Assembly: GCA_003162475.1 (NCBI GenBank)
Contig: PMOI01000016.1
Location: 267,629-331,628, forward strand
DNA length: 64,000 bases
Source: Acidimicrobiaceae bacterium
GTDB lineage: Bacteria; Actinomycetota; Acidimicrobiia; Acidimicrobiales; RAAP-2
Direction: 5' to 3'
Below, in pieces: positions 1 through 64,000 of the stretch; within the stretch, counting starts at the first letter, position 1, and the number at the start of each line of letters is the position of its first letter. The position numbers and the translations under genes were made by a program. The notes under the pieces were generated by a model. The model saw only the letters and a program-made list of their open reading frames with translations. It had not been told where the DNA came from and did no database searches.

Positions 1-276
1 CACTTCCAAGTTCGCGATCGCGGCACCCGACACGTCGGGCACGCTCATCCCGAGGACCAATGAGTACACGAGATTGCCGACCACGACGTTCTTCTTCTGT
101 ACGGTCTCGTTTTCGGCGAACCACGCGTTGGTGTGCAGCGGATGATGATTCATCGTGATCATGCAAAAGAGGTGGTCGTCCGCTTCGGTGATGGTCTTTC
201 CCGGCCAATGCTTGTAGACGTCGCCCACCTCGAAGTCCTCGAGGTGGCGGCCAAAGGGGCGATCGTAGGTGGTCAT
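1..276 (-). CDS. MaoC-like dehydratase family protein (partial, C-terminus outside window)
   Basis: Minus-strand translation from ATG at 276: MTTYDRPFGRHLEDFEVGDVYKHWPGKTITEADDHLFCMITMNHHPLHTNAWFA..., typical MaoC/hotdog hydratase motif with H-P-L-H. Confidence 0.8.
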   Translation of the reverse strand, partial: MTTYDRPFGRHLEDFEVGDVYKHWPGKTITEADDHLFCMITMNHHPLHTNAWFAENETVQKKNVVVGNLVYSLVLGMSVPDVSGAAIANLEV

Positions 277-310
277 TGCTCTCCCTGGCCTTTCAACGGC
301 CGAATCGGTC

Positions 311-751
311 TTACTCTTCCACGGCGAGTTCACGCGCGGGGCGCGTGGTGAACGAGACTAGGCCTCCCGGCAGCGTCTCGCCGTCGATGACCATACGCCA
401 GGTGAATCGTGCGCCGTCGGCCAGAGGAATCGGTCCGAAGTTGACCGCGATGGGCACGTCGACCGGCGTCCCGACGGGAACGTCCTCGGGCGCGGTGGCG
501 GAGAAATCCCCGCGCACTTCGATGATCTGCGAGCCGTCGGGCGTTTCGAAACGAACCTGCTGACCGTCGGCGTCTTCGAGAAAGAGTTCCCAGTGGTGCG
601 ACGTGTTGAACTCGTGCGAGTCAACCGCCACTTTGATGGCGACCGCCGAAGGGGTCGGGTCAGGACCGGTGATGGACCAACCGCCGCCGAGGATGTACAG
701 CTTGCCGTCGGCTACCTGCGCGGAGTCGGCGAGGATCATTGTTATATTCAC
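311..751 (-). CDS. Conserved hypothetical protein (DUF6941-like)
   Basis: 146 aa ORF from GTG at 751, preceded by TAGGCT + 6 nt (leaderless-type start). Confidence 0.6.
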   Translation of the reverse strand: MNITMILADSAQVADGKLYILGGGWSITGPDPTPSAVAIKVAVDSHEFNTSHHWELFLEDADGQQVRFETPDGSQIIEVRGDFSATAPEDVPVGTPVDVPIAVNFGPIPLADGARFTWRMVIDGETLPGGLVSFTTRPARELAVEE

Positions 752-800
752 CCAGCCAGCCTAGGCCGACGCGCATAAGAAGAACCTGTAAATTTCACGT

Positions 801-2411
801 ATGTCCACGCCCATGCTTGATCTTGACGTTGCCGCCGCTCTCATCGACCAAGCCGACGATGTGCTGACGGGCGCCGTACGACAACTCGCGACGCGCGGCG
901 GCGTCGACGCCAACGAAACGCTCGCCTACGACGTCGCGCACGCGGCGAGCGCCCTCGCGACGGCGCGTTCATCTCTCACGTACGCCGCCAAGGGCGAGGT
1001 CGAAGCGCAATTGGTCGCGACGTTCCTGGCGCTCGTGCTCGCGGACCTCGCGACGCGCGCGCTTGGACGCGAAGCGTCCTGGGGGTTGGACGCCGAGTGG
1101 TTCACACCCTTTCAATCGTTCGTCGCGACGTACCGCGACCCCTCGTTCCTCTCGACCCTCGCCGAGTCGCCGGGTCCTCGTCACTTGGGTGAGGACTTCG
1201 CAATGGTGGCCGAACTCTTTCACCGTTTCGCCGACGAGCAGGTGCGTCCCCACGCCGAACACGTGCATCGCACGAACGCCGACATTCCCGAATCGATCAT
1301 CGAAGGACTCAGCGAGCTCGGAGGTTTCGGTCTCTCCATTCCCGAGGCCTTCGGCGGATCCTCTAGCGGCGGCGAGTCGGAGTACGTGGGCATGGTGGTC
1401 GCCACCGAGGAACTCTCCTGGGCCAGCCTGGGCGTCGGCGGCTCGCTCATCACGCGACCCGAGATTCTCACGCGCGCCCTGCTGCACGGTGGCACGAAGG
1501 AACAGCAGGCGCACTGGCTCCCGCGTCTCGCCAGCGCCGAAACGCTCTGTGCCATCGCCGTCACCGAGCCGGACTACGGCTCTGACGTCGCCGGACTCAC
1601 CACGAGCGCCACGAAGACGATGGGCGGCTGGTTGATCAACGGCGCCAAGACGTGGTGCACGTTCGCGGCGCGCGCGGAGGTGTTGTTGTTGCTCGCGCGC
1701 ACCGACCCCGACCGCACGTTGGCCCATCGTGGCCTCTCGCTCTTTCTCGTCGAGAAGCCCCGAGGCGACAGCCACGGCTTCCTCTTCCACCAAGATTCGA
1801 AGAGCGAAGGTCGTGACGACGCTGACGGGCGCTTCGAGGGCCGGCCCATCGACACGATTGGCTATCGCGGTATGCACTCCTACGAACTGAGTTTCGACAA
1901 CTGGTTCGTACCCGACGAGAACCTCGTCGGTGCCGAAGCAGGACTCGGCAAGGGCTTCTACTACCAGATGGCCGGCTTCGAGAACGGGCGACTGCAGACC
2001 GCGGCGCGCGCCATCGGCGTCATGCAGGCCGCCTACGACGCGGCGCTCGAGTACGCGCGCACTCGAGTGGTCTTTGGCGAAGCGATCCTCGACTTCGAAC
2101 TCACGCGTACCAAGCTCGCCACCATGGCCGCCGTAATCCAGTGCGCCCGGCAGTTCTCACTCGACGTCGCGCGCCAAATGGGTCGAGGCAGCGGCACGCT
2201 CGAAGCGTCGATGGCCAAGGCCTACGTCTGTCGCGCCGCGGAGTGGGTGACGCGAGAGGCGATGCAGATCCACGGCGGCATGGGTTACGCCGAGGAGTAC
2301 CCAGTTAGTCGCTACTTCCTCGACGCCCGAGTGCTCTCGATCTTCGAAGGGGCCGACGAGACCCTCTGTCTCAAAGTCATCGCGCGGCGCCTGCTAGAGA
2401 ACGTCTCCTAG
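801..2411 (+). CDS. Acyl-CoA dehydrogenase family protein
   Basis: 536 aa; CAIAVTEPDYGSDVAGL, GGWLINGAKTWCT and QIHGGMGYAEEYPVSRYFLDARVLSIFEGADE are acyl-CoA dehydrogenase signatures. Confidence 0.9.
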   Translation: MSTPMLDLDVAAALIDQADDVLTGAVRQLATRGGVDANETLAYDVAHAASALATARSSLTYAAKGEVEAQLVATFLALVLADLATRALGREASWGLDAEWFTPFQSFVATYRDPSFLSTLAESPGPRHLGEDFAMVAELFHRFADEQVRPHAEHVHRTNADIPESIIEGLSELGGFGLSIPEAFGGSSSGGESEYVGMVVATEELSWASLGVGGSLITRPEILTRALLHGGTKEQQAHWLPRLASAETLCAIAVTEPDYGSDVAGLTTSATKTMGGWLINGAKTWCTFAARAEVLLLLARTDPDRTLAHRGLSLFLVEKPRGDSHGFLFHQDSKSEGRDDADGRFEGRPIDTIGYRGMHSYELSFDNWFVPDENLVGAEAGLGKGFYYQMAGFENGRLQTAARAIGVMQAAYDAALEYARTRVVFGEAILDFELTRTKLATMAAVIQCARQFSLDVARQMGRGSGTLEASMAKAYVCRAAEWVTREAMQIHGGMGYAEEYPVSRYFLDARVLSIFEGADETLCLKVIARRLLENVS

Positions 2412-2414
2412 GCG

Positions 2415-3614
2415 TCACGCCTCGTCGATGGTGAAGGGCTTGTGCACCGCGCCGAGCGTGATGCCAGCCGAATGGAGGTCCGGCGACTCACCGCGAGCCT
2501 GTTGGGCCTTCAGGGCAGCGCGCTCCCAACGCTCTTCGACGTGGCCGTACTTCCAATAGCTCAGCGCGAAGACCCACGTGGCCACGAACATCCCCACGAT
2601 CACGAAACCGGCCTTGTTGATGTTGAAGGCGGCCGCGTAGTTCCAGAGCCCACCCTTCAACTTGACCTCTTGCGTGAGGACCTGCATCAACTCGAGCGTG
2701 CCGATGAAGAAGGCGACGAGAACGCTCAGCCCGGTGATGGCGATGTTGTAGTACACCTTGCGCACGGGCTTGGAGAAGGCCCAGCCGTAGGCGAAGTTCA
2801 TGAACGAACCGTCAATCGTGTCGAGCAGACTCATGCCGGCTGCGAAGAGGAGCGGCAGACTGAGGATTGCCCACAGCGGCAGTCCGGCCGCGACGGACGA
2901 TCCGGCCAGGACCAAAAAGGCGACCTCGGTGGCGGTGTCGAAACCGAGACCGAAGAGCACACCGACCGGGTACATCTTCCACGGCGCGTCCACCGAACGC
3001 GCGAGTGGCCCGAAGAACCGCATCATGAAGCCTCGAGCGTTGAGGTGCTTTTCGAGTTCGGCGTCGTTGAAACGACCTTGGCGCATCTGGAGAAAGAGTC
3101 GCACGATGCCCACCAGGATGATGAGGTTTAACGTCGCGATCAGGTAAAGGAACCCTCCCGACACGCTGGTACCGATGAGCGTGCCGTAGTGGTGCAGCGA
3201 CGAGTGCGCGTTACGGACCTGACCACCGAGGGCGCGAGCACCGAGGCCGAGCAGCACCGTGAGGGCGAAAACGATGGTCGAATGGCCGAGCGAGAAGAAG
3301 AAGCCCACCGACATCGGACGCTTGCCCTCGGTCATGAACTTTCTCGTCGTGTTGTCAATGGCGGCGATGTGGTCGGCGTCGAAGGCGTGGCGCATACCAA
3401 GGGTGTAGGCCAGCACGCCCGTGCCCACGCCGAGTAACTTGCCACTGCCCGCGCCGAAGTGTTGGCTCGCGGCGTAAATGAGAATGCCCCAACCGGCGAC
3501 GTGCAAGAACACGATGAAGCCGAACATTCCATAAAGCCGACGCCACTCCGAGGGAGTAAACGACGCCCGCAGTCGGGCTCGTCTCGAGGTTGGCGCGTCG
3601 GTTACGGTGGCCAT
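2415..3614 (-). CDS. NiCoT family nickel/cobalt transporter
   Basis: RHAFDADHIAAIDNTTRK (NiCoT signature) and LGFDTATEVAFL; start set to internal ATG at 3614 because TAAGGT lies 6 nt upstream. Confidence 0.9.
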   Translation of the reverse strand: MATVTDAPTSRRARLRASFTPSEWRRLYGMFGFIVFLHVAGWGILIYAASQHFGAGSGKLLGVGTGVLAYTLGMRHAFDADHIAAIDNTTRKFMTEGKRPMSVGFFFSLGHSTIVFALTVLLGLGARALGGQVRNAHSSLHHYGTLIGTSVSGGFLYLIATLNLIILVGIVRLFLQMRQGRFNDAELEKHLNARGFMMRFFGPLARSVDAPWKMYPVGVLFGLGFDTATEVAFLVLAGSSVAAGLPLWAILSLPLLFAAGMSLLDTIDGSFMNFAYGWAFSKPVRKVYYNIAITGLSVLVAFFIGTLELMQVLTQEVKLKGGLWNYAAAFNINKAGFVIVGMFVATWVFALSYWKYGHVEERWERAALKAQQARGESPDLHSAGITLGAVHKPFTIDEA

Positions 3615-3621
3615 GCGCATA

Positions 3622-3648
3622 CCTTAATAGGAGAGTCTCCTAGTAAGG
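3622..3648. promoter_or_regulatory. 27-bp near-perfect palindrome (putative operator) overlapping the predicted NiCoT promoter
   Basis: CCTTAATAGGAGA-G-TCTCCTAGTAAGG; 12 of 13 pairs complementary about a single central base; predicted -10 TAAGGT (minus, 3621-3626) lies at its edge. Confidence 0.75.
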
Positions 3649-3652
3649 GGAA

Positions 3653-4591
3653 TTACTTCGGCGAGCGGGTCATGCCTGATCGTGAGCCGCGCGCCACGAA
3701 GGAGTTCGCGATCTTCGCCGAAGCTTCGTCGATCATCTCGTCACCGAACATCACGGCGCCCGTACGTTCGTCGTCGGTCGCGACCTTATAGGCGTCGAGG
3801 ATGTCGAAGGACTTGTCGAAGAGTTCTTGACTCGGCGAGTAGACCTCGTTCAAGACCAAGGCTTGGTCGGGCGTCAGGGCCCACTTGCCGTCGAAGCCGT
3901 AGGACGCGGTGATGTTGGCGGCGAAACGAAGCGCGTCGAGATCGCGCACCTTGAGGAACGGTCCGTCGATGACGTGCAGTCCGTTCGCTCGGCCGGCCAT
4001 CAAGATCTTCGAGAAGACGTAGGTGAAGGGATTCGAAGGACCCTCGTGGATCGTCTCGTCGATCGTCGTCACCGGCATCCCAATGGACGCGGCGAAGTCG
4101 GCGGGGCCAAAGACGATGGACTCGAGACGAGGGGACGATCCACAGATCTCCTCCACGTTGATCAGGCCTTCCGCCGTCTCAATCTGGGCCTCGATGCCGA
4201 TGTGACCCTGCGCCAAACCGGCGTTCGCTTCGACCTGGCTAAGCAAGAGGTCGAGTGCCACGACGTCTGAGGCCCGACGGACCTTGGGTAGCATGACCTC
4301 GTCCAAACGCTCGCCGGCGTTCCCGACGACGTCGATGACGTCGCCGTACGTCCACGGCGTGTCCCACGCGTTTATCCGCACGCACAAGACCCGGTCGTCC
4401 CAGTCGAGGGTCTTAATGGCGTTGACCACCTTGACGCGCGCGCCCACCTTCTCCTTGGGCGCGACGGAGTCCTCCAGATCGAGAAAGGAGAAGTCCGCGG
4501 TCGCCGTGGGCGCCTTCGCGAGGAACCGATCGGACGAACCTGGTGTCGAAAGACAGGAGCGACGTGGGAGAGGACGGGAGCGCTGCGACAT
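3653..4591 (-). CDS. HpcH/HpaI aldolase / citrate lyase beta-subunit-like CoA ester lyase
   Basis: LDLEDSVAPKEKVGAR, RINAWDTPWTYGD, IEAQIETAEGLINVEEI, GPADFAASIG; start at 4591 supported by TAGGCT + 7 nt upstream. Confidence 0.85.
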   Translation of the reverse strand: MSQRSRPLPRRSCLSTPGSSDRFLAKAPTATADFSFLDLEDSVAPKEKVGARVKVVNAIKTLDWDDRVLCVRINAWDTPWTYGDVIDVVGNAGERLDEVMLPKVRRASDVVALDLLLSQVEANAGLAQGHIGIEAQIETAEGLINVEEICGSSPRLESIVFGPADFAASIGMPVTTIDETIHEGPSNPFTYVFSKILMAGRANGLHVIDGPFLKVRDLDALRFAANITASYGFDGKWALTPDQALVLNEVYSPSQELFDKSFDILDAYKVATDDERTGAVMFGDEMIDEASAKIANSFVARGSRSGMTRSPK

Positions 4592-4745
4592 GTCGCCGAG
4601 CCTACGCGCGAGGCCACACGCGAGCGGATTTTCGTACCGGCGTCCGCGGACATTGTGCGTCGTAATACCTCGATGACCAGGAACTACGTGGAGCCTCTCC
4701 CCCATCGAGCCGGCGGGGACGGGGCTCGCCAACTAACCTGGTCGA

Positions 4746-5849
4746 GTGACTGACGTTGAGCACTGGTTGCTGTCAATACTGCAACCAGCGAAGGATCGCC
4801 ACCGCCTGAGGTGGTTTTTTTCCTTTTTGGCCGTCCTCGCGGTTTCTTCAACCACGATGTCGGTCGTGTCGCGCACGGCCGGCGCCTCGAGTCTCACGAA
4901 CGACCGCGCCAAGGCCGCGATCTTGTTGGACCAGATCAATCGCACCGACGCCCAGGTCGGTCGCCTCGGCGAGAAGTACGACGTAGCGCTGGTCAAGCTC
5001 CACGCGTTCAACGCCGAGATCGCCAACACCAAGGCCACCGTCGCCGCGATCGAAAAGAACGTCTCGAAGGGCAACAGTCAACTTCGCTCCGACGTGATCT
5101 TCTCCTACGTCACGAACGGCGGGTCGCAGAGCAACAATCCCCTCTTCTCGAAGAACGCCTCCAAGACCGGCGCGAGGAACGTCTACTCCCAGCTGGCCGC
5201 CGGCAATATCAACACCACGATCGCGAGTCTTAAGAGCAACCGCATCAAACTCACTCGTGAGCGTGGCCAACTGGCCGCCGAAGACCACCACGCTCGCTCA
5301 CTCACGGTCGACGCTGCCCATTCGCTGCACACGGCCAAGATCATCCAGAGTGGACTGCACAACACCCTCTCGCACGTCAAGGGCCAGATCGCGATCTACC
5401 TCAGCGAGGCCGAAGCGGCCGCCACCGCGGCGTCGGCGGCCACGCTCAACAGCGCCACGCCGACGTTGAACATTCCCGCGCCCCCGCCCGACTCCAAGGC
5501 GAACATCGCCATCATTGCGGCCGAGGGTTACATCGGTACGCCCTACGTGTGGGGTGGCGCCAGTAAGTCCGGCGTGGACTGCTCGGGTCTCATCATGTTG
5601 GCGTACGAGGCAGCAGGCATTGACTTTCCTCACTACTCCGGCGCCATGTACGACGACACGATGCGCGTGCCCCTCGTCGACATCCAGCCCGGCGACTTGC
5701 TCTTCTACGGCTACAACGGCGACGATCATGTCGCGATGTACGTCGGCCACGGTGACATGATCGAGGCCGAGATGACTGGCACCGTCGTGCACATCGTGCC
5801 GGTTCGACTCGGATACGGGTTCGTAGGTCTCGGTCGCCCGCGGGCCTAG
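4746..5849 (+). CDS. Secreted NlpC/P60 (C40) peptidoglycan hydrolase with N-terminal coiled coil
   Basis: GTG start; N-terminal hydrophobic segment, coiled-coil region, then GTPYVWGGASKSGVDCSGLIMLAYEAAGIDFPHYSGAMYD...GDLLFYG...DDHVAMYVG. Confidence 0.9.
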   Translation: MTDVEHWLLSILQPAKDRHRLRWFFSFLAVLAVSSTTMSVVSRTAGASSLTNDRAKAAILLDQINRTDAQVGRLGEKYDVALVKLHAFNAEIANTKATVAAIEKNVSKGNSQLRSDVIFSYVTNGGSQSNNPLFSKNASKTGARNVYSQLAAGNINTTIASLKSNRIKLTRERGQLAAEDHHARSLTVDAAHSLHTAKIIQSGLHNTLSHVKGQIAIYLSEAEAAATAASAATLNSATPTLNIPAPPPDSKANIAIIAAEGYIGTPYVWGGASKSGVDCSGLIMLAYEAAGIDFPHYSGAMYDDTMRVPLVDIQPGDLLFYGYNGDDHVAMYVGHGDMIEAEMTGTVVHIVPVRLGYGFVGLGRPRA

Positions 5850-5851
5850 GC

Positions 5852-6634
5852 GTGTCGGGCTTTCCCACTTCGTTTCACGTCGGTCCGCTGGTCTTTCACA
5901 CTTACGGATTTGGCCTCGCGATCGCTGCCTACGTCGCATTCATCTACGCGCGACGTCGTCTAGGTCGCGCCGGCGTCAACGTCGAGCCGTTCACCCGCTA
6001 CACGGTCTGGCTACTCGTCAGTGGCCTCGTCGGAGCGCGGCTGGCGACCATCGCGACCAATTGGAACTACTACAGCGGTCACTTCGGACGTTGGATCGCG
6101 GTGTGGCAGGGCGGCCTCTCGAGTTTTGGCGGGATCGCGCTCGCCCTCGTGGTGGGACTCATCTTGCAACGCCGATGGTGGCCCGAGACCCAACTCACGA
6201 AATTCACCGACGCCCTGGTGCCCGCGCTCATCGCGGGCTGGGCCCTCGGTCGGGTTCTCGGACCCCAGTTCATGGTGGACGGCGGAGGTCACGTGACCAG
6301 CCAGTGGTTCGGTCTTCACTACGCCGGCCAAGTGGGTAAGCGCGTGCCGGTTCCCCTCATCCAAGGGGCCGAAGACGCCATTTTGTGGCTCGCCCTCCTT
6401 GGCGTGGAGAGGTTTCGTCGCACGTACACGGTGGGTGTCGTCACTGGCCTCGGCATGATCGTGTGGGGCCTCGTGCGCGCGCTGGACGAGCGACTCCTCT
6501 TGGGTCAGGAGTCCCACAGCGGATCGATTGGCGTGCAACTCGCGGGCGTCGCGCTCGCCGTTGGCGGGGTCATCACCTTGATCGTCCATCGTCCTCGACG
6601 AGTCGCGATGAGTACCACCACGACCTCGAGTTAA
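5852..6634 (+). CDS. lgt: Prolipoprotein diacylglyceryl transferase family (Lgt-like) membrane protein
   Basis: HTYGFGLAIAAYVAF, GLVGARL, WQGGLSSFGGIALAL, GRVLGPQFM, HYAGQ...PVPLIQGAEDAILW; multi-TM. Confidence 0.75.
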   Translation: MSGFPTSFHVGPLVFHTYGFGLAIAAYVAFIYARRRLGRAGVNVEPFTRYTVWLLVSGLVGARLATIATNWNYYSGHFGRWIAVWQGGLSSFGGIALALVVGLILQRRWWPETQLTKFTDALVPALIAGWALGRVLGPQFMVDGGGHVTSQWFGLHYAGQVGKRVPVPLIQGAEDAILWLALLGVERFRRTYTVGVVTGLGMIVWGLVRALDERLLLGQESHSGSIGVQLAGVALAVGGVITLIVHRPRRVAMSTTTTSS

Positions 6635-7647
6635 GTCAGCGAGTTCCACTCCGGGGTCGTGAGCTGAGCGAGTTGTTGGAGGGGTTCGAGACCCGCGTTC
6701 GCTACGACGACGCGTTCGTCGCCCACGTAGGAGACGTGGTCGAGACCCACCCGACGCCAGGGCTGAAAGAGCGTTCGCGCCGGCGAGGGATTCGAGTAGA
6801 TCGGACGGACCAGCAGCTCATCGCTGGAGGCTGCGACGACCAACACCGGACGATCCTTCGACTTCAGGTCGGGCTGGTCGCGGTCTTGGGCGTCGAAGGG
6901 AATGTCGACGACAAGGACGGCGCCCACCAAGGGATGCTCGGCGTCGAATCGACTGGTCTCGAGGGGTGTCAGCAGCAGACGGCGACGTTCCTCGGATGTA
7001 GGTCGCGTCACGCTCGGGGGTGTCACGCTGGCGTCGGGTCGGGTGGGGCCGCCCTTGGCCTTGGTGGGACGCGGCGGGCGCGCCGACGAGGCACTCTTTC
7101 GTCGTCGCTTCTCATCCTCTCGACGATTTCTTCGTTGTTCTCGAACCTCCGCGCTCACTTCCCTCGGTGCAGCTAACACCGTCGGCGCGACCACGTCGGG
7201 CAACGCGGGCAGTGAGAACGCCGGGCGCTCTTCAAGGAGTCGTCGGCAGTGCGCGGCGGCTGGAAACGACTCGCCAACGGCGTGGGCGAGCACCGCGACA
7301 ACGTCGTCGATCGACGACCCCGACGTGAGTAGTTGGTCGACCGCCTCGCTGAGTTGATCGTAGGTGGGGCTCTCGGCGTGTTCGCCGAGGAGTTCAATCG
7401 TCTTTTCCAGAGGAGCGAGCGCCATAACCTCCAGAAGACCCCTGAGAGCGGCGAGGGGCGCCGTCGTGGCGAAGACCGTCACGTCGCGGCGCTGTTGGAG
7501 TTGGCGAAGCGGCACACCCACCACCGCGCTCACCTTGGCGTGGGCGCGAAGATCGAGCGAGTCGGCCGCGCGTAGCGTCACCTCGGGATCGATCTTTAAG
7601 AAGGCGGCACGAACAATGGTGGTGGCGTTAGCCAACGCGTCAGTCAT
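6631..7647 (-). CDS. Hypothetical protein with N-terminal helical domain and C-terminal PemK/MazF-like domain
   Basis: C-terminal VGAVLVVDIPFDAQDRDQPDLKSKDRPVLVVAAS...VRPIYSNPSP resembles PemK/MazF beta-barrel; N-terminal ~130 aa helical. Confidence 0.55.
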   Translation of the reverse strand: MTDALANATTIVRAAFLKIDPEVTLRAADSLDLRAHAKVSAVVGVPLRQLQQRRDVTVFATTAPLAALRGLLEVMALAPLEKTIELLGEHAESPTYDQLSEAVDQLLTSGSSIDDVVAVLAHAVGESFPAAAHCRRLLEERPAFSLPALPDVVAPTVLAAPREVSAEVREQRRNRREDEKRRRKSASSARPPRPTKAKGGPTRPDASVTPPSVTRPTSEERRRLLLTPLETSRFDAEHPLVGAVLVVDIPFDAQDRDQPDLKSKDRPVLVVAASSDELLVRPIYSNPSPARTLFQPWRRVGLDHVSYVGDERVVVANAGLEPLQQLAQLTTPEWNSLT

Positions 7648-7653
7648 GAACTC

Positions 7654-8796
7654 CTACTTCAGCAGGTGCTTGGCGACAACCACGCGTTGAACCTGGTTGG
7701 TGCCCTCGTAGATCTGAGTGATTTTGGCGTCGCGCATGAAACGCTCCACGGGAAAATCCTTGGTGAAACCGTAGCCGCCGAGTAGCTGCACGGCGTCGGT
7801 GGTCACGCTCATGGCGGTGTCCGACGCGAACGACTTCGCCGCGGCGCCGAGGTAGCCGAGCGTCTCGTCCGGGTCGTCCCCGTCGATCGTCGCGCAGGCG
7901 CGGTACACGAGAGCACGCGCCGCCTCGGTGCGTATTGCCATATCGGCCAACATGAAGCGAAGACCCTGGAGCTCGGCGATCGGGGCGCCGAATGCCTTTC
8001 GTCCCATCATGTACTGACCTGCGTAGTCAACGGCACCCTGGGAAATACCCACCGCCTGGGCGCCGATGGTGGGACGCGAGCGGTCCAGGGTGTGCATAGC
8101 GATCTTGAAACCGTCGCCTTCTTCACCAATTCGGTGCGTCGCCGGCACGCGCACGTTGTCAAAGACGACCTCGCCCGTGGGCGACGCGCGAAGACCCATC
8201 TTGTCCTCGTGCTTCGGAAACTGAACGCCCCAGCCCTTCTCGACCAGGAAGCAGCTGATCCCGCGTCCACCGGCGCTGGGGTCGGTCTTAGCGAAGACCG
8301 TGTACGTCTCGGACACCCCGGAGTTGGTGATCCAGTACTTCGAACCGTTGAGGACGTAATCGTCGCCGTCACGTTCAGCGCGACAGCGCATCGCCGCGAC
8401 GTCCGATCCGGCGTCGGCTTCCGACAGGCAGTAGCTCGCTTGTATGTCCCCCGAAGCCACGCGCGGCAGATATTCGCGCTTGAGCTCTTCGGAGCCGAAG
8501 TTCATGACGGGCAACATGCCCAACTTCGTGATCAGCATCGTCACCGACGTCGACGCGCAGCCGCGCGCGAGCTCTTCGGCCATGATGGCCTGGGTCACCA
8601 TGTCGGCGCCCGCGCCGCCGTACGCTTCGGGCACGCCGAGCGCCGAGAGTTCCATCTCCACGCAGGCGTCGAAGCTGTCCTGGGGGAAGATCTGCTCGCG
8701 GTCGTAACGTGCGGCGTTGGGCGCGACGCGCTGATCTACGAAACTGCGCAGTACGTCACGAAAACTTCGTTGTTCATCCGTGAGGTCAAAACTCAT
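7654..8796 (-). CDS. Acyl-CoA dehydrogenase
   Basis: 380 aa; ASYCLSEADAGSDVAAMRCRAERDGDDYVLNGSKYWITN and LLGGYGFTKDFPVERFMRDAKITQIYEGTNQVQRVV. Confidence 0.93.
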   Translation of the reverse strand: MSFDLTDEQRSFRDVLRSFVDQRVAPNAARYDREQIFPQDSFDACVEMELSALGVPEAYGGAGADMVTQAIMAEELARGCASTSVTMLITKLGMLPVMNFGSEELKREYLPRVASGDIQASYCLSEADAGSDVAAMRCRAERDGDDYVLNGSKYWITNSGVSETYTVFAKTDPSAGGRGISCFLVEKGWGVQFPKHEDKMGLRASPTGEVVFDNVRVPATHRIGEEGDGFKIAMHTLDRSRPTIGAQAVGISQGAVDYAGQYMMGRKAFGAPIAELQGLRFMLADMAIRTEAARALVYRACATIDGDDPDETLGYLGAAAKSFASDTAMSVTTDAVQLLGGYGFTKDFPVERFMRDAKITQIYEGTNQVQRVVVAKHLLK

Positions 8797-8822
8797 TACG
8801 TTTCCTTAACTACGTTGAAGAT

Positions 8823-9299
8823 CTAGTGCGGCGAGGCGGCGCCGTTCGCGCCCGTCGTGAGCAGCTCCGCCGAGACCGCGTCAACGAAACGGCGTTGTGC
8901 CGCGTAACTGTGCGCGAGACCTCGAAAGGGCGTGGTCGTCGCGCGTGAAACCGGCGACGTCGTGCGAAGTCCGAAGTGGTCCATGGCAACGTGCACGTCA
9001 GAGAGTGTGGGGCCACGCCCGACGACGCTCGCGCGCTTGGCGGCGACAGCGGCCACGCCCACGATGACGTCGTGCAGGTCCTCGTGATGATCGAAGCTCA
9101 ACTTCTTGCACTCGCGGTCGGCGATCGTGAGCGCGTAACCCTCGCCCGGCGCGGGCGTGCCGAGACCCGTGCCGCTCACGCGGTGCGCGGAGTGCTCGAG
9201 ACCCGGTTTGCGTGCGCGTCCCAACTCGGGCGTCGCGGTGACCATCGTTGGTCGTACTTCGCCGGTGAGGGGAACGGGAGAGAACGACGGTTGGGCCAC
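8823..9299 (-). CDS. Hypothetical protein
   Basis: 158 aa ORF, GTG start preceded by TAACCT + 7 nt; fills the gap between two same-strand genes. Confidence 0.5.
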   Translation of the reverse strand: MAQPSFSPVPLTGEVRPTMVTATPELGRARKPGLEHSAHRVSGTGLGTPAPGEGYALTIADRECKKLSFDHHEDLHDVIVGVAAVAAKRASVVGRGPTLSDVHVAMDHFGLRTTSPVSRATTTPFRGLAHSYAAQRRFVDAVSAELLTTGANGAASPH

Positions 9300-9329
9300 G
9301 CGTTCGAGGTTATCGCTCTACGAGAGCCA

Positions 9330-10256
9330 TCAAACTCTCGTCAGCCACTCCTCGTACTGCGGACGCTCGCCGCGAATGGCTTGGTGGTACGTGGTCTTGA
9401 TGGCGGTCGTGATGGGACCGGGCCTGCCGTCACCAACGAGCCGGTCGTCCACTGACGAAATCGGTACCACTTCGGCCGCGGTGCCGGTGATGAAGGCCTC
9501 GTCGGCGAGGTAGAGGTCGTCACGACGAAGGGTCTCGAAACTCACCTCGTACTGAAGGTCATTGGCGATCTTCACGATGCTCGCCTGGGTGATGCCGCGT
9601 AACGCTCCAGCCTCTGAGGGGGGCGGGCTGATCAAGAGTCCGTCGCGAACGATGAAGAGGTTCTCGCCCGTGCACTCACTCACGAGCCCGTCGGGACCGA
9701 GCATGATCGCCTCGTCGTAGCCGGCCAAGACAGCCTCCGCCTTGGCGAGGCTCGCGTTCACGTAGCCGCCCACCGTCTTCGAGGCGGTTGGCATGGCGTT
9801 GGGATGATGACGCGCCCACGAGGAGATCTTCATCCGTACGCCGTTCTCAACGCCGTGGTCGCCCAGATACGGACCCCACGACCACGCGGCGATCGCCGTG
9901 TTGACGGGAGCGCCGATGGGATTCACGCCGATCTCGCCGTAGCCCAGGTAGACGAGAGGTCGGATGTAGCACCCGTCGTGAAGTTCGTTCACGCGAACGA
10001 TCTCGACGGTCGCGTCACAGAGTTCCTTCAGTTCGTAGGGCACTTCCATCATCAAGATCTTGCAGCTACGAAGGAGCCGCTCCATGTGTTCTTTCAGACG
10101 AAAGATTGCCACGCCGTTGGGCGTCTTGTACGCGCGAATGCCCTCGAAGGCACCGGTGCCGTAGTGCAGCGTGTAGGTGAGTACGTGAACCTTCGCGTCC
10201 GGCCAGTCGACGAACTCGCCGTCCATCCAAATCTTCTTTGTGGGGGTAATGGGCAT
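9330..10256 (-). CDS. ilvE: Branched-chain amino acid aminotransferase
   Basis: KIWMDGEFVDWPDAKVHVLTYTLHYGTGAFEGIRAY, YIRPLVYLGYGEIGV, ECTGENLFIVRDG, FITGTAAEVVPI. Confidence 0.95.
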   Translation of the reverse strand: MPITPTKKIWMDGEFVDWPDAKVHVLTYTLHYGTGAFEGIRAYKTPNGVAIFRLKEHMERLLRSCKILMMEVPYELKELCDATVEIVRVNELHDGCYIRPLVYLGYGEIGVNPIGAPVNTAIAAWSWGPYLGDHGVENGVRMKISSWARHHPNAMPTASKTVGGYVNASLAKAEAVLAGYDEAIMLGPDGLVSECTGENLFIVRDGLLISPPPSEAGALRGITQASIVKIANDLQYEVSFETLRRDDLYLADEAFITGTAAEVVPISSVDDRLVGDGRPGPITTAIKTTYHQAIRGERPQYEEWLTRV

Positions 10257-11279
10257 CTACAACCTCTCTTGTATCAATTTCGTGACGCCGCGCGTGCCGA
10301 GCGCGGCGACGTCACCCTCAAAGTCTGCCACCGCCTGAGCGACGCGCCGCGCGGCGTCCACTTCTCCGAGGTGTTCGAGCATAAGCACCGCCGACGATAT
10401 TGCCGCCAGCGGATTCGCTTTCCCTGTTCCGGCTATGTCGTGGGCCGCGCCGTGCACGGGTTCGAAGAGCGACGCACTGTTCTTCTCCGGGTTCAAATTT
10501 GCGCTCGCGGCGTAACCAATGCCGCCGGTCACCGCGCCGGCCAGATCGGAAAGGATGTCGCCGAAGAGGTTGTCGGTCACGATGACGCCGTAGCGCTCGG
10601 GACTCTCCACGAAGTAGATGCACGCCGCGTCGACGTGCTGGTAGTCGACCTCGACGTCGGGGAACGACGCCCCCACCTCGGCGACCACCCGTCGCCAAAG
10701 GTCACCGGCGAACGTCAACACGTTGGTCTTGTGCACCAAAGTCAACTTCTTGCAACTGAGTTGGTTCGCGCGAGAAAAGGCGTAACGAACGCAGCGTTCG
10801 ACGCCGAATCGCGTGTTCACCGATCCCTGCGTGGCGACCTCGTAGGCGGTGCCGTAGCGAAGGACGCCGCCCTCGCCCGCGTAGGGGCCTTCAGTGTTCT
10901 CACGAACGATCGCGAAGTCCAAGCCCTGCGCGAGTGAACCTTCGACGCCGTGAAAGGGCCGGTAGTTGATGTAGAGATCCAATCCGAAACGCATCTTCAA
11001 GAGCAGTCCACGTTCGAGCACGCCACCGGCGATACGCGTGTCGCCAATCGCCGGTCCGATGGCGCCGAGCAGTATTGCGTCAAAGGCGCGAAGTTCTTCG
11101 AGCGTGGCGTCGTCGAGCACGAATCCGTCGCGTAGATAACGAGCCGCCCCGAGGTCGAAGGACTTCGTCTCGAGCGCGACGCCGGCCGACGCGACCACGT
11201 CGAGAGCGGCCGTGGTCACCTCGGGTCCAATGCCGTCGCCGCCGATCACGGCCACGCGATGGCTCGTTTGGTTACTCAT
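10257..11279 (-). CDS. leuB: 3-isopropylmalate dehydrogenase
   Basis: [85 protein letters not shown]. Confidence 0.95.
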
Positions 11280-11396
11280 CGCTGGCTCTCCTTCTTTTCT
11301 CTATTTTGCTCGCTGGCGCCTCGGATGAGCAAACCCAGGAAGGAAGTAAAGGCCCCGACGTTAGAATTAGAACTCTCTAGGAGTTGAGGTTGCGGC

Positions 11397-11873
11397 ATGG
11401 CCGACGAAATTCACCGCATTACAAAAGAGACATTGGAAAAGCTCGAGGCCGAGTACCTCAACCTCACGACGGTCGGGCGCACGGAGATCGCTCGGGTCAT
11501 CGAAGCCGCTCGACTGCTCGGCGACCTCTCAGAAAACGGCGACTACCACGCCGCCAAGGACGAACAGGGCAAAATGGAGTCACGAATCCGCCAGATTGAC
11601 CACGTGGTGCGCAACCACGAGCTCGTACAGCGTGACGAGCACGCCGGCAAGGTGCAGCACGCCTCGATCGTCCAAGTGGTCTACGAGGGTGACGACGACG
11701 GTGACTTCCAGGAGTTCTTCATCGGATCGATCGAAGAGAAGCCCGAGGGCGTACTCGTCGCCTCGCCCACGTCACCCCTCGGCGAGGCCCTGCTCGGGCG
11801 AAGTGTTGGGGACAGCGTTGAGTACGAGGCCCCTTCGGGGGTACTCAAGGTAAAGATCGTCGGGCAGCGCTAG
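11397..11873 (+). CDS. greA: Transcription elongation factor GreA
   Basis: ARVIEAARLLGDLSENGDYHAAKDEQGKMESRIRQIDHVVRN plus SPTSPLGEALLGRSVGDSVEYEAPSG. Confidence 0.95.
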   Translation: MADEIHRITKETLEKLEAEYLNLTTVGRTEIARVIEAARLLGDLSENGDYHAAKDEQGKMESRIRQIDHVVRNHELVQRDEHAGKVQHASIVQVVYEGDDDGDFQEFFIGSIEEKPEGVLVASPTSPLGEALLGRSVGDSVEYEAPSGVLKVKIVGQR

Positions 11874-11876
11874 ATC

Positions 11877-13283
11877 ATGTCCGGCAAGACCCTCTACGAA
11901 AAACTCTGGGATAACCACGTCGTCGCGGCGCCCGAGGGCGAACCGACGCTCCTCTACATCGACCTGCACCTCGTGCACGAAGTGACGAGCCCCCAGGCCT
12001 TTGACGGATTGCGCCTCAACGACCGTCGTGTTCGCCGCCCCGACCTCACGCTCGCCACGGCCGACCACAACGTCCCCACCGATCCCCTCTCGACGCCCGT
12101 CGGCGATCCCATCTCGAAACGCCAACTCGAAGCGCTCGACGAGAACTGCAAGGAGTTCGGCATCACGGTCTTTCCGAGGGGACACGAGAACCAAGGCATC
12201 GTGCACGTGATCGGACCCGAACTCGGGGTCACGCAGCCGGGCATGACGATCGTTTGCGGCGACTCGCACACTTCAACGCACGGCGCACTCGGCTCGTTGG
12301 CATTTGGCATTGGTACGAGTGAGGTCGAACACGTCCTCGCCACCCAGACGTTGCCACAGCAAAAGGCGAAGACCATGTCGGTGTCGGTCGAAGGAACGCC
12401 GCCGCCCAACGTCAGCGCGAAGGACATCGTGCTCGCCATCGTCGGACGTCTCGGCACCGGCGGCGGTGCGGGCTACGTGATTGAGTACCGCGGTGACGCC
12501 ATTCGAGCCTTATCGATGGAAGGGCGCATGACGGTGTGCAACATGAGTATCGAAGCCGGCGCGCGCGCCGGTCTCGTGGCCGTCGACGAGACCACCATTG
12601 CCTACCTTCGGGGTCGCCCCGGCGTGCCCGAAGGCGACGAATTCGACGACGCCGCCGAGCGGTGGCGTTCGTTCGTCTCCGACGACGACGCGATCTTCGA
12701 CCTGGAGATCACACTGGACGCCTCGGATCTCGTGCCCTTCGTCACCTGGGGCACTAACCCCGCCCAGGTCGTTGCCCTCGATGGTGTCGTTCCCTCCGCC
12801 GATGACGTGCACGACAGTGATGAGAAAAACACGGTCCAACGCGCGCTCGACTACATGGATCTCACTCCGGGCACGCCACTGCGATCGATTCCCGTGGACG
12901 TGGTCTTCATTGGCTCGTGCACGAACTCACGCATCGAGGATCTTCGCGCCGCCGCCGCCGTTGTGAAGGGCAGCCGAGTCAGCGACGGAGTTCGCGCGCT
13001 CGTGGTCCCAGGATCACGTCGGGTGAAGAACCAAGCCGAATCGGAGGGACTCGACCAAGTCTTCATTGACGCCGGTTTCGAGTGGCGCGAGCCGGGATGC
13101 TCCATGTGCCTCGGCATGAACCCCGATATCTTGACGCCCGGTCAACGCTGCGCGTCGACGTCGAATCGAAACTTCGAAGGCCGCCAAGGCCGCGGCGGGC
13201 GCACTCACCTCGTCTCGCCGGTCGTCGCCGCGGCGACCGCCATCATGGGTCGGTTCGCCTCGCCCGAGGAGGTCCCGGCGTGA
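11877..13283 (+). CDS. leuC: 3-isopropylmalate dehydratase large subunit
   Basis: [90 protein letters not shown]. Confidence 0.97.
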
Positions 13284-13897
13284 AGCCCGTGCACGTACTC
13301 GAAGGTCGTGGCGTACCGCTCGAGCGTTCGGACGTCGACACCGACCAGATCATCCCTTCCGACTGGTTGAAGCGCGTCGAACGCACCGGATTCGGACGTG
13401 GTCTCTTCAGCGAGTGGCGTGACGACACGACGTTCGTCTTGAATCAGCCCGAGTACGCGGGCGCGTCGATTCTGCTCGCCGGTCCGCGCTTTGGCACCGG
13501 CTCGTCGCGCGAACACGCCGTCTGGGCCCTGATGGACTACGGCTTCGAGGCCGTCATTGCTCCGTCCTTCGGCGACATCTTTCGCAACAACTCGTCAAAA
13601 CAGGGACTCGTCACGGTGCAGCTGTCGCTAAAGGACGTCGAAGACCTCAATCAGATGGTGAAGGAGGACCCTTCGAGACTCCTCGTAGTCGACGTGGAGC
13701 GTCTCTCCGTCGAGGTGCCCGACGCCGGATGGCACCGCGCGTTCGTGCTCGATCCAATGACCCGCGAGCGACTGCTCGAGGGCTGGGACGACATCGGCAT
13801 CAGTCTTCGAAGAGAGGACGCGATCACGCGCTACGAAGCGACGAGCAGCGCGCCGAGCCTCGTCGGCGTCTTCGACGCACAGGGCCACGCGCGCTAG
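13280..13897 (+). CDS. leuD: 3-isopropylmalate dehydratase small subunit
   Basis: GTG start overlapping the leuC stop (GTGA); [60 protein letters not shown]. Confidence 0.95.
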
Positions 13898-13911
13898 GCG
13901 CGAGCGAGCTC

Positions 13912-13945
13912 GTCGGCGCGACGCGCCGACCATTCACGGCAACGT
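13912..13945. terminator. Hairpin region between convergent leuD and leuA
   Basis: GTCGGCGC-GAC-GCGCCGAC stem at 13912-13930, followed by TTCACGG...CCGTGAA; no strong U-tract. Confidence 0.45.
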
Positions 13946-13970
13946 CACAACGGAACCGTGAACGCCGCGA

Positions 13971-15728
<1,758 letters not shown>

Positions 15729-15761
15729 TTACAGCAGCAGTTCGCTCTGGCCAGAAGTCAC
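15729..15761 (-). CDS. leuA leader peptide VTSGQSELLL
   Basis: GTG ACT TCT GGC CAG AGC GAA CTG CTG CTG TAA; three consecutive Leu codons before the stop; TAGGAT -10 six nt upstream (15768-15773) and TGGACA -35 (15790-15795) with a 16-nt spacer. Confidence 0.85.
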   Translation of the reverse strand: MTSGQSELLL

Positions 15762-15823
15762 GCCTCCATCCTACCTCTACGCGATGAAATGTCCAGGGGG
15801 TCGGAGCACTAACCTTTACATTC

Positions 15824-15976
15824 GTGGGCCTGCTCAAGACACTCCTCAAACTGATGTTCCTTCTCATGCTGGGTGCTGTCGTCGTTGGCGCCGTGTACTT
15901 CGTGAAGCGACCGAAGGACGACACCTCGGTCTCCTTTGAAGAGTGGCCGAGCGTCCCACGTAATCCCGAGGCGTAA
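15824..15976 (+). CDS. Small single-TM membrane protein (50 aa)
   Basis: GTG ORF: VGLLKTLLKLMFLLMLGAVVVGAVYFVKRPKDDTSVSFEEWPSVPRNPEA*; TAACCT 8 nt upstream; not in the supplied ORF track. Confidence 0.55.
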   Translation: MGLLKTLLKLMFLLMLGAVVVGAVYFVKRPKDDTSVSFEEWPSVPRNPEA

Positions 15977-16015
15977 GTCCTCAGCGCGCTCGCGCTTTCA
16001 ATCCAAGGAGTAGTT

Positions 16016-16996
16016 ATGGCAGAGATGGAATATCGTCGACTCGGGCGTTCAGGTCTCAAGGTAAGTGTCTTGTCCTTTGGCAGTTGGGTCACCTTCGCCA
16101 ACGCCAACCAGATCGAAACCGCGCACCAGGCGGCGGAGTGTCTCGCCGCCGCGCACGACGCGGGCGTGAACTTCTACGACAACGCGGAGGCCTACTCCGC
16201 CGGTGAGTCCGAGCGGGTCATGGGTGCCGCGTTCAAAGAGCTCGGCTGGAAGCGTCACGACTACGTCGTGTCGACCAAGCTCTTCTGGGGTCTGCACGAT
16301 GGACCCAACATGCGCAACACCCTCAATCGCAAGTACTTGAGCCAAGCCATCGAAGGTTCACTCGAACGCTTCGGACTCGACTTCGTCGACCTGGTCTTTT
16401 GTCACCGCGCCGACCCCAACACCCCGATCGAAGAGACCGTGTGGGCGATGAGCGACATGATCGAACGTGGTCAGGCGCTCTACTGGGGCACGTCGGAGTG
16501 GACGGCCGACGAGATTCGTGCGGCCTGGGACATCGCCGATCGCCACAATCTCCACAAGCCCGTCATGGAACAGCCGCAGTACAACATCTTGTGGCGCGAC
16601 CGCGTCGAGAAAGAGTACAGCCGGCTCTACGAGGACATCGGACTCGGTACCACCATCTGGTCACCTCTCTCGTCGGGTCTCCTCACCGGCAAGTACCTGA
16701 ACGGCGTGCCCGAGGGTTCTCGCGCGACGCTGCCGGGCTACGAATGGCTCCGAAAGATGCTGACCGACGAGAAGCAGAACCAGAAGGTCGCCGAGCTCAA
16801 GAAGATCGCCGACGATCTCGACGTGTCCCTGGCCCAGTTTTCACTGGCCTGGTGTGCGAAGAATCCCAACGTCTCGACCGTTATCACCGGCGCGTCCACC
16901 GCCGATCAGGTTCGTGAGAACATGACCGCGCTCGACGTGATCCCTCTTTTGACGCCAGAAGTGATGGAGCGCGTCGACCTCATCAGCTTGATGTAG
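16016..16996 (+). CDS. Aldo/keto reductase (Kv-beta-like)
   Basis: [62 protein letters not shown]. Confidence 0.92.
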
Positions 16997-16997
16997 C

Positions 16998-17090
16998 GAG
17001 TGCCTTCGCGGGCGGCGGCGGGGAAACGGTCTCCGCACGCTGCCGCGAAGCACTCACGGCGCGGTCAACGAGGTTTCGCCTCGAGCCGTG
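16998..17090. terminator. Tandem inverted repeats between convergent AKR and serA
   Basis: GAGTG-c-CTTCGCGG (16998-17011) pairs with CCGCGAAG-CACTC (17043-17055); then CACGGC...CGAGG-tttcg-CCTCG-a-GCCGTG (17055-17090). Confidence 0.55.
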
Positions 17091-17091
17091 A

Positions 17092-18672
17092 CTAACGCAG
17101 AGTGATTAGGTGAATGTCTTGGATACCGTCGGTGTCACGAAGACGCTCCATCACCAGCGCGGGCGTCGGTAACGCGGTCGACAGGACCATCAGCGCGGTC
17201 TTTGTCTCAGGATCAGGCCCCACCGCCATCGACACGATGGAGATATCGGCCTCACCGAGCGCGACGCCGACAAGCCCGATCATCCCGGGACGATCGTCGT
17301 TGTGCACGACCAACATCGACGCGGTGGGTGGAATCTCGACCGCGTGACCGTCGACGCCCACGATGCGCGTCTCGACCCTCGTGCCGATGGTCACGAGGGT
17401 TCCCGATACTTCGTGACCTTCCGAGCGCACCTTGATGAGATTGACGTACTCCGCGGACTCGATCGACGAGACTTCGCTGAACGTGAGATCGTGGTCGGCG
17501 GCCAACTGGGGAGCGTTGACGAACGACACGCCGTCGTGCCCCGTCGAACTCAAGAGTCCCTTCAGCGCGCACAGCGTCAAGATCTTTGTCCCCGCGCCGG
17601 CCAACTCTCCTTGGTAGATCACTTCGAGGTCCGCGGGCTTGCCGTCGAGGAGTCCCCCGATGAAGCGGCCCAGTATCTCCGCAAGGCTCATGAAGGGACT
17701 CACCGAGTTGGAGACCTCGCCCGCGGACACGTTTACGGCGTAGGGCACGAAGTCACCCGCGAGGGCGAGCTCGACCTGCTCGGCGATGGTGATGCCCGCT
17801 TTGTCCTGTGCTTCGAACGTGGAGGCACCCAAGTGGGGCACGACGACGACGGAGGGAAGTTCGAACAGCGGCGACTCCGTCGTTGGTTCCTTTTCGAACA
17901 CGTCAAGCGCGGCGCCCTGGACGTGGCCGCTTCGAATCGCCTCGGCCAGATCGGCCTCGTTCACGATGCCGCCGCGCGCGACGTTGATGATGCGAACGCC
18001 CGGCTTGGTCTTCTTCAAGGACTCCGCGTTCAGGAGATTCGTCGTCTCCTTGTTCTTCGGCAGGTGAATCGTGATGAAGTCACTCTCAGCGAGCAATGTA
18101 TCGAGGTCCATCAGTTCTACGCCCATGTGGCGAGCTCGATCTTCTGAGATGTAGGGGTCGTAGGCGATGAGCCTCATACCAAAGGCCAGGGCGCGTTGCG
18201 TGACGAGGGCGCCAATCTTTCCCAGTCCCACGACGCCGAGCGTCTTGCCGTAGAGCTCCACGCCCTCCCACTTACTGCGTTCCCACTTACCGTTCTTCAA
18301 CGCGGAGTGGGCTTGGGGAATATTGCGAGCCTGCGCGAGCAACAGCGCCATTGTCTGCTCGGCGGCGGAGAGAATGTTCGAAACCGGCGCGTTGACGACC
18401 ATCACGCCGAGTTCGGTGGCCTTGGCGACGTCGACGTTGTCCAGTCCAATGCCCGCACGTCCGACCACGACCATGTCGGTCGCGGCTTCGAGGGTGGCGG
18501 CGTCGACCTTGGTCGCCGAGCGAATGATCAGCGCGTGCGCGCCCGCTACGACGTCGATGAGTTCGGCGGCTGAGAGCCCGAGGCGAACGTCGACCTCGTG
18601 ACCGGCGTTACGAAGTTTTTGGAGACCTGATTCAGCGATCTCTTCGGTAACTAGTACTCGGGCCACGGACAA
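17092..18672 (-). CDS. serA: D-3-phosphoglycerate dehydrogenase
   Basis: VVGRAGIGLDNVDVAKATELGVMVVNAP, GKTLGVVGLGKIGALVTQRALAFGM, plus C-terminal ACT domain (MLVVHNDDRPGMIGLVGVALGEADISIVSMAVG). Confidence 0.95.
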   Translation of the reverse strand: MSVARVLVTEEIAESGLQKLRNAGHEVDVRLGLSAAELIDVVAGAHALIIRSATKVDAATLEAATDMVVVGRAGIGLDNVDVAKATELGVMVVNAPVSNILSAAEQTMALLLAQARNIPQAHSALKNGKWERSKWEGVELYGKTLGVVGLGKIGALVTQRALAFGMRLIAYDPYISEDRARHMGVELMDLDTLLAESDFITIHLPKNKETTNLLNAESLKKTKPGVRIINVARGGIVNEADLAEAIRSGHVQGAALDVFEKEPTTESPLFELPSVVVVPHLGASTFEAQDKAGITIAEQVELALAGDFVPYAVNVSAGEVSNSVSPFMSLAEILGRFIGGLLDGKPADLEVIYQGELAGAGTKILTLCALKGLLSSTGHDGVSFVNAPQLAADHDLTFSEVSSIESAEYVNLIKVRSEGHEVSGTLVTIGTRVETRIVGVDGHAVEIPPTASMLVVHNDDRPGMIGLVGVALGEADISIVSMAVGPDPETKTALMVLSTALPTPALVMERLRDTDGIQDIHLITLR

Positions 18673-18716
18673 CCTTTCACTTAATAGGTGCCAGCCTAAA
18701 GGAAAGACGAGAGGGC

Positions 18717-21075
<2,359 letters not shown>

Positions 21076-21176
21076 GACGCGTAGGTCGCACGAGACGGTG
21101 TTCTTCCTCATCACGAGGTGAAAATCGTCACGTCAACTTTCACGGGAACGTAACGCGTCGCTCGGACGTCGCGACC

Positions 21177-22370
21177 TTATGACCAGACCCAGATGGCGTC
21201 GAGGGCTCGCATGATATTGCCGCCCAACGCCGCCTCGATATCCGCGTCAGAGAATCCCTGGTGCACCATCCAGCGGGTGATGTTGGTGAAGTTCTCCGTG
21301 GGGTTCTCCAACCCGTCGACGTACGCGACCTTCTCGAACGCCGGCCCTCCCATGTCCGCGACCTTGAGCATGTGAGCGAAGACGGTGTGCAACTGAACGT
21401 GGTCGCCGTAGAGCGTGTCGGGACCGAAGGCGACGTGTTCGATACCCACCAGGTCGACGCAGTAGAGAAAGTGATCCATCACCGAAAGGATGGTGTGGTG
21501 TGGATGCGCGTGCGAGAGCGTGGTGTGCGGCGCGGCCGACATGCCTATAACTCCGCCGCTGTCGGCGATCGCGCGGAGCACGTCGTCAGATTTCATCCTC
21601 GACGTGTCCCAGATAGCTCGCGCTCCCGCGTGGGTCATGAAGACCGGCTGGTCACTCGCGCGACAGACGTCGATGCCCGTCTGATCCGACGAGTGTGAGA
21701 CGTCGATGGCCAACCCGAGTTGATTCATTCGCTTGACCGCGCGTTTTCCAAAACTTGTGAGACCGCCGTCGACGCGTTCACTCAATCCGCTGCCGAGAGC
21801 GTTGGCGTCGGAGTACGCGATGCCGATTTGGCGAAGTCCGAGACCGTAGAGGACGTCGAGACGGTCGATCTCGTTTTCGATCGGCGTGGCCGCCTCGAGG
21901 CCGAAGATGAGTCCAACCTTTTCCCTCCGTTGAGCCTCGTACACGTCGCTCACGGTGCGAATCACCATCACGTCGTCTTGGTGAGCGACGTCAGCCTGGC
22001 GCATGCCGAGATCGGTGATGATGTCCAACCATCGCCAAGGGGCGTTACCGGTCACGCAAGCCGTTCCGTCCATCATGTTGTCAAAGACCGCGGTCATGCC
22101 CGACGCTTTGAGACCCGCGAAGGCGGTGTGCTGACGCCCGGTGCGGTTGTACTCCGGCGTCTCACGCATGTCGTTCGGGAACCGAACGGGATGATCGTGC
22201 AGACTGATCACGATGCTGTCCTTCAGTAGTCGTGACGACCTTGAAAGCTCCTCTGGGCTCATCGCGGTCTCGTAGGGCCCGACCCGGTCGAACTCCGGCG
22301 CGAGGGTGAACGAGGGCAGGTCGACACCAGCCTCGAGGTAGCCGTAGGAAACGTAGGGATCGGTACTCAT
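21177..22370 (-). CDS. Membrane dipeptidase (renal dipeptidase, M19-like)
   Basis: SLHDHPVRFPNDM, GLIFGLEAATPIEN, GLRQIGIAYSDANALGSGLSE, LAIDVSHSSDQTGID, PVFMTHAGARA. Confidence 0.85.
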   Translation of the reverse strand: MSTDPYVSYGYLEAGVDLPSFTLAPEFDRVGPYETAMSPEELSRSSRLLKDSIVISLHDHPVRFPNDMRETPEYNRTGRQHTAFAGLKASGMTAVFDNMMDGTACVTGNAPWRWLDIITDLGMRQADVAHQDDVMVIRTVSDVYEAQRREKVGLIFGLEAATPIENEIDRLDVLYGLGLRQIGIAYSDANALGSGLSERVDGGLTSFGKRAVKRMNQLGLAIDVSHSSDQTGIDVCRASDQPVFMTHAGARAIWDTSRMKSDDVLRAIADSGGVIGMSAAPHTTLSHAHPHHTILSVMDHFLYCVDLVGIEHVAFGPDTLYGDHVQLHTVFAHMLKVADMGGPAFEKVAYVDGLENPTENFTNITRWMVHQGFSDADIEAALGGNIMRALDAIWVWS

Positions 22371-22491
22371 TGGGTCGTCCACGTCCTCTCAACAGCGTTC
22401 TTTTCGAGACGTTCTCGAAGGCGATTCGAGTGTAGGTCCCAACGAGCGCGCGTTAACGCGTGTTCCACCTCTTCGCCAACGAGCAACGGGG

Positions 22492-23409
22492 TTAGCGCCC
22501 CTGAAGACGCACGTCGAACGCGTCACGAAGCGCGTCACCAATGAAGTTGAGAGAGATCACCGTGAGGACGATGAGGATGCCGACCGGGTAGATCAACCAC
22601 CACTCCCCCGCGTACAGGTAGGTGACGCCCTGGGAGAGCATGGATCCCCAGTTCGCCGCGGGCGGCGGTATCCCGAAACCGAGGTAGCCCAACGCGGCCA
22701 ACGCGAGAATGGCATCCGCCACCTGGAACGTTATATTCACGACGATCGTGCCAAGCGCGTTGGGAACGATGTGCAAGAAGATGCTGCGACCCGCGCCGCC
22801 ACCCATACCCTTGACGGCTTGAATGTACTCTCTCGTTCGAAGAGTGAGAGTCTCGCCGCGAATCAGGCGAGCGGGCACCAGCCACGCGAAAAAGGCCACG
22901 GCCAGCGTCAGGTTCAACTGATTGACGTGGATGAGGGCGGCCATAAGCAGCAGGACGAACAACACCGGGATCGACAACAACGCGTCGACGATACGCATCA
23001 TCACCGTGTCGATGATCCCGCCAAAGTAGCCCGACACCGCACCCCACAGCACGCCGAACAAACCCGCGAGCATCGCGGCGGCGAAGCCAATCTCCAACGA
23101 GGACTGGCCTCCGGCCATGAGACGACCCAGTTCGTCATAGCCAACGTTGTCCGTGCCGAGCGGATGACCGTGGCCGGGAGCCGTGTTGGCGATGTTCAAG
23201 TCCGAGGAGATCTGGTTCGAGTGGTAGACGAGCGGTCCGACGAAACAGAAAAGTGCGATGAGGACGATGATGACGGCGCCCGCCATGGCCAACTTGTTCT
23301 CCAGAAAGACCTCGAAGACGCTGGCGCCACGCTTACGCTTTGCCCGCACCATCTGGGAGACCTCTTCGGGCTCCTCCAGGACGACTGGCTCAATGTTCTG
23401 GTCGGTCAT
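22492..23409 (-). CDS. Oligo/dipeptide ABC transporter permease (DppC-like)
   Basis: HPLGTDNVGYDELGRLMAGGQSSLEIGFAAAMLAGLFGVLWGAVSGYFGG; EYIQAVKGMGGGAGRSIFLHIVPNALG. Confidence 0.92.
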   Translation of the reverse strand: MTDQNIEPVVLEEPEEVSQMVRAKRKRGASVFEVFLENKLAMAGAVIIVLIALFCFVGPLVYHSNQISSDLNIANTAPGHGHPLGTDNVGYDELGRLMAGGQSSLEIGFAAAMLAGLFGVLWGAVSGYFGGIIDTVMMRIVDALLSIPVLFVLLLMAALIHVNQLNLTLAVAFFAWLVPARLIRGETLTLRTREYIQAVKGMGGGAGRSIFLHIVPNALGTIVVNITFQVADAILALAALGYLGFGIPPPAANWGSMLSQGVTYLYAGEWWLIYPVGILIVLTVISLNFIGDALRDAFDVRLQGR

Positions 23410-23443
23410 CTCGCGAGTCCCTTCCGCGTGCGTCGTGGATCGA

Positions 23444-24394
23444 TCACGAGAGACGCACCCTATGGTCAATGATGCCGTAGCAAATGTCGGCAATCAGATT
23501 CCCGATGACGGTGAATATCGCGACGACCAAGGTAAGGGCCAGCAACGTCGGGTAGTCACGGGTCTGGGTCGAGGTCCAAAAGAGCAGCCCGACGCCGGGA
23601 TAGTTAAAGACCGATTCGGTGATCAGATTGCCCGACAACAATGCCGGCACGCTCAGCCCGAGCAGCGTCACGATGGGTAGCACGGCGTTTCGCAACATGT
23701 GACGAAAGAGCACGCCCGTCTTGGTGACGCCCTTCGCGCGCGCCGTGCGGATGTAGTCCTGGGCCAGGTTCTCGATGGCGGACGATCGCATGTAGCGACT
23801 GAACGACGCGACCCCCACGATCGTCAGGGTCAACACCGGCAGAATCATGGCTTTGGGATCGGTGATCGAGCCACTGACGGTGGGTGTCTGCGGAGCCGAA
23901 GGCGGTAGCCACTTCAAGAAGACTGAGAAGAACGCGATCAACAAGAGTCCCAGCCAAAAAGTCGGCATTGAGTAGCCAATGAACGAAAAACCCGTCAACG
24001 CGTAGTCGTCGGGTTTGTTGCGACGGACCGCTTGATAGATGCCCAGTGGAATAGCGATCACGATCGTGATAAGCAACGCGAGCCCACTGAGGTAGGCGCT
24101 CTTGGGCAAGTCCATCGACAACAGCGTCGAGACGGGCTCGTTCAACTTGTACGAGTAGCCGAGGTTGTGGTGAATGAGTATTCGGTCGACGTAGAACCAG
24201 TACTGATCCAAAAACGGTCGGTTGTACCCGTTCGCGACGTTGAACGCGTGGATCGCCGACGGCGACGAGCGCACCCCGAGTTCGGCGCGAGCCGCGCCGC
24301 CGGGCAACAGATGAAGAAGCGAAAAAGTGGCCATCGACACCAAGATCACGACGACGACCGACTGCCCGATCCTCTTGATGAGAAAACGTGTCAC
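23444..24394 (-). CDS. Oligo/dipeptide ABC transporter permease (DppB-like)
   Basis: MTRFLIKRIGQSVVVVILVSMATFSLLHLLPG; DYIRTARAKGVTKTGVLFRHMLRNAVLPIVTLLG. Confidence 0.92.
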   Translation of the reverse strand: MTRFLIKRIGQSVVVVILVSMATFSLLHLLPGGAARAELGVRSSPSAIHAFNVANGYNRPFLDQYWFYVDRILIHHNLGYSYKLNEPVSTLLSMDLPKSAYLSGLALLITIVIAIPLGIYQAVRRNKPDDYALTGFSFIGYSMPTFWLGLLLIAFFSVFLKWLPPSAPQTPTVSGSITDPKAMILPVLTLTIVGVASFSRYMRSSAIENLAQDYIRTARAKGVTKTGVLFRHMLRNAVLPIVTLLGLSVPALLSGNLITESVFNYPGVGLLFWTSTQTRDYPTLLALTLVVAIFTVIGNLIADICYGIIDHRVRLS

Positions 24395-24452
24395 GCCAGC
24401 ACCAGCGCGCGCTCAGAGATAGATGGGGACGAACTCGTCATTGCGCAGCACT

Positions 24453-25373
24453 CTAGCGAGCGGCGAGCCCGAGAAGGAGTCCGTCAGCGGCGACGGCCGG
24501 ACTCGTCGTCAAAAAGAGTGGGAAACCATCCTCGGGCGCGACCACTTCTTCTACTTCGTCACTATCGAGTGCTCGAACAGTGCCGAGAACGGAGCCTGCC
24601 CGCACGGCGTCGCCCACGCGCACGTTCGAAGTCCACCAACCGCCTCGCGTGCTGCGAAGCCAGAGCCAATGACTAATCTCAACTGGTGCGCGAGGTGGCG
24701 CGAACGACGCTGGCAGCACTCCCAGCATCGCGAGAACCCGACGTACTCCTTCTTCGTGAAGTTGAACCGACGCTTCGTCGACGAGTCCTCGCCCGCCCGC
24801 CTCGGCCGTTATCGACGCGATACCCGCCTCTGCCGCGGCCGCACTCGACGTACCGGCGATGGGGCTGGCGGAGCGTTCGGTGCGAATCATGTAGCCAACC
24901 CCGTAGGCGAGGGCGAGCGCGCGCGACTGGTCCTCCACGGTCGACGCGTCGTAGATCGTGAAGGGTTCGAGGTCTTCGACTTGATCACCGGCGTGCATGT
25001 CGACGTGAAACTGCGCGGGTCGGATGGCCTCGTCGAAGATCGCGGCCGCTAGACGCTCGGTGAAGCTCCCATTGACGTCACCGGGAAAACACCGGTTCAG
25101 GTTCAGGCCGTCGTGTGGCACGACGAAGGCGCTACGTGCTTCAAAGGAGGCAACGTTGGCCATCGGCACCACGCGCAAGCTGCCCCGCAGCGCCGATTCG
25201 TCGAGGGAGTCCAGAAACCTCCTCAGACCCAACATTGACGTGTACTCACAGCCGTGCACGCCCGCCATCAACGAGACGGTCGGGCCGAGCGCCGGATCGC
25301 CGTACACGTAAAAGGGGACCTCCGAGCCGACGAGGCCGTCGGCCCCGTCGACTCGGATGATTGATTTCTTCAC
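24453..25373 (-). CDS. Succinylglutamate desuccinylase/aspartoacylase family hydrolase
   Basis: LMAGVHGCEYTSMLGLRRFL, LNLNRCFPGDVNGSFTERLAAAIFDEAI, HVDMHAGDQVEDLEPF, ITAEAGGRG. Confidence 0.85.
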   Translation of the reverse strand: MKKSIIRVDGADGLVGSEVPFYVYGDPALGPTVSLMAGVHGCEYTSMLGLRRFLDSLDESALRGSLRVVPMANVASFEARSAFVVPHDGLNLNRCFPGDVNGSFTERLAAAIFDEAIRPAQFHVDMHAGDQVEDLEPFTIYDASTVEDQSRALALAYGVGYMIRTERSASPIAGTSSAAAAEAGIASITAEAGGRGLVDEASVQLHEEGVRRVLAMLGVLPASFAPPRAPVEISHWLWLRSTRGGWWTSNVRVGDAVRAGSVLGTVRALDSDEVEEVVAPEDGFPLFLTTSPAVAADGLLLGLAAR

Positions 25374-25403
25374 TATGAGATCAAGAAGCCTTAGTCGTGA
25401 CTA

Positions 25404-27212
25404 CTACTTCGCGAGCTTCCAGAACTCCGGGGTGAAGTTCAGCAACGGACTCTGCGTGACGCCCGTCAACTTGTTACTTATCTCGGAGATTTGAAAGTCG
25501 GGGTCCGGCTGCCACACAACGGGAAGCTGCTGGGACAGGTAGTTCTCGTACTTGTAGAGAACCGCCGTACCCGTCACCGTGTGAGTGGCGTTGATGTTGG
25601 CGTCGTTGGTGGCGTTGGAGTAGCTGCCCTCATTGATGTTCGATGCCGTCTCGAAGATCGACTCACCCGTTGGGTAGTAGTCGGGTCCGTACGACCAGCC
25701 CTGGCCCCAGTTCTCCATCTGCCACGTGCACGTCGCGCCCTTGCAGGGCGTCGCGTTCGCGAGGATCGTGTTGAACGGAGCGGTCGTCAGTGTTATCTGA
25801 ATGCCGTCTTTGGCGAGATTCGACTTCAACTGCTGCATGAACTGCGTGACGTAGGTGAACCCATTGTTGTACTGGAGGTTGAAGGCCAACTTCTCCCCCT
25901 TCGTGACGCCCACACCGCACTCGGTCGCGGAGCTACCGGGCTTGGCACACGTGGTCACGCCACCGGGCTTCACGCTCCAGCCGTGGGACTTCAGCAACGC
26001 GGCTGACTTCGTCGGGCTGTACGGGTAGGGGTTGGTCTTCTCCTGCGGCGTGGCCAAGTTGCTCTTGGGCTCAATGGGCACGGGGCCGTAGGTCGGATAA
26101 CCGAAACCGTAGAGTGCCTTCTTCACGTCGGTCTGCTGGTTCACCATGTCTTGGAAGGCCTGACGGAAGTACAGCTGCTTGAAGATCGGTCCGACCGTCG
26201 GGTTGTTCATGTTCATCGGGAAGTAGTTGATGCCCCAACCAATCCATGGCGAACTCGAATAACCCTGACTCTTGATGACCGGAATCTGACTGGAGTCCTG
26301 CGGTGGTGTGTAGCCGTAGTCGACCGTACCCGCGCGCAGTGCGTTGAATTCGGCCGCGTCGGTGGTGTAGGGCAACAACGTCAACTGTGCGTACGACGCC
26401 TTCACCTTGCCGGAGTACTTCGGGTTCGGTACGAAGACCGTGTAGCCCGTGGTCTCGAAGGTCTTCAACTTGAAGGGTCCGTTCACGACCTGCCACAGCG
26501 GGTTCGTGGCGTACGTGGCCAGTGACTTCGCTTGTGTGGACAAGTAGGTAAAGACTGCCTTCGCACCGGCGGTCGTCGTCGTGTAGTTACCGATCTTGCC
26601 CGACGTCGACTCCTTGTCCCAAGCGTGCTGTGGCAACGGGGTGATTTGGCTCAACTCGTTGTAGAGCATCCAGGTCTGTGAGTACGCCTTGTCGAGGTGA
26701 AAGACAACGGTTGACGCGTTGGGCGCCGACATCGACACTACGTTGTCGGGGAACTCACCGGGTACGAACACGGGCCAGATGCTGGTCTCGGCCTTCAAGA
26801 TCTGCATGAAGAAGAGGACGTCCGCCGACGTGACTGGCTTACCGTCAGCCCAGTTGTACTTGTTCATCGTGATCGTGACCGTCTTGCCACCGTTGGTGAA
26901 CACGGGCGACTTCGCGAGTGACAGCGATTCGTTGAACGACGGTTGAGTGCCCGTACCGAACCAGTACAGAGGGCGGAACATGAGCGCTTGGAACTGGTAC
27001 AGGTTCACGTTGCTGTAGTACGTGCCACTCATCACGGGAAAGATGTAGTTAGGAATAACTGCAGGAGGAAGCGCGAACGTAACGTCACCTGACGCCGACG
27101 TCGCCGCGTTCGCGCTCGTCGCGAGACTTCCCGCTCCGATGCTGATCAGACTGGCGCAAGTAACCAAGCACGCGGCGAGGGTCCCTACTTTCTTATTGAA
27201 AAACCTCTTCAT
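25404..27212 (-). CDS. Peptide ABC transporter substrate-binding protein (SBP_bac_5 family)
   Basis: Signal peptide, then PVTSADVLFFMQILKAE, WADGKPVTSADV, FRQAFQDMVNQQTDVKKALYGFGYPTYGPVP. Confidence 0.93.
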   Translation of the reverse strand: MKRFFNKKVGTLAACLVTCASLISIGAGSLATSANAATSASGDVTFALPPAVIPNYIFPVMSGTYYSNVNLYQFQALMFRPLYWFGTGTQPSFNESLSLAKSPVFTNGGKTVTITMNKYNWADGKPVTSADVLFFMQILKAETSIWPVFVPGEFPDNVVSMSAPNASTVVFHLDKAYSQTWMLYNELSQITPLPQHAWDKESTSGKIGNYTTTTAGAKAVFTYLSTQAKSLATYATNPLWQVVNGPFKLKTFETTGYTVFVPNPKYSGKVKASYAQLTLLPYTTDAAEFNALRAGTVDYGYTPPQDSSQIPVIKSQGYSSSPWIGWGINYFPMNMNNPTVGPIFKQLYFRQAFQDMVNQQTDVKKALYGFGYPTYGPVPIEPKSNLATPQEKTNPYPYSPTKSAALLKSHGWSVKPGGVTTCAKPGSSATECGVGVTKGEKLAFNLQYNNGFTYVTQFMQQLKSNLAKDGIQITLTTAPFNTILANATPCKGATCTWQMENWGQGWSYGPDYYPTGESIFETASNINEGSYSNATNDANINATHTVTGTAVLYKYENYLSQQLPVVWQPDPDFQISEISNKLTGVTQSPLLNFTPEFWKLAK

Positions 27213-27234
27213 TCGTGACTCCCCTTTTGTACGT

Positions 27235-27246
27235 TGTCGATCGACA
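27235..27246. promoter_or_regulatory. 12-bp perfect palindrome upstream of the substrate-binding protein gene
   Basis: TGTCGATCGACA, 22 bp upstream of the SBP start at 27212. Confidence 0.3.
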
Positions 27247-27309
27247 TCGTCTGTGCTTTTCGTCAGGCTAACCGCGTGACGTGTTCGCTCGCAACCACGG
27301 TATACCTAA

Positions 27310-27332
27310 CCGCGACAGACTTAATGTCGCGG
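27310..27332 (-). terminator. Intercistronic hairpin between the dppDF fusion and the SBP gene
   Basis: CCGCGACA-GACTTAA-TGTCGCGG, 8-bp perfect stem, no U-tract. Confidence 0.45.
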
Positions 27333-27376
27333 AAACAGGAGCGGGCATTTTGTTCGTCAGAACGCAACGCCGAACG

Positions 27377-29437
<2,061 letters not shown>

Positions 29438-29449
29438 GGGCTCCCCTCT

Positions 29450-29467
29450 TAACTGAGTCCCCAGTTA
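29450..29467. promoter_or_regulatory. 18-bp palindrome upstream of the dppDF fusion (putative operator)
   Basis: TAACTG-AGTCCC-CAGTTA. Confidence 0.4.
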
Positions 29468-29495
29468 CTTCGTCCCTGCATCCGTCTTGCGTCGT

Positions 29496-29524
29496 TCTAC
29501 ACTCTCGCGTAGCCACAGTGTAGA
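29496..29524. promoter_or_regulatory. Inverted repeat in the divergent transporter/hydrolase promoter region
   Basis: TCTACACT-13 nt-AGTGTAGA, 8-bp perfect arms. Confidence 0.4.
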
Positions 29525-29657
29525 GGTCCTTGGAGAGCGATATTAGCGACTCGCACGAGCGCGCAGATAGTCTGAACGGAGATGACTTAGCGTCTCGCGA
29601 GCCTCGGCGAAGCGCTCGCAAGATTCAACGAAGAGTGGTCGTGACGACGACCGAAGG

Positions 29658-30377
29658 GTGACGAGCATGCGCATTTTCGATTCGAACTGGATGCAAATCG
29701 AAGAGTATTTGAACCACGACGATCGAATCGTCCTGCCGATCGGATCCACCGAACAGCACGGATTCCTCTCACTCGGCACCGACGCGCTCCTCGCAGAACG
29801 TGTCTCCGTCGAAGCCGCTGAACCCCTCGGTGTTCCCGTTTTACCCGTCATGCCCTTCGGCATGGCCCCCTACTTCACCGCGTACCCCGGTTCGATGAGC
29901 CTCCGACTCAGCACGTACATCGAAGTGATGCGCGATCTCTTGAACTGTCTAGAGCTCCAAGGATTTCGCCGTATCGCCGTGATCAACGGTCACGGTGGCA
30001 ACGCGCCGGTCTCGGGCCTCATTCGAGAGTGGCTATGTCAGCCTCGCAAAGAGGAAATGCAAGTCCTCTTTCACAGTTGGTACAACGGGCCCGAGACCGT
30101 GATCGCGGCGAACGAATTTCACGCCGACCAGATGCACGGAGCCTGGGTGGAGAATTTTCCTTGGACGAGAATCGACGGTGCCGACACGCCGGCGCCTAAG
30201 GCCGTCGTGCCCCGCGAGCTGTTGATGAATCTCGGTCCCATCGCGATTCGAGAACTCGCGCCCGACGGCGCCATGGGAGGCCCGTACGGAGCTCCGGACG
30301 AAATGATGGACAAAGTGTGGGCCGCTGGGGTCCAAGAAGTACGAACGATTATTGAATCAGGATGGGTACGGAACTAA
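29658..30377 (+). CDS. Creatininase family protein
   Basis: DDRIVLPIGSTEQHGFLSLGTDALLAERV, VLPVMPFGMAPYFTAYPGSMSL, INGHGGNAPV, HADQMHGAWVEN. Confidence 0.92.
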   Translation: MTSMRIFDSNWMQIEEYLNHDDRIVLPIGSTEQHGFLSLGTDALLAERVSVEAAEPLGVPVLPVMPFGMAPYFTAYPGSMSLRLSTYIEVMRDLLNCLELQGFRRIAVINGHGGNAPVSGLIREWLCQPRKEEMQVLFHSWYNGPETVIAANEFHADQMHGAWVENFPWTRIDGADTPAPKAVVPRELLMNLGPIAIRELAPDGAMGGPYGAPDEMMDKVWAAGVQEVRTIIESGWVRN

Positions 30378-31087
30378 TGAGCAAAGAGAATCAACCACTC
30401 GCTGGCAAGGTGGCCCTCGTCACCGGCACCACGCAAGGTATCGGTCACGGCATCGCTGAAGCGTTGACGCGCGAGGGAGCGACCGTGCACGGCATCGACA
30501 AGGACACGGTGGACGTCACCGACTCCGCCGCCGTTAACGCTTTCGTGGCGAGTATCGGCGGCGCCGACATTCTGGTGAACTCTGCCGGAGGCGTACGTGG
30601 TCAGGTTGGCAAGCCAATTGAAGACGTCACCGACGAACAGTGGCGTGACGTGGTGGAGTCAAACCTCACCGGCGCCTTCATCTGCGTGCGCGCAGTGGTG
30701 CCCGCGATGAAAGAGCGTGGCTGGGGACGTATCGTGACGATCTCCTCGGGCGCTGGACGCAGCGTCAGTCTCACCGGCATCCAGGCCTACGCCAGCGCGA
30801 AGGCCGCCCAGATCGGTTTCACGCGTCAAATGGCGCACGAACTCGGACGTTTCGGCATCACGGTCAACTGCGTCGCCCCCGGCTTCGTGCTCTCGAATCC
30901 GACGTCGATCGCTCAGTGGGAAAGTTACGGCGAAGAGGGACAGCAAAAACTGTTGGACGCAATCCCCACGCGGCGCCTCGGGACCGCCGAGGACATCGCC
31001 AACGGCGTTCGCTTCTTCGTCAGCCCCGACTCGTCGTGGATCAGTGGACAGACACTCTCGGTCGATGGTGGCCATGCTCTCTACTAA
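30377..31087 (+). CDS. SDR family oxidoreductase
   Basis: VALVTGTTQGIGHGIAEALTREGA, NSAGG, YASAKAAQIGFTRQMAHELGRFGITVNCVAPGFV; TAATG coupling to upstream gene. Confidence 0.93.
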   Translation: MSKENQPLAGKVALVTGTTQGIGHGIAEALTREGATVHGIDKDTVDVTDSAAVNAFVASIGGADILVNSAGGVRGQVGKPIEDVTDEQWRDVVESNLTGAFICVRAVVPAMKERGWGRIVTISSGAGRSVSLTGIQAYASAKAAQIGFTRQMAHELGRFGITVNCVAPGFVLSNPTSIAQWESYGEEGQQKLLDAIPTRRLGTAEDIANGVRFFVSPDSSWISGQTLSVDGGHALY

Positions 31088-32447
31088 TCACGACACCCAG
31101 GCGTACTTGAACGAACTCGCCGAGTACGTCGCCATCCCGAGCATCTCGCGCGACGCGTCGCTTGAGACCATGACCGAGGCCGCCAACTGGCTCGTTCGAC
31201 AACTCGACTTCGCTGACGCCTACGTGGACGCGACGTCCGGTCATCCCGTCGTTCGCGCTCAGTGGTTGCAAGACCCCAGCGCGCCCACGATCCTCGTCTA
31301 CGGCCACTACGACGTGCAGCCCACCGGCGACCTCGCCGAATGGATCACGCCTCCCTTCGAACTGACCGTCGAAGGCGACGTCATGCGCGGTCGCGGCTGC
31401 ACCGACGACAAGGGCCCGGTATTCATCGTGCTGAAGGTCGCCCAGGCCTTCATGGCCCAAGAGGGTCGACTCCCGCTGAACATCAAGTTCCTCTTCGAAG
31501 GTGAAGAGGAGATTGGCAGTACCCATCTTGAAGAGTACGTTCGCGAGCACGCGAAGGAACTTGCCTGCGACCTGGTGATATCGGCCGACGGCGCGATGTG
31601 GCGACCGAGCGAGCCCTCGCTCTCTTTGATGTCGAAGGGTCTCATCACGCTCAGCGTTGAAGTTCACGGCGCGAACGACGATCTCCACTCGGGTCGCTTC
31701 GGCGGCACGGTCGCGAACCCCTTGCACGGTCTCGCGCAGATCGTCGCGAGCTTGCACACGCCAGAAGGTGCCGTGGCCGTCGAGGGCTTCTACGACGGGA
31801 TCAAGCCACTCAGCGACGAACGCCGTCGCGAACTCGCCGAGGTGAGTTTCGACGAGGATCAGTGGCGCGACCAGCTCGGCGTCCCCGAACTGTTCGGCGA
31901 GCCCGGTTACTCCACCATCGAACGACTCTGGGAACGACCGACCCTCGAAGTGAATGGCATGGAGGGAGGCGGCAAGTACACGGTGATCCCCCACGTCGCC
32001 GCCGCGCACATCTCGTGTCGACTCGTGCCCGGCCAAGACCCCGCGCACGTTCTCGCCGCGGTCGTCGCTCACCTCGAACAACAGAGTCCACCTGGATTGA
32101 CGGTCAAGGTCCTGCCCGACGAAGCGATCGTCCCGGCGTACACGATCAGCGCGGATCACCCGGCAATTCGCGCGGCCACCGAAGCGTTGGCCGGTACGTA
32201 CCCCGGCGAGAAGGTACTCCTTGCCTGCATCGCGGGAACGCTCCCGGCGACGGCACTCTTCGAGTCCGCGCTCGGCGCGAAGACGCTGTTCTTCTCGTTC
32301 TCCACATCCGATGAGAAGCTGCACGCGCCCAACGAGTTCATGCGAATCCGTCGCCTGGGTGAAGGGATGCAGGCGTGGGAACAGCTCTGGCGTCTCTTGG
32401 CCGATGGCCCTCATCGACTCGAGAAGGTCGCCTTTTTAAATGACTGA
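31074..32447 (+). CDS. M20 family dipeptidase
   Basis: PTILVYGHYDVQPTGDLAEW, VMRGRGCTDDKGPVFI, FEGEEEIGSTHLEEYV, VHGANDDLHSGRFGGTVANPLHGLAQI. Confidence 0.95.
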   Translation: MLSTNHDTQAYLNELAEYVAIPSISRDASLETMTEAANWLVRQLDFADAYVDATSGHPVVRAQWLQDPSAPTILVYGHYDVQPTGDLAEWITPPFELTVEGDVMRGRGCTDDKGPVFIVLKVAQAFMAQEGRLPLNIKFLFEGEEEIGSTHLEEYVREHAKELACDLVISADGAMWRPSEPSLSLMSKGLITLSVEVHGANDDLHSGRFGGTVANPLHGLAQIVASLHTPEGAVAVEGFYDGIKPLSDERRRELAEVSFDEDQWRDQLGVPELFGEPGYSTIERLWERPTLEVNGMEGGGKYTVIPHVAAAHISCRLVPGQDPAHVLAAVVAHLEQQSPPGLTVKVLPDEAIVPAYTISADHPAIRAATEALAGTYPGEKVLLACIAGTLPATALFESALGAKTLFFSFSTSDEKLHAPNEFMRIRRLGEGMQAWEQLWRLLADGPHRLEKVAFLND

Positions 32448-34170
32448 GTCGACTAACGCTGCCCTCGAGCAGTTGAGCCAAGAGTTCTTCGATATGCAAA
32501 ACACGATTGACCCGCTCTCGGCCACGTTGCTCGGCATCTCGGGTTACGACGATCTCCTGCCCGATCCCAGCCGCGACGGCGCCGCTCGCGGGGCCGCTCG
32601 CTTTCAGGCGCTCGAAGATCGTCTCGGGCAACTCAACCTCGACGAGATGACGAACGAAGATCAGGTCAACGCCGCGGTCCTCGGACGCCTCGCGTGGGGT
32701 GCGCGTACCGACCTCGAAGAAGGCATCTGGGAAGCTGACGCGGCCGCCGAAGGGTACGCGTCACCGCACGCCATGGTCTTCATGTGCGTGCCCGCCGCGC
32801 GCGCCAACGATGAGACCTCGGCGCAGGCTTACCTCACGCGCCTCGAGGGGCTCGGAGGGTATTTCGACGCCCTCACGACTCGCTACGCCCAGGCGCACGA
32901 CGAAGGCCGCCACTCGACTGCTGTCGGTATCAACCGCGCGCTCGACCAACTAAAGGGTCACCTCGAACTCAGTATCGACGTCGACACGCTCGCCAATCCC
33001 CTGGTCGCTGAGACCATCAACGCCGAAGACTTTCTGTCGCAATCTCGCGCACTCGTAACGGACGTCGTTCGACCAGCCATCGATCGACTGTGTCGATACT
33101 TAGCCAACGACATGTTGCCCGTCGCGCGCGACAACGAGCACGTGGGCATCTGTTGGATCGAAGGTGGCGAATCGTCCTACCGCAAGGCCGTGCGACGTCA
33201 TACGACGACCGACTTAAGTCCCGACGAGATCCACGCCATCGGTCTCGAGCGCCTCGAGGGCCTTCAGGCCCAGTGGTCCGAGTTGGGCCAACGCGTACTG
33301 AACGAAAGCGACGTACCGACCATCCTCACGCGCCTTCGAGAAGATAGGGCTCTGCGTTTCACGACGTCCCAAGAGATCGTCACCGTCGTCACGGACGCGC
33401 TCCATCGTGCCGAGTCGGCGCGTGACGGGTGGTTCCCGCACTACGACATTGCCGAGTGCGAGATCGAAGAGATCCACCCCATCGAAGCCAAGAGTGCCGC
33501 CCTCGCCCACTACCGCCCGCCGGCCCAAGACGGCAGTCGCCCCGGCGCCCACTGCGTCTTGACGACGAACCCCGAGGACCGCTTCACCTACGAGTACGAA
33601 GCCCTGGCCTTTCACGAGAGCACGCCCGGTCACCACCTCCAGATCGCCCTCGCCCAGACGTTGGACACGTTGCCCACGTACCGACGGTTTCTCGACGCGC
33701 AGGTCTGCGGGTTCGTTGAGGGATGGGGACTTTACAGCGAGGGTCTCGCCAACGAGATGGGTCTGTACAGTTCCGACCTCGCGCGACTCGGAATGCTCTC
33801 CTTTGATGCACTGCGCGCGTGTCGACTGGTCGTGGACACGGGAATGCATCACTTGGGTTGGTCGCGCCAGCGCGCGGTCGACTTCATGTGGAACAACACC
33901 GCGACGACGGCCTCGAACGTCGCCAACGAGATCGATCGCTACATCGGCTGGCCCGGTCAAGCCCTCGCCTACATGATCGGACGACGAGAGATCGAGCGCC
34001 TGCGAAGCATCGCGACGCGCGAGCTCGGGACCAACTTCGACGTACGTTCCTTTCACGCGGCGGTACTCGAGAACGGGGCCGTGCCCCTCGACGTTCTCGA
34101 CTCCGTGGTCACGAAGTGGATTGACCAGAACCGATCATTGCCCAACGATTCAACACAAACCACCAACTAA
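32440..34170 (+). CDS. DUF885 family metallopeptidase-like protein
   Basis: EALAFHESTPGHHLQIALAQ (HExxxGHH-like), FVEGWGLYSEGLANEMGLY, YIGWPGQALAYMIGRREI. Confidence 0.9.
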   Translation: MTESTNAALEQLSQEFFDMQNTIDPLSATLLGISGYDDLLPDPSRDGAARGAARFQALEDRLGQLNLDEMTNEDQVNAAVLGRLAWGARTDLEEGIWEADAAAEGYASPHAMVFMCVPAARANDETSAQAYLTRLEGLGGYFDALTTRYAQAHDEGRHSTAVGINRALDQLKGHLELSIDVDTLANPLVAETINAEDFLSQSRALVTDVVRPAIDRLCRYLANDMLPVARDNEHVGICWIEGGESSYRKAVRRHTTTDLSPDEIHAIGLERLEGLQAQWSELGQRVLNESDVPTILTRLREDRALRFTTSQEIVTVVTDALHRAESARDGWFPHYDIAECEIEEIHPIEAKSAALAHYRPPAQDGSRPGAHCVLTTNPEDRFTYEYEALAFHESTPGHHLQIALAQTLDTLPTYRRFLDAQVCGFVEGWGLYSEGLANEMGLYSSDLARLGMLSFDALRACRLVVDTGMHHLGWSRQRAVDFMWNNTATTASNVANEIDRYIGWPGQALAYMIGRREIERLRSIATRELGTNFDVRSFHAAVLENGAVPLDVLDSVVTKWIDQNRSLPNDSTQTTN

Positions 34171-34179
34171 GGAGAAACA

Positions 34180-35013
34180 GTGCGCGTCACCATCAACGAC
34201 AATGAACTGAACGTCGAAGTCCTCGGCGACAAGGGCCTGCCCGTCCTCATCGCGCACCACGGGGGCGGGGGCATCGGCTCTCTCGCAGAACCCAAGGCCA
34301 CGTTTGGTCCACTCGCCGACATCTTCCAGGTCGTGGTCTTCGACGCGCGAGGCTGCGGCCTTAGCGAAGGCAAGCCCCCCTTCTCCCACGCGCAGTGGGC
34401 GGCGGACGTGGACGGCCTTCGTGAGTGGATGGGCGTCGACCAGATCGTCGTCACCGGCGGCTCGTACGGCGGTTTCATCGCGATGGAGTACGCGATCGCG
34501 TACCCCGAGCACACGCGCGCGATGATCCTTCGCGACACCTCGCCCGACAACTCGAACCTCACTCGAGCCTTCGAGAACGCGCGTGAACAGACACGCGTCG
34601 AGATCAACTGGGACAACTTCAACCGCTACTGGAGCGGACACATCACCGACGACCAGGACCTCAAAGAGCGCTGGGCCGAGATCATTCCCATGTACGACTT
34701 TGACTACGATCCCGTCAAGTCCAACGCCGCCGTGGAGGCGGGTATCTACCGTCACGAGGCCCACAACTGGTGCTTTCTCTACAACATGCCCAACTACGAC
34801 CTACGTCCAAAGTTGCCGAGCGTCACGTGTCCGACACTCGTCACCGTCGGAAGGACGGACTGGGTCACGCCGGTCTCCTACGCCGAGACGATCGCCGAGC
34901 TCGTGCCCAACTCCACGTTGGTCATCTTCGAGAAGTCCGGCCACTCCCCTCAGATAGAAGAGTTCGACCTGTTCCAAGAGGTCATGCGCGACTTCCTCGC
35001 AACCCTCGACTAA
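34180..35013 (+). CDS. Alpha/beta hydrolase (proline iminopeptidase-like)
   Basis: LIAHHGGGGIGS, VVFDARGCGLSEG, VVTGGSYGGFIAMEYAIAYPEH, LVIFEKSGHSPQIEE. Confidence 0.88.
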   Translation: MRVTINDNELNVEVLGDKGLPVLIAHHGGGGIGSLAEPKATFGPLADIFQVVVFDARGCGLSEGKPPFSHAQWAADVDGLREWMGVDQIVVTGGSYGGFIAMEYAIAYPEHTRAMILRDTSPDNSNLTRAFENAREQTRVEINWDNFNRYWSGHITDDQDLKERWAEIIPMYDFDYDPVKSNAAVEAGIYRHEAHNWCFLYNMPNYDLRPKLPSVTCPTLVTVGRTDWVTPVSYAETIAELVPNSTLVIFEKSGHSPQIEEFDLFQEVMRDFLATLD

Positions 35014-35020
35014 ATCGGAT

Positions 35021-35845
35021 CTATTCGACCAGTCCCCGACAGAGCAACACCACGGTGATGAACACGCGGTAGAGCTCGAGGGGATCGTCCTGGGTTATCT
35101 CGGCGCTGAGATCACCGGTGCGCACGACGCCGTGGATCCGCGTCGCGAGGTCGCAGTAGTCACTGGTACGAAACGTGATCGCCATGGTCACGGGCAACGT
35201 CATCGCCGGCGCCTTCGCTGACGGGATCGACGCCGTTGCGAGCGCTGCTTGCTCGTGGATCAGCCGACACGCCTCGTCGGGGTGCAACGAGTTCGCGGCG
35301 AAGCGTGTCACCGATTCTTTGACGACCGCTGCGTACACGCCCGGTGCGAAGGGCGCGATCTCGTCGGCCGTTACCTGGTCGCCGCTGATCAACACGACCG
35401 GCACGCCGTAGGCCTGAGCGACCAGCGTGTTGATGCCCGCCTCACCCGCGACGACGCCGTTGAGCGTGACCTCGGCGAACGCCGTCGGGAAGTACGTGTG
35501 TGAGAGGCTCGACGATCGGCTGCCCATCGAACCGTGGTACGAGATGAAAAAGACCGCGTCGAACGTCTCGTCGAGCCCTTGCATCATGTACATCGGCTTA
35601 AAGCGACCCGAGAGGTAACGCGCGGAGCCCGCGAGCGCGTCGGGACGTAGGTTCGCCATCTTCGAGTGCGCGTCGTTCACCAGGAACTCAGTGGCACCCG
35701 ACTTCATCGCACCCTCGATCGCGGCGTTGATCTCGCGGGTCAACAGACCGGTGTAGTAGTCGTAGAGGTGACCGCCCGCCAAGACCTGGTCCCAATCGAC
35801 GACACCGGCGGTGCCTTCCATGTCTGACGAAATGTAGATCTTCAC
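35021..35845 (-). CDS. M55 family D-aminopeptidase (DppA-like)
   Basis: MKIYISSDMEGTAGVVDWDQV, LVNDAHSKMANLRPDAL, FFISYHGSMGSRSSSLSHTY, GEAGINTLVAQAYGVPVVLISGDQ. Confidence 0.93.
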   Translation of the reverse strand: MKIYISSDMEGTAGVVDWDQVLAGGHLYDYYTGLLTREINAAIEGAMKSGATEFLVNDAHSKMANLRPDALAGSARYLSGRFKPMYMMQGLDETFDAVFFISYHGSMGSRSSSLSHTYFPTAFAEVTLNGVVAGEAGINTLVAQAYGVPVVLISGDQVTADEIAPFAPGVYAAVVKESVTRFAANSLHPDEACRLIHEQAALATASIPSAKAPAMTLPVTMAITFRTSDYCDLATRIHGVVRTGDLSAEITQDDPLELYRVFITVVLLCRGLVE

Positions 35846-36792
35846 AGCACTACCCGCTTGAAGACCTCGACCGCGGAGCTCGACGACGTCATGACGTTGT
35901 ACGTGGCGCCCGACTTTGACGCCGCGGCGCCGTGACGGCCGTCGGGGGTGAGACAGAGGGTCCGCAGTTCGGCCTTGAAATCATCGCGCAGCGTGCTCGC
36001 GTCGGCGAGCATCGATCGACACGCGTCCGCCGGTTCCTCGCCGCGAGCGAGCCCGTCGACCACGAGTCGCGCGCCGGTCACGCGCATGCTCATCTCACCG
36101 CGGCCGGTGCACGCCGCTCCGCCGTAGCGCAGGTCGCAGTAGTTGCCAGTACCGGGCAGAGCGGAGTCGCCGACTCTTCCCGGATACTTCCAGGGATACC
36201 CGCTCGTCGAAACGCCAACGACCATCTCGCCGCTCTCGTCGAGAGCGAGGACGTTGATGGTCCCCCACGGTCCCTCGTGGGGACGGAAACGATTCACCAA
36301 TTCAATGGCCGCCAGTCGGTAGACGTCGTCACCGGGCGCCGCGAGGGTCTTCTCACCCTCCACGGCGTCGCTCGACGGCTGCAAGGCTTCACGAAACAGA
36401 CGCCACGCCTCGTCGGTGAGGAGTGTCGCAGGCTCAAATCCCTGCTCCACGGCGAAGAGCTCCGCGCCCTCGCCGACCAAGAGACAGTGCTGAGGCAACT
36501 TCTCGAGGACGGCTCGAGCGATCGAGATCGGGTGAGGATAGTTGCGGACCGCGCCTACGGCGCCAAAGGCGCGCGTCGAACCCACCATCAACGACGCGTC
36601 GAGTTCGACCTCGCCACGAGCGTTGGGTAGTCCACCGGTGCCCACGTAGTGATCCTCGAGGTTGTCCTCGCAGAGACGCAGAGCCGCCTCCACGGCGTCG
36701 AGCGCACTCGCACCTTGTCGCAGTAAATCCATTCCGGCGGGAAGACCTGCCTCCGAACGCTCGCTGCCAATGATGATCGGTCCAGACGTCAT
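35842..36792 (-). CDS. N4-(beta-N-acetylglucosaminyl)-L-asparaginase / isoaspartyl peptidase family (T2 Ntn-hydrolase)
   Basis: GASALDAVEAALRLCEDNLEDHYVGTGGLPNARGEVELDASLM, GTINVLALDESGEMVVGVSTSGYPWKYPGRVGDSALPGTGNYCD, GGAACTGRGEMSMRV. Confidence 0.9.
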   Translation of the reverse strand: MTSGPIIIGSERSEAGLPAGMDLLRQGASALDAVEAALRLCEDNLEDHYVGTGGLPNARGEVELDASLMVGSTRAFGAVGAVRNYPHPISIARAVLEKLPQHCLLVGEGAELFAVEQGFEPATLLTDEAWRLFREALQPSSDAVEGEKTLAAPGDDVYRLAAIELVNRFRPHEGPWGTINVLALDESGEMVVGVSTSGYPWKYPGRVGDSALPGTGNYCDLRYGGAACTGRGEMSMRVTGARLVVDGLARGEEPADACRSMLADASTLRDDFKAELRTLCLTPDGRHGAAASKSGATYNVMTSSSSAVEVFKRVVL

Positions 36793-36850
36793 TTCTGTTC
36801 TCCTTTGGGTGGTTCGCTGAGCTGTCATCGGCCCAGCGACGGCCACGTAG

Positions 36851-38992
36851 CTACTTGATGACGGGCTCGCGACGAGGAACGTCGAGGAGTTCTTCGATGA
36901 TCCGTGCGTTCGCCAGTAACGCCATGTCGGTTCCGCGCCGTGACGAGAGTTGAAGCCCGATTGGTAGACCCTCGTCACTGAAGCCACACGGCAACACGAG
37001 TGCGGGGTCGCCGGTCAGATTGAAGGGGCCCGTAAAGTAGCCCTCAATCGCGCCGTCGGGCGTGTCGATCGGCGGCGTCGTCGTTGGCGCGACGAAGGGC
37101 GTCGAAGGCGTCAACAACACGTCGACGTCCTCGTACAGTGCGTCCGCCGCAGGCAGTAGGCGCGCTCGCGTGGCCAGGGCATCGTCGTACGCGGCGCGTG
37201 TGACCTGCGACGCCGCGAGGAAAAGCCGCAGCGTCTCGGGACCGAAGTGACTTGGATCGCGTTGCACCTGTTCGCCGTGGACCTGCCACGCTTCGTACAG
37301 GATGATGTCGTCGATCAATGGACGGAGGGCGTCGAGCGCAAAGGCGCTCACCTCGACGACGTCGACGCCTTCGCGTACGCGCTTCAGCGCGTCCTCGAGT
37401 GATTGGCGAATCTCCGACGTACTGATGGGATCGCCCAACCACTCCGTGACAACCCCCACGCGAAGCCGCGAGGACGGCGTCGGTGCCAACGCCATTCCCG
37501 TCATCGCCGCGAAGACCTTCTCCGCCGTCGCGACGTCGCGCGCCAGCAGTCCTACGTGGTCGAGAGACGGCGAGAGCGGCTGTACTCCGGTCAGGTCGAT
37601 GACCCCGAAGGTCGGCTTGAAGCCCACGACGTTGCAGTAGTGCGCCGGAATGCGAATCGAGCCACCAGTGTCGGTGCCGATCGCGACGTCACACGCGCCC
37701 ACACCCACGAGCGCTGCCGAGCCACCGCTCGATCCCCCCGCCGTTCGAAACGGATCGTAGGGGTTCATCGCTTCGGCGACGTCTGGGTGGAGCGCGCCAG
37801 CCGCGTACTCCAGCAACGTGGTCGTAGCGTAGACGTCCGCGCCGGCTTCACGAAGTGACGTGATCACCGGCGCGTCACTCTGCGCCGGCGGGCCGAGCAT
37901 GTCGTGCGGGTTGCCATTCCCTCGAGGAACACCCTTCACGTCCACCAAGTCCTTCACCGCGATCGCCACGCCGTGCAACGGACCGTCGGGACTGCGAAGC
38001 GGTGCCGGGAGCATTCGCACGACCGCGTGCAGTGGACCGCCAAGACGATTCGTGCGCTCATAGGTCGCGAGCAGGTCGAGGTTCGCCACTTCACAGGTTC
38101 GCTCACCGTCCTCGATGGCGTGAATCAGTTCCCCGATGTACGTCGTGAGGGGCCCCTTCAAGTCACGTACCAAATCGTCGACTTCGGTCTTGCGCTTGCG
38201 CACCATGAGGTCACGGTAGATGCCGCTGTGCGACTTGGCACTCGAGCGATTGAAGGTCACCAAACGGTCGAACGAACCTTCGAGATCGTCGGGTTCGAAT
38301 CCGTCGAAACCCATCGGCGTCACGGGTGACTGCGCCAAGACCTCCCTGGCGATGGCCAACATCAACGTTCGATACCGCGGGTCTTCTAGCGAGTCAGCGA
38401 TCGAGAGGTCCGAAACCGCGCCGCCGTAGAGCATCGCCCCGTACGCCTCTTTCCCCCAGAGATAGCCCATGATGTTGTCCGTGGCGACCGCGTAGGGCAA
38501 CGCGTCCGCCAGCTCTTGGACCCTTGGGGTCACGATTGATTGAAACGGCTCGCCCACGCGAAACGTCCCGACGTTCCCCTGCATGACCCGACCCGGTCCC
38601 ATGACGTCGGCGCCGAAGTTCACGAAACTCACAATGAGATTGTCGCGACCGACTGCTTCAGCGAGGATGTCGGCAGTGAAGCCATTCTGAAAACTCACGG
38701 CGTAGCCGCCCGGCGCGACGCGTCCTTTGAGAAGAGCCGCCGCGGACTCGGTATGGTGACTCTTCACGGCAACGGCAATGTGATCGATCTGCGCGGGGAG
38801 TTGATCGGGTGTGATCGCCGGCACACGAACCGTGAAATTCTCGACCGGACCCTCGATGATGAGACCGTCACGGTTGATCGCAGCGACATAGTCGACGTCC
38901 GTGTCGCACAACACGACGTCGTGACCAGCACGGGCCATGTGCGCGCCGATGGTTCCGCCAATGGCGCCAGCACCGATGATCGTCAATTGCAT
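36851..38992 (-). CDS. Fusion: N-terminal ketopantoate-reductase-like (ApbA/PanE) domain + C-terminal amidase-signature domain
   Basis: N-terminus MQLTIIGAGAIGGTIGAHMARAGHDVVLCD; C-terminus VAIAVKDLVDVKG, GGSSGGSAALVGVGACDVAIGTDTGGSIRIPAHYCNVVGFKPTFG; one uninterrupted frame. Confidence 0.93.
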   Translation of the reverse strand: MQLTIIGAGAIGGTIGAHMARAGHDVVLCDTDVDYVAAINRDGLIIEGPVENFTVRVPAITPDQLPAQIDHIAVAVKSHHTESAAALLKGRVAPGGYAVSFQNGFTADILAEAVGRDNLIVSFVNFGADVMGPGRVMQGNVGTFRVGEPFQSIVTPRVQELADALPYAVATDNIMGYLWGKEAYGAMLYGGAVSDLSIADSLEDPRYRTLMLAIAREVLAQSPVTPMGFDGFEPDDLEGSFDRLVTFNRSSAKSHSGIYRDLMVRKRKTEVDDLVRDLKGPLTTYIGELIHAIEDGERTCEVANLDLLATYERTNRLGGPLHAVVRMLPAPLRSPDGPLHGVAIAVKDLVDVKGVPRGNGNPHDMLGPPAQSDAPVITSLREAGADVYATTTLLEYAAGALHPDVAEAMNPYDPFRTAGGSSGGSAALVGVGACDVAIGTDTGGSIRIPAHYCNVVGFKPTFGVIDLTGVQPLSPSLDHVGLLARDVATAEKVFAAMTGMALAPTPSSRLRVGVVTEWLGDPISTSEIRQSLEDALKRVREGVDVVEVSAFALDALRPLIDDIILYEAWQVHGEQVQRDPSHFGPETLRLFLAASQVTRAAYDDALATRARLLPAADALYEDVDVLLTPSTPFVAPTTTPPIDTPDGAIEGYFTGPFNLTGDPALVLPCGFSDEGLPIGLQLSSRRGTDMALLANARIIEELLDVPRREPVIK

Positions 38993-39120
38993 TACTGCCA
39001 CCATCCTCAGGGGAAATAGAACGAGAAGCGATCTTCTCCGCTAATAAATGTAGCCGTCGCGAATCGGCCTCCGAGACGAGGAACGGCGTCAATGCGTCAT
39101 AAAGCGTCAACGCGGAGGGT

Positions 39121-39147
39121 GTGACGTGACGACGCGCGCCACGTCAC
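39121..39147. terminator. Inverted repeat downstream of ilvC
   Basis: GTGACGTG-11 nt-CACGTCAC, 8-bp perfect arms; no U-tract, could also be an operator. Confidence 0.35.
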
Positions 39148-39256
39148 GATCACGCATCATATGAACGGAGAAACATGGCCGTGACGTGCATCTTCAAGGC
39201 GCCATGATTGTGCTTTGAACCAACTTCAGGCGTACTTCGAAGCCTGGAAGATTGTC

Positions 39257-40291
39257 CTAGTCGGTGTCGCCGCCAGAGATCTCGGAGACCTTCTGCTTGC
39301 CCGCCGAGACGAAGGGCATCATCTCACGAAGTTCTGCGCCGATCTTCTCGATTGGGTGACGCTTGCCGGCGTCACGAAGTTCGCGGTAGCGCGGGCGCCC
39401 GATCTCGTTCTCCAGGATCCACTCGGCGGCGAAGGTGCCGTCTTGGATCTCACCCAGGATCTTCTTCATCTCGACCTTGACCTGGTCATTGATGACGCGA
39501 GGTCCGCGGGTCAAGTCACCGTACTCGGCCGTGTCCGACACGCTGTAGCGCATGCCGGTGATGCCCTCTTCGTACATCAGGTCCACGATGAGCTTCAACT
39601 CGTGCAGGCACTCAAAGTACGCGCTCTCGGGCTGATAGCCCGCTTCGACGAGCGTCTCGTAGCCCGCGCGCACGAGGGCCGTGACCCCGCCGCACAAGAC
39701 GACCTGCTCACCGAAGAGGTCCGTCTCGGTCTCTTCGGAGAACGTCGTCTCGAGCACCCCGGCGCGCGTCGCGCCGATGCCGTCGGCGTAGGCCAAGGCG
39801 ATGTCGTGGGCGTGACCCGTGGCGTCTTGTTCGACGGCGATGAGCGACGGCACGCCTCCACCTTCGAGGTAGGTGCGGCGCACGAGGTGACCAGGTCCCT
39901 TGGGCGCGACCATGGCGACGTCGACGTCACTCGGTGGCTTGATCAGGTCGAAGCGGATGTTGAAGCCGTGCGCGAAGAGCAGGCACTTGCCGGTCGTGAG
40001 GTAGGGCGCGATGTCGGCGTCGTAAGTGCGCTTCTGTTCGGTGTCCGGAACGAGCACCATGATGACGTCGGCTTCGGCGCACGCGTCGGCGATGGTGAGA
40101 ACACGCAGTCCGGCCTCTTCGGCCTTTTCCACGGATGGCGACTCCATGCGTAAACCAACGCGTACGTCGTAGCCGCTGTCGTGCAGGTTCAACGCGTGCG
40201 CGTGGCCCTGCGAGCCGTAACCCAAGATGGCGATCTTTTTCGCCTTCAGGAGTTCGGGCTTGGCGTCTTTTTGGTAGTACATCGTAGTCAT
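39257..40291 (-). CDS. ilvC: Ketol-acid reductoisomerase
   Basis: [83 protein letters not shown]. Confidence 0.97.
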
Positions 40292-40326
40292 CGTTTACAT
40301 CTTTCTCTTGGGGTTTGTCGTGAGAG

Positions 40327-40866
40327 CTAGGCCGTGGCCGTCTGAACAAGTCTAGGGAGCGCGACGCGACCCGTACGCTGCAATTCCACACCGGAGAAGA
40401 CCTCCAGGGCCTTCTCGAGCTGATCGCACGCGCCGGGCGTGCCGGCCAACATCACGGTCACCGACGTGGCGTTCACGTCGACGATCGAAGCGCCCGTGTT
40501 GGTGGCGACGTCGAGGACGTCGCCGCGATTGGCGTTGTCGACGCTCAGTGTCGCGAGCAGGAGTTCGCGCTCCAAGGCGTCACGCGGGGCGAGGTCCTTG
40601 ATCGCCACGACGTTCACGAGTTTGTCCAACTGACCCACGATCTGTTCCAAGGGCGCGGACTCGGCGTCGACGACGATGGTGACCCTGGAAAATTGAGCGT
40701 TCCCCTCGGCGGGCGCCACGGCGAGGGAGTAGATGTTAAATCCGCGTCTCGCGAAGAGTCCCGCGATGCGCGCGAGCACGCCCGCCTTGTTCTCCACCAA
40801 CACCGACAGGATGTGGTGACGGACGGGGGTGCGATCGGTGACGCCGAGGAAGGGCTCGGGGGTCAT
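40327..40866 (-). CDS. ilvN: Acetolactate synthase small subunit
   Basis: HHILSVLVENKAGVLARIAGLFARRGFNIYSLAVAPAE, QLDKLVNVVAIKDL. Confidence 0.95.
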   Translation of the reverse strand: MTPEPFLGVTDRTPVRHHILSVLVENKAGVLARIAGLFARRGFNIYSLAVAPAEGNAQFSRVTIVVDAESAPLEQIVGQLDKLVNVVAIKDLAPRDALERELLLATLSVDNANRGDVLDVATNTGASIVDVNATSVTVMLAGTPGACDQLEKALEVFSGVELQRTGRVALPRLVQTATA

Positions 40867-42578
40867 TGGGCGCCTCCTCGAAGCAGCGGGTGCACGAGAA
40901 TGTCGTCGTTACTCGCGCCGGCCGCCACCATTGGAAAGACCTTCTCCGACGAGTCCGTTCGAAAGTCGATGACGACGGGGACGTCGTTGATCTGATTAGC
41001 CTGGTCGATCACCTCGTGCATCTCCTTCAAGTTCGTCGCGCGAAGTCCCACGCACCCCATGGCCTCGGCCCACTTCACGTAGTCGGGCAGGTCGGCGCTG
41101 AGGTAGACCTCGGAGTAGCGCTCCTCGTAGAACATCTCCTGCCACTGACGGACCATGCCGAGATAGGCGTTGTTGAGAATGGCGACCTTGATGGGGATGC
41201 CCTCGGCGCGCGCCGTCACGAGTTCTTGGGCCGTCATCTGGAAGCAACCGTCACCGTCGATGCACCACACCGTCCGATCAGGTCGACCGACCTTGGCGCC
41301 GATGGCCGCAGGGACGCCGAAACCCATCGTGCCCGCGCCGCCCGAGTTCACCCACGTACCGGGCTCTTCGAACTCCCAGAACTGTGAGGCCCACATCTGG
41401 TGCTGGCCAACGCCCGCCGAGACGATGGTTCCCGGCGCTGCTTTTTTGGCGATTGCTTCGATGACGTGTTGGGGACGCAGCGGACCCTCGGTCGTTGGTT
41501 CGTCGTAGACGAGCGGGTAGCGCTCTTGCCAGGTACGAATCTCCTTCCACCAGACGTCGAGGTTCTGCGGTGACGCCTTCGCGGCCTCGAGCGCCTGAAG
41601 GGCCGAAGCGACGTTGGTCTGCAGGGCGACGTCGGCGCGGCGGACCTTATTGAACTCGGCCTTGTCGATGTCGACGTGGATGATCTTGGCGTTCGCGGCG
41701 AACGAAGAGACCTGTCCGGTGACGCGGTCGTCGAAACGCGCGCCCAGCGAGATCAGCAGATCGGACTTTTGAATGGCCGTCACCGCGCTGTACATCCCGT
41801 GCATGCCGGGCATGCCGAGGTGTTGGTCGTGCGAATCGGGAAAGGCGCCGCGCGCCATCAACGTCGTGACGACGGGCATCTTGGTTCGCTCGGCAAAGGC
41901 GAGGAGATCTTGGTGAGCCCGAGACTTGAGGGTGCCGCCGCCCACGTAGAGCACGGGGCGTTCGGACTGACTGATCAGTTCGACGGCGCGCGCCACGGCG
42001 TCCTGGTCGATGTCGATTTCAGGGTGATAGCCCGGCAGATCCAGCTCTTCAATCGACTCGGGGTACCACCACTCCATGGTCGACTGCGAGATGTCCTTGG
42101 GCAGGTCGATGAGCACCGGTCCGGGGCGACCGGTCGTGGCGAGATAGAAGGCCGCCGCGACGGCGCGAGGAATCTCGTGCGCGGATTGGATCAAGAAGTT
42201 GTGCTTGGTGATGCCCATGGTGATCCCCGTGATGTCGCACTCCTGGAAGGCGTCCGAGCCGATCGACGCGGTCGCGACCTGTCCCGTGATGACGACGAGT
42301 GGCGTCGAGTCCATGTGCGCGTTGGCGATCGGCGTGACGATGTTGGTAGCGCCAGGGCCGCTCGTCACCATCGCGACGCCGGCCTTACCGGTTGCGAGTG
42401 CGTAACCCTCGGCCATGTGGCCAGCTCCCTGTTCGTGACGCACGAGGATGTGGCGGATCGAGGAGTCGAGAATCGGGTCGTAGACGGGCAGAATGGCCCC
42501 ACCGGGCAGGCCGAAGATGGTGTCGACGCCCTCTTGTTCGAGGCTCTTGATGAGTGCTTGCGCTCCGGTGAGTTGCAC
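40863..42578 (-). CDS. ilvB: Acetolactate synthase large subunit
   Basis: TGAQALIKSLEQEGVDTIFGLPGGAILPVYD, HEQGAGHMAEGYALATGKAGVAMVTSGPGATN, WCIDGDGCFQMTAQEL. Confidence 0.97.
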   Translation of the reverse strand: MQLTGAQALIKSLEQEGVDTIFGLPGGAILPVYDPILDSSIRHILVRHEQGAGHMAEGYALATGKAGVAMVTSGPGATNIVTPIANAHMDSTPLVVITGQVATASIGSDAFQECDITGITMGITKHNFLIQSAHEIPRAVAAAFYLATTGRPGPVLIDLPKDISQSTMEWWYPESIEELDLPGYHPEIDIDQDAVARAVELISQSERPVLYVGGGTLKSRAHQDLLAFAERTKMPVVTTLMARGAFPDSHDQHLGMPGMHGMYSAVTAIQKSDLLISLGARFDDRVTGQVSSFAANAKIIHVDIDKAEFNKVRRADVALQTNVASALQALEAAKASPQNLDVWWKEIRTWQERYPLVYDEPTTEGPLRPQHVIEAIAKKAAPGTIVSAGVGQHQMWASQFWEFEEPGTWVNSGGAGTMGFGVPAAIGAKVGRPDRTVWCIDGDGCFQMTAQELVTARAEGIPIKVAILNNAYLGMVRQWQEMFYEERYSEVYLSADLPDYVKWAEAMGCVGLRATNLKEMHEVIDQANQINDVPVVIDFRTDSSEKVFPMVAAGASNDDILVHPLLRGGAQ

Positions 42579-42602
42579 AATGCTCCTTTGATGTTAGATA
42601 AG

Positions 42603-42631
42603 AAAAAAGGCCTCCCTTTTTTGGGAGGCCT
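42603..42631 (-). terminator. Intrinsic terminator in the ilvB leader (putative attenuator)
   Basis: Minus-strand GGCCTCCC-AAAAAA-GGGAGGCC-TTTTTT, between the leader peptide and the ilvB RBS. Confidence 0.92.
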
Positions 42632-42653
42632 CCGGTGTACGTAAATCGCGTGA

Positions 42654-42704
42654 CTACCGGCGCCGGGCGCCTACTACTACCAGAATCTCGAGTTGCGTGG
42701 TCAC
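42654..42704 (-). CDS. ilvB leader peptide VTTQLEILVVVGARRR
   Basis: GTG ACC ACG CAA CTC GAG ATT CTG GTA GTA GTA GGC GCC CGG CGC CGG TAG; I-L-V-V-V run; TAGACT six nt upstream (plus 42711-42716). Confidence 0.88.
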   Translation of the reverse strand: MTTQLEILVVVGARRR

Positions 42705-42933
42705 CTCTCCAGTCTAAACACAGAACGACGCGATGCACAACAGTTCTGACGCGTCGTGACCGCACCCTGTCCGGCTCCCTGGGCTCGACGAGCGAACTTT
42801 TCCAATACTCCTGGGGTGTACCGAGGAGTAAACGACGTCAGCGTCTTCGCACGTTCGCTCAACGTCGGCTGGAAGTCTCCGATGGTTGCAGATTGGCTGA
42901 GGGATGGCGGCGCCCCACTTCCCCTCGCTGAGT

Positions 42934-43218
42934 TCAAGAATGAACGCGGTCGCCACGGTGTCGAATCGCCGTCACGTTGACCGTACGAGCGTCACGATCT
43001 ATGAGATAGAGGATCCGATAGTCCCCGCGCCGAGCCGAATACGCGGGCGCCAACGACGCCCCGAGTGCCGTGCCCACCCGACGAGGATCGTCGAGCAAGG
43101 CGCCGGTGATGAATTCGAACGCGGCGGCGGCCATCTTCTTCGTGAACTGCTCGGTGAGGGCGTGGGCGGCCGGAACCGCGACGAGTAGTCGGTAGCGAGT
43201 CTTATTTGAGGTTGACAC
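42934..43218 (-). CDS. RelE/ParE family toxin
   Basis: RYRLLVAVPAAHALTEQF, LGASLAPAYSARRGDYRILYLIDRDARTVNVTAIRHRGDRVHS. Confidence 0.88.
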   Translation of the reverse strand: MSTSNKTRYRLLVAVPAAHALTEQFTKKMAAAAFEFITGALLDDPRRVGTALGASLAPAYSARRGDYRILYLIDRDARTVNVTAIRHRGDRVHS

Positions 43219-43492
43219 GCCGGCCAGCTCGGTCCATGGCGAGTGCTAACTGCTCTGCGTCCAACGTTTCGCCCGTACTGAGCGCCCGCTGTCCCTCGAC
43301 GTGTGAGCGCAGGAGGTTCGCCACGGAAAGGACGGCGATGGTCTCTCGCATCGCGTCGAAGTCGTCAACGCCGATGAGAACGGCGGCCCGGCGCCCGTTC
43401 TTGGTGATTTCCGTTCGTTCGTGGGTCGTGATGGCTTCGTCGATGAGTTTCGAGAGATTCGCCCTGGCATCCGCCACGGGAATGGTGTTCAT
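43202..43492 (-). CDS. Phd/YefM family antitoxin
   Basis: MNTIPVADARANLSKLIDEAITTHERTEITKNGRRAAVLIGVDDFDAMRETIAVL; overlaps the toxin by 17 nt. Confidence 0.9.
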   Translation of the reverse strand: MNTIPVADARANLSKLIDEAITTHERTEITKNGRRAAVLIGVDDFDAMRETIAVLSVANLLRSHVEGQRALSTGETLDAEQLALAMDRAGRRVNLK

Positions 43493-43560
43493 GTACAGAA
43501 TTCTAGCGTTAATAGTTCAAAAAGAATCGTCGGCCCAACACAGAGCCGAGTAGCGATTAA

Positions 43561-44988
43561 TCAGCGACGGCTTTGCAACTCGGCGATCACGGCCTTTCCG
43601 TTGGCCTGGCCTTTGGTGAGTTTCATGACCTGACCAATGAAGAACTGAGCCAGCTTTTCGTCCCCATCTCGGAATCGAGCCCACTCATCGGGGTACTGCG
43701 TGATGAGGGCGGCCACGGTCTCGCCGAGAGAGTCCGAAGAGAGTTGCTCGAAACCCTTCGCCGCCGCGATGGCCCGTGGATCTCCCGCGTGGGCCAACAA
43801 CTCCAACAACACGGTCTTCGCCTGCGTCGCCGAGAGCTCACCACCTTGCTCCATCGTCAGCGTCGCGATGAACGCATCCTGCGTGAGATTGGCGATGTCG
43901 TCAATGGCGGCAGCGAGTTCGTTCGCCGCGCGCGCCAACGCCAGCGGCGCTTCGACTCCGGCGTCGATCGCGGCCAGCACGAGGTCGTCAAATCCGAGAT
44001 CGACGACGACTTCCAGGGCGTCGAGCTGTGACGGCGTGGGATCGGTGAGCCGCGCCAACAGTGTCGCGCGTCGTTCGGCGGGCATCGCGCCTAGTCCCGC
44101 ACGAATGCGCTCTTGCCAGGCCGTGTCGGGGACGAGGTCCACGAGATCGGGTTCGCGAAAGTAGCGGTAGTCCTCGGCCTCTTCCTTGGTGCGCATGGTG
44201 GAGGTCTCACCGAGGTGCTCATCCCAGTGACGCGTCTCTTGACGGACCTTGGCGCCCCCTTCGACCAGTTCGACTTGACGAGCGGCCTCGTAGTCGATGG
44301 CGCGATGCAAGCTGCGCAGCGAGTTCAAGTTCTTGATCTCGCAACGGGTTCCAAGAGGATCGCCGGGTCGACGAACCGACACGTTCGCGTCGATGCGCAT
44401 CGAGCCCTCCTCCATGCGACCGTCGGACGCGCCCGTCGCGATCAAGATGCCGCGAAGCTCCGACGCGTATCCGCGTGCTTGGGCCGAACTGCGAATGTCG
44501 GGGCCTGAAACGATCTCCACGAGAGGTACGCCGGAACGGTTGTAGTCAACGAGTGAACGATCCGCGCCGTGAATGCGACCACTGCCGCCGAGGTGCGTGG
44601 ACTTGCCTGTGTCTTCTTCCAAGTGTGCGCGTTCGATGGTGACGCGTGATCCGTCCGGCAGGTCCAAGTAACCCCCCGAGTTGATCGGCAGGTCGTACTG
44701 GCTGATCTGAAAGTCCTTGGGCATGTCGGGATAGAAGTAGTTCTTGCGGTGAAACGTCGAAAAGCCGATCGTCGAGTGCAGCGCGAAGCCAATGGCCATG
44801 GCGAGATCGACCGCGCGTACGTTCAAGACCGGTAGCGAACCCGGGAGCCCCAGGCAGACGGGACAGACGTTCGTGTTCGGTTCGGACCCGAACTCATTGG
44901 CGCACCCACAGAACATCTTGGTCGAGGTCTTCAGTTCGGTATGGACTTCGAGCCCGATGACCATCTCCCAACCATCGCGCAGCGTCAT
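43561..44988 (-). CDS. gatB: Asp-tRNA(Asn)/Glu-tRNA(Gln) amidotransferase subunit B
   Basis: GWEMVIGLEVHTELKTSTKMFCGCANEFGSEPNTNVCPVCLGLPGSLPVLN; QISQYDLPINSGG. Confidence 0.97.
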   Translation of the reverse strand: MTLRDGWEMVIGLEVHTELKTSTKMFCGCANEFGSEPNTNVCPVCLGLPGSLPVLNVRAVDLAMAIGFALHSTIGFSTFHRKNYFYPDMPKDFQISQYDLPINSGGYLDLPDGSRVTIERAHLEEDTGKSTHLGGSGRIHGADRSLVDYNRSGVPLVEIVSGPDIRSSAQARGYASELRGILIATGASDGRMEEGSMRIDANVSVRRPGDPLGTRCEIKNLNSLRSLHRAIDYEAARQVELVEGGAKVRQETRHWDEHLGETSTMRTKEEAEDYRYFREPDLVDLVPDTAWQERIRAGLGAMPAERRATLLARLTDPTPSQLDALEVVVDLGFDDLVLAAIDAGVEAPLALARAANELAAAIDDIANLTQDAFIATLTMEQGGELSATQAKTVLLELLAHAGDPRAIAAAKGFEQLSSDSLGETVAALITQYPDEWARFRDGDEKLAQFFIGQVMKLTKGQANGKAVIAELQSRR

Positions 44989-46409
44989 GAACGTCCGTCC
45001 GCTAGTTCGAGGACCCGCGCCGCGGCAAAGAGCCCCGCTTCACTTCGTCCAGGGCCGAGCAGTTGCACGCCAATGGGTAGATCCGCTTCTCCAGTACCGA
45101 AGGGCACCGAGATCGCGGCGTCACCGGCCAAGTTGGTGGGGATCGTGAACACGTCCGAGAGGTACATGGCCATTGGGTCGGCCGTTTTCTCGCCAATCGC
45201 GAACGCGACCGTCGGCGCCGTCGCTCCGAGCAGCAGGTCGGCTTCAAGGTACGCGCGACGAAAGGCGTCGATCAACTGGGTTCGAACTTTCAGCGCCTGG
45301 CCGTAGTAGGCGTCGTAGTACCCGGCTGACAGGGCGTAGGTGCCGAGCATGATGCGTCGCTTCACCTCCGCACCAAAGCCCGCGGTCCGCGTGGCTTCGT
45401 TCATCGCGGCGACGTCGTCGGCGTCGACGCGCAGCCCGTAGCGCACGCCGTCGTAGCGCGCCAGGTTGCTCGACGCCTCGGCCGGAGCGATCAGGTAGTA
45501 CGCGCTGAGTCCGAGGTGGATCTCGGGTACCGATAACTCGACGATCGTCGCGCCCGCGTCGCGTAACGCCTCGGCTGCGCGTTCAACCTCGGCCACGACT
45601 TCGTCAGCGGCTCCGTCAAAGAGTTCGCGGACCAGTCCGACACGCTTACCCGCGACGCCGTCGTTCACGTGGCTGAGCAGTGACGGCGCTAGTTCGGGTA
45701 GCGACGTGGAGTCCATTGGATCGTGACCCGCGATGACCTCGAGCAACGCGGCGGCGTCCGCCACGTTCTTCGCGAACGGTCCGATCTGATCGAGCGAACT
45801 GGCAAAGGCGATGAGTCCGTAGCGTGACACCAAGCCGTAGGTCGGCTTCACGCCTACGAGCCCACAAAGCGCGGCCGGCTGACGAATCGAGCCGCCCGTG
45901 TCCGAGCCGAGCGAGAGCGGCGTCATATCGGCCGCCACCGCGCTGGCCGATCCACCCGAGGAGCCGCCCGGCACACGTTCGACGTTGAGAGGATTGCGCG
46001 TCGGGCCGAAGGCCGACGTCTCCGTCGACGAACCCATCGCGAACTCGTCCATGTTGGTCTTGCCCATCGGCACCGCGCCGGCGTCGAGGAGGCGACCGAC
46101 GACCGTCGCGCTGTAGGGCGGGCGCCAACCTTTGAGGATCTTCGACCCCGCGGTCGTGGGCACGCCCGACTGGCAGAGGTTGTCCTTCAGTGCGATCGGA
46201 ACACCAGCAAGTGCGCCGACGTCTTCACCGCGCGTTACTCGTTCGTCGACCCGTCGGGCCGCGTCGAGCGCACCCTCTTCGTCGACGAAGAGAAAGACGT
46301 TGAGTTCGTCGTTGCGCGCACGAATCGCCGCGAGCGATGTCGCCATCTCATTTTCGGCCGTGGTGGCACCGCTTCGTACGTCGCGCGCGATGTCGAGGGC
46401 GCTTCTCAC
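44985..46409 (-). CDS. gatA: Asp-tRNA(Asn)/Glu-tRNA(Gln) amidotransferase subunit A
   Basis: GVPIALKDNLCQSGVPTTAGSKIL, PGGSSGGSASAVAADMTPLSLGSDTGGSIRQPAALCGLVGVKPTYGLVSRYGLIAFASSLDQIGP. Confidence 0.97.
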   Translation of the reverse strand: MRSALDIARDVRSGATTAENEMATSLAAIRARNDELNVFLFVDEEGALDAARRVDERVTRGEDVGALAGVPIALKDNLCQSGVPTTAGSKILKGWRPPYSATVVGRLLDAGAVPMGKTNMDEFAMGSSTETSAFGPTRNPLNVERVPGGSSGGSASAVAADMTPLSLGSDTGGSIRQPAALCGLVGVKPTYGLVSRYGLIAFASSLDQIGPFAKNVADAAALLEVIAGHDPMDSTSLPELAPSLLSHVNDGVAGKRVGLVRELFDGAADEVVAEVERAAEALRDAGATIVELSVPEIHLGLSAYYLIAPAEASSNLARYDGVRYGLRVDADDVAAMNEATRTAGFGAEVKRRIMLGTYALSAGYYDAYYGQALKVRTQLIDAFRRAYLEADLLLGATAPTVAFAIGEKTADPMAMYLSDVFTIPTNLAGDAAISVPFGTGEADLPIGVQLLGPGRSEAGLFAAARVLELADGRS

Positions 46410-46708
46410 GGCGCCTCTCCCATGATGCGCGGCACGGCGAATCGCCCGTCTTGAGTGTCGGGGGCCATCGCGAGCACGTCGTCTCGCGCCAGGCTCGCTC
46501 GGCGCTCGTCGGCGCGCACGACGTTGATCAGTCCAAAGGGGTGAGCTGTCGCGACGACGCCCTCGAGATCGAGCGCGGCGATGTCGTTGGCGTGTTCGAG
46601 AACCTGACCGAGCTGCGCGGTGAACTCGTCGAGTTCCGCCTCACTCAGTGTCAGGCGCGCAAGCTTGGCGACCTTGGCGACGTCCTCACGGCGCAGTGAT
46701 GAGGCCAC
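46406..46708 (-). CDS. gatC: Asp-tRNA(Asn)/Glu-tRNA(Gln) amidotransferase subunit C
   Basis: DVAKVAKLARLTLSEAELDEFTAQLGQVLEHANDIAALDLEGV; GTG start; immediately upstream of gatA. Confidence 0.95.
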   Translation of the reverse strand: MASSLRREDVAKVAKLARLTLSEAELDEFTAQLGQVLEHANDIAALDLEGVVATAHPFGLINVVRADERRASLARDDVLAMAPDTQDGRFAVPRIMGEAP

Positions 46709-47457
46709 TAGAACACCCGAGCGAGGAAGTCCAGGGTCAGCGACTCGACGAGCTCTTGGTCGTTGTCCATCGTGGCCACGTGGTACGAGTTCTCGAGCCA
46801 GACCCGCTCGACGGGACCCGACACCATAGCCTCGAGGTCGTCACCGTTGTCCGACGTGACGACGTGATCCTCTCGACTCGAGATCAAGAGACTCGGCGCG
46901 CTGATGAGATTCAGGTTCGCGTGGACGGCGACGATGCCCTCGAAGAGGCTCTTCACGGGCGCGAGTGGTGTGGCGGCGTAGGAGCTTTCGACGACACCCT
47001 CTCGCTTGATGTCCGAACCGATCGATTCGAACGTCGCGACACCACCCTCGAGCAGGGCGTTGACGCCCTCGAGCATCTCAGGCCCCGGGGGCTTCACCAG
47101 GGGATTGATGAACACGCAACCCGCAACCGACGGACGTACTTCCGCCACGTGCGCGGCCAGTCCCCCGCCCATGGACAGACCCACGACCGCCACGCGATCG
47201 CAGCGCTGCGAAAGTTCGTCGAAACTCGCTTCGGACGTCTTGGACCAGTCGGCCCAGGTCGTGGTGATCATGTCCTCCACCGTGGTGCCGTGACCGGGAA
47301 GGCGTGGGAGTTCCACGGAGTAGCCGGCCTCGGCGGCTCGTTCCGCAATCGAGCGCATCGAAGTGGGATTGCCGGTAAATCCGTGCAGTACCAGCACGCC
47401 CAACGGGCCACCGTCGTGGGAAAAGGGCTCGCAGCCCGGCATAACGTCGTGGGTCAT
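46708..47457 (-). CDS. Alpha/beta hydrolase (carboxylesterase-like)
   Basis: GVLVLHGFTGNPTSMRSIAERAAEAGYSVELPRLPGHGTTVEDM, RVAVVGLSMGGGLAAHVA; start set to MTHDVMPG at 47457, rejecting the long N-terminal extension in the ORF track. Confidence 0.9.
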   Translation of the reverse strand: MTHDVMPGCEPFSHDGGPLGVLVLHGFTGNPTSMRSIAERAAEAGYSVELPRLPGHGTTVEDMITTTWADWSKTSEASFDELSQRCDRVAVVGLSMGGGLAAHVAEVRPSVAGCVFINPLVKPPGPEMLEGVNALLEGGVATFESIGSDIKREGVVESSYAATPLAPVKSLFEGIVAVHANLNLISAPSLLISSREDHVVTSDNGDDLEAMVSGPVERVWLENSYHVATMDNDQELVESLTLDFLARVF

Positions 47458-47480
47458 AGGCCTCCAGACTACCGGCAGAA

Positions 47481-49091
47481 TTACGCCGTCTTGGTGGGGC
47501 GACGACGCGGAATCGATCGTATGAACATCGCGGCGACGAGTCCCACGGCGCCCACGCACGCCCCGATGACGAAGGACGCGTGAAACGTCGCGAGGAGCGC
47601 CGGGCCGGCGTGCGCGTGGCTCAGATCGCGGCGACGAGCGATCGACTGCTGCACCGTCTCGAGCACCTGAATGCCCGCCACCTCGCCCACTTGCATGGCG
47701 AGTAACTGAGCGGCCGACATCACGCCGAACTCGCTGACCTTCACTTCGTTGGCCATCACCGAACTCGACGAGGGCATCGCGACCCCCATGCCAAGGCCCG
47801 AGAGCGCGAGCGCAAGCGCCACCACCCACGCACCAGAACTGGGTTGGAGCATCGCGAACAGACCCATGGACGCCGTCAAGAACGCCGCCCCCGCGACGGC
47901 GCTGATTCGTTCGCCGATGCGCACCGCGACGTAGCCCGCGATGGGCGACGAGAGGGCGAAGGTGAGTGGCCGCGCGACGGCGAGCGCCCCGACGCGCGGA
48001 ATCGAGTAGCCGTACCCCTGCTCCATGAGCAAAGGGAACAAGAAGAAGGCGCCGAAGTAGGCGAAGTTCGCAGTACCACGAAGGATCATCGGCATGGCGA
48101 AGTTTCGCCGTCGAAAGTAGTACGCGGGGATGAGCGGATTCTCGGCGTGGTGCAAGCGGTAGATGAAGAGCGTCGTCGAGGCGACGCTGAGGACGAACAT
48201 GGCGAGCGTCCAGCGACTCGTCCAGCCCAGCGAGGGACCGACCGACAGGCCAAGCATCAACATCGTGACCGCGATCGAGAGCGACCAACTCCCGAGCCAG
48301 TCCATCTGCTTGAACTCTCGTCGCGCGCGCGCCTTCTTCTCGGCTTCGTCGACGTCGGACTCGCGTCGGCGCGGCAGGACCGTGATCACAACGAGAAAGG
48401 CCACGACGATGAGGATGAGCTGGAACCAGAAGAGCGCGCGCCACCCGAAGGCCGCGATGATGGGTGAGCCGAGCGACACACCTATGACGGGTCCCCCGGC
48501 CCCGATGAGACTCCACCACCCCATCGCCTTCACCCGTTCTTCGCGAGAGAAGACCATGTTGATGAGTGCCCCCGAGGCGGTGCCGGTAGCGGCGCCCTGC
48601 ACGCCGTCGAGCGTTCGCGCGAAGAGCAGCATGTCGACGTTGTGCGAGAGCGCGGTCAAGATCGCCGAGACCATCGCGCCGATGAGCCCGAAGAGGTAGA
48701 GACGGCGGTGACCGTAGATGTCGCCGGTCTTGCCGAGCATGGGCGCGGCCAGTCCGTAGGCGAGCAGCGGTCCAACCATGGTCCACGTGAGGACGGTGAC
48801 CGAGGTATGGAACTGCGTCGCGACCGTGGGCAGCGCCACGATGAAGACGGTGAAGGTGAAGTTGAGCGCGAAGAGTCCCGCGAGCAACGACCACAGGACC
48901 CACCAGGGGTAACGCGACGACGCGGCGGCACGGTCCTGGACGCGTTCGCGAAGCAGCAGGAACCAGTTGAGGTCGCTGCCCGCTTCGCTGCCGAGCGTGC
49001 CAAAGGCCGCGCTCGCCGGGTCGCTTCGGGCGTTTAGGAGTCCGTCAGGATCCTCGCGGTCGAGGCGCGCCTGCGGGCGCTCGTCGCTCAC
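47481..49091 (-). CDS. MFS transporter (DHA2-like drug transporter)
   Basis: Multiple TM segments; LLAYGLAAPMLGKTGDIYGHRRLYLFGL and ARTLDGVQGAATGTASGALI. Confidence 0.92.
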   Translation of the reverse strand: MSDERPQARLDREDPDGLLNARSDPASAAFGTLGSEAGSDLNWFLLLRERVQDRAAASSRYPWWVLWSLLAGLFALNFTFTVFIVALPTVATQFHTSVTVLTWTMVGPLLAYGLAAPMLGKTGDIYGHRRLYLFGLIGAMVSAILTALSHNVDMLLFARTLDGVQGAATGTASGALINMVFSREERVKAMGWWSLIGAGGPVIGVSLGSPIIAAFGWRALFWFQLILIVVAFLVVITVLPRRRESDVDEAEKKARARREFKQMDWLGSWSLSIAVTMLMLGLSVGPSLGWTSRWTLAMFVLSVASTTLFIYRLHHAENPLIPAYYFRRRNFAMPMILRGTANFAYFGAFFLFPLLMEQGYGYSIPRVGALAVARPLTFALSSPIAGYVAVRIGERISAVAGAAFLTASMGLFAMLQPSSGAWVVALALALSGLGMGVAMPSSSSVMANEVKVSEFGVMSAAQLLAMQVGEVAGIQVLETVQQSIARRRDLSHAHAGPALLATFHASFVIGACVGAVGLVAAMFIRSIPRRRPTKTA

Positions 49092-49966
49092 TAGTACAGC
49101 GTGGGCAGTTGCGCTGCGAGTTCACTCACCGACCAGCGGTCGTCCTTTTCGAGCGTCGTGGTCATCGTCCAGTTCTGGAACCTTCGAATCGTGCCGCCTT
49201 GGACGAAGAAGACCTGTCCGGTCGCCGCGCAGTCCTCCATGGCCAACGTCGCCACGAGGGGCGAGATGTTGGCCGGGTCCCACACATCGAAGACGGCGGC
49301 GTCGGAGGGCTTCACGACGTAGTCCGACAGTCCCGGCGTGGACTCGGTCATGCGCGTGCGCGCGGCCGGGGCGATGGCGTTCACTCGTACGCCGTAGCGC
49401 CCGAGCTCCTCGGCAGCGATGACGCTCAGTGCGGCGATGCCGGCCTTCGCGGCGCCGTAGTTGGACTGGCCGACGTTTCCCAAGAGTCCCGAGGTCGACG
49501 AGGTGTTGATCACCGAGGCGCGTACGACATTGCCGGCCTTAGCCTGTTCACGCCAGTAGTTCGCGGCGTGGTGCAGGGGTACGAAGTGACCCTTCAGGTG
49601 CACGTTGATCACCGCGTCCCAGTCCTCTTCGCTCAGATTCACGAGCACGCGGTCACGCAGGATGCCCGCGTTATTGACCAGCACGTGAAGTTCGCCAAAC
49701 GCTTCCAGCGCGCTTTGCACCAATCGTTCACCACCGTCCCACGTCGCAACGTTGTCGTGGTTCGCCAGTGCTTGGCCGCCCATCGCCTCGATCTCGGCGA
49801 CGACTTCCTCGGCCGGCGTGGCCTCGCCCGTGGACCCGTCGAGACCGCCCCCGAGGTCGTTCACGACGACCTTGGCACCCTCGGCGGCAAAGAGCAGCGC
49901 GTGTTCGCGTCCGATGCCGCGACCAGCGCCGGTGATGATGGCAACGCGACCGTCAAGTGCTCCCAT
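49091..49966 (-). CDS. SDR family oxidoreductase
   Basis: GRVAIITGAGRGIGREHALLFAAEGAKVVVNDLGG, NNAGILRDRVLVNL, SNYGAAKAGIAALSVIAAEELGRYGVRVNAIAPAARTRM. Confidence 0.93.
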   Translation of the reverse strand: MGALDGRVAIITGAGRGIGREHALLFAAEGAKVVVNDLGGGLDGSTGEATPAEEVVAEIEAMGGQALANHDNVATWDGGERLVQSALEAFGELHVLVNNAGILRDRVLVNLSEEDWDAVINVHLKGHFVPLHHAANYWREQAKAGNVVRASVINTSSTSGLLGNVGQSNYGAAKAGIAALSVIAAEELGRYGVRVNAIAPAARTRMTESTPGLSDYVVKPSDAAVFDVWDPANISPLVATLAMEDCAATGQVFFVQGGTIRRFQNWTMTTTLEKDDRWSVSELAAQLPTLY

Positions 49967-50020
49967 GGGGCCCCCTCGTAAAGTTGTGTTGCACCGATTG
50001 TACCGACGAACGCGGTTCTC

Positions 50021-50317
50021 TCAGTTCTGACCTCGGCGCCAAAAGTACGGGGGCCTCGCGTGCGCGTGGTAGTGGTCGGGGATGTTGCGCATGTGGTCGT
50101 CGATCGTCCATGGCGTCGTGGCGAACTCCTCGTTCGCCACGACCGAGAGCACCTCGTGCAAATGGCGCTTCACGTCGGGCGACGGCGCAGCGTCGTGTAC
50201 TCGCCAGACGACCATGGGCACGAGGCAGATCTCACAGTCACCGATCCAACAAGTCTCGTCTTCGAAGTAACGCTTGGTGACAACGGCGGCCGCGCAGAGC
50301 TCGCAGCCCGCGCTCAT
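50021..50317 (-). CDS. Small Cys-rich (two CxxC) conserved hypothetical protein
   Basis: MSAGCELCAAAVVTKRYFEDETCWIGDCEICLVPMVVWRVHD...; ATG overlaps the stop of the PASTA gene. Confidence 0.7.
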   Translation of the reverse strand: MSAGCELCAAAVVTKRYFEDETCWIGDCEICLVPMVVWRVHDAAPSPDVKRHLHEVLSVVANEEFATTPWTIDDHMRNIPDHYHAHARPPYFWRRGQN

Positions 50318-52179
50318 TGAACGGTCAAGACGACGGTGGACTCGTAGGGCACCATCGTGCCCGCGACGGGGCTCTCCGAGACGACTTTTGTCCACTTCGG
50401 CGAGTTCGAATTAGGCCCGACCGTCTTGTAGTACAGCGAGGCCTTCTTAAACGCGGCTCCCACCTGGGCCTGGTTGTCGCCAACGACGTTCGGCACGGCC
50501 CGCACTCCCTGACCGGCGAGGGTCGTCGTAGTCGTCGGCGTTGCCGACGTCGTGGTCGTCGTAGGCGGAGCGGTCGTCGTCGTGGACGCCGCCGGTCCCT
50601 TCGAGACCGAGAGCACGACACTCGCGTGCAACGGCACCGCGAGGGGGTTCTGACCCTTGTTATAGACCACGCGCGCGACGCCGTTGATTGGCACCGTTGC
50701 TGAGAAGATGGCGGCCGTCGCCGGGCAGGTCGCCCCTACGTGCAGGGCCGAGAGTTGCGCGGTGGCCGCGGCGCAGGACTTGCCGACCAGGTTGGTGGGC
50801 ATCGTCACGAGCACGGGTCCCTTCGAGACGCTCGCCGTGATGGTCGTCCCCGACTTGGCCGAGGTACCAGAGGCGGGTGACTGCGTGACGATGTTCCCCA
50901 CCGGCACGCTCGCCGAGAACACGTGTTGCGTCACGCTCAACGTGTAACCGTCGTTCTTCAGGACCGTTGACTCTTGAGCGACACTGTGGCCGACCAGATT
51001 GGGCACGACGTGACTTTTCGTAAACAGCCCGGACTTCCACGCCGCTCCCGCTGCGATGAGGACGACGACGAGCACGAGCACCGCGATGATCAGTCCCCAT
51101 CGACGTGGGTCGCTCGGCATGTCGTACTGACTTCGTTCGAAGCGTGGCGTACGCCCGACCGGTCCGCGCGGGCCGCCCGTCGTGAACGCGCCCGACCCGA
51201 CGTTGGCGCGACTGCGAGGTGCGCGAGTGAAACCGCCCGGCGCGTTCGGCGACGCGCCGACGATCTGATCGGCTGACGGCGCTTGAAAGCCAATCGAACG
51301 ACGTACCTCCTGTGGCGCGAACTGTGCGAGCAACGGCAACTCCTCCGAACCCGGACGCACGACGACGGGCGCGGCGTCGTTGACGGCGGCGCCGAGTCGC
51401 GCCGAGAGCTGTTCGGCGTCGAGGCGAAGTCGTGGGTCGGGCACGGCCGCTTGGGCGAGGATCATGTCGAGGGATCCGAGTTCCAGTCGAACGGGCAGGG
51501 GCGTGTCGAGTCGGGCGCGAAGAATCGCTTCGGGCGTCGTGCCCTCGTAGGCCGCGCTACCCGTAATGGCCTCGAAGAGGATCAGCGCCAGCGCGTAGAC
51601 GTCGCTCTCGGAGGTGGCGGGTTCGTCAATCGCCTGTTCGGGCGAGAGATATCGGGCGTCGTCGAGGGTCATGCTCTCGCGGTAGTTCGCCGCCAGCCCG
51701 GCGAGGGCAACGTCGCTCACGCGCACCTGGCCCTCGGCATCAAAAAGCAGTTTCGAAGGAGACAGCGAGCCGAGGATGAATCCCTGCTCGTGTAGGTACG
51801 CGAGCGCACTCGCGACGTCGCGGCCGAGCCGCGCGCCGTCGTCGATGCTGAATCGCCGTCCCGCGCTGAGGACGTCCTCAAGCGATCCCCCGCTCAGATA
51901 CTCGCTGATCATGAAGATCGCGCCGGACTCCTGGCCACCGTCGTACACCCGAGCGAGGTGGGGATGGCTGAGGGTGGCGGCGCGGATGATGTGGTCGCGA
52001 AACGCTCGTCGAATCTCTTCGTGCGCCGCGAGGTCGGCGAGGAGAACCTTTACCACGACGCGGCGGTGCAGCGAGAGGTCTTCGGCGACGTAGACCTCGG
52101 CGGTCTGGCCAACGCCCAACAGATCGCGGATACGGTAGCGACCGGCGAGCGTGTAGTCGGGTGAGAAGGTAGGCGCCAT
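50314..52179 (-). CDS. PASTA-domain transmembrane protein with Ser/Thr kinase-like (probable pseudokinase) domain
   Basis: Kinase-like N-terminus (LLGVGQTAEVYVAEDLSLHRRVVVKVLL), TM segment RRWGLIIAVLVLVVVLIAAGAAW, three PASTA-like repeats; catalytic loop reads FILGSLSPSKLLFD instead of HRDLKPxN. Confidence 0.92.
   Translation of the reverse strand: MAPTFSPDYTLAGRYRIRDLLGVGQTAEVYVAEDLSLHRRVVVKVLLADLAAHEEIRRAFRDHIIRAATLSHPHLARVYDGGQESGAIFMISEYLSGGSLEDVLSAGRRFSIDDGARLGRDVASALAYLHEQGFILGSLSPSKLLFDAEGQVRVSDVALAGLAANYRESMTLDDARYLSPEQAIDEPATSESDVYALALILFEAITGSAAYEGTTPEAILRARLDTPLPVRLELGSLDMILAQAAVPDPRLRLDAEQLSARLGAAVNDAAPVVVRPGSEELPLLAQFAPQEVRRSIGFQAPSADQIVGASPNAPGGFTRAPRSRANVGSGAFTTGGPRGPVGRTPRFERSQYDMPSDPRRWGLIIAVLVLVVVLIAAGAAWKSGLFTKSHVVPNLVGHSVAQESTVLKNDGYTLSVTQHVFSASVPVGNIVTQSPASGTSAKSGTTITASVSKGPVLVTMPTNLVGKSCAAATAQLSALHVGATCPATAAIFSATVPINGVARVVYNKGQNPLAVPLHASVVLSVSKGPAASTTTTAPPTTTTTSATPTTTTTLAGQGVRAVPNVVGDNQAQVGAAFKKASLYYKTVGPNSNSPKWTKVVSESPVAGTMVPYESTVVLTVQ
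50515..50595 (-). repeat. Low-complexity Thr/Pro-rich linker in the PASTA protein
   Basis: STTTTAPPTTTTTSATPTTTTTLAGQG encoded by repeated ACG/ACC codons between PASTA repeats 2 and 3; boundaries approximate. Confidence 0.7.
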
Positions 52180-52203
52180 CGGCTAAACCATAGTAAGGAA
52201 GTC

Positions 52204-55292
<3,089 letters not shown>

Positions 55293-55320
55293 CCCACTAG
55301 TCTGCCAGGCGAAACGAGGC

Positions 55321-56487
55321 CTACGCCTCGGCCCTCAGTCGATAGACCACCGAGGAAAGAATCCCGATCAGCGCGTCGACGTCGTGATCGGTGGTTTCGG
55401 GCCCCATGGAGAATCGAACGGAGCCCCGAGCGCGTTCGGGCGAGACGCCCATCGCCTCGAGGACGTGGCTCTGGGTCGCGGCGCCGCTTGAACAACTCGC
55501 CGCGGCGGACGCGCACACACCTTCTTGGTCCAACAAGAAGAGCAGCTCGTCGCTGGCAAGTCCTTCGAAGGTCACGTGCACCGTGCCGGGCACGCGCGAC
55601 GCGCCGGACGCCGTTATGGCGCAGCCCGGGAGGAAACTCAGCGCGGCCGTCAACTTGTGCTGGTAGTCGAGCACGCGGTCGGTCACGTCGGCTAATTCGT
55701 CTTTGGTGACGCGAAGCGCCGCCGCGAGGCCCACGACCGCGGCGACGTCGACGGTGCCGCCGCGGCGACCACGTTCCTGTCCCCCGCCGGGCGTGACCGC
55801 GTCCAGTCCGACTTCGCCACGAAGTACGAGGGCGCCAGCGTTGACGGGACCACCGAGTTTGTGCGCGCAGATTGAAATCATGTCCGAGGTCGCGGTGATG
55901 GTGGGCAAACTCAACCACGGCGCGGCCGCGACCGCGTCACTATGCGTCGTGACGCCGCCGGCGATGACGCTCTTCGCGATCGAGTTCACTCCGTCGAGCG
56001 GCTGGCGTATACCGGTCTCGTTGTTCACCGCCATCACGCTGACGATCGCCGTGTCGTCGCTCAAGAGCTCGTGCAGCGAGTCGAGGTCTACGACACCTTC
56101 GACGTCCACGTCGACGTAGCGTACGCTCACGTCCTCGTAGTCGCGCGCCATCATCTCGGCCGCGTCGGAAACGGCGTGGTGCTCGATCTTCGAGATCACG
56201 ATCTCGGAGCGAGCGTTCGTTCGGCGGTGGTGATTCGTCACGCCCACGATCGCCAAGTGACACGACTCGGTGCCTCCGGCAGTGAAGATGACGCCTCCGG
56301 GCTTGGCGCCGACGAAGTCAGCCACGACGTCGCGCGCTTCTTCCACGGCCCGTCGCGCGTCACGCGCGGCACGGTGACTACCCGAGGGGTTCCCCACGAC
56401 GCCACGCTGCCAGGGCGCCATGGCTTCGGTGACTTCGTCGCGGCGCGGCGCTGACGCCGCGTGGTCGAAGTAGTACTGCTCGGTCAT
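55321..56487 (-). CDS. Cysteine desulfurase (NifS/IscS-like)
   Basis: YYFDHAASAPRRDEV, ISKIEHHAVSDAAEMM, VMAVNNETGIRQPLD, SICAHKLGGPVNAGALVLRGEV, ASAAASCSSGAATQSHVLEAMG. Confidence 0.95.
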   Translation of the reverse strand: MTEQYYFDHAASAPRRDEVTEAMAPWQRGVVGNPSGSHRAARDARRAVEEARDVVADFVGAKPGGVIFTAGGTESCHLAIVGVTNHHRRTNARSEIVISKIEHHAVSDAAEMMARDYEDVSVRYVDVDVEGVVDLDSLHELLSDDTAIVSVMAVNNETGIRQPLDGVNSIAKSVIAGGVTTHSDAVAAAPWLSLPTITATSDMISICAHKLGGPVNAGALVLRGEVGLDAVTPGGGQERGRRGGTVDVAAVVGLAAALRVTKDELADVTDRVLDYQHKLTAALSFLPGCAITASGASRVPGTVHVTFEGLASDELLFLLDQEGVCASAAASCSSGAATQSHVLEAMGVSPERARGSVRFSMGPETTDHDVDALIGILSSVVYRLRAEA

Positions 56488-57848
56488 GCGACAAAGAATG
56501 ACTTCTGATTCGTGAACTCACGCGCGCCGAATGCCGAGAGCTCACGACCAAAGCCCGACTGCTTCGTCCCGCCAAAGGGCAACTCGTTCATCGAGGCAAC
56601 GATGGCGTTCGCGAAGACGGTACCCACGTCGAGTCCGGCGATGGCTTCGTCGATCTCATTCTTGTCGGTGGCCCATACCGCACCACCGAGTCCCCACGGC
56701 GTGTCGTTGGCCACACGTATCGCGTCGGCGAGATCGTCCGCCACCAGCACCACCGCGACAGGCCCGAAAAGCTCTTCGCAGCCCGCGCGCGAGTCGCGCG
56801 GCACGTTCGTGAGCACCGTCGCGGGATAATAGAAGCCCGTACGATCGGGCACCGAACCACCGGCCAGCGCCGTCGCGCCCTTGTCGAGCGAGGTCGAGAC
56901 CTGTGCGGCCAGTTCATCGCGCTGAGCTCTCGAGACCAAAGGTCCAAGTTCGGTCGCGGGGTCCATGGGGTCACCCATTCGTACGGCACCCATCGCCGCC
57001 GCGTAGAGCTCGAGAAATTCGTCAGCCCTCTCTCGCACGACGATGAAGCGCTTTGAGGCAATGCAGGCCTGTCCGTTGTTCTGGATCCGCGCGGTGACCG
57101 CCATCGGCACCGTTCGCTCCATGTCCGCCGAGCTCGCCACGATGAAGGGGTCCGAACCGCCAAGTTCGAGAACGCACTTTTTCAAGTGTTTGCCCGCTAA
57201 TTCGCCAACGGAGCGTCCCGCCCGATCCGAACCCGTCAACGACACCGCGACGACGCGAGGGTCGCCGATGATGTCAGACACTGCGTCGTGACCGACGAAC
57301 GTCGTGCTGAGAACGCCGGGCGTGAAGCCCGCGCGCACGAAGAGGTCCTCCAAGTAGCTGGCGCACCCCGGAAGGTTCGACGCGTGCTTGAAGACCACCA
57401 CGTTGCCGGCCATCAGCGTCGGCACCGCCTGACGAACGACCTGCCACAGCGGGAAGTTCCACGGCATCACCGAGAAGATCACGCCGATCGGGTCGAATCG
57501 AACACCACTGCGCGATCCATTGGTGGGCAGACTCTCTTCGCGCAGCAGCGACTCCGCGTGTTCAGCGAAGTAGCGCATGGTCATCACGCACTTCATGGCT
57601 TCACCCTTGGCGGCGGCGAAGGTCTTACCCATCTCGCTCGTCATCAGCTCGGCGACGACCGGAATTTCACTGTCGAGCAGATCGGCGGCGCTCTTCATGG
57701 CCCGCCCTCGCTCAGCGAAGGACATCTTCTTCCAACTCTGGAAGGCCCGCGACGCCGTCTCGAGTATCTGATCGACCTCCTCGGGTGTGTGGTTCGGGAT
57801 CTCGGAGATGACTTGTTCCGTGGCTGGATTTATGGCGACAAAGGGCAT
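56484..57848 (-). CDS. NAD(P)-dependent aldehyde dehydrogenase (succinate-semialdehyde dehydrogenase-like)
   Basis: MPWNFPLWQVVRQAVPTLMAGNVVVFKHASN, LELGGSDPFIV, NNGQACIASKRFIV, PFGGTKQSGFGREL. Confidence 0.93.
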   Translation of the reverse strand: MPFVAINPATEQVISEIPNHTPEEVDQILETASRAFQSWKKMSFAERGRAMKSAADLLDSEIPVVAELMTSEMGKTFAAAKGEAMKCVMTMRYFAEHAESLLREESLPTNGSRSGVRFDPIGVIFSVMPWNFPLWQVVRQAVPTLMAGNVVVFKHASNLPGCASYLEDLFVRAGFTPGVLSTTFVGHDAVSDIIGDPRVVAVSLTGSDRAGRSVGELAGKHLKKCVLELGGSDPFIVASSADMERTVPMAVTARIQNNGQACIASKRFIVVRERADEFLELYAAAMGAVRMGDPMDPATELGPLVSRAQRDELAAQVSTSLDKGATALAGGSVPDRTGFYYPATVLTNVPRDSRAGCEELFGPVAVVLVADDLADAIRVANDTPWGLGGAVWATDKNEIDEAIAGLDVGTVFANAIVASMNELPFGGTKQSGFGRELSAFGAREFTNQKSFFVA

Positions 57849-57852
57849 AGCC

Positions 57853-59103
57853 CTAGTCTGCCAGTAAAACCACCGATTGCGTCGCGGGCGAACCCATTTC
57901 GTCCCAGAAATCGGGGTTAAAAAACTTTAGGCCAACGAGTACGAGCACGAGCAACCCCGACGCGACGAGCGTCACGTGGCGAACGCCGAAACTCTTCGCC
58001 AAGTCGGCCTGGACGAACGCTCCCAAGGGATAGAACATCGACAACGAGAGGGTGTAGAGGGCGAGAATTCTCGAACGCTCCGCGCGCGGGGCGTGGACCT
58101 GGACCGAGGTATTGAGCCCCGTAAGCGTGCCCATGTACGAACCGCCCAAGATGACCATCGCGGCCATCGCGCAACCGAGGTTGGGCGCGATCGCGTACAA
58201 CGCGAGCGCCACCGCGACACAACCAATCGAACCGCGCAGGACCCTAAGCCGCGACGTGCGTTTAGCGATGGTGGGCAGTGTCAACGCCGCGACGACCGCA
58301 CCGACGCCTTGCGCCGTGACCAACCACGTCGTGCCGATCTTGCCCGAGTGCAACACGATGATGGCCATCGCGGGCACAAGAGCGATGAAGGGACTCGCGA
58401 TGATTGCCACGGTCCCGACGCCCAGAATCGGATTCCGACAACCCTTCACGCCCCAGGCACGTTTCGCGCCGTGCCACGTTTCAGCGAAGAAGCGTACCTT
58501 CGTCGTCTTCTTGGGTCGGGGCGCACTTCGAACGAAAGAGAAGACCACTAACACGAAGATGAACGACGCGGCGTTCAGCGCGAAACACAGTCCCACCGAT
58601 CCGAGCACCAACGCTAGGGAGGCGCACACCGGACCGATGATGCGGCCGAGGTTGAACTGGGCCGAGGAGAGCGACACCGCGGCGAGCACTTCGTCGCTGT
58701 CGACGAGGTCGGGGAGCAACGACTGCCACGCCGACCACGAAGCTGAGCCGCAGAGCCCCTCGGCGACGGCAAGGTAACAGGCCAACGCCGGCGAGAGATG
58801 ATGCGTCAAGGCCGCGACGGCGAGAGCGCTCGCGGTGGCGGCCATGATCAAGTTGTTGATTTGGATCCAGCGTTGGCGACTCCAACGATCCGCGACGACC
58901 CCGCCGATCGGCGCGCCAATGATGGCGGGCGTCCACGCGGCCACGGTCAAGAGACCGAGCCAGAGAGGGTTCTTCGTGGTCTCGGTGAGGTAGATACCGA
59001 GCGCGACGCTCTGCATCCAAGTTCCGGTCGACGAGACGAACGACGACGTCATCGCCAAAGCGAAACTTCGATGTCGTAGTGGTGCCAACGAAGCCAACGC
59101 CAT
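57853..59103 (-). CDS. MFS transporter
   Basis: 416 aa, multi-TM; PIGGVVADRWSRQRWIQINNLIMA, LSSAQFNLGRIIGPVCASLAL. Confidence 0.9.
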   Translation of the reverse strand: MALASLAPLRHRSFALAMTSSFVSSTGTWMQSVALGIYLTETTKNPLWLGLLTVAAWTPAIIGAPIGGVVADRWSRQRWIQINNLIMAATASALAVAALTHHLSPALACYLAVAEGLCGSASWSAWQSLLPDLVDSDEVLAAVSLSSAQFNLGRIIGPVCASLALVLGSVGLCFALNAASFIFVLVVFSFVRSAPRPKKTTKVRFFAETWHGAKRAWGVKGCRNPILGVGTVAIIASPFIALVPAMAIIVLHSGKIGTTWLVTAQGVGAVVAALTLPTIAKRTSRLRVLRGSIGCVAVALALYAIAPNLGCAMAAMVILGGSYMGTLTGLNTSVQVHAPRAERSRILALYTLSLSMFYPLGAFVQADLAKSFGVRHVTLVASGLLVLVLVGLKFFNPDFWDEMGSPATQSVVLLAD

Positions 59104-59139
59104 GAGTACCCAACCTACCGGGATTGGCGAAAACTCAAC

Positions 59140-59274
59140 CTACTCTTCGGGTGACGACTCGCCCTTGCTACGACGCGGTCGAAGCGCGAACCACCACACG
59201 GAGATGATGGTCGCCAACGCGCCCAACACGCCGATACTCGATTTGACGGTTTTCGCTCTGCTCTTGTCGGCCAC
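59140..59274 (-). CDS. Small membrane protein (44 aa)
   Basis: VADKSRAKTVKSSIGVLGALATIISVWWFALRPRRSKGESSPEE; GTG preceded by TACGAT + 6 nt. Confidence 0.55.
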   Translation of the reverse strand: MADKSRAKTVKSSIGVLGALATIISVWWFALRPRRSKGESSPEE

Positions 59275-59293
59275 GACCCCATCGTACCGAGCA

Positions 59294-59324
59294 GAACGCC
59301 GGGGGCAATGCGCCCCCGGCGTTC
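59294..59324. terminator. Strong hairpin downstream of yceI
   Basis: GAACGCCGGGGGC-AATGC-GCCCCCGGCGTTC, 13-bp perfect stem, no U-tract. Confidence 0.7.
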
Positions 59325-59343
59325 GTACCACGGGTGAGGCGTG

Positions 59344-59889
59344 TTAGTCCTGCTTCGAGGCCTCAATGGCGATCTCGAGGACGATCTTGTGGCTAACGAT
59401 GACGCTGCCGTTCTCAAGGGCGCCTTCGAAGTTGACGCCGAAGTCACGACGGTCAATCTCGGTCGTGGCCTCGAAACCCACGACGGTCACGCCGGGGAGC
59501 ATTGAAGGGCTACTGCCCAGGTACTCGACGTCAAACGTCAGGCTCTTCGTCACGTCACGAACGGTGAGGTCGCCCACCAATTCGTACTTGTCGCCACTCT
59601 TTGCGGTGATCTTCGTTGACGTGAAGTTCACCTTGGGGAACTTCTCCTGCTCGAGAAAGTCGGCACTGCGCAAGTGATTGTCACGCATCTCGTTGTTCGT
59701 TGAAATACTCGAGGCTTCAGCCTCGGCTTCGACGTGCGAGGTCTCGACCGTCTCGCCAATGGTGAGGGTGCCGGAAAACTCGGTGAAACTACCGCGTACC
59801 TTTGACGCCACGAGGTGACGGGCCATGAAGCCAAAAGTCGAATGGACGGGGTCAATGGTGTAAACACCGGGAGCGGGAATGTTGCTCAT
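59344..59889 (-). CDS. YceI family protein
   Basis: GVYTIDPVHSTFGFMARHLVASKVRGSFTEFSGTL, MRDNHLRSADFLEQEKFPKVNFTSTKI. Confidence 0.95.
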   Translation of the reverse strand: MSNIPAPGVYTIDPVHSTFGFMARHLVASKVRGSFTEFSGTLTIGETVETSHVEAEAEASSISTNNEMRDNHLRSADFLEQEKFPKVNFTSTKITAKSGDKYELVGDLTVRDVTKSLTFDVEYLGSSPSMLPGVTVVGFEATTEIDRRDFGVNFEGALENGSVIVSHKIVLEIAIEASKQD

Positions 59890-59915
59890 GTGGATCTCCT
59901 ATATATATGGACAGT

Positions 59916-59983
59916 TAGTTGCCGAACGTCATTATAGTTGCTTATGCAACTACTTGTCAAGAAGTTACTTAATAAGCAACTAA
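59916..59983. promoter_or_regulatory. Divergent marR/yceI operator region with repeated TAGTTGC half-sites
   Basis: TAGTTGC at 59916; TAGTTGC-TTAT-GCAACTA at 59935-59952; AGTTACTTAATAAGCAACT at 59963-59981. Confidence 0.8.
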
Positions 59984-59999
59984 ATGGTATAGTGAGGGG

Positions 60000-60458
60000 A
60001 TGTCGATCTCCGCCAGCGCGTGCCCCTCAGGCGACGAGAAAGTCGTCCTCTTCGGTCTCCTTCTCGATACAAACGCCCGACTGACGAAAGAGCTCGGCGC
60101 GGCCCTCGAGTCCTCGTGCCAGTTACCCCTCGCCTGGTTCGAGGTAATGCTGCAACTACGCCAGTCCCCCGACGGTCGCCTCAAGATGAGTCAGATGGCC
60201 GACGCGATCGTCCACTCGACGGGCGGCACGACCCGACTGGTTGACCGGCTCGAAGAAGCCGGTCTCGTTCGACGCGAACACTGTCCGAGCGACCGTCGCT
60301 CCATCTTTGTCGCAATCACGGACGAAGGAAACTCGAAACTCGACGAAGCACTCGGCGTTCACCTCGAGTATTTGGACGAAAATTTGGGCGCTCGACTCGA
60401 CACCTCCGAGCGTGAAGTGTTGGCACGGTTACTGTCGAAACTCAACGTTTCGCACTAG
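60000..60458 (+). CDS. MarR family transcriptional regulator
   Basis: LPLAWFEVMLQLRQSPDGRLKMSQMADAIVHSTGGTTRLVDRLEEAGLVRREHCPSDRRSIFVAITDEG; leaderless-type start TATAGT-GAGGGG-ATG. Confidence 0.95.
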   Translation: MSISASACPSGDEKVVLFGLLLDTNARLTKELGAALESSCQLPLAWFEVMLQLRQSPDGRLKMSQMADAIVHSTGGTTRLVDRLEEAGLVRREHCPSDRRSIFVAITDEGNSKLDEALGVHLEYLDENLGARLDTSEREVLARLLSKLNVSH

Positions 60459-63400
60459 ATCTTCTTTACCCACGCCACGGCGTCGCGCCCGTCGTCGAGG
60501 TCGAGTCGCGTTCCTTCACCCACACCCTCGCTCGCAAGGACTTCAACGGCCAACACTTCGCTGGCCAGTGTCGCGAAGCCCTCGACGAGATCGTCGAGTC
60601 CCGTCACGTTTAAGACGATTCGATCGGCCACGTCGAGCCCCGAGTTCTTTCGTAGATCTTGGACTTGACGCACCACGTCACGCAGGTACCCGCGACGGAG
60701 GAGATCGTCGTCAAGTGCGAGGTCGAGCGCGACCACTTCGGCACCGTCGCGCGAGACCGCGTAGCCCCCCTGTCCCTTCACCCGTAACTCCACGTCGTCG
60801 CCGCTCAACTCGAACGTGCCCGTCGACAACGTCACGCTCACGGCGTTGCCCGACTCGAGGGCCGCAGCCGCCGCCACTGAGTCGAGCGCAGCGAGCGCGG
60901 GCTTGAGCTCTTTGACGGCCTCGCCGAGGCGCGGTCCGACGACGCGAAAGTTCGGTACGAGCTCGAAGGTCAACACGTCCGCCAACTCGCGTCCGTATTC
61001 GAGCATGTCGACGTTCAGTTCATCTTCGACAACGCCGGCGGGAGGAAGAGGAGAGCTCGGACCCAAGAATACGAGCGCGCGCGCGAGGGGTTGGCGGACC
61101 TTGACGCCCGCTTCGGCGCGCGCGGCGCGACCAAGTGAGGTCAGTCGTCGCGCGACGTCCATGGAGGATTCGAGCGCGACGTTGCGTCGGGTCAAGTCAG
61201 CCTTGGGCCAGTCGACCAGGTGTACGGAGTCGTTGTCACTCACGTCGTTCAGCTCTTGGAAGAGACGTTCAGTGACGAAGGGGCAGAACGGCGCCAAGAG
61301 CAAGGTCACGCGTTGGAGCACCTCCAACAAGGTGGCCTGGGCGGCCAAGGAGTCCGACGGCGGGGTGTTCGGGTCGGTGCGCCAGAAACGTCGGCGACTT
61401 CGCCGCACGTACCAGTTCGAGAGGTCGTCGATCAACGCCGAGATCGCCGCGGTCCCGCCGAGGGGCTCGTAGCCGTCGAGGGCGTCGGTGACCGTCTGGG
61501 TCACCGACTCGACACGAGAGAGAATCCACTGGTCGATCGCGCTGCGATCTTCGAAGGCGGGGATCTCTGGATCGTGGGGATCGAAATGGTTGAGCGACGC
61601 GTAGGTCGTGAAGAAACTAAAGGTGTTCCACAACGTCGCGAGCGTCTCACGAAGGGACGCGTCGATGGGGCCGAGTCCCGCGCGCGTCGAGGTCCACGGT
61701 GAACCTTGGGAGAACATCCACCAGCGAAGTGGATCGGCGCCGCGAGTGTTCAGTACCTCCCACGGGTCGATGACGTTGCCCACGGACTTGCTCATCTTCT
61801 TTCCCGACTCGTCAACGATGTGACCGAGGCAGAGCACGTGCTCGTAGGGTTTCGCGTCAAAGACCAGCGTGTTCACGGCGAGCAGCGTGTAGAACCAGCC
61901 GCGCGTCTGATCGATGGCTTCGACAACGAGCTGCGCAGGGAACTGCATGGCCTCGGCACTGCCGGCCACGTGGGGGTAGCCCACCTGCGCGGCGGGCATC
62001 GAGCCCGCGTCGAACCACGCGTCGATGACCGGCTCGACGCGGCGCGCCTCCTTGGCGCACTCCGGACAGGGGAAAACGACCTCGTCGATGACGGGGCGAT
62101 GCGGCTCGACGTCGCTTAGATCTCGTCCCGTGAGGTCCGAGAGTTCGGCGCGCGAGCCCACGCAGGTCAGGTGGTTTTCCTCACAACGCCAAATCGGCAG
62201 CGGCGTGCCCCAGTAGCGGTCGCGCGACAGCGCCCAGTCGACGTTGTTCTCGAGCCACTCGCCCATTCGACCGTCGCGAATGTGCGCGGGGTGCCAGTCG
62301 ACGGTGGCATTCTCCGCGAGCATCTGTTCCTTGAACTTGCTCGTCGCGACGTACCAACTGGGCTTCGCCCAGTAGATGAGGACCGTTCCGCAGCGCCAGC
62401 AGTGCGGCAGCGAGTGGGTGTAGTCGTATCGTCTGAGCAAGAGACCGCGGCGCTCAAGTTCGTCGTTGATCTCGTGATTGGTGTCGCGAACGTGCTTACC
62501 CTCGAGCCACGGTACGGCCGCCGTGAACGTACCGTCGGGTCCGACGGGATTCAACGTGGGAAGTCCGTTGTCTCGAGCGATTTGACGGTCGATCTCGCCA
62601 AACGCCGGCGACTGGTGCACGAGGCCCGTGCCGTCTTCGGTGGTCACGTAGTCCGCCGCGACGACGTAACAGGTGTCGACGTCGTCGGGTAGCGCCACAT
62701 CAGTGAAGGGCCGCTGGTAGTGCACGCCCACGAGGGCACTGCCGAGAAAAGTTCCCGTCGAGGTGGCGTTTTCGCCAAAGAGCGACGTCGCCAAGTCTTC
62801 GGCCACGACCATGCCATCAATGACGGCGTAGGTGACGTCGGGATTCACGGCGACGGCCACGTTGGAGAGCAAGGTCCAGGGCGTCGTCGTCCACACGGCC
62901 AGGCGCGTGGCCCCAGCCAGATCACTTCGTTCGCTCGCGTCGGTAAGGGCGAACGTCACGTAGGCGCTCTCGTCGGTCTCGTCGGTGTGGACTCCGGGTT
63001 GACCCAGTTCGTGTGAAGAGAGTCCGGTCTCACAACGTGGGCAGTACGGGATGACCTTCAAGTCCTCGTAGAGCAGCCCCTTGTCGAAGAGTTGCTTCAG
63101 GTGCCACCACACCGATTCCACGTAGGTCGGATGGAAGGTGTAGTACGCGTGCTCCATATCGGTCCAATAACCAATGCGATCGGTCAGACGCTCGAACTCG
63201 CCCACGTAGGTAAGGACGGACTCGCGACAGAGGCGGGTGAACTCGGCCACACCCACCTTCTCTTCGATCATCTTCTTGCCCGACACGCCCAGTTGCTTTT
63301 CGACCTGTACTTCAACGGGCAAGCCGTGGGTGTCCCAGCCGGCGCGGCGCGCCACGTAACGGCCGCGCATGGTGTGGTAGCGACAGAAGAGGTCCTTGTA

Positions 63401-63589
63401 AACGCGCGCCCAGACGTGGTGCAGCCCCGGCATCCCGTTCGCCGTCGGCGGCCCTTCGTAAAAGACCCAGGGCTCGGCGCCCTCGCGCAGTTTCATCGAA
63501 CGTTCAAAGACGTTGTTGGCCTTCCAACGGGCGAGCTCGGCTTCTTCTAGAGCCACGAATTCAAGTTCGGCGCTGACGGGGCGGAACAT
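60455..63589 (-). CDS. ileS: Isoleucyl-tRNA synthetase
   Basis: EGPPTANGMPGLHHVWARVYKDLFCRYHTMRGRYVARRAGWDTHGLPVE; KMSKSVGNVIDPWEVL; 1044 aa. Confidence 0.96.
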   Translation of the reverse strand: MFRPVSAELEFVALEEAELARWKANNVFERSMKLREGAEPWVFYEGPPTANGMPGLHHVWARVYKDLFCRYHTMRGRYVARRAGWDTHGLPVEVQVEKQLGVSGKKMIEEKVGVAEFTRLCRESVLTYVGEFERLTDRIGYWTDMEHAYYTFHPTYVESVWWHLKQLFDKGLLYEDLKVIPYCPRCETGLSSHELGQPGVHTDETDESAYVTFALTDASERSDLAGATRLAVWTTTPWTLLSNVAVAVNPDVTYAVIDGMVVAEDLATSLFGENATSTGTFLGSALVGVHYQRPFTDVALPDDVDTCYVVAADYVTTEDGTGLVHQSPAFGEIDRQIARDNGLPTLNPVGPDGTFTAAVPWLEGKHVRDTNHEINDELERRGLLLRRYDYTHSLPHCWRCGTVLIYWAKPSWYVATSKFKEQMLAENATVDWHPAHIRDGRMGEWLENNVDWALSRDRYWGTPLPIWRCEENHLTCVGSRAELSDLTGRDLSDVEPHRPVIDEVVFPCPECAKEARRVEPVIDAWFDAGSMPAAQVGYPHVAGSAEAMQFPAQLVVEAIDQTRGWFYTLLAVNTLVFDAKPYEHVLCLGHIVDESGKKMSKSVGNVIDPWEVLNTRGADPLRWWMFSQGSPWTSTRAGLGPIDASLRETLATLWNTFSFFTTYASLNHFDPHDPEIPAFEDRSAIDQWILSRVESVTQTVTDALDGYEPLGGTAAISALIDDLSNWYVRRSRRRFWRTDPNTPPSDSLAAQATLLEVLQRVTLLLAPFCPFVTERLFQELNDVSDNDSVHLVDWPKADLTRRNVALESSMDVARRLTSLGRAARAEAGVKVRQPLARALVFLGPSSPLPPAGVVEDELNVDMLEYGRELADVLTFELVPNFRVVGPRLGEAVKELKPALAALDSVAAAAALESGNAVSVTLSTGTFELSGDDVELRVKGQGGYAVSRDGAEVVALDLALDDDLLRRGYLRDVVRQVQDLRKNSGLDVADRIVLNVTGLDDLVEGFATLASEVLAVEVLASEGVGEGTRLDLDDGRDAVAWVKKI

Positions 63590-63662
63590 GTATCTCCTTC
63601 AATGAACTCTCACATCGTAGTGAACGCCATGAAGTCTTCGAGCCCGCACGTACTGTGGTGTC

Positions 63663-64000
63663 GTGTCAAATCTCATCATTGACGACGAACCCATAACGTC
63701 GCACGGTGCGCTCAGCGTCTACTACGCCGCCGTCGACGAACTGAATCGCCGCTACGAAGGCAGCGACGAAGGGTCCCATCTTCAGGTAGATGAGTTGATG
63801 CCCCCACTCGGACTCTTTCTCGTCGCGCGCCTCGACGGTCACCCGATCGGGGGCGTTGGTATTCGTCCGATCAGTGAACCCGCCCTCTCGCTCGGCGAGA
63901 TCAAACGCCTTTGGGTGCGGCCGGATCAACGCCGACTAGGCGTGGGCGCTCGTCTCATGGCCGAAGCCGAGACGCGCGCTCGAGCCGTTGGGTACCTGCA
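63663..64000 (+). CDS. GNAT family N-acetyltransferase (partial, runs off window)
   Basis: GTG ORF: VSNLIIDDEPITSHGALSVYYAAVDELNRRYEG...GGVGIRPISEPALSLGEIKRLWVRPDQRRLGVGARLMAEAETRARAVGYL; TACTGT 6 nt upstream; absent from the supplied ORF track. Confidence 0.85.
   Translation, partial: MSNLIIDDEPITSHGALSVYYAAVDELNRRYEGSDEGSHLQVDELMPPLGLFLVARLDGHPIGGVGIRPISEPALSLGEIKRLWVRPDQRRLGVGARLMAEAETRARAVGYL

Follow-up and report, generated by a model that had tools for sequence, protein, structure and literature searches.

What is a short open reading frame rich in codons for branched-chain amino acids (BCAAs), closely followed by an intrinsic terminator, doing directly ahead of the acetolactate synthase genes of an Acidimicrobiaceae bacterium? 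In the window, by which we mean the whole 64,000-nt stretch of DNA analysed, the minus strand carries this leader, ilvB, ilvN and ilvC in that order (Table 1), with 23 nt between the TAG of the leader ORF and the terminator and 24 nt between the end of the terminator and ilvB. The terminator has a GC-rich stem of 8 bp, an A6 loop and a T6 tract (-21.2 kcal/mol upon folding), and its stem grows to 11 bp if pairing between the flanking GGA and the T tract is included. A first-pass annotation of this DNA had suggested that ilvBNC is attenuated by means of the BCAA-rich leader peptide; its coordinates and sequence for the leader turned out to be exact to the base when read and translated directly, and the proposal as such is strongly supported by the comparisons described below, from which we infer the mechanism. 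What it did not name is an antiterminator, which is needed because an upstream ORF (uORF) plus a terminator without one is not an attenuator; a candidate that co-varies among relatives has now been identified. The sequences make it very probable that ilvBNC is controlled at this locus by a leaderless, ribosome-mediated transcription attenuator.

Table 1. Features of the ilvB leader locus, its surroundings and the leuA locus in the window
Feature	Position	Strand	Sequence or description	Basis
Probable -35 element	42735-42740	minus	TTGTGC, 18 nt ahead of -10	sequence reading
-10 element	42711-42716	minus	TAGACT	sequence reading
Spacer between -10 and GTG	42710-42705	minus	GGAGAG, 6 nt	sequence reading
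Leader ORF (uORF)	42654-42704	minus	GTG to TAG, 16 codons, VTTQLEILVVVGARRR then stop	translation
Leader ORF, nucleotides from GTG to TAG		minus	GTGACCACGCAACTCGAGATTCTGGTAGTAGTAGGCGCCCGGCGCCGGTAG	sequence reading
Control codons, inside leader ORF	42686-42672	minus	ATT CTG GTA GTA GTA	
Predicted antiterminator 5' arm	42656-42664	minus	GGC 42664-42662 and CCGGT 42660-42656	folds, arm-swap permutation, pair table
Predicted antiterminator 3' arm	42627-42636	minus	ACCGG 42636-42632 and GCC 42629-42627	folds, arm-swap permutation, pair table
Intrinsic terminator	42603-42630	minus	GGCCTCCC 42630-42623, AAAAAA 42622-42617, GGGAGGCC 42616-42609, TTTTTT 42608-42603	
ilvB Shine-Dalgarno sequence	42583-42589	minus	AAAGGAG	sequence reading
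ilvB	40863-42578	minus	acetolactate synthase large subunit, 571 aa, GTG start at 42578	identity from relatives
ilvN	40327-40866	minus	acetolactate synthase small subunit	NCBIfam TIGR00119
ilvC	39257-40291	minus	ketol-acid reductoisomerase	NCBIfam TIGR00465
ilvD remnant	42749-42862	minus	last 38 codons, 76% identical to relative L005	
ParE-family toxin and Phd/YefM antitoxin genes	42934-43221, 43202-43492	minus	beside ilvD remnant	
leuA leader	15672-15780	minus	VTSGQSELLL, three CTG codons, with terminator	sequence reading
leuA	13971-15695			

Could such an arrangement be fortuitous? When both strands of the window were scanned neutrally for short ORFs containing a run of Ile, Leu or Val (ILV) codons, with a stop no more than 75 nt from an intrinsic terminator, the ilvB leader ORF was the sole match at runs of at least four; at runs of at least three it was joined by the leuA leader and one other, longer ORF, and three shuffled windows gave no match at runs of at least five. 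Upstream regions of ilvB were then gathered from named genomes and from others at the level of genus, family, class and phylum. The first-pass annotation had proposed looking for the leader ahead of related ilvB genes, and there it was in 88 of the 90 genus loci fetched, as was the terminator; the remaining two, which are unreadable, represent one genome with N at this place. In the closest relative (L005, fen_803) the leader seemed at first to be missing, but its assembly has a run of N at the site. After duplicates and one odd locus had been dropped, 68 distinct genus leaders were left. The ORF is in frame in every one of them, starting with GTG (66) or ATG (2), ending with TAG (66) or TAA (2) and comprising 12-18 codons (15-17 in 66/68), and the distance from its stop to the terminator core CCTCCC is 22-26 nt in 67/68 leaders and 32 nt in L018. 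Conservation of this kind effectively rules out a chance origin of the ilvB leader. Outside the genus, a BCAA uORF with a terminator was found in 97 of 170 ilvB upstream regions from Acidimicrobiia and other Actinomycetota (0-2 after shuffling); most of these are from Acidimicrobiia, and their hairpins differ in detail.

The odd locus (L290, genome G424) was excluded from the genus counts because its attenuator resembles the type found in other families. It is assigned to the same genus, with an ilvB that is ~80% identical, and carries the leader MIPTRLLLVLRT and the terminator GACCTCCCC, both of the other-family type; an exchange of attenuator and gene is conceivable, as is a mixed bin. The sequences closest to the ilvB product come from metagenome-assembled Acidimicrobiaceae, and many have isolate names that point to fen, bog or palsa samples; on this evidence the 2.79-Mb draft genome that includes the window is a member of class Acidimicrobiia of the Actinomycetota. 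Four loci (L079, L012, L024 and L029) come from entries titled Bifidobacterium breve or Acidobacteriota/Acidobacteria, yet their ilvB is of the Acidimicrobiia type, and these titles look wrong.

How would ribosomes enter so short an ORF? A Shine-Dalgarno-like purine run occurs within the 12 nt upstream of the start codon in only 3 of the 68 leaders. Instead, a -10-like hexamer ends ~6-7 nt ahead of the start codon genus-wide, position -7 from the start codon being T in 87% of the 68 leaders, and TTG stands near -35 in 64/68. Outside the genus, too, the interval from the end of a -10-like hexamer to an in-frame start shows a strong preference for 6-10 nt. As the 6 nt that follow the end of the -10 element in the window lead up to the start codon, the 5' end of the transcript is expected at the GTG or immediately beside it; judged by its spacing, TANNNT-6-GTG should be a promoter from which transcription starts at the initiation codon, making the ORF leaderless. 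Leaderless ORFs of this type are common in Actinomycetota.

The second requirement is a structure that competes with the terminator. When the RNA segment that begins at the ORF end and stops midway through the terminator is folded, in the window as well as in relatives, GGC is predicted to pair with GCC, and CCGGT with ACCGG, so that the 5' arm covers the final ORF codons and reaches one base into the stop codon. The GCC has two possible partners, the GGC of the antiterminator and the GGC in GGGAGGCC of the terminator, and because it is at the same time part of the terminator 5' arm, the two predicted structures are mutually exclusive. Among sequences compared in the main register, the outer pairs are G-C in 57/58, G-C in 43/58 and C-G in 58/58, and in all 68 leaders the fold predicted before the terminator 3' arm exists ties the ORF-end arm to two or more bases of the terminator 5' arm. 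Own-arm duplexes reach -15.8 kcal/mol, as against -14.4 (sd 0.26) when arms are permuted among leaders (35 distinct arm combinations), and none of 20,000 permutations was as good, a figure inflated by kinship, as related sequences are not independent. Apart from that figure, double changes in the arms hold as evidence for the predicted pairing, namely CTGGT/ACCAG in L090, CCAG/CTGG in L272, GGCCTCG/CGAGGCC in L016, GGCCTCGGTA/TACCGAGGCC in L029 and GCCTCT/AGAGGC in L020. Moreover, in 16/16 sequences shown, the terminator is the predicted fold of the RNA not covered by a ribosome placed at the stop. The stability of the antiterminator region relative to shuffles is modest (mean z -1.1), L019 fits the antiterminator poorly, and the minimum-energy fold of the window itself is a mix of the proposed pairing and a shifted one. 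The register of the pairing indeed shifts between species, and to this shift we attribute both that RNAalifold returned no structure as a single consensus fold of all leaders and that column covariation (APC-corrected mutual information) clearly recovered a terminator pair but not the antiterminator; per-sequence folds and the arm-swap test were used in place of the consensus fold.

It is worth considering how these parts might work together. Transcription would begin at the GTG or beside it, with a ribosome loading directly on the 5' end and trailing the polymerase. Given an ample supply of charged Val-, Leu- and Ile-tRNAs, the ribosome would proceed to the TAG and cover the 3' end of the ORF, blocking GGC-CCGGT; the GGCCTCCC/GGGAGGCC hairpin would then form, and an RNA of ~100 nt would end at the T tract. 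When charged tRNA is scarce, by contrast, the ribosome would stall on ATT-CTG-GTA-GTA(-GTA) and leave GGC-CCGGT free to pair with ACCGG-GCC, which would remove the GCC from the terminator stem and allow readthrough into ilvBNC. A ribosome may be taken to cover ~12 nt past its A-site codon. With this footprint, a stall at ATT, CTG or either of the first two GTA codons would free GGC-CCGGT, a stall at the third GTA would free CCGGT, and a ribosome that had reached the stop would cover both parts of the 5' arm to about +12. For comparison, a 26-nt footprint centred on the codon is taken in the M. tuberculosis work (PMC13236596). The stall geometry so modelled would be the logic of classical attenuation.

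Which amino acids would be sensed? Ile, Leu or Val account for 367 of the 1031 residues in the 68 genus leaders, and their codons sit at a fixed place, about 15-30 nt ahead of the stop. The first-pass annotation had read the leader as multivalent for Ile, Leu and Val; this applies to the genome of the window but does not extend to the genus, in which Val occurs in 68/68 leaders, Leu in 65/68 and Ile in 51/68 (it is missing in 17). For this reason valine, by way of rare GTA codons, appears from the comparison to be the core invariant signal: 169 of 209 Val codons in the leaders are GTA (81%), as opposed to 54 of 1013 (5%) in 22 ORFs of the window, and Ile is likewise encoded by ATT in 50/56 cases versus 95/471 in the same ORFs. 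In the non-genus leaders GTA is also the commonest Val codon (149/262). Rare codons for the signal amino acids are likely to create a sensitive stall site; the GTA bias could also stem in part from RNA constraint. When shifted by one base, the GTA repeat of the window (GTAGTAGTA, 42680-42672 on the minus strand) reads TAG TAG TAG, i.e. three stops. Most of the genus retains this repeat, and the preference for GTA extends across the class; the reason may lie in the rarity of the codon, in guarding of the frame or in constraint on the RNA.

Need the codons matter at all, or could the terminator answer to translation of the leader as such, or to the general translation/(p)ppGpp state, instead of to stalling on BCAA codons? 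Codon swaps in the ilvB leader of Streptomyces coelicolor were without regulatory effect (PMC1262725), and by analogy the anatomy of an attenuator would not guarantee a codon response; leaderless initiation itself could be regulated, and the longest ILV run falls to only two in some genus leaders. Such control would, however, leave without reason both the strong GTA/ATT rare-codon bias and the place of the BCAA codons, where a stall would free the antiterminator arm, and in Corynebacterium glutamicum the exchange of all three leader valines for Ala abolished the valine response (PMC11857589). We consider it unlikely. A riboswitch binding a ligand such as ppGpp or a BCAA, with the short ORF being incidental, is far less probable still: ppGpp riboswitches do control some ilvB genes, but a Corynebacterium motif proved unresponsive to ppGpp (PMC10272879), the frame is kept in 68/68 leaders, no aptamer-like core is conserved beyond the ORF end and the hairpins, and no Rfam family matches in the window at gathering score (the best sub-threshold hit being Phe_leader with 21.4 bits versus 55). 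That the ORF encodes a functional small protein, with the terminator only insulating ilvB from the upstream gene, is just as improbable, for although the ORF is conserved in frame, its N-terminal half varies freely, the kept parts are the BCAA codons and the C-terminal part overlapping the antiterminator arm, and insulation would not call for a separately promoted leader ORF lying downstream of the preceding gene and ahead of the terminator.

The attenuator favoured here has well-studied counterparts. Terminators accompanying ilvB leaders were predicted in 2005 for Corynebacterium, Mycobacterium and Streptomyces (PMC1262725), and the closest likeness is found in the 'fast' attenuator of the C. 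glutamicum ilvBNC operon, for which a three-hairpin model has been proposed (PMC11857589; Morbach 2000). Its leader MTIIRLVVVTARRLP begins one nucleotide from the RNA 5' end, loss of the start codon lowers expression by 80%, terminator mutants raise ilvBN expression, and a GCC common to antiterminator and terminator has a GGC partner on either side (PMC11857589). The operon, the GTA control codons and the GGC-GCC pairing shared with the terminator are thus the same in both, LVVVxARR is common to MTIIRLVVVTARRLP and VTTQLEILVVVGARRR, and the leaderless start, apparent there from a 5' end one nucleotide off, is indicated here by promoter spacing. The two differ in that the terminator lies ~180 nt from ilvB in C. 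glutamicum as opposed to 24 nt here, and perhaps also in the anti-antiterminator-like (H1) hairpin, the GGCGC/GCGCC hairpin predicted in the window being small and its sequence not kept throughout the genus; the C. glutamicum attenuator is backed by experiment, that of Acidimicrobiia by comparison. A leaderless ilvL has been reported in Streptomyces lividans (PMC8079986), and the ilvL of S. lividans/coelicolor (MRTRILVLGKRVG; PMC8079986) is similarly a leaderless BCAA ORF followed by a terminator before ilvBHC, but with a single Val codon and, in S. coelicolor, the insensitivity to codon replacement mentioned above. In M. tuberculosis, where a leader RNA of ~120 nt terminates early ahead of ilvB1 and ribosomes occupy the uORF, ilvB1NC likewise possesses a BCAA uORF (LVVI, with GUA taken as the regulatory codon), a terminator and an antiterminator; its leader is 166 nt long, and its support is directly experimental whereas ours is comparative (PMC13236596). 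The Corynebacterium ilvB-II motif, compared by its description, also combines a uORF of 15-17 codons, an AUG or GUG start and BCAA codons with a terminator stem and U tract, but its alternative pairing engages the 3' shoulder of the terminator stem rather than the 5' shoulder as here (PMC10272879). By its leaderless start (from spacing), its control codons and its shared GCC, the present element seems to match the C. glutamicum type.

A search of the open literature found no paper linking attenuation to Acidimicrobiia, and the ilvBNC attenuator is apparently undescribed in this class. A classical device known from Corynebacterium, Mycobacterium and Streptomyces is hereby extended to a deep, mostly uncultured class, in which ~68 aligned natural variants display its constraints (rare GTA codons, spacing between stop and terminator, the shared GCC) and also supply sequences for an RNA family missing from Rfam. 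Is leaderless initiation, then, part of the mechanism? The variant set could help to decide. It is a tentative thought, and rather doubtful, that a leaderless, GTA-tuned ilvB attenuator with a shared GCC is ancestral to Actinomycetota, from Corynebacterium to Acidimicrobiia and down to LVVVxARR, and that loading at the 5' end is built into the device as a means of timing and is not simply incidental to leaderless genomes.

Two neighbouring matters deserve mention. The leuA leader reads TAGGAT-GGAGGC-GTGACTTCTGGCCAGAGCGAACTGCTGCTGTAA, again with a 6-nt spacer, and is followed by two hairpins with a T tract after the second; the leader and its TANNNT-6-GTG pattern are conserved in most genus loci read. 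The leuA leaders of other Actinobacteria have been described without a clear terminator (PMC1262725, PMC8079986), unlike the one here. The ilvB and leuA leaders had been taken for a coordinated pair; the grammar is common to both, as claimed, but coordination does not follow from it, the shared spacing being a general signature of leaderless starts that does not itself show joint control. As for ilvD, in relatives the full-length gene immediately precedes the ilvB leader and has the same orientation (this holds for 52 of the 53 genus loci with ilvD in the flank examined), and ilvD-like genes elsewhere in the draft genome of the window were found only at 38-40% identity. Next to the ilvB leader of the window lies the ilvD remnant; the gene was apparently lost here, and a toxin-antitoxin pair now adjoins the break.
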